Assembly (NCBI GenBank): GCA_002869335.1
Contig: PKTE01000267.1
Location: forward strand, 1-34,947
DNA length: 34,947 nucleotides
Reading direction: 5' to 3'
Source of the DNA: Salinivirgaceae bacterium
Lineage (GTDB): Bacteria; Bacteroidota; Bacteroidia; Bacteroidales; Salinivirgaceae
Shown here: piece after piece, positions 1 to 34,947 of the stretch
Layout of the letters: every line of letters starts with the position of its first letter
Position numbering within the stretch: position 1 is the first letter of the stretch
Notes under the pieces: generated by a model
What the model saw: only the letters and a program-made list of their open reading frames with translations
Databases searched by the model: none
What the model was told of the DNA's origin: nothing
Program-made: the position numbers and the translations under genes

Positions 1-1
1 A

Positions 2-1402
2 GTAACTGAAAATAACCAACAAGCATATGTTATTGGTGGTTACGTGAGAGATATGTTCCTGCAAAGGCCTTCGAAAGATATAGATATAGTGGTTGAGGGA
101 AGTGGAATTGGAATGGCAAAGCAGGTTGCAAAGTCAATTAGTCACAAAATTAATGTTTCTTATTTCAAGCGTTTTGGGACCGCAATGTTTCAATGGGAGG
201 GGATTGAATATGAGTTTGTCGGAGCAAGAAAAGAATCATACACAAAAGAGTCCAGAAATCCAGTTGTTGAAGATGGAACAATTGAGGATGATCAACTTCG
301 TAGAGACTTTACTATAAATGCTTTGGCAATTAGTTTACATGCTGATTCTTTTGGTGAACTTGTGGATCCATTTAGTGGGTTAAATGATTTAAAAAGAGGG
401 CTGATTCGCACGCCACAAGATCCTGATATTACTTTTTCTGATGATCCCCTGAGAATGTTACGTGCCATTCGTTTTGCTTCTCAATTGAATTTTCAAATAG
501 ATGAAGATGCTTATAATGCCATTGAAAAAAATGTTGAACGGCTTGAAATTATTAGCAAAGAGAGAATTAACGATGAGTTACATAAAATTATGTTATCGCC
601 AAAACCGAGTATAGGGTTTATTCTTTTGGCTAAAACTGGCATATTGTCATACGTTTTTCCTGAGTTGGCTGAAATGCAAGGTGTAGATACAAAAAATGGA
701 ATGGCACATAAAGATAATTTCTTGCATTCACTAAAAGTAGTTGATAATATTGCCAGATTGACAGACGACCTTTGGTTAAGATGGTCCGCATTACTGCACG
801 ATATTGGAAAACCGCCTACCAAAAGATTTCTCGAAGGACATGGCTGGACCTTTCATGGACATGAGTTTAAAGGTTCAAAGATGATACCTGCCATTTTTAA
901 AAAGCTGAAACTACCATTAAATCAAAAGATGAAATATGTGCAGAAAATGGTAAGCCTACACATGAGACCTATTGTTTTGGTAGAAGATGAAGTAACTGAT
1001 TCGGCAGTGCGTAGATTATTGAATGATGCTGGAGATGATATTGATGATTTGATGTTGCTATGTGAGGCTGATATTACATCTAAAAATCATGAGAAAGTTC
1101 AGCGATATCTGAATAATTATCAGATTGTTAGGCAGAAGCTTCAGGAAGTGGAAGAGAAGGATCGTGTGAGAAACTTTCAGCCGCCTGTAACCGGCGAAAT
1201 GATTATTGAAGCTTTTGATATCCAGCCTTCAAAAATAGTAGGAGACACTAAGAAGGCTATTAAAGATGCCATACTGGATGGGGAGATAAAGAACGATTTT
1301 AATGAAGCATGGGATTTTATGATCAGTTTTGCTGCCGAGCATGGCTATGTACCAGTTAAAACTAAGGAAGAGGTTATTGAAGCTTTAAATCGAGCAAAAT
1401 AG
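2..1402 (+). CDS. cca: CCA tRNA nucleotidyltransferase with HD domain (5' end outside window)
   Basis: Adds or repairs the 3' CCA of tRNA. The frame is open from base 2, before the GTG at 44, and the extra codons supply the start of the class II nucleotidyltransferase signature VIGGYVRD. The gene therefore begins upstream of the window and 466 residues are visible. Seen in order (visible numbering): GGYVRD (12-17), the metal-binding pair DID (26-28), the [10 protein letters not shown] motif (about 100-109), the [14 protein letters not shown] helix (about 148-161) and an HD phosphohydrolase domain with LLHDIGKPP (HD at 266-267). Poly(A) polymerase shares the N-terminal fold, but an HD domain in a Bacteroidota protein of this length favours CCA-adding activity. 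The 3' end overlaps the convergent gene at 1374-2393 by 29 bases. Stop is TAG. Confidence 0.93.
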
Positions 1403-2393
1403 GCAAGTGGTCGCTGAATCCTCCATGATATTTAAACCCGATAAATGTTCTATAAGGTTTTTTACCTGTGTATTTTTTGTCTTCTTCCAAAAGCAGATCA
1501 ATATTACCAACTTTTACATTTGCCTCTGAAGTATAAATCTTATTGCTCTCATTGAGCATTGATTTTGAAACTATAAACTGATCAATGGTCGACCATTGTC
1601 CTTGATACCTATGTGTTCCTTTGTAACCGTATTTTGAAATTGAGCTACTTAGATTTATAAGCTTGTGGTCGTTGCTATTGTCTTTTGAAGTAGCATTCAA
1701 ATGTTTTGTAATAGATTCATCTTCAGGGGTATCATTAAAGTCACCTGTAATCACAATATTTGCATTCGGATTTACAGCTAATATGCTATCCGTATATTTT
1801 TTTAGTGTCCGGGCTGCTTCTGCTCTAAAAGGTATTGTTGCAATAGCTCCTCCATATTTTGAAGGCCAGTGATTTACAAAAATATGAAGTGTATCCTTAT
1901 TTTTAAGCAGTGCTTTAAAATGGAGTATATCTCTTGTTCTTTTATCTGGTTTGCCCTCGAATCTGATTTTAACCATATGGTGTTCTAGTGGCCATACCGT
2001 TTTAGGATTGTAGATAAGTCCCACATCAATACCCCGAAAGTCTTCGCTTTCTTCGTGCACGATTTGATAATCTTGATCTATAAGAGGTGTTTTTTTTATT
2101 AATTCTTGTAAAACAAATCTATTCTCAATTTCGCAAAAAGCCATTATATCAGGTATTTGCCATTGACTAAAAGCTGAAATAGCTTTATATATTTTCGATG
2201 TTTTTTGGTTGAATTTATACCAGGTCCAATGTCGTGTTCCTTCCTCAGTAAATTCTTCATCTCTGGTTATGCTATCATCTATGGGGTCGAAATAGTTTTC
2301 AACGTTATAAAATACAATACGAAAATCGTTATCCTGGGCAGAGCCAACTGTAACCGTAATCAGAATTATGAAGATTATATAAAGTTTTTTCAT
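1374..2393 (-). CDS. Secreted endonuclease/exonuclease/phosphatase-fold protein
   Basis: 339 residues with an N-terminal signal peptide (about 1-19, ending GSAQ), so it is exported to the periplasm or beyond. The metal-dependent EEP (DNase I-like) fold is indicated by N30 and E32 in [14 protein letters not shown] (87-91), NHWPS (174-178), GDFND (217-221) and the C-terminal SDHLP (327-331). These are the usual metal-binding and catalytic positions of the superfamily. The substrate cannot be told from sequence: members cleave DNA, phosphoinositides or other phosphodiesters. The start lies 2 bases after the stop of the upstream lipoprotein gene, so the two are probably cotranscribed. The gene runs 29 bases into the convergent cca gene. 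Confidence 0.88.
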
Positions 2394-2395
2394 AA

Positions 2396-3838
2396 TTATT
2401 GATTTCTTTCATATGCACCCATATCCGGAGATTGATCTACAGTTCTACTTTTACCATTCAGGTCTATCGGGTTAATAATTCCATATTCTGGTTTACCTGC
2501 ATTAATTGCTGGTGATAATGTGTCTAATTCAAAAATGTAGTTCTCCCTATTAACAAATCTGGGACCTTCCTGCGGACTAATAATGAGGTTTTTGAAGTGA
2601 TCTTCATTAGTTGCATCAAAGTCTTCGTTGAGTTTTACAAGGCAATGATCGAATAAGTAATTGAAAATACCTTCACCAGCATAATCTATTACGATCTCAT
2701 TTCCCATGTCTCCACCATCACCATAGATGATTGAATTTGTGAAAGTTACATTTGTTAGATCATAGACATATGCAGCGTTATTGTATGTAAAATAGTTATT
2801 TAGTGCTACTGAAGCTGTATTGCGTATTGCATAAGGAGTGTAGTTGGCGATGGTAATTTGATTGAAATTGTAGTCCCCACCTAATGTCAATGCTATGGCA
2901 TGACTAGCACAATTATTTATAACAAGATTGAATCCATTAACTCTGCTAGTTTGAGCATAGATTCCAGCTAAGTTCATATTGGAAATTATAGTATTTGATA
3001 TTTTTAAAGTAGGTTGTGTACCTACTGCTGAATCTAACTGAATACCTTTATTGGCATTTTTAATAATGGCATAATTAATTTCGTTTTCAAAGCTGCCTGG
3101 CAAGAAATGAATGCCTCCAAAAACATATGTCGCTCCATTTTCTAAATAGGTATATGCTCCCCATTGTCCAGGTTTGTCTTCATAAAAAGTTTCTAATCTG
3201 TCGCCTTGAAAGGTGATTATATTGGATATGTTTCCAAGTGCTTTTAATGACCCTCGCACGAACAAACTGGCTCCTTCATGAAAATATACCTTTGTTCCGG
3301 GTAAAATATTTAGTGTTTCTAATGAATCAACTAGAATAGAACTATAAATGAGATAAGGTTTTCCCGGTCCCCATGTTGATGTGCTTAGTACGCTATCTTT
3401 GAGTAAGTTGATGTTTTGACCAAAGGCCAGCATTTTTATATCCTGTATGTTTCCATTGGTTTGAAATACAATTGAGTCTTCTTCAATCAAGTCATCTTCT
3501 GAAGGGTCAATATTTACCTCAACAAAAACAAATATGCTGTCTTTAGAAGCAATTTCAAGATTGGTGACCAGGTTAGATGCATATCCATCAACATTCATAT
3601 GGTATTTAGATGTATTTCCTTTTCCCATTTGAATGCTACTTATTTTAACGGCCTGATCATATGTATTATATACTTTAAACCTTTTTGTTGCCGAACCAAT
3701 TCCCGTAAATACTGTGTCAAACATGATTGTATCTGTAGAAAATTTTAATTGAACAGATGGACTGGTCAGTATCTCATCATCTTTGCATGCTGAAAAGGCA
3801 ATGGCAATTATTGTTAATATGAATAGTGTTGATCGCAT
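2396..3838 (-). CDS. Lipoprotein with probable right-handed beta-helix
   Basis: 480 residues. The N-terminus is a lipoprotein signal with Cys18 after IAFSA, followed by acidic KDDE, so it should be lipidated at the outer or inner membrane. Residues of roughly 25-130 look like an Ig-like domain (DTVFTGIGSATKRFKVYN). The rest is rich in short Asn/Gly/Ile strands (SNTIISNMNLAGIYAQ, NSIIYGDGGD) typical of parallel beta-helix proteins. The C-terminal DMGAYERNQ with SPAINAG is a closing motif common in Bacteroidota beta-helix surface proteins. No catalytic residues are recognisable. It is first in a two-gene unit with the EEP protein 2 bases downstream; a role in the cell envelope is inference. Confidence 0.8.
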   Translation of the reverse strand: MRSTLFILTIIAIAFSACKDDEILTSPSVQLKFSTDTIMFDTVFTGIGSATKRFKVYNTYDQAVKISSIQMGKGNTSKYHMNVDGYASNLVTNLEIASKDSIFVFVEVNIDPSEDDLIEEDSIVFQTNGNIQDIKMLAFGQNINLLKDSVLSTSTWGPGKPYLIYSSILVDSLETLNILPGTKVYFHEGASLFVRGSLKALGNISNIITFQGDRLETFYEDKPGQWGAYTYLENGATYVFGGIHFLPGSFENEINYAIIKNANKGIQLDSAVGTQPTLKISNTIISNMNLAGIYAQTSRVNGFNLVINNCASHAIALTLGGDYNFNQITIANYTPYAIRNTASVALNNYFTYNNAAYVYDLTNVTFTNSIIYGDGGDMGNEIVIDYAGEGIFNYLFDHCLVKLNEDFDATNEDHFKNLIISPQEGPRFVNRENYIFELDTLSPAINAGKPEYGIINPIDLNGKSRTVDQSPDMGAYERNQ

Positions 3839-3879
3839 TTTATATTGCTAAACGTTGAAATTTTTCTATTAGTGTGGCA

Positions 3880-3919
3880 AATAAACAAAAATAAACCGAT
3901 GATTGCTCACCGATTTATT
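3880..3919 (-). terminator. Intrinsic terminator after the GAF/PAS sensor gene
   Basis: Read on the minus strand, arms 3919-3907 and 3902-3890 form a 13-pair stem with two G-U wobbles around a GCAA tetraloop, followed by a U-rich run (3889 downward). It lies 21 bases past the sensor stop at 3941 and would end the chemotaxis transcription unit before the lipoprotein gene. Confidence 0.8.
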
Positions 3920-3940
3920 AGATTTTTTATGATTGTAGTT

Positions 3941-6211
3941 TTAGAAAAGTTCTACTTCAATTTTCTGGATAAATGCTGTGTATGTATGGACTTTATCCAC
4001 TGTTGCATCAGATAGCAACATTAGAACCTGAACATTGTCCCCGTCTTTTGTTGAGATACTTATTTCTCTACGTTCTCCAACAAATTTATCGGAATTGGTT
4101 GTAACGAATTTATTAACAAATTCATCATTTTCAATAATATCCGGATTGAAAAGCATTTTCACGTTTTGGCCAACTACGTCTTTACGCTCAAAACCCCATA
4201 ATTCTTCTGCCGCTTTATTGAAAAATTCAATCTTTCCGTTTTGGTCAGTTGTTAAAATTGCATCCAAAGCACCTTCAAGTGTCTTTTCATGTCTGATTTT
4301 GCTTTTCTCTACTTCTTTAAAATGCTGGCGAAGTTCTTTTTTGGCAGCATCAAGTCTTTTTTGAAGTTCAACTTCAGAATTCTTAAGTTCTTCTTCTTGC
4401 TGTTTAAGTGTGCGGTTTTGTTCGCTAATTTTTATCTCAAGCTCTTTTTGGTCTGTTATATCCAATGCAAGGACCAGAATCTTATCTACTTCGCCATACA
4501 TATTGTTTACAGCCATAAAGGTCATTTGGAACCATTTGATTTTTTTATCTTTAATGGTAACGCTTAGCTGTCCTTGATATGGCATGCCATTAACGACATT
4601 ATTCCATAATTCATCAAAATCAGTTTGGTCATTGTCAGTAAAGAAATCAAAGATACTTGTCTCTTTTACTTCGTCCATAGTATATCCTACTGCTTCAACG
4701 AATTTTGTATTACATGTAATAAATTTACCAGATGGAGCATATTCAGCTTTTATGTTTGCCAGGTTAAGAGCTCTAATTTGACCTTCATAATCCATTGATT
4801 GCTTTTTGTGTTCTGTTGTATCAATGGCCAGGAATAAAATTTTCTCAACTCCACCAGATTCATTACGAACACAAGTATAAGTCGCCATGGTCCAAAGGTC
4901 TTTCCCTTTTTTGGTAACATGTTTCATGTAACCTTCAAAGTGATGTCCTCCGCGCGAGAGCTCATTCCAAATATCATTAAACCACTCTTTGTCTTTTTCA
5001 TTGATAAACATTGAAATATGATGGCCTTCAACTTCTGAGTTGTTTTCGTAATCGAGTTTGCGCAAAAACTTTGAGTTGGCATATAATAATATTCCGTTTA
5101 CATCGTATTCTGCTCTAATAAGTGTGTGGTTAACAGAATTTGTAAAGCTGATAAATTCTTTTGATTGTTTGGCTGCTTCTTCCTGAGTTGCTTGAAGCTC
5201 TTCCATATTTTGTCGCATTTCTTCTTCTTGTTGCGACAGTCTCTCAGCCTGTTCCTGACTATCTTTTAGTAGCTTAGCTGTTTTGATGTTGATTTTAACA
5301 TTGCTAATGGTTGAGCCAATGTTTTCTGCAATTTTTTCAACGAAGTCAATTTTAAATTTTTCGAATTGTTCAAAACTCGAGAGTTCAATAACACCATGAA
5401 CCTCTTCATTGAATTTAAGCGGAACAATAAGTAAAACAGAAGGATTAGCTTCTCCCAAACCTGAAGTTATATCCACGTAGTCTTGAGGTACTTCATCTAT
5501 ATATAGTGTTTTCTGCTCAAAGGCTGATCTTCCTACCAGGCCTTCTCCCCATTCAAGTCTTTTTTCATTATATTTTTGCCTGTTGTAGGCAAAATGAGCT
5601 GTTAGTTGGAAATGAATATCAGATTCATCAGAATCATCTAGTAAATAAAATCCACCTTGAACAGCATCTGTATATTTACAAAGCTTGCTAATTATCTCGA
5701 AAGATAGTTTGTTGATATCATCATTGTTTTGTCGCAAGATGTCACCAAATTTAGCTAGCCCTTCTGCAACCCAGTGTCTCTGATTATCCTCCTTTTTTCG
5801 GGTTTCTTCTTCTTCTTTTTGTTTTTTTAGGCTGTCTCGTAAACCAAGAAGCTTGCGAATTATTTTATTATTATCCTGGTCCTCTTCAAAGTCAACATTT
5901 CCTTCACTCAAATAAGTAGCAATATCGTTAACTTTACTGTATTGAGTTTTGGTATTATTAATTTCACTTTTAAGTGAATTGATTTTGGTTTCAAAGAATT
6001 TGCCAGCAAACCAGCCAAATAGTGGTAGAATAATCCATAAACTATCTATTAAATAGAGGGCAATATTATTGTGAAGGTCAATAAAATTTTTCCAGTTAAA
6101 ACTGATATGTTGCCCATTTAGTAAACCCTTGATTATAAAGAAGTGTAGTAGGGCAGCAGTTATTATTCCTGCAAATAGAAATGTGATGCTTAGTTTATTA
6201 TTTTTCCCCAT
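3941..6211 (-). CDS. Membrane sensor with HAMP-like, GAF and three PAS domains, no output domain
   Basis: 756 residues from the ATG at 6211 (MGKNNKLS). An in-frame ATG at 6253 would add 14 residues (MIIYKQPCSR...) that look non-native, and the predicted promoter box at 6251-6258 lies between the two, so 6211 is preferred. Order: membrane segment (about 8-31), short loop, membrane segment (about 50-71), HAMP-like linker (about 95-130), GAF (about 150-306), coiled coil, PAS (about 355-470), PAS (about 478-595), coiled coil, PAS (about 645-750). No kinase, cyclase, EAL or methyl-accepting signalling domain is present. It is the last gene of the che locus, so it may feed CheA or be a partner of the His-less kinase-like protein; that is inference. 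The C-terminus is VELF, similar to the CheZ-like protein's LELF. Confidence 0.85.
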   Translation of the reverse strand: MGKNNKLSITFLFAGIITAALLHFFIIKGLLNGQHISFNWKNFIDLHNNIALYLIDSLWIILPLFGWFAGKFFETKINSLKSEINNTKTQYSKVNDIATYLSEGNVDFEEDQDNNKIIRKLLGLRDSLKKQKEEEETRKKEDNQRHWVAEGLAKFGDILRQNNDDINKLSFEIISKLCKYTDAVQGGFYLLDDSDESDIHFQLTAHFAYNRQKYNEKRLEWGEGLVGRSAFEQKTLYIDEVPQDYVDITSGLGEANPSVLLIVPLKFNEEVHGVIELSSFEQFEKFKIDFVEKIAENIGSTISNVKINIKTAKLLKDSQEQAERLSQQEEEMRQNMEELQATQEEAAKQSKEFISFTNSVNHTLIRAEYDVNGILLYANSKFLRKLDYENNSEVEGHHISMFINEKDKEWFNDIWNELSRGGHHFEGYMKHVTKKGKDLWTMATYTCVRNESGGVEKILFLAIDTTEHKKQSMDYEGQIRALNLANIKAEYAPSGKFITCNTKFVEAVGYTMDEVKETSIFDFFTDNDQTDFDELWNNVVNGMPYQGQLSVTIKDKKIKWFQMTFMAVNNMYGEVDKILVLALDITDQKELEIKISEQNRTLKQQEEELKNSEVELQKRLDAAKKELRQHFKEVEKSKIRHEKTLEGALDAILTTDQNGKIEFFNKAAEELWGFERKDVVGQNVKMLFNPDIIENDEFVNKFVTTNSDKFVGERREISISTKDGDNVQVLMLLSDATVDKVHTYTAFIQKIEVELF

Positions 6212-6250
6212 GAGATTACATTTTCGCGAACATGGTTGTTTATAAATTAT

Positions 6251-6283
6251 CAAATATATTATTTTTTGAGTTATTTACAGCAA
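6251..6283 (-). promoter_or_regulatory. Candidate Bacteroidota promoter for the GAF/PAS sensor gene
   Basis: Minus-strand -7 element TATATTTG (6258-6251) fits TAnnTTTG. A TTG at 6283-6281 sits about 22 bases upstream as a possible -33 element. It is located between cheB and the sensor, which are 165 bases apart, so the sensor could be transcribed on its own. Confidence 0.4.
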
Positions 6284-6376
6284 CTCAAAAGAAAAGATTT
6301 CACAAGAATTATGAATCAATTCATTCAAATTTACTCGCTTTTAAGGTATTGGGGATAAGATATAGTATATTAGGGA

Positions 6377-7465
6377 TTATCTTTTGTGTTTATTTACAAA
6401 CCCTGCGATTTGATTAAGTGGTAAAATATGTTGTGCTGCTCCTCTCTCAATAGCTTCCTTAGGCATACCGAATACCACACAAGATTTTTCATCCTGAGCA
6501 ACTGTAATTGCACCAGACTCTTTCATTTCTAATAGCCCTTGCGCTCCATCATCTCCCATACCTGTCATGAGAATGCCAATTGCATTTTTACCAACATATT
6601 GTGATGTTGATCTAAAAAGAACATCAACACTTGGTCTATGTCTGTTTACTAAAGGTCCGTTATTGATTGTAACATAGTATCTTGCACCTGATCTTTTCAC
6701 TAATAAATGATGATTACCCGGGGCTATTAAAGCACGGCCTCGTATAATAGTATCATTTTCAGAAGCTTCTTTAACGGATATTTGGCAAAGTTCGTCTAAT
6801 CTTTCTGCAAATGAGCGTGTAAAATGTTCCGGCATATGTTGTACAATTACAATTCCCGGACTATCAGGTGGAAGTGCCATTAAAAACTCTCTCAAAGCTT
6901 CGGTTCCTCCTGTTGAAGCTCCAACCGCCACTACCAAATCAGTTGTTTCTATCATAGCTTTTGATCTGCGTGGTTGAAGCACAGCATCGGCAGAAAGTTT
7001 TGGGGCCACTTGTTGAATAGATGCTGCAGGTCTTATTTTTTGTACTTTTTTTCTTGTAACTCTTGCTTTTGCAGCACCTTTAATGGCATCTGTTATGCGC
7101 ATGCTAGATTCCTGAAAGAACTGTTTGGTGCTCATATTAGGCTTGGTAATTATATCTACAGCTCCGTATTCAAGTGCTTTTATAGCAGTTTCAGTTCCTT
7201 TGGCAGTTAATGATGAGATAATTATAACCGGAATAGGATGTTGGGTCATAATTTTACGCAGAAAAGTGAGTCCATCCATGCGAGGCATCTCTACATCAAG
7301 TGTTATTACATCAGGAATTTCCTTTTGTATTCTTTTTGCGGCATAGTATGGGTCAGAGGCTGTTGCTATAACTTCAATGTGACTATCTGCGTTTAGTATT
7401 TCAGCAATAGTTTGTCGAACTACAGCAGAATCGTCAACTACTAATACTCGTATCGGTTTTGCCAT
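6377..7465 (-). CDS. cheB: Chemotaxis response regulator protein-glutamate methylesterase CheB
   Basis: 362 residues. An N-terminal receiver (about 5-125) has the acidic pair D11/D12, phospho-acceptor D57 in LDVEMP, and K108. A linker of about 45 residues leads to the C-terminal methylesterase/glutamine deamidase domain with the catalytic Ser184 (GASTGG), His210 (VQHMP) and Asp306 ([10 protein letters not shown]), matching the E. coli CheB triad by motif. It removes methyl groups that CheR adds to chemoreceptors and gives adaptation feedback when CheA phosphorylates it. Length and motifs are complete. The gene sits 53 bases after cheD. Its substrates must be encoded elsewhere, because no methyl-accepting receptor is in this window. 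Confidence 0.96.
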
Positions 7466-7518
7466 ATGATGCGGAATTGACAGTTATTTGTTTATTTCTA
7501 TTAAAAGTACAAAAAAAA

Positions 7519-7992
7519 TTACATTTGTTGCTTATTTATATATTTCATTTTAACACTTCCTGTAAAGGTGTCAAATTGAATTTTTCGACCTAATTTTCCT
7601 CCTGTACTTTCACCATTAATGGGAATATTAAGTTCTTTTAGCATTTTATGAGCCACTTCTATATTTCTGAGACCAATATTAAAATAGTGGTGTTGTGATT
7701 CTATTACTTCTCCTCCTCCAAATACTTTGGCTATTACATTGTGTTTTTTTGCACCATTTTTTAAAATATTTTCAAGTAATTTTTCAATGGCAATATTCCC
7801 ATATTTTGGTGATGCAAGACCTTCTCCGTTCCATAGTGGTAACATAAAATGGTTCATACCTCCAATTTTTGCAATAGGATCATACATACAAATAGCAACA
7901 CATGAACCTAAAAGTGTATTGATAAGGTAATGTTCCTGTGGTGCGTACAGATTTGCCGGATATAGATAGTATATAGGTAATTCCTGGTTCAT
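7519..7992 (-). CDS. cheD: Chemoreceptor glutamine deamidase CheD
   Basis: 157 residues, usual family length. The expected catalytic trio is visible: Cys31 in LLGSCVAIC, His48 in GGMNHFMLP, and a Thr in the GGKLGRKIQFDTFTG segment near residues 131-145. CheD deamidates specific receptor glutamines and, in several bacteria, interacts with CheC-type phosphatases. No CheC is present here; the phosphatase candidate of this locus is the CheZ-like protein at 14818-16554. The start is 3 bases after the stop of the kinase-like gene and cheB follows, so cheD and cheB look like a receptor-modification pair within the operon. Confidence 0.95.
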   Translation of the reverse strand: MNQELPIYYLYPANLYAPQEHYLINTLLGSCVAICMYDPIAKIGGMNHFMLPLWNGEGLASPKYGNIAIEKLLENILKNGAKKHNVIAKVFGGGEVIESQHHYFNIGLRNIEVAHKMLKELNIPINGESTGGKLGRKIQFDTFTGSVKMKYINKQQM

Positions 7993-7995
7993 TGT

Positions 7996-8907
7996 TTAAA
8001 ATTCTTCATCAGAATCTTCGAAAAATATTTGATTTCCATCATCAGAAAAACCTTCTAAATAACTTGTTTCTTCTGGTCTTGGAAGATATATTGTGAAAAC
8101 TGCTCCTTTTTTTGGTTCGCTATCAACAGTAATACGGCCCTCTAGTGATTCTACATACGATTTGGTAACTGAAAGTCCTAAACCATACCCCTCATTAAGG
8201 GAGTGTATTGTACTTTCTCCCTTTACAAACCGGTCAAATAGCTTTTCCTGTTCGTTTTTATTAATACCTACACCATAGTCCCTTACCATTATTTTCAATT
8301 CATCTTTTTCATTTATTTCTGATGAGATTTCAATCTTTTCGGCGGCATTACTGTATTTAATACTATTATTAAGAAGATTAGACATCATTAGCTTAAGTTT
8401 CTCAGAATCAGTTGGGAATTCATGCGGCGATGTCGATTTGTTTTTTGATTTATATTTAAATTGAATCTTAAGTTCTTTTTGTTGAGCTTTATACCTATAG
8501 CTTTCAATTATGCTCTCGATTAATGAATGAATATTAACTATTGCTAATTCAGGTTGTGCCAATCCTGCTTCAATTTTAGCTGCGGCAAAAATATTTTTAA
8601 GTTGAAAATCTAAGTTGAATGCCTCTGAGTGAATAAGCTGGGCAAGAGGGCGTATTTTTTCATATTCATCAATTTTTAGGCTGGTAATACTTTGGCTTAA
8701 CCCAAGAATTGACGCAAATGGATTAACGATTTCATTGGTGACATTGGATAGAAAATGACTTTTAAGTGATTCACTTTCTTTAAGTTTTTCGTTAACTTTT
8801 CTAAGCTGCTCTGACTTTTGCTTTAGCTCAGTTAATGCCTTTTTGTTCTGTTCAAATCGAATTTTTAATTCGTTGAGCAAGTCTTCGTCGGTTATTCTTT
8901 TGTTCAT
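7996..8907 (-). CDS. Histidine kinase-like protein lacking the phospho-acceptor His
   Basis: 303 residues, no membrane segment. An N-terminal coiled coil (about 5-50) leads into a HisKA-like helix reading FLSNVTNEIVNPFASILG (52-69). The canonical form is SHEIRTP, and here the His position is Asn58 (codon AAT, 8734-8736). The ATPase domain looks intact: N-box LMMSNLLNNSIKYS, DYGVGI, LFDRF and GYGLGLS. The C-terminus is an acidic tail ending EDSDEEF. It may bind ATP and act as an allosteric or scaffolding pseudokinase, or phosphorylate a different residue. It sits between a lone receiver and cheD, 3 bases before the latter. The DNA here is clear; the functional reading is inference. Confidence 0.88.
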   Translation of the reverse strand: MNKRITDEDLLNELKIRFEQNKKALTELKQKSEQLRKVNEKLKESESLKSHFLSNVTNEIVNPFASILGLSQSITSLKIDEYEKIRPLAQLIHSEAFNLDFQLKNIFAAAKIEAGLAQPELAIVNIHSLIESIIESYRYKAQQKELKIQFKYKSKNKSTSPHEFPTDSEKLKLMMSNLLNNSIKYSNAAEKIEISSEINEKDELKIMVRDYGVGINKNEQEKLFDRFVKGESTIHSLNEGYGLGLSVTKSYVESLEGRITVDSEPKKGAVFTIYLPRPEETSYLEGFSDDGNQIFFEDSDEEF

Positions 8908-8951
8908 AATAGCAACTTTTTAGTTTACTAATTAATATTTATTAATCAGTT

Positions 8952-9332
8952 TTAAATGAATCTATTGTCAGTAAGTTCATTTAGTTTTTCAAGCAAATCA
9001 TCTTTATCGAAAGGCTTGGCAAGGGTTGCATGTGCACCCAGGTTACTTGCCATTTCAAGGTATTGTTCACTTCCAGTTGATCCACCTCCACTAATAGCTA
9101 ATATTTTTATTCCCGGGTATTTTTGAATTATTTCAATAATACTTTCTAATCCTTCTTTTTCAGGCATAATGATGTCGGTAATTACAAGGTGTATTGGTTC
9201 TTGTTTTAGTAATTCAAGACCTTGATCGCCATTACCGGCTTCAAATATATTTACTGGGTAATCTATGAGAATATCTTTTATTAATTCTCTTAAAAAAATG
9301 TCGTCGTCAATGATTAAAATATTTGTAAGCAT
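8952..9332 (-). CDS. Single-domain response regulator (CheY-like)
   Basis: 126 residues, one receiver domain and nothing else. Acidic residues D9-D11 (IIDDD), phospho-acceptor D53 in VITDIIMP, Ser80 in LAISGGG as the switch Ser/Thr, and Lys105 in LAKPFDK complete the phosphorylation site. It lies 9 bases after cheR and 44 bases before the His-less kinase-like gene, which suggests it partners with CheA or with that protein. It is clearly distinct from the CheY at 14117-14482. It could be an alternative output regulator or a phosphate sink. Confidence 0.9.
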   Translation of the reverse strand: MLTNILIIDDDIFLRELIKDILIDYPVNIFEAGNGDQGLELLKQEPIHLVITDIIMPEKEGLESIIEIIQKYPGIKILAISGGGSTGSEQYLEMASNLGAHATLAKPFDKDDLLEKLNELTDNRFI

Positions 9333-9341
9333 TTAGTTGAT

Positions 9342-10187
9342 TTAAAAGGTTTTTCGGAAAATTGTGGGTTTTATATTTTCTAAAGGCACTTTCATATTTG
9401 TAATTGATTCAGAGTGTCCTAATATAAAGTATCCACCTGGTTTAAGGTGATCACAAAGTCTATTAATAACTTTTTCTTGTGTGTCGCGTTCGAAATAAAT
9501 TAATGTGTTTCTACAAAAAATAAGATCAAATCCTTTGGGCGCATTATATACAGTATCCATTAAATTTAAACGGAAAAATTTAACCTTTGTTCGAAGGTGG
9601 GGCTTAACTCTAACTAGTTTTTTTTGTGGATCTTTGCTTTTTAGAAAATATTTCTTTTTAAGTGATTCTGGAATGGGAATAATTTTCTCTAATTTGTAGA
9701 CGCCATTAACGGCGTTTTTTAACATATCTGTTGATATATCTGCTCCCAGTATTTGATAATTTATATGTCCGTGTTTTTGAATATACTCTTCCATAACCAT
9801 TGTAATGGTATATGCTTCTTCACCACTTGAACTACCAGCGCTCCATATTTTCATCTCACTTTGTTTATTGGCATAGATTTCAGGGAGTATTACTTCCTCC
9901 ATAAATTCAAAATGTGTGGGTTCTCTGAAGAAATCAGTTTTATTTGTAGAAACCACATCCATCATGTGGATAATCTCTTGCTCGCCTTCTTTACTGAATA
10001 CAAAGTCAATGTAAGATTTGAAATTAGTTATATTTAAATGCCTTAATCTTTTTTGCAGCCTACTTTGCAACATCACTTTTTTTGCAGGAGGCATTTTAAT
10101 ACCGTAATTGGTGAAAATATAATTACTTAACTTATCAAATTCTGATTGCTTAAGTTCTATATTATTAAATGCTAAATTTTTCTCCAT
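9342..10187 (-). CDS. cheR: Chemoreceptor methyltransferase CheR
   Basis: 281 residues, full family length. The N-terminal helical domain (about 10-80) ends in the conserved VVSTNKTDFFREPTHF (78-93). The Rossmann-fold catalytic domain has the SAM loop WSAGSSSGEEAY (115-126), LGADIST (147-153), FCRNTLIYF (224-232) and GHSESI (257-262). It uses SAM to methylate receptor glutamates. The start is 3 bases after the porin stop, so translation is probably coupled to that gene. The matching receptors are not in this window. Confidence 0.95.
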   Translation of the reverse strand: MEKNLAFNNIELKQSEFDKLSNYIFTNYGIKMPPAKKVMLQSRLQKRLRHLNITNFKSYIDFVFSKEGEQEIIHMMDVVSTNKTDFFREPTHFEFMEEVILPEIYANKQSEMKIWSAGSSSGEEAYTITMVMEEYIQKHGHINYQILGADISTDMLKNAVNGVYKLEKIIPIPESLKKKYFLKSKDPQKKLVRVKPHLRTKVKFFRLNLMDTVYNAPKGFDLIFCRNTLIYFERDTQEKVINRLCDHLKPGGYFILGHSESITNMKVPLENIKPTIFRKTF

Positions 10188-10190
10188 TTT

Positions 10191-11453
10191 TTAAAAAATA
10201 AGATAAACACATGAAAATTGAACGCGTATGTTTGTTAGTTCTTTCGAATTATTAACTTTTCCTTTGTTTGTATAATCTATTTCTCCATAAGCAGCTGTTG
10301 TGAATTCTGTTTCTGCCCAAAGTTCGATTCTGCTTTTTGACCACTTAATATATGGCGATACTCTATAAAGATAATCAATATCTGCTCCCCGTGCATATAT
10401 TGATTCTGATTTTAACGGATTGTTAGTAAATCCCAGATTTTTACTATAACCAACCAAAACACCAGCCATTAGTACTTTTCCGTATTCTAGGTTGATCCAA
10501 TTAAATAGGTGGTTTGAAGCTGTATAGGTCTCATGTCCAGTTTGGATATTTTTTGATTTTACGGCATAGCCTCCTGTTAACAAATGATCTGTTAGGTTTT
10601 GTCCATACAAAGACTTTGCTTTTATCTTGAGTTTGTTTTTTGTAATTCGCATGAATATTCCTGCTGAATAACTTTCAATGGTGGTTTCCGTTTTGAATAT
10701 TCCCAATGTTCCTGTAGTATAGGTTCTGGGCTGTAATTTTTTATAATCACCAAAAAGACCAATGCTGGTTATGTCTGTTTTCCAAATACCTTGAATATGT
10801 AAATTTGGCATTTTGCTATTTCGCATAAGGTCTAACTGCTTGTCAACTGTTCCATCGCTTGATGGACCAAGATTTTTATAATCGTTTTGATAAAGAGCAG
10901 CGCCAATAAACGTGAAATTATTATTTGGGGTAAAAGTGTATCTTAATTGTGGACTTCTGTTAAAAGGATTGAAAGGTGTGCCTACGTTAATACTTAATGT
11001 AAGAGGAAAGTTTGTAGGAGTAAACATTGGGTGCCAGGTTCTACCCATTAGAATTGAATGTTTTTCAAATATAACATTGATATAGGCATGCCTTAAACGC
11101 AGAGAGTTAGAATTTGATCGAGCAGTAAAATCCGCCTCAATTTTTGCGTTTAGTTGTGCTTTTGTATTGAGAAATTCTTTACCAGTAATATTTAATCCTA
11201 ATCTACTCGATACGCTAGTCATAGTTAATTTACTTATATCATTGATATCTTTTCCTGCCGAATCATAAAATGTATTGGCTGGATATAACAAAAACATTCC
11301 GTCAACAGCTTCAATGCTTTGTCTTGTATCGTAAAAAGCATCTGCTCTTATGAAACCGTATAAATTATTCTTCCATTTTTCATTTTCTTGGCCTGTTGCT
11401 GAAATTTGAATTAGTAATAAAAGTACAAAAATGAATAGAGCATTAGTTTTCAT
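10191..11453 (-). CDS. Outer-membrane beta-barrel porin (DcaP-like) embedded in the che operon
   Basis: 420 residues with a signal peptide (about 1-21, ending SATGQ). The mature part begins YGFIRADAFYDTRQ and alternates hydrophobic and polar residues throughout (LRLRHAYINVIF, LMGRTWHPMFTP), ending in VQFSCVYLIF with a terminal aromatic. This is typical of a beta-barrel porin; the opening resembles DcaP-type porins, which carry small anionic solutes, but the substrate is not determinable here. It sits between cheW and cheR on the same strand, 99 bases after cheW and 3 before cheR, so it is an unusual guest in a chemotaxis unit. A hairpin between cheW and this gene (11466-11532) may lower its expression. 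Confidence 0.8.
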   Translation of the reverse strand: MKTNALFIFVLLLLIQISATGQENEKWKNNLYGFIRADAFYDTRQSIEAVDGMFLLYPANTFYDSAGKDINDISKLTMTSVSSRLGLNITGKEFLNTKAQLNAKIEADFTARSNSNSLRLRHAYINVIFEKHSILMGRTWHPMFTPTNFPLTLSINVGTPFNPFNRSPQLRYTFTPNNNFTFIGAALYQNDYKNLGPSSDGTVDKQLDLMRNSKMPNLHIQGIWKTDITSIGLFGDYKKLQPRTYTTGTLGIFKTETTIESYSAGIFMRITKNKLKIKAKSLYGQNLTDHLLTGGYAVKSKNIQTGHETYTASNHLFNWINLEYGKVLMAGVLVGYSKNLGFTNNPLKSESIYARGADIDYLYRVSPYIKWSKSRIELWAETEFTTAAYGEIDYTNKGKVNNSKELTNIRVQFSCVYLIF

Positions 11454-11465
11454 GATTAAGTGCTA

Positions 11466-11532
11466 ATAAAAACTGCTTCAAAAAACATCTAATCAAATTT
11501 TCACGTTTTAGATTACAAGTTCATTGAAGCAG
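11466..11532 (-). terminator. Long-loop hairpin with U-run between cheW and the porin gene
   Basis: On the minus strand the 9-base arms 11532-11524 and 11481-11473 (TTGAAGCAG at the 3' side) are exact complements separated by 42 bases that contain a weaker inner stem. Five Ts follow directly (11472-11468). It may be a partial terminator or an mRNA processing or stability element; the long loop makes strong termination uncertain. Confidence 0.5.
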
Positions 11533-11552
11533 CATGAGTATTTCAGTATTAT

Positions 11553-12077
11553 TTATTTTTCTTCTTCAGTAGCTACATTTGCTTTAGTAGTAGTTTCTTC
11601 AACAAGAACAAGTTCATCTTTAGTGAATATTAAGTCAAGATTAAGCAGCATAATAAAGCTTTCGTCTTTTTTAAACATTCCACGAATAAATTCAGCTTTA
11701 TATTTTGTTCCAATGGTAGGTGATGGTTCAATTTGATTATCTTCTAACTCAAGTACCTCACTTACCGCATCAACTAAGATTCCGAGTTTTACTTCCTCTT
11801 TTTCTATGTTGATGTTTAAAACAATAATACAGGTATCTACAGTAGGTTCTATAGGAGACATGCCAAATTTAATTCGCATATCAATTACTGGTAATACCTG
11901 GCCTCTCAGGTTAATAACTCCACTCATATATTCAGGTGCATGTGGAACCTTCGTAATGGGTTTTAACTCAAGAATGTTAACTACGTTATTTGCAGAGGCG
12001 GCAAACACTTCTTTTCCCAATTTGAATGATAGGAATGTTTCCATTGTGCTAGTTTGTTTTTTTTGATTTTCGTCCAT
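11553..12077 (-). CDS. cheW: Chemotaxis coupling protein CheW
   Basis: 174 residues. A single CheW domain (about 10-150) begins with METFLSFKLGKEVFAAS and has the conserved core MSGVINLRGQVLPVIDMR (about residues 55-72) and a VDAVSEVLEL segment. CheW bridges receptors to CheA in signalling arrays. The C-terminal extension of about 20 residues is rich in Thr, Val and Glu. The start is 3 bases after the cheA stop, preceded by a good Shine-Dalgarno sequence that overlaps the cheA 3' end. Confidence 0.95.
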   Translation of the reverse strand: MDENQKKQTSTMETFLSFKLGKEVFAASANNVVNILELKPITKVPHAPEYMSGVINLRGQVLPVIDMRIKFGMSPIEPTVDTCIIVLNINIEKEEVKLGILVDAVSEVLELEDNQIEPSPTIGTKYKAEFIRGMFKKDESFIMLLNLDLIFTKDELVLVEETTTKANVATEEEK

Positions 12078-12080
12078 ATT

Positions 12081-14117
12081 TTATCCTCCTATATTATCTT
12101 TTGTTGCAAATTCATTAATTATTCTGTTTGGATCTATTACAAGGGCTACTGTTCCATCACCTAAAATTGTAGCACCAGAGATAATATCTACATCGCTGAA
12201 CATTCTGCCTAAAGGTTTAAGCACAGCCTGATATTCCCCAATTATTTCGTCAACTGTCAAACCCATGAAAGAATCCTGGTACTCAACATTGACAATTCGT
12301 TCAATTTTTGGTGGTTCTCCTTCAATTTTTAATACATCTCTTAAGTAGATGAATGGAACTCTCTGTTCATCAGCTAAGAACAGGTTGTTTATAGTTTCTT
12401 CTATTTCCTGATGTGTAAATTCATATATTTTTTGAACTGCTGATAACGGAATTACAAATTTTGTATCGGCAATTCTTACAAGCAATCCATCAATAATTGA
12501 TAATGTAAGTGGAAGTTTAATGGTTACAGTTGTGCCAATTCCAAGTTCACTTGAAATTTCTACCTCTCCACGCAATTCTGCAATTTTTTGCTTAACCACA
12601 TCCATTCCAACTCCTCGGCCGGAGAGTTTAGTTACTTGCTTTGCAGTACTAAAGCCAGATGTGAATACAAGATCGTAAATTTCATTTTCTGTTAGCTCTG
12701 TATCAGCACTAATGATTTCTTTCTCAATTGCCTTTTTGCGAATAGCTTCGGGATCTAGACCTTTTCCATCATCAATAATTTGAATGTAAACGAAGGTACC
12801 AGAATAGAAAGAGTTCATTGTAATGGAACCTTTAGGAGCTTTACCTTTTTTGATACGTTCCTCTTTCGAATTTTCAATTCCATGATCGAGACTGTTTCTG
12901 ATAATATGCATTACAGGGTCAACTAACATCTCGATTATGTTTTTATCAAGCTCGGTTTCAGTTCCTTTTGTAATAAAGTCAACCTCTTTACCTAAATCAT
13001 TTGATAATTCACGAACAAGTCTTTGAAAGCGAGTTACCATGTTAGCAATAGGAATAAGGCGAATACTGAAAACATCATCTCTCAATCTACGTGAGATTTT
13101 CTCAATTTCTTCAGCAATTGGATTTAAACCTTCATAAGTGTTCTCTTTGGCATAAAGGGTAAGCTGAGCTTGTATTGTAACCAGTTCACTAACCCAGTTG
13201 ATAAGGTTATCCAGCTTATCTGAGCTTACTCGGATACTGGAAATGCTGTGATCAATTTTTTTAATTGAGTCGCTGGCAGCTTCTTTCTTTTCTTTTTCCT
13301 GAAATACACCTTCAAGGTCAATGATAAGCTCTTGAATTTCAGCCGGTTTTATTTCTGGTTTTTGCTTAAGAGAATCCTTGAGGATGTTTTTAATTGCACT
13401 ATCTCCAAGTAAATTATATTCTGATATTTTGTGAGTTTCAATTTTTGCTTCGTCATCAACAAAAATAAATACATCTATAATTGAGTTGATACCTGCATTT
13501 GTACTAAGAATAATATTCCAACTAGTATAGGTTTTAGTAGGATCAAGTTTATCAAAGTCAGGAATATTGTTGAGGATTGGAGCTATTAAAATTGTTCCCA
13601 GTTCAGCTAGGTCTTCTAGAAGGAAAAGTGGATTAGTTCCATTTTTCATTATATCCTCATTGGGGACAAATCTTATAAAATAAGTTTTTGTTTTTCCTTC
13701 AACCGGCTCATCATGTAATGATGTATGCTCTGGAGCTTGCTTTTCATTGAGCGCGTTTTCTATTCTTTCAATAAATTTATTGTTATTGACTTCAAGGGTT
13801 GTTTCATTTTCGGGTGTTTCGTTTAATAGGCTGCGTAAATGATCAACGGCTTCAAAAGTCAGGTCCAGAATATCCTTGGAAACTTTAAGTTCTTTGTTTC
13901 TAACCCGATCATAAATGTTTTCAAGAATATGAGTGAACTTATCAATTTTCTCGAACCCAAACATGGCGCTGCCTCCTTTAAGGGAGTGCATAACCCTGAA
14001 AATAGATTCAATGGTAGCCATATCATCCTGATTCTGGTCTAGTTGCACAAGGGCCTGTTCCAGCTCGTTAATCTGTTCCGTAGCTTCTTCTACGAATTTC
14101 TGTTTAAATGCTTCCAT
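12081..14117 (-). CDS. cheA: Chemotaxis histidine kinase CheA
   Basis: 678 residues with all five CheA regions. P1 has the phospho-acceptor His44 in RVMHSLKGGSAMFGF. A P2-like regulator-binding domain is at about 145-235. P3 dimerisation helices begin near SSIRVSSDKLDNLINWVSEL (about 293-312). The P4 ATPase has the N-box HIIRNSLDHGIE (404-415), DDGKGLD (449-455) and SGRGVGMDVV (499-508). P5, the CheW-like domain, runs from about 540 to the end. It autophosphorylates on His44 and passes phosphate to CheY and CheB. The ATG overlaps the cheY stop by one base (TAATG), so the two are translationally coupled; cheW follows after 3 bases. Confidence 0.97.
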   Translation of the reverse strand: MEAFKQKFVEEATEQINELEQALVQLDQNQDDMATIESIFRVMHSLKGGSAMFGFEKIDKFTHILENIYDRVRNKELKVSKDILDLTFEAVDHLRSLLNETPENETTLEVNNNKFIERIENALNEKQAPEHTSLHDEPVEGKTKTYFIRFVPNEDIMKNGTNPLFLLEDLAELGTILIAPILNNIPDFDKLDPTKTYTSWNIILSTNAGINSIIDVFIFVDDEAKIETHKISEYNLLGDSAIKNILKDSLKQKPEIKPAEIQELIIDLEGVFQEKEKKEAASDSIKKIDHSISSIRVSSDKLDNLINWVSELVTIQAQLTLYAKENTYEGLNPIAEEIEKISRRLRDDVFSIRLIPIANMVTRFQRLVRELSNDLGKEVDFITKGTETELDKNIIEMLVDPVMHIIRNSLDHGIENSKEERIKKGKAPKGSITMNSFYSGTFVYIQIIDDGKGLDPEAIRKKAIEKEIISADTELTENEIYDLVFTSGFSTAKQVTKLSGRGVGMDVVKQKIAELRGEVEISSELGIGTTVTIKLPLTLSIIDGLLVRIADTKFVIPLSAVQKIYEFTHQEIEETINNLFLADEQRVPFIYLRDVLKIEGEPPKIERIVNVEYQDSFMGLTVDEIIGEYQAVLKPLGRMFSDVDIISGATILGDGTVALVIDPNRIINEFATKDNIGG
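12085..12090 (-). promoter_or_regulatory. Strong Shine-Dalgarno sequence for cheW
   Basis: AGGAGG on the minus strand, 7 bases before the cheW ATG, lies inside the last Gly-Gly codons of cheA. Shine-Dalgarno sequences are uncommon in Bacteroidota, so this may be chance from GGA GGA codons, but the spacing is ideal. Confidence 0.45.
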
Positions 14118-14482
14118 TATCTTACAACTTTATTAATTGCAGCCAATAATTTCTCAGGCACAAAAGGTTTCACTATCCAACCAGTAGCTCCGGCATCTTT
14201 AGCTTCTTTCTTTTTAGCGGTCTGCGATTCAGTAGTCAGAAACAAGATGGGAATAAATTTGTATGCTTCTAATTTTCTGACTTCTCTAATTAGCTCAATA
14301 CCATTCTTATTGGGCATGTGAAGGTCGGTTATAATCAAATCGTAAGGTTTACCATCGAGGTATGTAAGTGCGTCGTCTCCGTCAACGGCTTTTTGGACTT
14401 CATGTCCGGCATTTTCAAGTGTAAAACTTACTACTTCGCGTATGCTTTCTGAGTCATCGACAATGAGTATTTTCTTTCCCAT
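14117..14482 (-). CDS. cheY: Chemotaxis response regulator CheY
   Basis: 121 residues, one receiver domain. The acidic pair is D9/D10, phospho-acceptor D53 is in IITDLHMPNKNG, the switch threonines are T83/T84 in LFLTTES, and K105 is in IVKPF. An aromatic (W102) is near the position of the E. coli CheY switch Tyr106. It is immediately upstream of and coupled to cheA, so it is the most likely diffusible output of this pathway. With no flagellar genes here, its target is unknown and may be gliding machinery or another effector. Confidence 0.93.
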   Translation of the reverse strand: MGKKILIVDDSESIREVVSFTLENAGHEVQKAVDGDDALTYLDGKPYDLIITDLHMPNKNGIELIREVRKLEAYKFIPILFLTTESQTAKKKEAKDAGATGWIVKPFVPEKLLAAINKVVR

Positions 14483-14494
14483 TTTTGGTCGTTT

Positions 14495-14806
14495 TTATGT
14501 TGTTGCTATTTGTATTTCGTTTATTGTTTCTAAAATTACGCTTTTTTTAGTAGCATCCAATGGTGCTTTTAACGTGATTTTTTGATTTTCTTCAAGTTTA
14601 GACTTTTTTAAGCTAATTAACATTTGTATAAATGCTAAGTCTGGTTCTGTGTCTTTTGGTAGCTTGAAAATTATATTTTCTCTGTCAAATTTAGTTGACT
14701 TAAGCTTGTTGAAAATATCTCTAATGTACTGGACAGTAGTTTGCTGATTGATTGTTACTGTCAAGTCTTTTTTTGTCCGTTTTATAGTTATTGCTTGTTT
14801 AGTCAT
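14495..14806 (-). CDS. STAS-domain-like protein
   Basis: 103 residues. The alternating strand-helix pattern (DLTVTINQQTTVQYIRDIF, IIFKLPKDTEPDLAFIQML, QKITLKAPLDATKKSVILET) fits a STAS fold of the SpoIIAA/MlaB type. The usual phosphorylated Ser in the DSSG loop is absent: the loop reads DTEPDLAF, so regulation by phosphorylation as in SpoIIAA is unlikely. Small STAS proteins occur in some che operons beside cheY and cheA. It is 12 bases upstream of cheY and 11 bases after the CheZ-like gene. Fold assignment is by pattern and moderately secure; function is unknown. Confidence 0.65.
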   Translation of the reverse strand: MTKQAITIKRTKKDLTVTINQQTTVQYIRDIFNKLKSTKFDRENIIFKLPKDTEPDLAFIQMLISLKKSKLEENQKITLKAPLDATKKSVILETINEIQIATT

Positions 14807-14817
14807 GCTACTATCTT

Positions 14818-16554
14818 TTAAAACAATTCCAGGTTATCATCATCTTCTTCCTCGGCATCATTGCTAGTGTGTTCATGAATATCTCTTTGCGACTGCATTG
14901 TATATGCAGCTTTCATTGAGGTCAAAAGGTCATTTTGTATTTCTCCTTCTTCTGAAATAGGGAGTATTTTCTTGTATACGCTATTCAATTGATTAATGAT
15001 TTCTTCCACCTGATGCTCATAAAAATCATAATACTTGATGTTCCCCAAAGTGTTTTTTAGTTCACTGTCAAATGTTTTATATGATTTGCAATTGTGCTTG
15101 ATTTTATCATTAATTTGATTGAATTCTTCAAATAAAGGATGGAGATCATTGGTTTCTATAGCGTTGTTTTCTAGTATGCTAAGATGCTTATCAATATCTA
15201 TAATCAGCTGGATTAAGTGGTTATTCTTATGTGAATTAATTATTTTACCAATATTACTTCGAGATTCAATAATATCATTTTGTAATGAAATTAATTTGTT
15301 TGCAATTGTTTTGATATCTGATTCGTCAACTAAATGCTCATTAATTTTATTAATTATAGTGCTAATATCGGTCTCTATTTGTTCAAGTTTTTTGTAATGT
15401 TGATCGTGCAGTTTTATAGATTCTTGAAGAGTTTTATTACTATCAAGTAATTCGGCGATGCTTTTTGAGAAATCGAATATTTTTTTATTTACTGCTTCTG
15501 TTGTTTTTCCAAGCGAATCAGTTGTGAAATTACTGTCTTCTAATTTGAATATACTGTAGGATAGGTTATTCACATCTTCCATAGTGTTTGAAGTATCCAG
15601 TAATTTTTTCGATATATTTTCGATGGCTCCTTGATATTCTTTGTTGGTCAATATAAGCTGGCCTGCTTGAATTTCAGTAATTCCGGGAATTTGCTTGATG
15701 TATTTTAGCCCTTGTTGGATTATATTTTCTTGCTTTTCAAGTGTATTCAACTCCTCAAGAATATTTTTGTGAGTATCTTGAATATGCTCTATTTTTTGTC
15801 TTATTATATCGTGGTATTGAAGGTTAGTAATGATTTGGTTAAGATTTTGAAATCCTTCCTGGTTTTTTTGCTCAACTTGCGACTTTATGCTTTTTGAGTT
15901 TCTAATTCCTTTTTCAATGAAAGAAATTTGCTTGTTTAGTAGGTCAATGTCTTCATACAGATCCATTTCAATTAGACGGCGTGCAGATGTTGCTTTATCA
16001 ATGGCATTGCTGTAGTTATTTTTGAGGCTATCAACATCTTTTGCAATGATAGGTATTTCAACCTGTATTTGCTCAATTTTAGCTGTTAAGTCTTCAATCA
16101 GTTTTTTTGTTTCAATGTGAGCTTTTTTACCTATGAGTCCTTGATTTAACTTTAGATTTGTTAATAAAAACTTTAGAGTAGAAATGTTTTGTTTAAAATT
16201 TAATATTGGTATAAAGATATGTTTGAAATCGTGATTTAATCTGCTGGCTTGAGTTGTGTATTCCGATATGTTGTGCTTTGATAATTTTACTGATGTTTTT
16301 AATGCATCATTAGCATTCCTGAGTTTTTGTAATGCCTTATTATCTTTTAATGACTCAACTCGTTCTATTAATTCGGCAGTGCTTCTTCCTATTTCATGTG
16401 TAGTTTTATGATGATCTTTCATTATTTTATTTAATGCAGAAAAATCATCGTTACTAACATGTGTTAGCTCTAAAACTTTTTGATCAATCGATGAAAAGCT
16501 AGTGACAATCTCATTTATAAGTTGTTGTATTTCTTTAGAACTGATTTTTTTCAT
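14818..16554 (-). CDS. Large coiled-coil protein with duplicated CheZ-like motif (candidate CheY-P phosphatase)
   Basis: 578 residues, almost entirely helical, no membrane segment, no methyl-accepting signalling hairpin. At 244-257 it reads NLQYHDIIRQKIEH. The D249xxxQ253 spacing equals the catalytic Asp/Gln pair of CheZ (D143/Q147 in DLTGQ). A second copy at 505-518 reads NIKYYDFYEHQVEE, aligning D510 but placing His514 where the Gln should be. The two motifs are 261 residues apart, so the protein looks like a tandem duplication with one active and one altered unit. The C-terminus is a flexible acidic tail ending EEEDDDNLELF, resembling CheZ's CheY-docking tail (DDLLDSLGF). It is the first gene of the che unit. 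A receptor-like or scaffold role is the alternative. Confidence 0.6.
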   Translation of the reverse strand: MKKISSKEIQQLINEIVTSFSSIDQKVLELTHVSNDDFSALNKIMKDHHKTTHEIGRSTAELIERVESLKDNKALQKLRNANDALKTSVKLSKHNISEYTTQASRLNHDFKHIFIPILNFKQNISTLKFLLTNLKLNQGLIGKKAHIETKKLIEDLTAKIEQIQVEIPIIAKDVDSLKNNYSNAIDKATSARRLIEMDLYEDIDLLNKQISFIEKGIRNSKSIKSQVEQKNQEGFQNLNQIITNLQYHDIIRQKIEHIQDTHKNILEELNTLEKQENIIQQGLKYIKQIPGITEIQAGQLILTNKEYQGAIENISKKLLDTSNTMEDVNNLSYSIFKLEDSNFTTDSLGKTTEAVNKKIFDFSKSIAELLDSNKTLQESIKLHDQHYKKLEQIETDISTIINKINEHLVDESDIKTIANKLISLQNDIIESRSNIGKIINSHKNNHLIQLIIDIDKHLSILENNAIETNDLHPLFEEFNQINDKIKHNCKSYKTFDSELKNTLGNIKYYDFYEHQVEEIINQLNSVYKKILPISEEGEIQNDLLTSMKAAYTMQSQRDIHEHTSNDAEEEDDDNLELF

Positions 16555-16692
16555 GCTAACCTAGTTATGCTAATTTAAAAAACAGATTTACTTTACAATA
16601 TTACTACAGAATTTATAATGATAATATGGGTTAAAATACCTTATTTTAAATAAAGAGAATTACTAATTTTACGTTAAATAATTATTTGGATT

Positions 16693-17079
16693 ATGGATTA
16701 CAAGATTCTAATAGTTGATGACATTGTTATAAATAGAATTCTCCTGGCTGAATTAATTAAAAAGTTGGGTTATAAATATGTACAGGCAGCAAATGGTAAG
16801 GAAGCAATTGAAAAGGTTGAAATGGATCAAATTGATTTAATATTAATGGATATTGAAATGCCCGTTATGAATGGTATTGAAACCACTAAATACATTAGAG
16901 AAAAATTGACTCTTCCTAAATCTAAAATGCCAATTGTAGCTTTAACTGCACATAACCCAGATGATTTTTTTGATACTTTTGAAAAAGCGGGTTTTGATGA
17001 TTTAATTACAAAACCGTATTTGCTTGATAAAATTAGTAAGACTGTGGCTAAGGCACTTGGAACAGATCATGATGCATGA
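16693..17079 (+). CDS. Single-domain response regulator
   Basis: 128 residues, one receiver domain. The site comprises D9/D10 (IVDD), phospho-acceptor D53 in LILMDIEMPVMNG, T85 in VALTAH and K107 in ITKPY. The MDIEMPVMNG motif resembles receivers of hybrid kinases rather than CheY, so its donor may be such a kinase, for example that at 26539-28887, by inference. It is transcribed divergently from the che operon across a 138-base gap and stands alone, with lnt following after its own promoter. Stop is TGA. Confidence 0.9.
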   Translation: MDYKILIVDDIVINRILLAELIKKLGYKYVQAANGKEAIEKVEMDQIDLILMDIEMPVMNGIETTKYIREKLTLPKSKMPIVALTAHNPDDFFDTFEKAGFDDLITKPYLLDKISKTVAKALGTDHDA

Positions 17080-17146
17080 TTCTTATAAAATCTTAATTTT
17101 TTGTTCCATCTAGAGTTAAATAAAAATAAAGTTTTTATCTATCGCT

Positions 17147-17176
17147 ATTGATATCAGTTTCTCTTTGCTAATTTTG
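17147..17176 (+). promoter_or_regulatory. Candidate promoter for lnt
   Basis: TATTG-like -33 element ending at 17150, an 18-base spacer, then TAATTTTG at 17169-17176 matching the Bacteroidota -7 consensus TAnnTTTG. It lies 28 bases before the lnt ATG at 17204. Confidence 0.5.
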
Positions 17177-17203
17177 TTCCTGAAAACTGATCAGACATAT
17201 AAA

Positions 17204-18805
17204 ATGAAACCTTTATCAAAACTATTTTTAGCTATTCTATCCGCAGTGTTATTGGTTGCGGTATGGTACAGCTCTTCGCTGATTTTTTTACTGTTTTTTG
17301 CATTTGTGCCGCTTTTATTGATTGAAGAAGATTATTAAGACACACATAAAAATTCTTTAGGTGTGTTTAATTATGCATATATCACATTCTTTTTGTGGAA
17401 TCTGTTTACAACTTTTTGGATATATAAAGCAACCCCTGTTGGTGCCGCAATGGCAGTATTAGCCAATAGTGCACTTATGGCTTTTGTTTTTTGGATGTAT
17501 CATTTGTCACGCAGATATACAAACGGAAAAGTTGGGAGGTATGCATTAATATTTTGGTGGTTAGCATTTGAATTTTTGTTTTTCAAGACTGAAATTTCCT
17601 GGCCATGGTTAACACTTGGGAATGCTTTTGCCGATAATGTCACAATAATACAATGGTTTGAATACACAGGTGTATTAGGAGGTAGTTTGTGGGTTTTATT
17701 TGCCAATGTAATTATTGTTTCATCTATTGCTGAAACTGTTATCCAAAGACAAACAATGCTCCGACGCTTAATTGCCAATGGTGTGTTATTGCTTCTACTT
17801 ATTGTTATACCGATAGTAATTTCTTTGATTCGCTATAATAACTATACTGAAAAAGGTAATCCGGTAGAAGTGGTTGTATTACAGCCAAATATAGATCCCT
17901 ATCATGAGAAGTTTGGCTCAATGGATGCCATGGAGCAAGTTACCAGGTTATTGAGTGTGGCCGATAATATGGTGACGCCTAATACTAAGTATGTTGTTGG
18001 GCCTGAAACAGCAATAGTTGAAATTATTTGGGAAGAGCATGTAAATAGTTATGCTTCCATTCGGATGATTAATAGTTTTTTGAAGGAGAATGATCATGTT
18101 GCCTTTGTAGTGGGGGCTTCCACAAGAATGGAATATGAATCAGGAGCAAATATTCCTCCAACTGCACGTAAATTTAAAAATGCGGATCGCTATTACGATA
18201 GGTTTAATACAGCTATGCAAATTACGCCAAATACTATAGATTTTTATCATAAGTCACAATTGGTATTGGGTGTAGAAAAGATGCCATATTACAAATATTT
18301 TAAATTTTTAGATAGTTTTTCAGCTGATTTAGGGGGTACTGTAGGTAGCCTGGGCGTTCAGGAAGAACCCTCTGTTTTTAAATATAAAGGTTCTGTTACG
18401 GCACCTATTATATGCTATGAATCAATATATGCTGAATATGTTACTGAATATGTAAAAAAAGGAGCGGGGTTACTTTTTATAATTACTAATGATGGTTGGT
18501 GGGGAAATACTCCTGGTTATAAACAGCATATGCGCTACGCAACTTTAAGGGCTATTGAAAACAGAAGAAGTATAGCCAGATCTGCCAATACTGGGATTTC
18601 TGCATTTATAAATCAAAGGGGAGATATAATAAAACCTACAAAATGGTGGGTGCCAACCGCCATAAGAGATGAAATTTACGAAAATACTGAATTGACTTAT
18701 TATTCAGAGAATGGCGATTACATTGGAAGAGTGGCAACTTTTCTTACAGTTTTAATTATTTTATTGATGGTTGTGACTAGTATTTTAACAAAAAAGAGCA
18801 CGTAA
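17204..18805 (+). pseudogene. lnt: Apolipoprotein N-acyltransferase gene interrupted by one in-frame TAA
   Basis: Lnt transfers a third acyl chain onto bacterial lipoproteins in the inner membrane. Reading from the ATG at 17204 gives a hydrophobic N-terminus (MKPLSKLFLAILSAV, then PLLLIEEDY), then TAA at 17336-17338, then the same frame continues without loss through DTHKNSLG into VFNYAYITFFLWN (GTG at 17363). Ignoring the stop gives about 533 codons, normal for the family. Further membrane helices are followed by a nitrilase-like domain with E268 (GPETAI), K350 (YHKSQLVLG) and C404 (ICYESIY), the complete catalytic triad. Restart at the GTG would lose the first membrane segment. Lnt is usually important or essential in Gram-negatives, though some lack it, so sequence error or readthrough must be weighed against decay. 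Confidence 0.85.
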
Positions 18806-18820
18806 TAATACGTACTCTTT
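18787..18820 (-). terminator. Intrinsic terminator for the transketolase gene
   Basis: Arms 18793-18804 and 18809-18820 (GAGxACGTA type, one mismatch) with a 4-base loop. On the minus strand a run of Ts follows (18792 downward). It lies in the last codons and stop of lnt, 21 bases beyond the transketolase stop, and may also slow lnt transcripts on the plus strand. Confidence 0.65.
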
Positions 18821-18840
18821 AAATTTGTTATAAATATTTT

Positions 18841-19686
18841 TTAATAATCACCTAAAGTTTCAGTTAACTGACTTAGTGCGTTATCTTTTTGTTCGTCATT
18901 TGGAGCTGCTCCATGCCATTTGTGTGTTCCTTGCATGAAATCAACGCCATATCCCATTTCTGTTTTCATGAGAATAACAACAGGTTTGGCTTTTCCAGTT
19001 TCAGCTTTTGCTTGTTCCATTACCTTTAGAATATCTTCTATGTTGTTTCCGTTCATTTCCAGAACTGTCCAACCAAATGATTCCCATTTCGCTTTAAGAT
19101 TACCTAAAGAAAGAACTTCATCAACAGGTCCGTCAATTTGTTGTCCGTTATAATCTACTGTAGCAATTAAGTTGTCTATTTTATTGGCTGCAGCGTACAT
19201 TGCGGCTTCCCAAATTTGACCTTCTTGCAATTCTCCATCTCCGTGAAGTGTGAAAACAAGTTTTTTATCCCCGTTTAGTTTTTTAGTAAGCGCTGCACCA
19301 CAAGCTACTGAAAGCCCTTGCCCTAATGAACCCGATGCAATTCTAACTCCTGGTAAACCTTCTTCCGGAGTTGGGTGTCCTTGTAATCGTGTATTTAATT
19401 TACGGAATGTTCCAAGTTCACTAATTGGGAAATATCCTACGCGACTTAATACACTGTACCATACATGTGAGATATGCCCATTAGAAAGAAAGAATAGATC
19501 CTGGTTTTTACCATCCATTTCAAATTGTTCTGGATTGTGGTCCATAATTTCAAAATAGAGGGTTGTTAGAAAATCAGCACATCCCAGAGATCCTCCAGGG
19601 TGTCCACTTGCTACACCATGTACCATTCTTATGATATCTCTTCTTACTTGGGTTGCAGTATTTTGTAGTTCTTGAATATTGCTCAT
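18841..19686 (-). CDS. Transketolase, N-terminal (thiamine diphosphate-binding) subunit
   Basis: 281 residues, the standard length of the N-terminal half in split transketolases. Visible: ASGHPGGSLGCAD (26-38), SNGHISHVWYS (68-78), ASGSLGQGLS (117-126) and the thiamine diphosphate motif from GDGELQEGQIWEAA (149-162) to the Asn in DYNG (178-181). It ends naturally in LGDY. The enzyme moves two-carbon units in the pentose phosphate pathway and needs a C-terminal subunit. That partner is normally adjacent, but none is present on either side: lnt lies downstream and a DUF4421 gene upstream. The partner must be elsewhere, or this protein has another role. Confidence 0.92.
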   Translation of the reverse strand: MSNIQELQNTATQVRRDIIRMVHGVASGHPGGSLGCADFLTTLYFEIMDHNPEQFEMDGKNQDLFFLSNGHISHVWYSVLSRVGYFPISELGTFRKLNTRLQGHPTPEEGLPGVRIASGSLGQGLSVACGAALTKKLNGDKKLVFTLHGDGELQEGQIWEAAMYAAANKIDNLIATVDYNGQQIDGPVDEVLSLGNLKAKWESFGWTVLEMNGNNIEDILKVMEQAKAETGKAKPVVILMKTEMGYGVDFMQGTHKWHGAAPNDEQKDNALSQLTETLGDY

Positions 19687-19705
19687 GATAAATTGAATTT
19701 GGCTG

Positions 19706-19713
19706 CAAAAATA
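19706..19713 (-). promoter_or_regulatory. Candidate -7 promoter element for the transketolase gene
   Basis: Minus-strand TATTTTTG fits TAnnTTTG, 19 bases before the start codon. No clear -33 TTTG is seen, so support is weak. Confidence 0.3.
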
Positions 19714-19753
19714 GATAATTTTTAGGAATAGACGGAGTAGTTTTGAAGTTATT

Positions 19754-20812
19754 TTAGAACAGTTTCTTTTTCAAACCAAAACGGTAGCCAACTGTAAACC
19801 TCACATTCCCATATCCGAAATTAATGGCTGTTTGTTCTTTATTGAACAGATTATTTGAGCCGGTAACACCCGATATTGCTGCATAAAATCTTTTTTTATT
19901 GTATCCTAAAGAGGCTCTTCCAACGGTTGAGACTCCTAATCCGTTTTTATTATCTACAAGATTTCCTTCCGGACCATAAGCTGAATAGCTTTGAAGTCCA
20001 AATACTGGAACAAACCCTAATGTTAAAAAGTATTTTTTCCAGAAAAAAAAAGTGTATATATAGCCCACTGAAAAACCTACGTTTATGGCTACAATATTTG
20101 AAAATAAACCTTTCTCAGAATAATTTTCGGTAGCAAAATGAGGAACAACTAGAGAATCAGCTGCTGCTCCACTTATGAATGCATATCCACCAATGAGTAA
20201 TGATCCTGCTCTCTTTTTTTGGATCTCGTTGTAGTCATAAGATGCTTTATATGAGAATTTTCTGTGGTTTTTTACATATCTGACAGCTATACCTACATTA
20301 CTATAAGTTAAATCAGGTCTTTGATAATAACTTATGTCCAGATTTTCAAAATTCTGAAAATATGTATCCATATTTTCAAGGTAAAAACCTTTGTAGTATT
20401 GGAAATAACCGTCTATTACAAATTTCCTTAGATAAGTGTTGATTTGTATATCTAACCCCTCGGTTTCACCATATTTTAAAGTCCTTGATTCTGTTTGTGG
20501 AATGCCAAAACCTAAGCTAATTCCCAGCCATTTGTATGAGGCTTTGAAGCCTAAAGATGTTTTTGTGTTTACCTGGTAAAACAATTCTTGTTCGTTTTTG
20601 ACATCAGAAAGGCTAAAATCAACATTTTTTTTAGGTAATGATAATCCAATAACTAAATCGTCATAATATGACTTGATGTATGATGTGTCAAATTTGGTTT
20701 TTTCTTGAGTGGCTATTTCTAAACTTGATATATCTTGACTAAAAACAGAGGTGTTGCCAATAAAGCACATGAATAATAGCCAAATAGTGGTTTTGAAATT
20801 GGGTTTTATCAT
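19754..20812 (-). CDS. Outer-membrane protein of DUF4421 type
   Basis: 352 residues with a signal peptide (about 1-25, ending TSVFSQ). The segment FDTSYIKSYYDDLVIGLSLP (41-60) and many amphipathic strands (ISLGFGIPQTESRTLKYG, VRFTVGYRFGLKKKLF at the end) match the DUF4421 family of Bacteroidota outer-membrane beta-barrels, whose function is not known. Its ATG overlaps the mqnD stop as ATGA, so it is translated as the last member of the mqnB-mqnD unit. That link to menaquinone synthesis is positional only. Confidence 0.75.
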   Translation of the reverse strand: MIKPNFKTTIWLLFMCFIGNTSVFSQDISSLEIATQEKTKFDTSYIKSYYDDLVIGLSLPKKNVDFSLSDVKNEQELFYQVNTKTSLGFKASYKWLGISLGFGIPQTESRTLKYGETEGLDIQINTYLRKFVIDGYFQYYKGFYLENMDTYFQNFENLDISYYQRPDLTYSNVGIAVRYVKNHRKFSYKASYDYNEIQKKRAGSLLIGGYAFISGAAADSLVVPHFATENYSEKGLFSNIVAINVGFSVGYIYTFFFWKKYFLTLGFVPVFGLQSYSAYGPEGNLVDNKNGLGVSTVGRASLGYNKKRFYAAISGVTGSNNLFNKEQTAINFGYGNVRFTVGYRFGLKKKLF

Positions 20813-21633
20813 AAGAATATTGGTTGGGTAAGTTGTTTTTGATTTATTCTTGCTGCTTCTTTTACCAAATATTCAATTGCTGACTTGCCATCAGATTTGA
20901 TATTGATGCTATAGTCATTTACATATAAATCAATATGTTGTTTCATTACTTCCTCATCTAAATCCTGGGCATGATTTTTTACATAGGGTAGTGAAGCTTT
21001 CGGGTTTATCATTGCGAATTTAACGCTTTGAGCTATTATGGATTGAATGTCTTCTTTAACATTTTTATCTAGGTCTCTCCTAATAGCAATGCCGCCAAGT
21101 GGTAATGGTAATTTTATTTTTTCTTCCCAAACTTCTCCTAAATCAGCAACTTTTAGCAATCCTTTTTTATGAAAACTAAATCGCGTTTCATGTATAATTA
21201 ATCCTGCATCGGTTTCTCCACTTAGCACAGCTTCTTCAATGTCAGAAAATAGATAAGCTTTTTTATTTTGAACTTCTGGGAAAAGCGATTCTAATAATAG
21301 ATTTGCTGTGGTTTTAAATCCTGGGATAGCCATTTTAGCATCAGCTAGTTCATCAGGGTAGATTTTGTGTTTGCTAATGATAAGTGGTCCATTTCCAAAG
21401 CCTAATGCAGCTCCAGAACTTAGTAACTGGTAGTGCTCACTAAGTTGGCCATATGCATTTATACTTATTTTAGAAATATCGTTTATTTGTTGAGCGGCTT
21501 GTTCATTGAGTTCTTCAATGTCCATTAGATTTATTTCAAAATTATAATTACCAGTGTGCACTAATTTATGTACCATGGCGTGGAACATGAAAGTATCATT
21601 GGGACAAGTTGAAAAGGCAAGTTTTAATTTCAT
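20809..21633 (-). CDS. mqnD: 1,4-dihydroxy-6-naphthoate synthase MqnD
   Basis: 274 residues, usual length. The N-terminal FSTCPNDTFMFHAM (7-20) and the periplasmic-binding-protein-like fold (GNGPLIISK, ETDAGLIIHETRF, LPLPLGGIAIRRDL) are characteristic of MqnD. It converts cyclic dehypoxanthinyl futalosine to 1,4-dihydroxy-6-naphthoate, the final early step of the futalosine menaquinone pathway, in the cytoplasm. The start is 2 bases after the mqnB stop, and its TGA overlaps the start of the DUF4421 gene. MqnA is the closest relative, but the CPNDTF signature favours MqnD. Confidence 0.92.
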   Translation of the reverse strand: MKLKLAFSTCPNDTFMFHAMVHKLVHTGNYNFEINLMDIEELNEQAAQQINDISKISINAYGQLSEHYQLLSSGAALGFGNGPLIISKHKIYPDELADAKMAIPGFKTTANLLLESLFPEVQNKKAYLFSDIEEAVLSGETDAGLIIHETRFSFHKKGLLKVADLGEVWEEKIKLPLPLGGIAIRRDLDKNVKEDIQSIIAQSVKFAMINPKASLPYVKNHAQDLDEEVMKQHIDLYVNDYSINIKSDGKSAIEYLVKEAARINQKQLTQPIFL

Positions 21634-21635
21634 AC

Positions 21636-22331
21636 TTATTTCAGTTTAGTAAGTACTTCCTGATTTACAAATCTATTCAATTCTACAATGGATTCTTTTA
21701 TTTTCCATAGACTTTTATCAGTTTCACCAACATAATTAGAAATGGCTCTTATTTGGATTGAGGGTATATCGAATTCGTTCGCAGTATAAAAGAATGCTGC
21801 CCCTTCCATAGTTTCTATGTCAGGATTATATTTTTTTCCAATTGCATTAATGCGCAATGGATCGTTTGAAATTGTGTCAGAAGTTAAGGCTGTTTTATAT
21901 TTGAGCACTATCTCATTGTCATAACTTGTTTTTATTGGTGTAAATATATTTGAGCTTGAATTTGGTAATCCAGCTTCTTGCCAGTTTTGAATTAAGCTAT
22001 TATTTATTACTATTTGATCATATGCTATGTCTTTTTCAACTTTAACAAGCGAAGTCAGTTTTAATTTATTATCATATGCTCCTGCAATACCAATGTTGAT
22101 CATGCTAGTTGGTTTCCCATATAAGCTGATATGGTGTGTAATTGCTTTAACAGTGTTATATTGACCAATACCTGTTATTATACAATCTATATTTTCAGAG
22201 ATTTTAAAATAAGGGGTATTTGGTTGTTGAATAGTTTGATTTATTCTTGTCAGGTTGCTGACTTCTAGATTAGTGGCTGCAATAATGAGATGGTAGTTTG
22301 TCAATTTATTTAGCTTTCCTATTTCAATCAT
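21636..22331 (-). CDS. mqnB: Futalosine hydrolase MqnB
   Basis: 231 residues in the nucleoside phosphorylase/hydrolase fold. Signatures: ITGIGQYNTVKAITHHI (52-68), MINIGIAGAYD (77-87), METMEGAAFFY-like ETMEGAAFFY with catalytic-type Glu176, and RAISNYVGETD (195-205). It splits futalosine into dehypoxanthine futalosine and hypoxanthine. MTA/SAH nucleosidase is the alternative within the fold, but adjacency to mqnD with a 2-base gap makes MqnB the better call. Presence of both indicates the futalosine rather than the classical Men route. Confidence 0.9.
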   Translation of the reverse strand: MIEIGKLNKLTNYHLIIAATNLEVSNLTRINQTIQQPNTPYFKISENIDCIITGIGQYNTVKAITHHISLYGKPTSMINIGIAGAYDNKLKLTSLVKVEKDIAYDQIVINNSLIQNWQEAGLPNSSSNIFTPIKTSYDNEIVLKYKTALTSDTISNDPLRINAIGKKYNPDIETMEGAAFFYTANEFDIPSIQIRAISNYVGETDKSLWKIKESIVELNRFVNQEVLTKLK

Positions 22332-22401
22332 GCTGCAACTTTTTAAATATGTCTATGTTGAACTTTTAAAGTAAATATTTAATGTTTTAAAATCAAAACA
22401 T

Positions 22402-22409
22402 TACATTTG
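22402..22409 (+). promoter_or_regulatory. Candidate -7 promoter element for the pterin operon
   Basis: TACATTTG fits TAnnTTTG, 22 bases before the ATG at 22432. The -33 region (about 22378) is only TTTAATG, so support is partial. The 100-base gap also serves divergent mqnB. Confidence 0.4.
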
Positions 22410-22431
22410 AAAGTATAAAAGTACACGGTTT

Positions 22432-22845
22432 ATGGTATATGTAACACGCAGGGAGCGCTTTAATGCTGCTCATAGGTTATTTAGAAATGATTGGAGCGAT
22501 GAAACAAATAATGAAATTTTTGGTAAATGCTCCAACCCAAATTGGCATGGGCATAACTATGAATTACATGTTACGGTAAGGGGTAAAGTTAGTACTGAAA
22601 CAGGATTTGTAGTCAATCTTAAAGATTTGAGCAGGATTTTAAAAACAAAAATTGTAGATAAAGTAGATCACAAAAATCTGAACCTTGAAGTTGAATTTTT
22701 AAAAGGAATGATTATTTCTTCGGAGAATTTAGCCAAAGCTTTTTGGAGAGAGATTGAACATGATATTAAGCTTTTAGGCGCAGAACTACATTGTGTAAAA
22801 GTAACTGAAACTGAGAATAATTACGTTGAGTATTTTGGAGAATAA
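22432..22845 (+). CDS. 6-pyruvoyl-tetrahydropterin synthase / 6-carboxytetrahydropterin synthase family
   Basis: 137 residues, one T-fold domain. Zinc ligands His14 (FNAAHRLF), His39 and His41 (NWHGHNYEL), catalytic-type Cys33 (GKCSNPN), the D79-H80 pair (VDHKNLN) and the closing ETENNYVEYFGE are all visible. It acts on dihydroneopterin triphosphate, the product of FolE encoded 13 bases downstream, giving either 6-pyruvoyl-tetrahydropterin or, as QueD, 6-carboxytetrahydropterin for queuosine. The CSNPNxHGHNY form resembles the PTPS side of the family, but the two activities cannot be separated by eye and no other queuosine gene is near. Confidence 0.9.
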   Translation: MVYVTRRERFNAAHRLFRNDWSDETNNEIFGKCSNPNWHGHNYELHVTVRGKVSTETGFVVNLKDLSRILKTKIVDKVDHKNLNLEVEFLKGMIISSENLAKAFWREIEHDIKLLGAELHCVKVTETENNYVEYFGE

Positions 22846-22858
22846 TAAATGAAATATT

Positions 22859-23491
22859 ATGGATATTAGATTTAACGGGACAAATAGTGACGATGGATAT
22901 AGTAGAATAGATCAATATAATGATGAGGCTACAGAGAAGTTAGCTAAATATTATCATGGCGTTTTGGGTGCAATTGGTGAAGATCCAGATAGAGAAGGAT
23001 TACAACAAACGCCAATCCGAGTTGCCAAAGCTATGCAGTTTTTAACACAGGGTTATCATAAGTCGCCTGAAGATATATTGAATTCTGCTAAATTTAAAGA
23101 GGATTATAAGCATATGGTTTTGGTGAAAAATATTGAGCTTTATTCAATGTGTGAACATCATATGTTACCATTTTTTGGAAAAGCCCATGTGGCATATATT
23201 CCCGATGGTTATATTACTGGTTTGAGTAAAATTGCCAGGGTTGTGGAAGTTTTCGCACGCAGACTTCAAGTGCAGGAGCGTTTAACTAACCAAATTAGAG
23301 ATTCAATTCAAAATGCACTTAATCCTATTGGTGTTGCTGTTGTAATTGAAGCCCAACACATGTGTATGCAAATGCGTGGTATTCAGAAGCAAAGTTCAAT
23401 AACTACAACCTCTGCTTTTACAGGTGCATTTTTAGAAAAGATGAGCACTCGAGAAGAGTTTATACATTTAGTAGGAGCGAAACTGAGTTAG
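22859..23491 (+). CDS. folE: GTP cyclohydrolase I FolE
   Basis: 210 residues, complete. Motifs: [20 protein letters not shown] (47-66), [20 protein letters not shown] (96-115) with zinc ligands C98 and H101, [20 protein letters not shown] (121-140), and [17 protein letters not shown] (164-180) with the third ligand C169. It converts GTP to dihydroneopterin triphosphate, the first step toward folate and other pterins. It follows the pterin synthase gene after 13 bases in one operon, and a strong hairpin terminator lies 19 bases past its TAG stop. Confidence 0.97.
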
Positions 23492-23510
23492 AAATTCTTA
23501 TATAAAAATA

Positions 23511-23540
23511 AATCCCCGCTTAAAAGTCTAAGCGGGGATT
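23511..23540. terminator. Bidirectional intrinsic terminator between folE and the beta-barrel gene
   Basis: Perfect 12-base arms 23511-23522 and 23529-23540 (core CCCCGC/GCGGGG) with a 6-base loop. T-rich sequence follows on the plus strand and A-rich sequence precedes it, so it can end both converging transcripts. Confidence 0.85.
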
Positions 23541-23546
23541 CTAATT

Positions 23547-24257
23547 TTATTTTATCAGTTTCATTAAATCATATAAATATGTAAAGGCGATAGTTACTGA
23601 TGTATGCCTATTGCTACCAGTCATAAGAAAGTCGTCGTAGTTGTCAACAAAGCCATGATCTACAAGTAATTCGCCAACTAATAATCCAGGACCCATTTCA
23701 ATTTCAGCACCTCCACCAATACTTAAACCAAAGTCGACAGTTTTGTAATGATTACTTGGAATAATTTCTTCGAATTAAGAGGTTCCATTCGTGTCTTTAG
23801 TTACACTTTTAAACTTTTGACCAGTTGTAATATTAGTATAGAAACCTCCCGATCCATGTAGTTTAATGTCTTTTATTTTGAGAAATGAAAATTTAGCAAG
23901 TATAGGAATACCAATATAATTTGCAATATTTTTACTTGTAGTTGTTGCAGTTTCATTCGGGTCTACAAAATCAGGAAACTCAATTTTACTCTTCCCCCCT
24001 TTTCTTGAAAATAATAACTCCGGCTGTATAGAAATGTTTTCTGTAATTCCAAATTTACATACAACTCCACCTACGACATTTAAAAATAGTTTTGTATCTA
24101 CGCCATCAGGTGTGTAATTTGAAATAAAAGAAGTTCCCATGCCATATTTTGGACCTACATATACAAATCCAATATCTTTACCTGCTATAGTAAATACTTG
24201 TGCCTGGTTATAGCCAAATGCTAATAATGCAATTCCAATTAATAATATTTTTTTCAT
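23547..24257 (-). pseudogene. Outer-membrane beta-barrel (PorT-like) gene interrupted by one in-frame TAA
   Basis: From the ATG at 24257 the protein has a signal peptide (about 1-20, MKKILLIGIALLAFGY) and barrel strands (GFVYVGPKYGMG, NISIQPELLFSRKGG). Translation meets TAA at 23775-23777 after DTNGTS. The same frame then continues FEEIIPSNHYKTVDFGLSIG to a second TAA at 23547-23549, adding clear barrel strands (GGGAEIEMGPGLLVGEL) and an ending in VTIAFTYLYDLMKLIK. The whole would be 236 residues, typical of small PorT/outer-membrane beta-barrel proteins of Bacteroidota. The stop would remove the last third of the barrel, which should prevent folding. Specific function is unknown. Confidence 0.8.
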
Positions 24258-24343
24258 GATTATAATTTAGTTAGTAAATTTTGTTTAAAAATAATTAAAC
24301 TCATTGGTCTTAAAAAAAAATTCCTGCAAAGAGTTAAAAATTT

Positions 24344-24351
24344 TACCTTTG
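24344..24351 (+). promoter_or_regulatory. Candidate -7 promoter element for fabD
   Basis: TACCTTTG matches TAnnTTTG exactly, 32 bases before the ATG. A clear -33 TTTG is not present (TTCCTG at 24321-24326 is the nearest). Confidence 0.45.
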
Positions 24352-24383
24352 TATCCGTTTAAAACTAAAAATTACAGATAACT

Positions 24384-25265
24384 ATGAAAGCATTTGTTTT
24401 TCCCGGACAGGGAGCCCAGTTTGTTGGGATGGGTAAAGATATGTACGATAGCAGTGCTGAGGCAAAAGATATGTTTGAGAAAGCTAATGAGATACTTGGT
24501 TTTCGAATCACAGACCTAATGTTCGAAGGCACCGACGAAGATTTAAAGCAAACTAAAGTAACACAGCCAGCCATTTTCTTGCACTCTACAATTTTAGCTA
24601 AAATGATGGGAGATGCATTTAAACCAGAAATGGTTGCTGGTCATTCATTAGGAGAGTTTTCTGCGCTTGTAGCTGCTGGAGCACTTTCATTTGAAGATGG
24701 ACTTAAGTTAGTTTCAAAGCGTGCAATGGCAATGCAAAAAGCATGTGAAATAGAACCATCTACTATGGCAGCAATCATTGGGTTGGATGATGATGTGGTA
24801 GAAAAAGTTTGTTCAGATATTGAAGAAGTAGTTGTTCCTGCAAATTATAATACAGTTGGCCAATTAGTTATTTCTGGTTCTGTAGCTGGAATTGATAAGG
24901 CTATTGAAAAATTAACTGAAGCCGGAGCAAAACGCGCACTTAAATTACCTGTTGGAGGAGCATTCCACTCACCATTAATGGAACCAGCAAGAGTTGAGCT
25001 TGAAGCTGCTATTAATGAAACTGAGGTTAGCGAGCCTGTTTGCGCTATTTATCAAAATGTAAGTGCAAAAGCAGAGAAAGATCCTACTGTAATTAAGTAA
25101 AATCTTAAAAAGCAGTTAACTGCTCCTGTAAAATGGACGCAAACTGTTCAAAATATGATTACTGATGGTGCCGCTTCATTTACAGAAGTTGGACCGGGTA
25201 AAGCTTTACAGGGAATGATTAAAAAAGTTGATCGGAAAATACCTTGTGAAAGTGCTGAATTATAA
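24384..25265 (+). pseudogene. fabD: Malonyl-CoA:ACP transacylase gene interrupted by one in-frame TAA
   Basis: FabD loads malonyl groups onto acyl carrier protein for fatty-acid synthesis. The first 238 codons carry FPGQGAQFVGMG (6-17), the nucleophile Ser88 in AGHSLGEFSA, and His195 in GGAFHSPLM. TAA at 25098-25100 follows DPTVIK; the frame then continues directly as [17 protein letters not shown] and [14 protein letters not shown] to TAA at 25263-25265, which is the normal FabD C-terminus. The whole is 292 residues, normal length. The position usually holds Glu, Lys or Gln in relatives as far as I recall. FabD is generally essential, so either the base is wrong, the stop is read through, or another copy exists. 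A terminator follows the second stop, not the first. Confidence 0.88.
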
Positions 25266-25273
25266 GATATTAG

Positions 25274-25299
25274 AAGCCCTGTTTTGCAGGGCTTTTTTT
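25274..25299 (+). terminator. Intrinsic terminator after fabD
   Basis: Arms 25274-25281 and 25287-25294 (AAGCCCTG/CAGGGCTT), 5-base loop, then a T-run to 25299. It overlaps the end of the convergent SDR gene by 2 bases. Confidence 0.85.
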
Positions 25300-26071
25300 A
25301 TAGGGTCGACTTAATAGTTCCTCCATCTACTGCATAAACCTGTCCATTTACAAATTTTGAAGATGGTGATAATAGCCATGCCGCCAATTGTCCAAGATCA
25401 TTTGGGTCTCCCATTTTGCCAGCAGGGATGTTTTCCTCCCATTTTTCTTTAGCCTCATTATATGATATATTTTCAATTTCACTTTTCTTTTTAATTAGGC
25501 GCTCAATAGCAGGAGTAGCATGTGACCCAGGAGCAATCATGTTAAACGTAATGTTTTGACCTTGAATTTCTTGTGAAAGGGTTTTCATCATGCCTAATAC
25601 GGCTAATCTAAGTGATGTGCTTAAGATTAAATTTTCAATAGGTTGTTTTACTGATGAGCTTTCAATAAATACGATTCTTCCGTATTGTTTATTTTCAAAA
25701 TAGGGAAGAAGTTTTTTCACTATATCAACTTTCCACCTTAAGAGGTTTTGATAAGCATTATCCCAATCGCTTAATTCTGTTTCATTGAAACTCATTGCTG
25801 GTGGACCTCCTGCATTTATCAAAATACCTGATATTTTTTTCTCTGAGGCTATCTTTACAAGCTCGTTTATGGTTTCGGTTTGTGAAATATCTCCTTGAAA
25901 AGGAATAAAATTATCCCCAAGTTCTAGCTGTGTTTGTTTTAATTTTTCCAAATTTCTGGCAATGCCAATAACTGAAGCATTTTCTCTAATCAAGGCTTTT
26001 GCGGTTCCTTTACCAAATCCGCTTGATGCGCCGCAAACTATGAAAGTTTGATTTTCAATTTTCAGATCCAT
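25298..26071 (-). CDS. Atypical SDR-family oxidoreductase
   Basis: 257 residues, Rossmann fold. The N-terminal nucleotide loop is VCGASSGFGKGTA (12-24), NAGGPP (86-91) follows, and the Ser patch is VFIESSS (134-140). The usual YxxxK catalytic pair is replaced: the aligned segment reads NLILSTSLRLAV, with Ser151 and Arg155 at the Tyr and Lys positions. This variant is shared by a known FabG-like subgroup of SDRs (PIxNLxLSNxxR type), so it is a natural divergence rather than damage, and the activity is uncertain. It follows the OsmC gene by 4 bases on the same strand. Confidence 0.88.
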   Translation of the reverse strand: MDLKIENQTFIVCGASSGFGKGTAKALIRENASVIGIARNLEKLKQTQLELGDNFIPFQGDISQTETINELVKIASEKKISGILINAGGPPAMSFNETELSDWDNAYQNLLRWKVDIVKKLLPYFENKQYGRIVFIESSSVKQPIENLILSTSLRLAVLGMMKTLSQEIQGQNITFNMIAPGSHATPAIERLIKKKSEIENISYNEAKEKWEENIPAGKMGDPNDLGQLAAWLLSPSSKFVNGQVYAVDGGTIKSTL

Positions 26072-26075
26072 AAAT

Positions 26076-26483
26076 TTAAAATTTTACAGAAACATTTTGA
26101 ATAAGATCTGTATGCAGGCTCAGGGGCACAGGACTTACTTTGACAAGGCTTTTAAGTATTTCTTTGTGCTTTGGTTCCAAATTACAGTTTGTAAAGTCGA
26201 ATTCTACTTTTACTTCAGCTACTCTGCGGGGATCATCAGCCATTATTTTCCATGACTTTGCAGTGGCTCCATCTATGTTAAATCCGTTCTCTTCTGCGTT
26301 GATACCCATAATTGTGAAAATACAGCTTGCTAATGATGTGGCTAGCATATCTGTAGGTGAAAAAAATTCTCCTTTGCCTTTATTGTCAATAGGGGCGTCT
26401 GTAATAATTTTATTTCCTGAGCGTACATGCTCTGCTTCAGTTCTTAGATGACCAAGATAGGTTGTTTGAATAGTAGGTTCCAT
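26076..26483 (-). CDS. OsmC/Ohr-family protein
   Basis: 135 residues. FSPTDMLATSLASCIFTIMG (41-60) carries the peroxidatic-type Cys54. The second conserved Cys of OsmC/Ohr, expected in the CPxS-like segment near residue 117, is Ser here (VKVSPVPLSLH). Two-cysteine members reduce organic hydroperoxides; a single-Cys form may need an external thiol or have lost that activity. It sits 4 bases before the SDR gene and 55 bases after the hybrid kinase gene. Confidence 0.88.
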   Translation of the reverse strand: MEPTIQTTYLGHLRTEAEHVRSGNKIITDAPIDNKGKGEFFSPTDMLATSLASCIFTIMGINAEENGFNIDGATAKSWKIMADDPRRVAEVKVEFDFTNCNLEPKHKEILKSLVKVSPVPLSLHTDLIQNVSVKF

Positions 26484-26538
26484 AGTTTATGATTTAGTTT
26501 CTACAGAACATTACCAATAATTAGCAAAAATGTTTGTT

Positions 26539-28887
26539 CTATTTTGAATTTTTATTCAAATAGTCATTTATTAATGATAGTAGAAGGTTAATATCTATGG
26601 GTTTAGAGATATAATTATTACATCCTGCTTTAAGTGATGATTCTCTATCATCACCCATAGCATATGCAGTTTGCGCTATAATTGGTGTTTTTTTATCGGT
26701 CTTTCTAATTTCTCTTGCAACATCCAATCCTAATATATCAGGTAAGCGTATGTCTAAAAGAATTACATCAAATTTGGAACCTGATTTGAACATATCAAGA
26801 GCCTTTTTCCCATTTTCAGCTAATGACATTTTGATTTTTGTAGGTTCTAGCAGCTCTTTAATGAATATCTGATTGGCTTCCTCATCTTCAACAATAAGAA
26901 CAGAATGATTTTCCCAGTTATAGTTAATTCTCTTTTCTGTTTTATTATCAATTCTAACTTCTTTTATGTTTCCTTTAGGAATTTTCACATAAAATGTTGA
27001 GCCTTTATTTACTTCGGAATCTACCCAAATTGTACCCTCAAGTTTTTCTGACAAGCTTTTACAAATGGATAGACCTAAACCGGTTCCTTCAAATTTTCTG
27101 GTCATGGCTTCATTTGCCTGTCGGAATCTGTTGAAAATCTCTTCTTGTTTTGTTTCAGAAATTCCAATGCCTGTATCTTCTACATAAAAAATGTAGTTAT
27201 CATCCTCAAGCTTATAACCTATCTCAATATGTCCTGCATCAGTAAATTTTACAGCGTTACTAAGCAGATTTGCTAGCACCTGGCGCAATCTAATATTATC
27301 TGTATGAATTTGAGATTGCTCTCTTTTAAGGTTACTTTTTAACTTAAGTTGTAATTCATTTTTATCCTGATTCTGAATTTCTTCAGAGAATGTGTTGTAG
27401 ATCTCGTGCAGCAAGTCGTTTACATAGAATGTTTCTTTGTAAATGGATAGCTGGTCTGCTTCAATTTTTGATATATCTACTATATCATTGATAATTTGGA
27501 GTAAATGGTTTGTAAGAGAGTGTATTACACCTAGGAACTTCCGCTGTTTGTCTATTGGATAATCTCCTCTTCTAAGCATTTGAGCAAACCCGATAATCCC
27601 ATTCATTGGTGTTCTTATTTCGTGGCTCATATTGGCCAGAAATGCTGATTTTAATCGGTCGCTTTCCTCAGCTTTTTCTTTGGCTTTTTTAAGTTCTTCA
27701 CGCTGATTAAGAAGCTTTTCTGTTAAGGCAATTAATTCGTTATTTGTTGATTTTAGTTCTTCTTCAGCTTGCAAAAGCTCTTCGTTTTGTTCCTTAATTC
27801 TTTCTTGTGCGGCAATACGTTCAGATATATCCCTCAAGTAGGTTTGTAGTCTACCATCAGCAACCTTTCTGGTATTCATTTCAATGGTAATAAGGGAACC
27901 ATCTTTTCGCTTTAAAAGTCGCTGAGTTAGGATAGTTTTTCCTTCAAGAATTGCAGCGTAATTGAAGGGTTTTCTATTTATTTCATCGTCCGGAAAGAGT
28001 TTATTGATTTTATAGCCAATAATTTCTGATTTTTCGTAGCCCGAGATCTGGGTAATACTATTATTACAATTTATAACAGTTCCTTCGGGGTTTCCAATAA
28101 GAATTCCATCAGCTGCCCATTCGAATAGTGCTCTGTAACGAGATTCACTTAATTCTAGTTTTTGTTTGGCTTTTAATTCTTCTGTATATTCTCTTGTAAT
28201 GATTTTTACAATATCAGAACCATTGAATGGGATGTATAGTATTTGAAATTCTCGACCATCTCTAATGCCTACACTCTCAATTGGGTTAGTTGTTGTAATG
28301 GCTTTGCCAATATTTTTTACTTGCTCCTCATAAATCTCCTTTTCAAAGTATTCTTTGATATTGGAATTTATAAGATTATCTCTAGTCTTGTTAAAGCTTT
28401 CAGCTAACTGGTCATTAGCTGAAATAAACACTCCTTTTGCAGATACTTCTCCTATACCAAATAGGTCAGAATTATTTCTATTTTTTAATTCTTCAACGGT
28501 TTGTGTTTTGTTCTGGTTTGAAAGTTCTTCGGTTAGAATTACCATTGTCCCAATATGCTCATTACTTTGGTTGAAAAGCATCTGGCAATCAATTGTGACC
28601 GAATGTCCGCTTTTTTGGTTTAGCTGTAAAGTGTCACTTTTTATCTGTTTTTGGATTAAACTCTGAACAAATATTTTAATTTCCTGAAGAGTCTGGTTTT
28701 CGTGGGGTAAGTTGTTGATATTGACTCCTTTAAGTGTGGATGGTTGTGTTTTGAAATAATCACAAAATATGTCGTTAAACTCAACTATTGTTTGCTCTTG
28801 GTTTACTATTAGGGCTGGGGCAATTAGATTGCGGATTATTCGTTTAAAATATTTTATATTTTGAGCAGAGTTCGAAACAGGATTCAT
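26539..28887 (-). CDS. Hybrid sensor histidine kinase with PAS domains and receiver
   Basis: 782 residues, no membrane segment seen. PAS-like region (about 15-125), a second weak PAS-like region (about 145-235), a clear PAS (about 245-358, RYRALFEWAADGILIGNPEG), coiled coil (about 360-410), HisKA with phospho-acceptor His422 (FLANMSHEIRTPMNG), HATPase (N-box near 539-547, DTGIGIS 571-577, GTGLGLS 601-607), and a C-terminal receiver with phospho-acceptor Asp712 (ILLDIRLPD) and Lys in ISKPID. It is a complete canonical kinase, in contrast to the His-less protein at 7996. The lone receivers at 8952 or 16693 are possible partners by inference. Stop is TAG; the 249-base region upstream (28888-29136) holds no recognisable gene. 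Confidence 0.93.
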   Translation of the reverse strand: MNPVSNSAQNIKYFKRIIRNLIAPALIVNQEQTIVEFNDIFCDYFKTQPSTLKGVNINNLPHENQTLQEIKIFVQSLIQKQIKSDTLQLNQKSGHSVTIDCQMLFNQSNEHIGTMVILTEELSNQNKTQTVEELKNRNNSDLFGIGEVSAKGVFISANDQLAESFNKTRDNLINSNIKEYFEKEIYEEQVKNIGKAITTTNPIESVGIRDGREFQILYIPFNGSDIVKIITREYTEELKAKQKLELSESRYRALFEWAADGILIGNPEGTVINCNNSITQISGYEKSEIIGYKINKLFPDDEINRKPFNYAAILEGKTILTQRLLKRKDGSLITIEMNTRKVADGRLQTYLRDISERIAAQERIKEQNEELLQAEEELKSTNNELIALTEKLLNQREELKKAKEKAEESDRLKSAFLANMSHEIRTPMNGIIGFAQMLRRGDYPIDKQRKFLGVIHSLTNHLLQIINDIVDISKIEADQLSIYKETFYVNDLLHEIYNTFSEEIQNQDKNELQLKLKSNLKREQSQIHTDNIRLRQVLANLLSNAVKFTDAGHIEIGYKLEDDNYIFYVEDTGIGISETKQEEIFNRFRQANEAMTRKFEGTGLGLSICKSLSEKLEGTIWVDSEVNKGSTFYVKIPKGNIKEVRIDNKTEKRINYNWENHSVLIVEDEEANQIFIKELLEPTKIKMSLAENGKKALDMFKSGSKFDVILLDIRLPDILGLDVAREIRKTDKKTPIIAQTAYAMGDDRESSLKAGCNNYISKPIDINLLLSLINDYLNKNSK

Positions 28888-29136
28888 ATTCTAGAATTAT
28901 TTGTAATAATATGCAAAGTAGTATTTTTATTTTATAACGTGAAATTTTGCATTATAATTTTATTAACATTTAATAATCACGATTTTGGTTCGTAATAAAT
29001 ACTTTTTGATACGTATTTAAGCGCGTTTGGTTATGTTTGTTGAAAAGTAAAAAGAAAAAATAGCAGGTTAGAATAGCGATTTAGGAATTATGTTGCTATC
29101 TTAATGCATCAAAATTTGAAATAAAAATAATTTTTT

Positions 29137-30141
29137 ATGATAAGATTATCAGGTGTTTGTGTGTTGATGATCATTTCTTTTTCGATGTTTGCTCAAACAG
29201 AGAAGCCATTTCCTGAAATTCAAGAAATGACCTGGGGAAATGAGTTTACTGTTGAAATGAAATTGTCAAATGATTCAAGTCATGTGTATAACGTTGAAGA
29301 GTTATTTCATTCGGCTAATTTTAGTAAAAATAACCGTGATGAGTTAGTATATTACCCGGTAGGTTTGAGTAATAGTTTTATTGAGCAATTAAAAAGCAGA
29401 AAGATTTCAAATGCCGATACTACCTCAAATGAATACAAAGCCAACAATAAAACTTTATGGTCTGCAATACATTATTCCATTGGTGGATCTTATGTCCATT
29501 TTATTAATTGTGTATTATACGCTCTTGAAACAGGGGAGCTTAAAGTTGATGCTCCATTAATGAAAAGGCCCGAAAGTAATTGGAAGCCTAAACCTATGAC
29601 TGAAACCTATAAGAGAACTCGTAAATGGGAATATTATGTTCCGATTACTCAAAAAAATGCCATCAAAGAATATAAGGCTAAGCAAAAGAACAATGAGCTA
29701 AAAGATTTGCAAACTGTTCCAAGTGATTTTATAGAATTATTCATGGAAACAAATGATAAAGAATATGAAGCGTTAAAAGAGAACAAAGAAATTGAGAAGT
29801 TGGCAAAAATCGATTTGATCAAAATTTTATTAGCTACAAATTATCTTGGCGAAACTCAAATTAAGTACATTAAAAATAGGGTGTTGAAATCGATGAGTCG
29901 ATATTCTGTTAATCAGTTGCCATCAGTTATAATTTTAGATGATTTTAATGCTGCCGTAGCTATGACACTTGATGAGGGTGGATATTCTATCAATAAAATA
30001 GTATTTCGTGACCAAAATAGTATTTCTAATAAGGAAATGGAAGAAAGAAAAATAACAATTAAAGCTTTAATTAATGAAATTAATGAAGTGAATAAGGAGG
30101 TTTTTCAAAAAAGCTTGCAGAAATACTATAAAAAGGGATAG
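29137..30141 (+). CDS. Secreted protein of unknown function
   Basis: 334 residues; I do not recognise a family. A signal peptide (about 1-20, MIRLSGVCVLMIISFSMFAQ) suggests export. The mature part is hydrophilic and Lys/Glu/Asn-rich, with a short hydrophobic segment (SVIILDDFNAAVAMTLDEGG) near residue 265-285. No catalytic motif or C-terminal sorting domain is visible. It stands alone: divergent from the hybrid kinase gene upstream, and ended by a good terminator at 30165-30192 before the type IX cargo gene. A periplasmic or outer-membrane-associated role is inference. Confidence 0.75.
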   Translation: MIRLSGVCVLMIISFSMFAQTEKPFPEIQEMTWGNEFTVEMKLSNDSSHVYNVEELFHSANFSKNNRDELVYYPVGLSNSFIEQLKSRKISNADTTSNEYKANNKTLWSAIHYSIGGSYVHFINCVLYALETGELKVDAPLMKRPESNWKPKPMTETYKRTRKWEYYVPITQKNAIKEYKAKQKNNELKDLQTVPSDFIELFMETNDKEYEALKENKEIEKLAKIDLIKILLATNYLGETQIKYIKNRVLKSMSRYSVNQLPSVIILDDFNAAVAMTLDEGGYSINKIVFRDQNSISNKEMEERKITIKALINEINEVNKEVFQKSLQKYYKKG

Positions 30142-30164
30142 TATGAAAGTTATTTACATATGTT

Positions 30165-30192
30165 AAAAGCGATATAGTTATCGCTTTTTTTT
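30165..30192 (+). terminator. Intrinsic terminator after the unknown secreted protein gene
   Basis: Arms 30165-30174 and 30179-30188 (AAAAGCGATA/TATCGCTTTT) with a 4-base loop run straight into a T tract. It is 24 bases past the TAG stop. Confidence 0.85.
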
Positions 30193-30220
30193 GTTTTTGT
30201 AAAATCCTAATATATATTTG
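30189..30220 (+). promoter_or_regulatory. Candidate promoter for the Omp28-like type IX cargo gene
   Basis: TTTTG (30189-30193), 19-base spacer, TATATTTG (30213-30220): a very good match to the Bacteroidota TTTG/TAnnTTTG promoter. It overlaps the upstream terminator's T tract. Initiation near 30227 would give a leader of roughly 190 bases before the ATG at 30415. Confidence 0.6.
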
Positions 30221-30414
30221 TGGCTGCTATGCAATAACCCGTTAAGAAAATGTTACTCATCTCGTTATTTTTGAAGTTTTCTTTGAGTATTGATGTTCAA
30301 TAACGTCAATTTCGTTTGTATGAATTTTCTGCGAGTTTTTGTGTAGGTTAATGTATTTAAACTAATTATGTTCACTATGAACTACTTTTTACTAACCTAA
30401 ACAAATTATTTACT

Positions 30415-32814
30415 ATGAGAAAGCGATTAAGCTATTTACTCGGAATTGCCTTAATAGGCCTAAGTATTACTCATGTTGCCGCACAAAAGCAGCAAGTTGT
30501 ATTTAAAGCTCAAAAATCTCAGGGTTACTCACTTGAGCAAGCTGATTCAAAAGCTTCAAAGTCAATATCAGATACAATCCATTATGATGGAATCAATAAT
30601 AATGGTATTGGTACTGGAACTGCTAATTCATATGGAGCGTATATGTATTTGCCAACAGATACTACATCAAATTATGTAGGTAAGCATGTTAAACAAGTGA
30701 TGCTTTATATTAATGACGCATCTGTAATAAGTTCAGCTGAGCTTGAAATACATCACGATCAATCAAGTGGTGCTGTTTACACACAAGCTTTTGATGCAGT
30801 TGATGGATGGAACACTATTATTTTGACAACTCCTTATGAATTATCTGCTTCACAAGATCTTTATTTAGGTTATTTCCTAAATGTTACTGGTGGTTACCCA
30901 TTGGGTTGTGATGCAGGTCCTGTTGCTGCTGGTGGCGCAGGTAATTGGATGTATTTTGATGGAGCATGGACTAATTTGCATATTCTAGCATCAACTTTAC
31001 CATACAACTGGAACATTCGCGCATTGGTTGGTGAAATTCTAGCTAATGATGCTGCTCTTGCAAACATTGACGTAGATAACTATATCACAGCTGGTGATGT
31101 AACAATTGGTGGTACTATTGCTAATTATGGATCAACTGAATTAACTGCCATTGATATTAACTGGCAGGTTGATGGTGGTACAATCAATACTCAAACAATT
31201 AGTGATTTAACACTAAGTCTAAATGATACATACTCATTCTCACATACTGATACATGGACTGCTGCATTAGGCGATCATGACCTTAAAGTATGGGTTTCAA
31301 ATATGAATGGAACTGGTGGCGATGAGTTTAATATTAATGATACTATCGAAAAAACTGTTCATGTAGTTTCTTTTATTCCTGAGAAAAAAGTATTTGGAGA
31401 AGAAGCAACAGGTACATGGTGCGGATGGTGTGTAAGAGGTCATGTTTACATGGACTCAATGGCATATAAATATCCTGATACATGGATTGGTGTAGCTGTA
31501 CATAATAGTGATCCAATGGTAAATACAGTTTATGATAACGGAATTGGAAACATGATTAGTGGATACCCAAGCGGGTTAGTTGATCGTATTCCTGGAACTT
31601 TTGATCCATCTACATTTGAGTCAGCTTATTTACAACAAATAAATAATGTGCCTCCTGCAACAATGGATGTAACATTAACCGGATGGGATCCATCAACAAG
31701 AATTGTTACATTTGATGTAAGCTCAGAATTTGTTGTTGACTATGCTGATTTGCGTTTCAATGCAGTTATAGCTGAAAGTTATGTTACAGGTACAGAAAGT
31801 ACTTATGCACAAGCAAACTATTACTCAGGTGGGGATTATGGTCCAATGGCAGGATATGAAGATCTTCCAAACCCTGTACCTGCTTCTCAAATGGTTTATA
31901 TGCATGTAGCTCGCGAGATTTTAGGTGGATGGGATGGAACTGAAAGTAGTATTCCTGCAACTGTTAATTCTGGTGAAACTCATTCTTACTCATATGAGTA
32001 TACAGTTCCTGAGAACTATAATCCAAACCATATGGATTTTATTGGTCTTTTAATTGATCAAAACTCAGGTGCTATTTTAAATGCTAACGATGTTGAAATT
32101 ACTAAATATAATGTAACATTTAACGTTGTTGATGATAGCAGTAATCCATTAGAAAATGCTGAAGTTGTTATTGATGGAATGACATATATGACAGATAATA
32201 CAGGTGCTGTTGTAGTTGAACTTATTAATGAAGACTATTCTTATGATGCCTCATTAGAAGGTTATGAACCAGCAAGTGGCACATTTACAGTAAACGGAGC
32301 AGATCAGACTGTGGACGTAACACTTGTATTCATTCCAACATACACTCTAACTTTTAACGTTACAAATGGAACTGATCCTATAGAAGGTGCAAGAGTTTTT
32401 GTTCTTGGAGTTGGTGAGAACTTTACAGATGTTGATGGTAACGTTGCAATTACTGATCTTTTAGCAGAAAATTATAGTTACGAAGTTTCAGCCACAGATT
32501 ATACGACTCAATATGGTATTGCTTCTATAGTAGATGCTGATGTAACTGAAGATGTGGTTCTTAACTACGTTGGTATTAATGCTGCAAGTAGCATTAACTT
32601 TAACGTTTATCCTAATCCAGTAAAAGAGTCAGTGAATGTTGAATTACCTGGTAAATTCAACGTTAAAGTTCTTAATGCTGTAGGGCAAGTTGTAAGCTCC
32701 AAAATAATTGATGGAAGTGGTTCAATTTCAACTTCTGAATTAGGTTCAGGTATCTATTTTGTGAAAGTGTCAAATGATACGCAAATAGGTGTGAAACAAA
32801 TTGTTAAAGAGTAA
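30415..32814 (+). CDS. Omp28-like thioredoxin-fold protein with type IX secretion sorting domain
   Basis: 799 residues. Signal peptide (about 1-23, ending HVAA). The N-terminal region (about 60-205) looks like a beta-sandwich; a CARDB-like domain (about 213-318) precedes a thioredoxin-like Omp28 domain (about 320-555) with the CxxC motif C336-G-W-C339 in GTWCGWCVRG. Two related Ig/PEGA-like repeats follow (from YNVTFNVVDD and YTLTFNVTNG). A type A sorting domain closes the protein (about 724-799: NFNVYPNPVKESVNV ... LGSGIYFVKV). It should be exported by Sec, then sent across the outer membrane by the type IX system. The CxxC suggests disulfide chemistry or redox binding at the surface. The next gene is a shorter paralog. 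Confidence 0.88.
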   Translation: MRKRLSYLLGIALIGLSITHVAAQKQQVVFKAQKSQGYSLEQADSKASKSISDTIHYDGINNNGIGTGTANSYGAYMYLPTDTTSNYVGKHVKQVMLYINDASVISSAELEIHHDQSSGAVYTQAFDAVDGWNTIILTTPYELSASQDLYLGYFLNVTGGYPLGCDAGPVAAGGAGNWMYFDGAWTNLHILASTLPYNWNIRALVGEILANDAALANIDVDNYITAGDVTIGGTIANYGSTELTAIDINWQVDGGTINTQTISDLTLSLNDTYSFSHTDTWTAALGDHDLKVWVSNMNGTGGDEFNINDTIEKTVHVVSFIPEKKVFGEEATGTWCGWCVRGHVYMDSMAYKYPDTWIGVAVHNSDPMVNTVYDNGIGNMISGYPSGLVDRIPGTFDPSTFESAYLQQINNVPPATMDVTLTGWDPSTRIVTFDVSSEFVVDYADLRFNAVIAESYVTGTESTYAQANYYSGGDYGPMAGYEDLPNPVPASQMVYMHVAREILGGWDGTESSIPATVNSGETHSYSYEYTVPENYNPNHMDFIGLLIDQNSGAILNANDVEITKYNVTFNVVDDSSNPLENAEVVIDGMTYMTDNTGAVVVELINEDYSYDASLEGYEPASGTFTVNGADQTVDVTLVFIPTYTLTFNVTNGTDPIEGARVFVLGVGENFTDVDGNVAITDLLAENYSYEVSATDYTTQYGIASIVDADVTEDVVLNYVGINAASSINFNVYPNPVKESVNVELPGKFNVKVLNAVGQVVSSKIIDGSGSISTSELGSGIYFVKVSNDTQIGVKQIVKE

Positions 32815-32828
32815 AAATATTTTCCAAA

Positions 32829-32868
32829 ATAGAGAGGTTGTAAACATGCAATCTCTCTATTTTTTTTA
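32829..32868 (+). terminator. Intrinsic terminator after the first Omp28-like gene
   Basis: 12-pair stem including one G-U (32829-32840 with 32849-32860, ATAGAGAG/CTCTCTAT outer part), 8-base loop, then eight Ts. Confidence 0.88.
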
Positions 32869-32871
32869 ACA

Positions 32872-32902
32872 TTTCGTATTTTTATGAGGATTTCTATCTT
32901 TG
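32872..32902 (+). promoter_or_regulatory. Candidate promoter for the second Omp28-like gene
   Basis: TATCTTTG at 32895-32902 fits TAnnTTTG; TTTCG at 32872-32876 is an imperfect -33 element 18 bases upstream. The leader to the ATG at 33071 would be about 160 bases, as for the neighbouring paralog. Confidence 0.45.
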
Positions 32903-33070
32903 CATCTTTGATTATTGTACTTAAAACTTTATAATAAGTTTTCCTTCAGGTAAATAATCAATAAAACCACTAGAATAACTATTTTACAATTCTTGCTATG
33001 ATGAACTTTTTGTGCTGGTTTTTATACTAGCTCATATTGAGTTGTTTATGTAATTTTTAAATATGTTAAT

Positions 33071-34681
33071 ATGAAAAAGTTTTTATCATTAGTTTTCATC
33101 TTTTTGGTTGTAAGTCATATCTACGGTCAGAAAGACTTTTTGCAAAGCTCTACACCTAAGGGAAATAGAAATATAGATGCTGCTTTACGCACTATTTAAA
33201 TCCCTGAGCATAATTTATCAGGTGAAATTTTTATTTCCGGAACAGTTAAAAGTTATGGTACAGATGTAATAACTTCATTTGACTTAACCTACAATATTGA
33301 TGGAGGTGCAGAAAGTGATGTTTATTCAGTAACAGGAATAAATGTAAATTCGGGTGAAACATATGAATTTACACATAATGTACCTGTAAACCTTTCTCAA
33401 GATGGAACGTATCAGGTGAATGTTGCTATTAGCAATGTAAATGAAGGTTCTGATACAAATACTTCAAATGATTCTCTTTCTAAAACAATAGTTGTGTCAA
33501 GTAGTTCGGTGCAGCGTATAGCATTGTTGGAACAGTTTACCACTGAATTGTGTAGCAATTGTCCGGGAGTTCTTAACTTACTTGAGGGATACATGGATGA
33601 TAATCCAAATTTTGTTATGATGTGTCATCATGCTGGTTATTACACGGACTTTTTAACGATACCTGAAAGTCAAATTCATACAGAGTTTTACGGAGGTGGT
33701 TCTTACGCTCCTGCAGGAATGGTGGACCGTTATTATTTTGGAAATGATCCTGGGCCTGTATTTTGGGATGGAAATCCTTATGGTCCTAATGCTATTGATG
33801 AGCGGACTCAGACACCTGCTTTCTTAGAGATTAATGTGAATGGCATTAACATGGGAGGAAATTTAGAATTAACTGTTAGTGGTGAGTTTTTAGCTGATTT
33901 CCCACAAGATCTGGGTGTTTCTTTATGGATTACTGAAGATAATATCCCCGCAGTAGATCAAGCCGGAGCTAGTAATTGGGTACATAGATATGCAATAAGA
34001 GATGCTATTTCAGCTCGATTAGGCGATATTATCTTAACTCCAACAGGGGCAGGCGACTTTTTCAAAAAGGACTATACATTTACTATTGATGGTGATTGGG
34101 AGTATTCGGAGCTTTATTTAGTTGCTTTTGTGAATAAGATGAGCAATTTTATAACAAACAGAGAAGTTTATAACGCTGTTCAGGTTAAGCTTTCAAATTT
34201 AACTACTATGGGTACAACACATTTGGTTACTTTCAATGTAACTGAGTCTGGGGTACCAATAGAAAATGCCGAAATTGATGTGTATGGAACGACTCTAACA
34301 ACAAATGAATATGGTTCAGCAGCTATTGAAATGGTAAATGGTACATATCAATACCATGTGAGACTGGAAGGACACCCTGAAATTATAGAAACATTCAGCT
34401 TAAGCGGACAGGACAGGTCATTTGATATTAATTTCGTAGGAGTGGAGCAAATATCAAAAGCCAGTTTAGATGTATACCCAAATCCGACCTCCGGACAGTT
34501 TACAGTTAAAACTGATGGTATATATGAATTGACAGTTGTGAATACAGTTGGGCAGGTTGTATATGAATCAACCATTGATAATTCAAAAAGTATTGATTTG
34601 AGAGGATTGCCAGGTGGTATTTATGTCATCTTAATTAATTCTAATAGTAAGTTTGGTAATCAGAGCATCGTAATTGAATAA
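33071..34681 (+). pseudogene. Second Omp28-like type IX cargo gene interrupted by one in-frame TAA
   Basis: From the ATG at 33071 a signal peptide (MKKFLSLVFIFLVVSHIYGQ) and 22 more residues are read before TAA at 33197-33199. The same frame continues IPEHNLSGEIFISGTVKSYG into the long open frame that ends at 34681. The whole is 535 residues plus the stop. Order: CARDB-like domain (about 40-140), thioredoxin-like Omp28 domain with C161-S-N-C164 (ELCSNCPGV), one Ig/PEGA-like repeat (HLVTFNVTESGV), and a type A sorting domain (SLDVYPNPTSGQFTV ... LPGGIYVILINS). In the paralog at 30415 the aligned position is Asp (ALANIDVDNY). If the stop is real, the only long product lacks a signal peptide and cannot be secreted. 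Confidence 0.85.
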
Positions 34682-34702
34682 AATATATTGTAACTAAATC
34701 TG

Positions 34703-34733
34703 TAGCCGTCGGAACTTTCTGACGGCTATTTTT
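34703..34733 (+). terminator. Intrinsic terminator after the second Omp28-like gene
   Basis: Arms 34703-34710 and 34721-34728 (TAGCCGTC/GACGGCTA), 10-base loop, followed by TTTTTG. It is 22 bases past the stop at 34681. Confidence 0.8.
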
Positions 34734-34762
34734 GTTTGTGAAGTACAACTAACTAAATAACT

Positions 34763-34947
34763 ATGAAATACACAGTAAATATTGATATTGATTGTCCACG
34801 AGAGAAGGTTGTGGCCTTGTTTCACAATCCTGAGCATTATCCAAAATGGATGAATGGCCTGCAAAGGCATGAAATTATTAAAGGTGAGTTTGGAAAAGTA
34901 GGAACCATTTCAAGTTTTGAATTCAAGATGGGAAAACGTGAAATGAC
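34763..34947 (+). CDS. SRPBCC-family protein, N-terminal part (runs off the window)
   Basis: ATG at 34763 opens a frame that stays open to the window end (61 codons). The product starts MKYTVNIDIDCPREKVVALF and has HNPEHYPKWMNGLQRHEII, the usual opening strand, helix and Trp-containing segment of START/SRPBCC-type ligand-binding proteins (polyketide cyclase/Aha1-like). These bind hydrophobic ligands; the specific role is unknown. It follows a terminator by about 30 bases, so it has its own transcript. Confidence 0.75.
   Translation, partial: MKYTVNIDIDCPREKVVALFHNPEHYPKWMNGLQRHEIIKGEFGKVGTISSFEFKMGKREM

Follow-up and report, generated by a model that had tools for sequence, protein, structure and literature searches.

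The locus examined here raises the question of what a protein with the architecture of a histidine kinase may do in a chemotaxis cluster when asparagine occupies the place of its phospho-acceptor histidine. The window (the whole stretch of DNA that was analysed, 34,947 nucleotides from a Salinivirgaceae bacterium) carries the gene for this protein, here called KIN, on its minus strand, within a che cluster that encodes a helical protein, a 103-aa protein, CheY, CheA, CheW, an outer-membrane-like protein, CheR, the lone receiver REC1, KIN, CheD, CheB, and a GAF/PAS protein. Coordinates are given in Table 1.

Table 1. KIN, its key residues, and the neighbouring che genes in the window
Feature	Position	Strand	Basis or remark
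KIN: His-less HisKA/HATPase protein, 303 aa	7996..8907	(-)	ORF, Pfam, orthologue alignment
Codon 58, AAT (Asn), phospho-acceptor position	8734..8736	(-)	Asn in 89/89 covered KIN sequences
Codon 62 (Asn), at His+4, where HisKA proteins have their phosphatase residue	8722..8724	(-)	Invariant, 89/89; excerpts of PMC3510030
Acidic tail, residues 291-303, ends ...FFEDSDEEF	7999..8037	(-)	
cheD, proposed KIN partner	7519..7992	(-)	Begins 3 nt past KIN stop
Lone receiver REC1, possible extra substrate, mostly confined to window's family	8952..9332	(-)	Pfam, neighbour comparison
CheY, proposed main substrate when phosphorylated (putative role)	14117..14482	(-)	
CheA, intact P1 His motif (HSLKGGSAMFGF), cluster's real kinase	12081..14117	(-)	
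cheR, usual upstream neighbour of KIN elsewhere	9342..10187	(-)	
cheB	6377..7465	(-)	

The histidine-less motif of KIN

KIN consists of an N-terminal helical stretch, a DHp-like region, an HATPase_c domain, and an acidic tail. Pfam accepts the HATPase_c domain (1e-25) and places HisKA below threshold (1.8e-4; 21.9 bits against a cut-off of 26.9). The same scan recognised no sensor domain, no CheC (PF04509) or CheX (PF13690) domain, and no Hpt (P1), H-kinase_dim, or CheW-like domain, the last three of which are all found in the CheA of the cluster. In NCBIfam 83 kinase families match KIN, and none of the best 25 of these 83 exceeds its cut-off.

The sequence SNVTNEIVNPF in KIN replaces the SHEIRTP of HisKA kinases. 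In alignment with HK853 chains, in a match covering residues 37-278, the KIN segment SHFLSNVTNEIVNPF pairs with the HK853 H-box IANISHELRTPL, which sets Asn58 against the acceptor His, Glu59 against His+1, Val61 against the Arg at His+3, Asn62 against the Thr at His+4, and Pro63 against Pro. The earlier note had read an asparagine at the acceptor position together with intact ATP-binding boxes, and both readings hold for the window: codon 58 is AAT (8736-8734), and the N box (Asn177, Asn181), the G1 box (DYGVG), and the G2 box (GYGLGL) are all intact. An AlphaFold2 model from three rows (the window KIN, its near relative L031 from a Salinivirgaceae MAG, isolate GH44, and the segment of the window's own HisKA kinase) is of low confidence (mean pLDDT 44.9); its order of helices and strands agrees with a DHp plus ATP domain, and nothing further is drawn from it.

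Conservation across Bacteroidales

KIN was sought in two draws of genomes. Among 149 relatives, 41 genomes (that of the window included) hold a match at 1e-40 or better, and a second sample, of 393 genomes from the order, contained 87 with KIN; together the draws yield 90 KIN sequences from 88 Bacteroidales genomes, 89 of which cover the motif site, the 90th (L292) being cut off before it. A phylum-wide search at 1e-38 returned the window genome alone (1 of 395); since this threshold would miss very distant members, the order-specificity of KIN rests also on 13 KIN-less outgroup loci (L176-L183, L185-L189), in which, wherever cheR and cheD could both be identified, no kinase separates them. 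In L182 and L189, which belong to one family outside the order, cheR, cheD, and cheB are contiguous and KIN's place is empty. A related-locus search of genome contigs returned four loci only, one of them L031.

All 89 covered KIN sequences, the window's included, have Asn at position 58; the check for orthologues with His at this position, proposed in the earlier note, was run and found none (0/89). Asn58 is also present in the KIN of G002, a closed single-contig genome. With the window set aside, the codon is AAT in 46 and AAC in 42 of the 88 covered loci, so it is the residue, not the base, that is conserved. A diverged family had been weighed against a single C-to-A change in the window; the family stands, and the point change is not borne out. 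Asn62 and Pro63 are likewise invariant (89/89 each), Glu59 is kept in 88 sequences (Gln in L064), and position 61, the His+3 position, is Ile in 52, Val in 35, Leu in 1, and Tyr in 1, never Arg or Lys. The earlier note had described neither the invariant Asn at His+4, nor the lack of any basic residue at His+3, nor the acidic tail with its -ExF ending.

Conservation is uneven along the protein. In the two DHp helices the commonest residue has a mean frequency of 0.80, and 23 of 60 positions reach at least 95%; in the ATP domain the mean is 0.55, with 13 of 155 positions at that level. The N and G2 boxes are conserved in nearly all KIN sequences and G1 in 81/89, being damaged in eight sequences from four families (Asp210 to Asn in seven, Gly214 to Asp in L062), all eight of which keep Asn58 and Asn62. 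The function that KIN proteins have in common therefore probably does not require ATP. The nonsynonymous divergence of KIN, 0.125 against G001 (a genome of the same genus as the window) and 0.186 against G002, lies within the range of its che neighbours, synonymous sites being saturated or nearly so in both comparisons.

Ordinary kinases were represented by 29 non-KIN kinases of G002, taken from 65 matches. All 29 have the acceptor His and Arg or Lys at His+3, with Thr (26) or Asn (3) at His+4. In a tree of 21 KIN sequences and these 29 kinases KIN forms one clade (support 100/99), and with midpoint rooting its neighbours are three G002 kinases of the H-D-L-[KR]-N-P-F type; as these already carry Asn at His+4, Asn62 may be an ancestral feature and not the product of new selection. 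A His-to-Asn precedent reportedly exists in NtrB/NRII (H139N) and is not used as evidence here.

One heptad before Asn58, codon 51 of the window KIN (8755-8757) encodes His, where the ordinary kinases of G002 mostly have Ala. As a substitute acceptor His51 was rejected: it is His in 79/89 sequences but Asn in 10/89, so it cannot be a general acceptor.

KIN is a conserved order-level family of che-linked, histidine-less HisKA proteins, a variant of the histidine pseudokinases; the open-access literature searched yielded no description of it.

Linkage to cheD and the known CheY~P phosphatases

In the sample of 149 genomes, CheA occurs in 44 and CheD in 46, and all 41 KIN genomes have both, while KIN is found in none of the 105 genomes that lack CheA. 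Within the order, CheA occurs without a KIN match at 1e-40 in three genomes (G047, G109, and G122), and CheD occurs without KIN in five (G017, G047, G055, G090, and G103). The CheD proteins of these five are only 27-37% identical, and neither cheR nor full-length cheB was detected beside them.

The gene directly downstream of KIN is cheD in 85 of 89 loci (window not counted). Three of the other four end within 8 nt, and the fourth, L069, has 2292 nt of room. The gap between KIN and cheD is 20 nt or less in 70 of the 78 loci where it could be measured, with a median of 9. Directly upstream stands cheR in 71/89 loci, a REC1 relative in six (five loci of family f1 and L260), other genes in five, and no match in seven, at contig ends. 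In L052, from genome G062, the KIN-cheD pair is retained while cheR and cheB went undetected within the 17.5-kb stretch. Three loci (L049, L068, and L072) carry a receiver-kinase-receiver hybrid with an intact SHEIRTP between cheR and KIN.

These neighbourhoods support the earlier suggestion of a che-linked regulator, and the tie to CheD is their strongest signal. The lone receiver next to KIN, also suggested as a partner, is weakened by how seldom its relatives adjoin KIN. As for the GAF/PAS sensor, it recurs near KIN in 22/89 loci, some loci being too short to show it. In the window (3941-6253, minus strand) this protein has a GAF and three PAS domains and, in the Pfam scan, no kinase or MCP signalling domain; it resembles a sensor without obvious output.

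Known CheY~P phosphatases are scarce alongside KIN: CheC and CheZ occur in 0/41 KIN genomes each, and CheX in one (G040). Five of 33 CheD-bearing outgroup genomes, all KIN-less, supply the contrast, which is confounded by phylogeny: CheX is found in two, CheZ in two, and both in one. In G397 and G409 one cheX is part of the che cluster, flanked by cheD and cheB. In Bacillus subtilis, the CheY~P phosphatase CheC binds CheD, and does so more tightly at high levels of CheY~P (excerpts of PMC3513319). The position of KIN beside cheD and the lack of CheC fit a CheC-like role, whether as CheY~P phosphatase, as reader, or as both.

The window also encodes a helical protein of 578 aa (14818-16554, minus strand), which ends in -ELF and has no Pfam match. 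Its motif QYHDIIRQKIEH (DxxxQ; D-I-I-[RK]-Q) keeps D, I, I, and Q in 16/16 relatives. The protein is present in 15 of the first 40 loci, many stretches being too short or not reaching its position, and a relative occurs in the KIN-less outgroup locus L189. The DxxxQ spacing is that of CheZ-type phosphatases, so the helical protein could be a CheY~P phosphatase, and on this motif it is a possible CheZ-like candidate. A NarX-type DxxxQ has also been described (excerpts of PMC3510030).

The 103-aa protein beside CheY (14495-14806, minus strand) has no Pfam or NCBIfam match, and tblastn detects relatives in a few neighbours only. By its sequence pattern it looks STAS-like.

Proposed function and alternatives

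We propose, at roughly even odds, that KIN acts in the manner of CheC, removing the phosphate from CheY~P and partnering CheD; its catalysis, its substrate, its binding of CheD, and the role of its tail are what we infer. KIN would be a core, order-specific part of Bacteroidales chemotaxis, presumably free of autophosphorylation on the usual site through the change of His to Asn and of the basic His+3 to Ile or Val. The KIN dimer would dock CheY~P on its DHp helices, and in Salinivirgaceae perhaps REC1~P too; Asn62 would position a water for hydrolysis of the aspartyl phosphate, and the ATP domain, where intact, may tune the conformation of KIN. The acidic -ExF tail would dock KIN to another Che protein, and partnership with CheD would couple the level of CheY~P to receptor modification, as CheC-CheD does in B. 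subtilis.

The catalytic part of this proposal draws on Myxococcus CrdS, as reported in excerpts of PMC3510030. The acceptor His, the acid at His+1, and the basic residue at His+3 contribute to the kinase activity of CrdS, the last being required for this activity to be full, and the Asn at His+4 serves phosphatase activity alone. The phosphorylated regulator has a half-life of 53.5 min on its own and of 2.6 min with CrdS H371A, which thus remains a good phosphatase; with the His+4 variant N375A, which is not one, it is 47.6 min, and N375T is partly active. Relative to CrdS, KIN has lost the acceptor His and the basic His+3 and has kept the His+1 acid and the His+4 Asn. In HK853, according to excerpts of PMC7005713, the acceptor His aids the phosphatase step by positioning water.

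Several points speak against this proposal. Glu59, a kinase-only residue in CrdS, is kept in 88/89 sequences, where a pure phosphatase would have no obvious need of it; the helical DxxxQ protein of the cluster could itself be the CheY~P phosphatase; and in B. subtilis the phosphatase activity of CheC matters less than CheD binding (excerpts of PMC3513319). The possible inheritance of Asn62, the confounded CheX/CheZ contrast, the three CheA genomes without a KIN match, and the example of DivL (below) count against it as well.

The tail has a consistent ending. Of the 86 KIN C-termini that are complete, 81 have Phe as the last residue and 72 finish in [DE]xF. The [DE]xF ending is shared by the GAF/PAS protein (21/22 near KIN, mostly IEVELF or ISVDLF) and the helical protein (14/15), but not by CheA (0/33), CheW (0/38), CheY (0/25), CheR (0/77), or CheB (0/76), and by CheD in a single case (1/84). 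As the -ExF tail is common to KIN, the GAF/PAS protein, and the helical protein, KIN may dock at the same or a similar site; CheR, CheB, and CheD are candidate readers. The MCP-type pentapeptide for CheR/CheB has the consensus x-[aromatic]-x-x-[aromatic] at the C-terminus, and KIN does not match it ([FYWH]xxF in 1/86 tails). Such a pentapeptide has been described with Trp at position 2 and Phe at position 5 (PMC7390727). Of the chemoreceptors of five genomes (30 of 35 matches; L075-L104), 15/30 have a flexible linker followed by a terminal [FY]xxF pentapeptide (FENF, for example), pointing to a putative pentapeptide-dependent CheR or CheB in this group. Another possibility for the KIN tail, by analogy, is regulator binding of the kind seen in streptococcal WalK, whose acidic, Trp-bearing tail helps to bind its regulator (excerpts of PMC9087282).

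The main rival, which we consider unlikely, is that KIN acts as a reader like DivL, binding CheY~P through its DHp without hydrolysis and relaying its state, for example by holding or releasing CheD. DivL, a histidine-less HisKA protein, binds DivK~P and is described in excerpts of PMC4211667 as having neither kinase nor phosphatase activity; the conservation of DHp above the ATP domain and the linkage to cheD fit such a reader equally well. Pure binding would not need the invariant Asn at His+4, however, and almost all KIN genomes lack a known CheY phosphatase.

It is improbable that KIN is a trans-acting kinase whose ATP domain phosphorylates the His of a heterodimer partner or the P1 domain of CheA, as in R. 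sphaeroides CheA4/CheA3. Most KIN sequences do have intact ATP boxes and the kinase residue Glu59, and the hybrid between cheR and KIN in three loci bears a histidine; yet the DHp motif stays invariant where G1 is damaged, CheA has its own P1 His motif in 22 of 24 loci inspected (two fragments did not show it), and no kinase neighbour of KIN recurs across the order. Of similarly low probability is the version in the earlier note, in which KIN, gated by ATP, would regulate CheA, CheD, or the receiver allosterically and without phosphatase action. The boxes kept in most sequences and the cheD linkage would suit it, but damaged G1 is tolerated in four families and, of the two halves of KIN, the ATP domain is conserved less well, which makes ATP gating doubtful as a general mechanism. 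Sequencing error, a single mutation, or a decaying pseudogene, for which the fragmented window assembly (364 contigs) might have spoken, is refuted by the universal Asn58, its two codons, the closed genome, and constraint similar to that on the adjoining che genes.

Returning to the phosphatase, its fullest form, in which a HisKA core has turned into a dedicated CheY~P phosphatase across one order, partners CheD, replaces CheC/CheX/CheZ, and docks through an -ExF tail common to at least three cluster proteins, is a tentative suggestion that leans toward being wrong. If it is true, kinase and phosphatase functions of the commonest bacterial histidine kinase fold have been split by evolution in one order, and nature offers a test of which residues each of them needs. 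The missing off-switch of Bacteroidales chemotaxis clusters would then be identified, and an unrelated protein would be seen to re-create the adaptation link between CheC and CheD.

Among known systems, the HisKA kinases (PF00512/PF02518; HK853, CrdS, NtrB) share with KIN the DHp and HATPase domains, Glu at His+1, Asn at His+4, the Pro, and the ATP boxes; KIN differs in having no acceptor His (0/89), no basic His+3, no recognised sensor domain, and an acidic -ExF tail. DivL of Caulobacter likewise has a HisKA core that lacks the acceptor His, with Tyr in its place (excerpts of PMC4211667), whereas KIN has Asn, is short, has no recognised sensor domain, and adjoins cheD in a che cluster. The W-acidic tail of S. 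mutans WalK resembles that of KIN in that it lies at the C-terminus, is acidic and disordered, and includes an aromatic residue (excerpts of PMC9087282), but the KIN tail is -ExF rather than Trp-based, and WalK is a working kinase. In R. sphaeroides, the chemotaxis kinase protein CheA3 carries a phosphatase domain specific for CheY6 (excerpts of PMC2829493); it has P1 and P5 domains, whereas KIN is a HisKA-HATPase protein without the acceptor. CheC and CheX share the role proposed for KIN, that of a CheY~P phosphatase working with CheD, and CheX sits in the cheD-cheB interval of two outgroup clusters, but they belong to a different protein family.

Follow-up and report, generated by a model that had tools for sequence, protein, structure and literature searches.

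A predicted CheZ-like phosphatase, apparently on a doubled chemoreceptor-type hairpin, in the chemosensory loci of Bacteroidales

In catalysis by CheZ of E. coli, a glutamine positions the water and an aspartate contacts the lysine of the receiver. CheZ acts as a homodimer whose hairpins form a four-helix bundle. CheC, CheX, and FliY have a different fold and an ExxN motif. In CheZ, an AXXF(Y)Q motif lies ahead of the DXXXQ motif (PMC7750401). CheT from S. meliloti is, according to a secondary account, also a DXXXQ phosphatase (PMC12654446, citing Agbekudzi et al. 2024). As described there, its sequence has no significant homology to chemotaxis proteins already known; it binds CheR, and of two CheYs it acts on one.

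We analyzed a stretch of 34,947 nucleotides from a bacterium of the Salinivirgaceae (the window). On the minus strand, positions 14818 to 16554 hold an open reading frame of 578 amino acids with an ATG start; the plus strand at these coordinates has many stops. The protein (X578) is soluble and all-helical, with no membrane anchor. Searching Pfam, NCBIfam, and (with a profile) the PDB gave coiled-coil noise only. We believe, with a probability of roughly 75%, that X578 is a CheZ-like CheY-P phosphatase and the signal-termination enzyme of a non-flagellar chemosensory system, because D249 and Q253 are invariant, this pair is in the register of the CheZ family (PF04344), the gene adjoins cheY, and no other phosphatase was found.

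X578 lies beside cheY (14117 to 14482, minus strand), and in 18 of the 20 loci that we fetched, it precedes cheY on the same strand. In the other two, it is head-to-head with cheY (L050) or no cheY is near (L056). This CheY is a lone receiver (Response_reg, 99 bits) and, given the adjacency, the most likely substrate; inspection of its sequence shows that the phospho-acceptor Asp is retained, as are the Thr and the Lys. In most of the 20 loci, cheY is followed by cheA, cheW, cheR, a histidine kinase, cheD, and cheB. In the window, cheA is at 12081 to 14117 and cheW is at 11553 to 12077 (both on the minus strand, with domain matches). A reading of the window from its sequence alone (the sequence-only reading) had listed cheA, cheW, cheB, cheR, and cheD along with three lone receivers, and the open reading frames and domain matches bear this out. 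The second receiver is divergent, is on the plus strand (16693 to 17079), occurs in many orthologous loci, and is a possible alternative substrate; the third is at 8952 to 9332 (minus strand) in the list of open reading frames. Two other genes were seen within the che operon. A porin-like outer-membrane protein is encoded at 10191 to 11453, in the gap between cheW and cheR, and also in L044, L045, L059, and L062. A soluble HisKA-type histidine kinase (7996 to 8907) lies between cheD and a lone receiver (or cheR) and is found in most orthologous che operons.

Between X578 and cheY is a divergent STAS-like gene (14495 to 14806, minus strand; 103 amino acids), and nearly all orthologous loci have an open reading frame there. 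Of six orthologous copies tested, four pass the STAS cut-off and two are sub-threshold. The copy in the window has no Pfam match and seems to have diverged beyond detection by Pfam; its position is reminiscent of CheS of rhizobia.

The sequence-only reading had also stated that the locus has no CheC, CheX, FliY, or standard CheZ, and this held up beyond the window. A profile search detected no CheZ in the window's own genome, CheC (PF04509) is in 0 of 24 genomes, and CheX (PF13690) is in 1 of 24; X578 matches neither. The same genome has a second cheY-cheA-cheW-MCP cluster (L112, G000:C106); the part of it that was read contains nothing like X578.

The putative active-site helix is residues 244-258 (NLQYHDIIRQKIEHI; 15781 to 15825, minus strand). 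The motif NLQYHDIIRQKIEH, with D249 and Q253, is present exactly as the sequence-only reading gave it. The D-xxx-Q string proves nothing by itself because about 2.5 occurrences are expected by chance (from shuffles of the same composition) and X578 has one; it is the conservation that carries weight. Across 34 non-redundant orthologues, Q246, D249, I250, I251, Q253, and H257 are invariant, in a protein that has few invariant columns overall. (Y508, Y509, Y551, T552, and F578 are also invariant.) The invariance of D249 and Q253 rules against a chance motif, and we rejected that explanation. Judging from the alignment, selection strongly constrains the first site. The AXXF(Y)Q motif of CheZ is missing from this family: a Tyr or Phe precedes D-xxx-Q in 34 of 34 orthologues, Gln is at position -1 in just 11 of 34, and Ala is at position -5 in none.

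Are D249 and Q253 related to the catalytic pair of CheZ? X578 has no match to PF04344 and none is listed for its orthologues: the best fragment of an orthologue scores 16.1 bits, while the cut-off is 30.7. Comparing whole profiles of the X578 family and beta/gamma CheZ with hhalign gave no signal. More local comparisons gave weak matches. When we scanned active-site fragments of about 75 amino acids against PF04344, the orthologue L030 had E = 0.011 (16.1 bits), and the relatives L065, L077, and L078 had E = 0.025, 0.0035, and 0.0043. The other six fragments, including the window's own, had no match. In all four matching fragments, the Asp falls on position 129 of PF04344, which is also the position of D143 of E. 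coli CheZ. Singly, these matches are weak, and we would not trust the E-values apart from the register and the context; what convinces us is that all four share one register. Also, a profile built from 15 X578-type sequences (A1) found L069, a 224-amino-acid protein encoded beside cheY in another Bacteroidota genome. L069 is a genuine CheZ according to Pfam (31.7 bits against PF04344, cut-off 30.7). An HMM for the motif region (residues 205-290) gave L069 22.9 bits, versus at most 11.4 bits for 400 shuffled sequences, and the signal is on the DxxxQ helix. E. coli CheZ scored at the level of the shuffles with this HMM.

The sequence-only reading had called the D/Q pair CheZ-like and had proposed a profile search against PF04344. 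The likeness stands, in that the pair is in register with D143 and Q147 of CheZ and is invariant, but X578 itself has no match, and only fragments of an orthologue and of relatives match, weakly. These comparisons suggest that X578 works like CheZ without being a member of PF04344, as it fails the family's cut-off. A CheZ-like enzyme outside of PF04344 would not be unheard of, because CheT, as far as it is described in the account cited above, is a precedent (PMC12654446).

The relatives of X578 suggest where its scaffold comes from. Four distant full-length relatives from flagellated Bacteroidota (L064, L065, L066, and L077) match the MCP signaling domain (MCPsignal), in a degenerate but recognizable form, with 43-57 bits, which is above the cut-off, and three of the four do so in two stretches. 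Both units of the distant relatives have receptor-tip-like sequence, and each of the two halves of X578 aligns with these proteins (E = 1.8e-25 and 1.1e-15). They keep the D/Q pair, the YTMxSERxIH-type motif, and the -ELF end. Four other relatives have a single hairpin (L068, L070, L078, and L079): they match MCPsignal with 79-84 bits, then have QFQDVxRQ, and also end in -ELF. Scores for such coiled coils should be read with caution, as reversed L078 and L079 still score 15-17 bits with the full A1 profile. Another example is WP_232389440.1 from Methylobacterium currus (L115:2978-4261, on a plasmid), which is annotated as a methyl-accepting chemotaxis protein; it has a CheZ-like QFQDVVRQQ helix and an -MIELF end and is encoded directly after a response regulator. 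(In Methylosinus OB3b, a relative with the same annotation, H63, is beside another response regulator.) Like the true CheZ L069, the MCP relatives with the CheZ motif are beside cheY: L068, L070, and WP_232389440.1 adjoin it. The distant tandem relatives lie beside cheY-cheA. Neither X578 nor, among the matches listed, its Bacteroidales orthologues match MCPsignal (PF00015).

Structure predictions were of limited help. AlphaFold gave models of low confidence, with a pLDDT of 64.4 for the whole of X578 and 52.7 for the N-terminal half. The models are all-helical, with hairpin turns at residues 140-145 (unit 1; 16120 to 16137, minus strand) and 407-412 (unit 2; 15319 to 15336, minus strand). By profile alignment, the predicted turn of unit 1 corresponds to the receptor-tip-like region of L065 and L064; the predicted turn of unit 2 is between helices 345-407 and 412-442. 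Searching with the low-confidence models, using VIA-align and Foldseek, returned generic helical proteins, with no CheZ among the matches listed. Models of this quality are too weak to settle the fold, the oligomeric state, or the exposure of D249 and Q253 on a four-helix bundle. The distance from tip to Asp is about 107 residues in X578 (with the turn taken from the model) and 108-109 in L065 and L068.

Because there are both tandem and single-hairpin relatives that match MCPsignal and have the DxxxQ helix and the -ELF end, X578 seems to be a chemoreceptor-type hairpin in duplicate, equipped with a CheZ-type helix. Given these receptor-like relatives, we rejected an independent fusion of two CheZs. 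The relatives also raise the question of whether X578 might be a soluble pseudo-chemoreceptor, that is, a protein that descends from receptors and has a structural or adaptor role in the signaling array, its D/Q helix binding CheA, CheW, or CheY without catalysis. The MCPsignal scores of the distant relatives, the tip-like sequence in both of their units, and a C-terminal tail like those of receptors would all fit this idea. But the Bacteroidales family lost the receptor-tip consensus while D249 and Q253 stayed invariant, and the gene occupies the position of a CheY phosphatase in a cluster that otherwise has none. We consider the adaptor role unlikely, and we favor a phosphatase on a receptor-type scaffold.

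More broadly, there may be a cross-phylum class of phosphatases that are built on MCP hairpins, are encoded beside cheY, and mostly carry the annotation of receptors; these hairpins would either have gained the CheZ helix or have been its source. Among gliding Bacteroidales, the doubled form would be a soluble enzyme that shuts off chemosensory signaling to a motor other than the flagellum, and a hairpin of this kind may be the ancestor of CheZ. This is a tentative scenario, and we would bet against it at modest odds.

The sequence-only reading had viewed X578 as a tandem, and the internal duplication is real: hhalign aligned the N-terminal and C-terminal halves over 142 columns (E = 1.4e-5), with D249 opposite D510, and the score (44.2) exceeded the best of 32 controls (29.3, from 30 block-shuffled and 2 reversed sequences). 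The second motif, NIKYYDFYEHQVEE, with D510 and H514, is present 261 residues after the first, as had been reported. It lies in the counterpart of the active-site helix (residues 505-519; 14998 to 15042, minus strand), which is in register with unit 1 and has an invariant YY but no conserved DxxxQ. With turns taken from the AlphaFold model, the first motif is about 107 residues from its turn and the second is about 101. The sequence-only reading went further and proposed an asymmetric, intramolecular pair of CheZs, whose altered second site tunes the activity or discriminates among the three receivers. The duplication and the register of D249 with D510 are what this model would predict. However, position 510 varies among the 34 orthologues (D in 29, E in 4, K in 1), position 514 is His in just 3 of 34 and is mostly Lys, the second motif is absent from the distant tandem relatives, and we found nothing to support a choice among receivers. 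So we rejected a conserved second catalytic site, the "altered active site" did not survive, and we think the asymmetric pair is very improbable. Unit 2 probably has a structural or docking role.

Near the C-terminus is a conserved motif of the YTMxSERxIH type (residues 551-560; 14875 to 14904, minus strand), with Y551 and T552 in 34 of 34 orthologues and H560 in 33 of 34, which is also found in distant relatives. It is followed by an acidic tail (residues 569-578; 14821 to 14850, minus strand) that ends in [ILV]-E-[LF]-F: E576 is in 33 of 34 orthologues, and Leu or Phe at 577 and F578 are in all 34. In X578 this tail ends in NLELF, as first read. It had been likened to the CheY-binding tail of CheZ, and the acidity and the invariant Phe agree with that, but it is also like the docking tails of receptors. 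In 8 of 12 MCPs examined from the genus (L117-L128), an acidic linker leads to a [DEK]F[EDQV]xF end, which is an NWETF-like pentapeptide, and this recurs in other carriers. By analogy, the partner of the tail could be CheY, as for CheZ, or CheR or CheB, as for receptor tails. The latter would give a CheT-like link between the termination of the signal and adaptation, and would be compatible with phosphatase activity. The x-[LVI]-E-[LF]-F end of X578 is similar to these receptor ends, and CheT, a DXXXQ phosphatase, is described as binding CheR (PMC12654446). On the other hand, position -2 is polar in receptor tails and is always Leu or Phe in the X578 family, and IELF tails also occur where the neighboring MCP lacks the pentapeptide (L093 and L096). 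Docking to CheR or CheB is possible, but we lean against it.

X578 relatives were found in 14 of 60 related genomes by protein search. With the A1 profile, 58 of 393 genomes in a sample of the Bacteroidales gave matches, as did 14 of 395 genomes from across the phylum, and a scan of genome contigs found one X578 orthologue. Our searches found none in plasmids and confirmed none in viral contigs. Two orthologues are interrupted (G314:C1:1756804-1758514 is in three pieces, and G094:C55:3709-5475 has one TAG) and are possible pseudogenes or assembly errors. In G003, which is from the same family as the window's genome, the che operon is kept (cheY through cheB, with the flanking lnt gene), while the locus (L110, G003:C1:16000-35900) lacks X578 together with the STAS gene and the divergent receiver. 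This is a natural loss. Because G003 keeps the che operon without X578, X578 is dispensable in at least one lineage.

The carriers are chemosensory and not flagellated. Each of 20 carriers has 5-24 MCPs, while 4 of 20 non-carriers have any (P = 1.5e-7, Fisher exact test; genomes were chosen by X578 status and not at random). All 20 carriers lack FlhA and have GldL; all 7 genomes with the distant relatives have FlhA, and none has GldL above the cut-off. Because GldL also serves type 9 secretion, we only infer that the carriers glide.

We propose that X578 is the off-switch of a chemosensory system that does not serve flagella and is probably linked to gliding; catalysis, substrate, docking, oligomeric state, and output are all predicted here from sequence. 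CheY-P would dock on the helix that carries D249 and Q253, which is at the end of unit 1 of the doubled receptor-type hairpin, about 107 residues past the turn. Q253 would enter the acid pocket of the receiver and position the attacking water, as Gln147 of CheZ does, and D249 would contact the conserved Lys. The [ILV]-E-[LF]-F tail may recruit a partner, either CheY or CheR/CheB.

So far, Bacteroidales with full chemosensory clusters have had no recognized CheY-P phosphatase in the profiles that were tested. With a phosphatase that can be tested, the output of che clusters in non-flagellated gliders would become accessible to study. The intermediates that combine MCP and CheZ motifs suggest that some annotated chemoreceptors are phosphatases, and they raise a concrete and testable hypothesis for the origin of CheZ. 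In the literature that we searched (mostly outside of subscription journals), we found no report of an MCP-CheZ hybrid or of CheZ-type proteins from Bacteroidales. As far as those papers show, the doubled receptor-type scaffold, the distribution in Bacteroidales, and the non-flagellar setting are new.

Among known systems, CheC, CheX, and FliY share with X578 only the slot of CheY-P phosphatase in systems that lack CheZ; X578 matches none of them. CheT, which we compared by its published description and not by sequence, shares a DXXXQ motif without clear homology to CheZ, and its cluster includes the STAS protein CheS as well as several CheYs, but CheT is small and alphaproteobacterial. The MCP signaling domain (PF00015) shares the long helical hairpin, but X578 has no match to it and lacks both a membrane anchor and the receptor-tip consensus. 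The single-hairpin proteins (L068, L070, L078, L079, and WP_232389440.1) share the DxxxQ helix, about 108 residues past the receptor tip in L068, and the -IELF tail; they differ in having one hairpin unit, a recognizable MCPsignal domain, and a membrane segment. The distance from the hairpin turn to the catalytic Asp is about 107 residues in X578 and about 42 in E. coli CheZ, whose hairpin tip we take to be near residue 100. X578 also differs from CheZ in its length (578 versus about 214 amino acids), its tandem units, its score below the Pfam cut-off, and its occurrence without flagella. Yet it shares with E. coli CheZ the D-xxx-Q on a long helix, the Phe or Tyr two residues before the Asp, the location beside cheY, and the acidic C-terminal tail ending in Phe.
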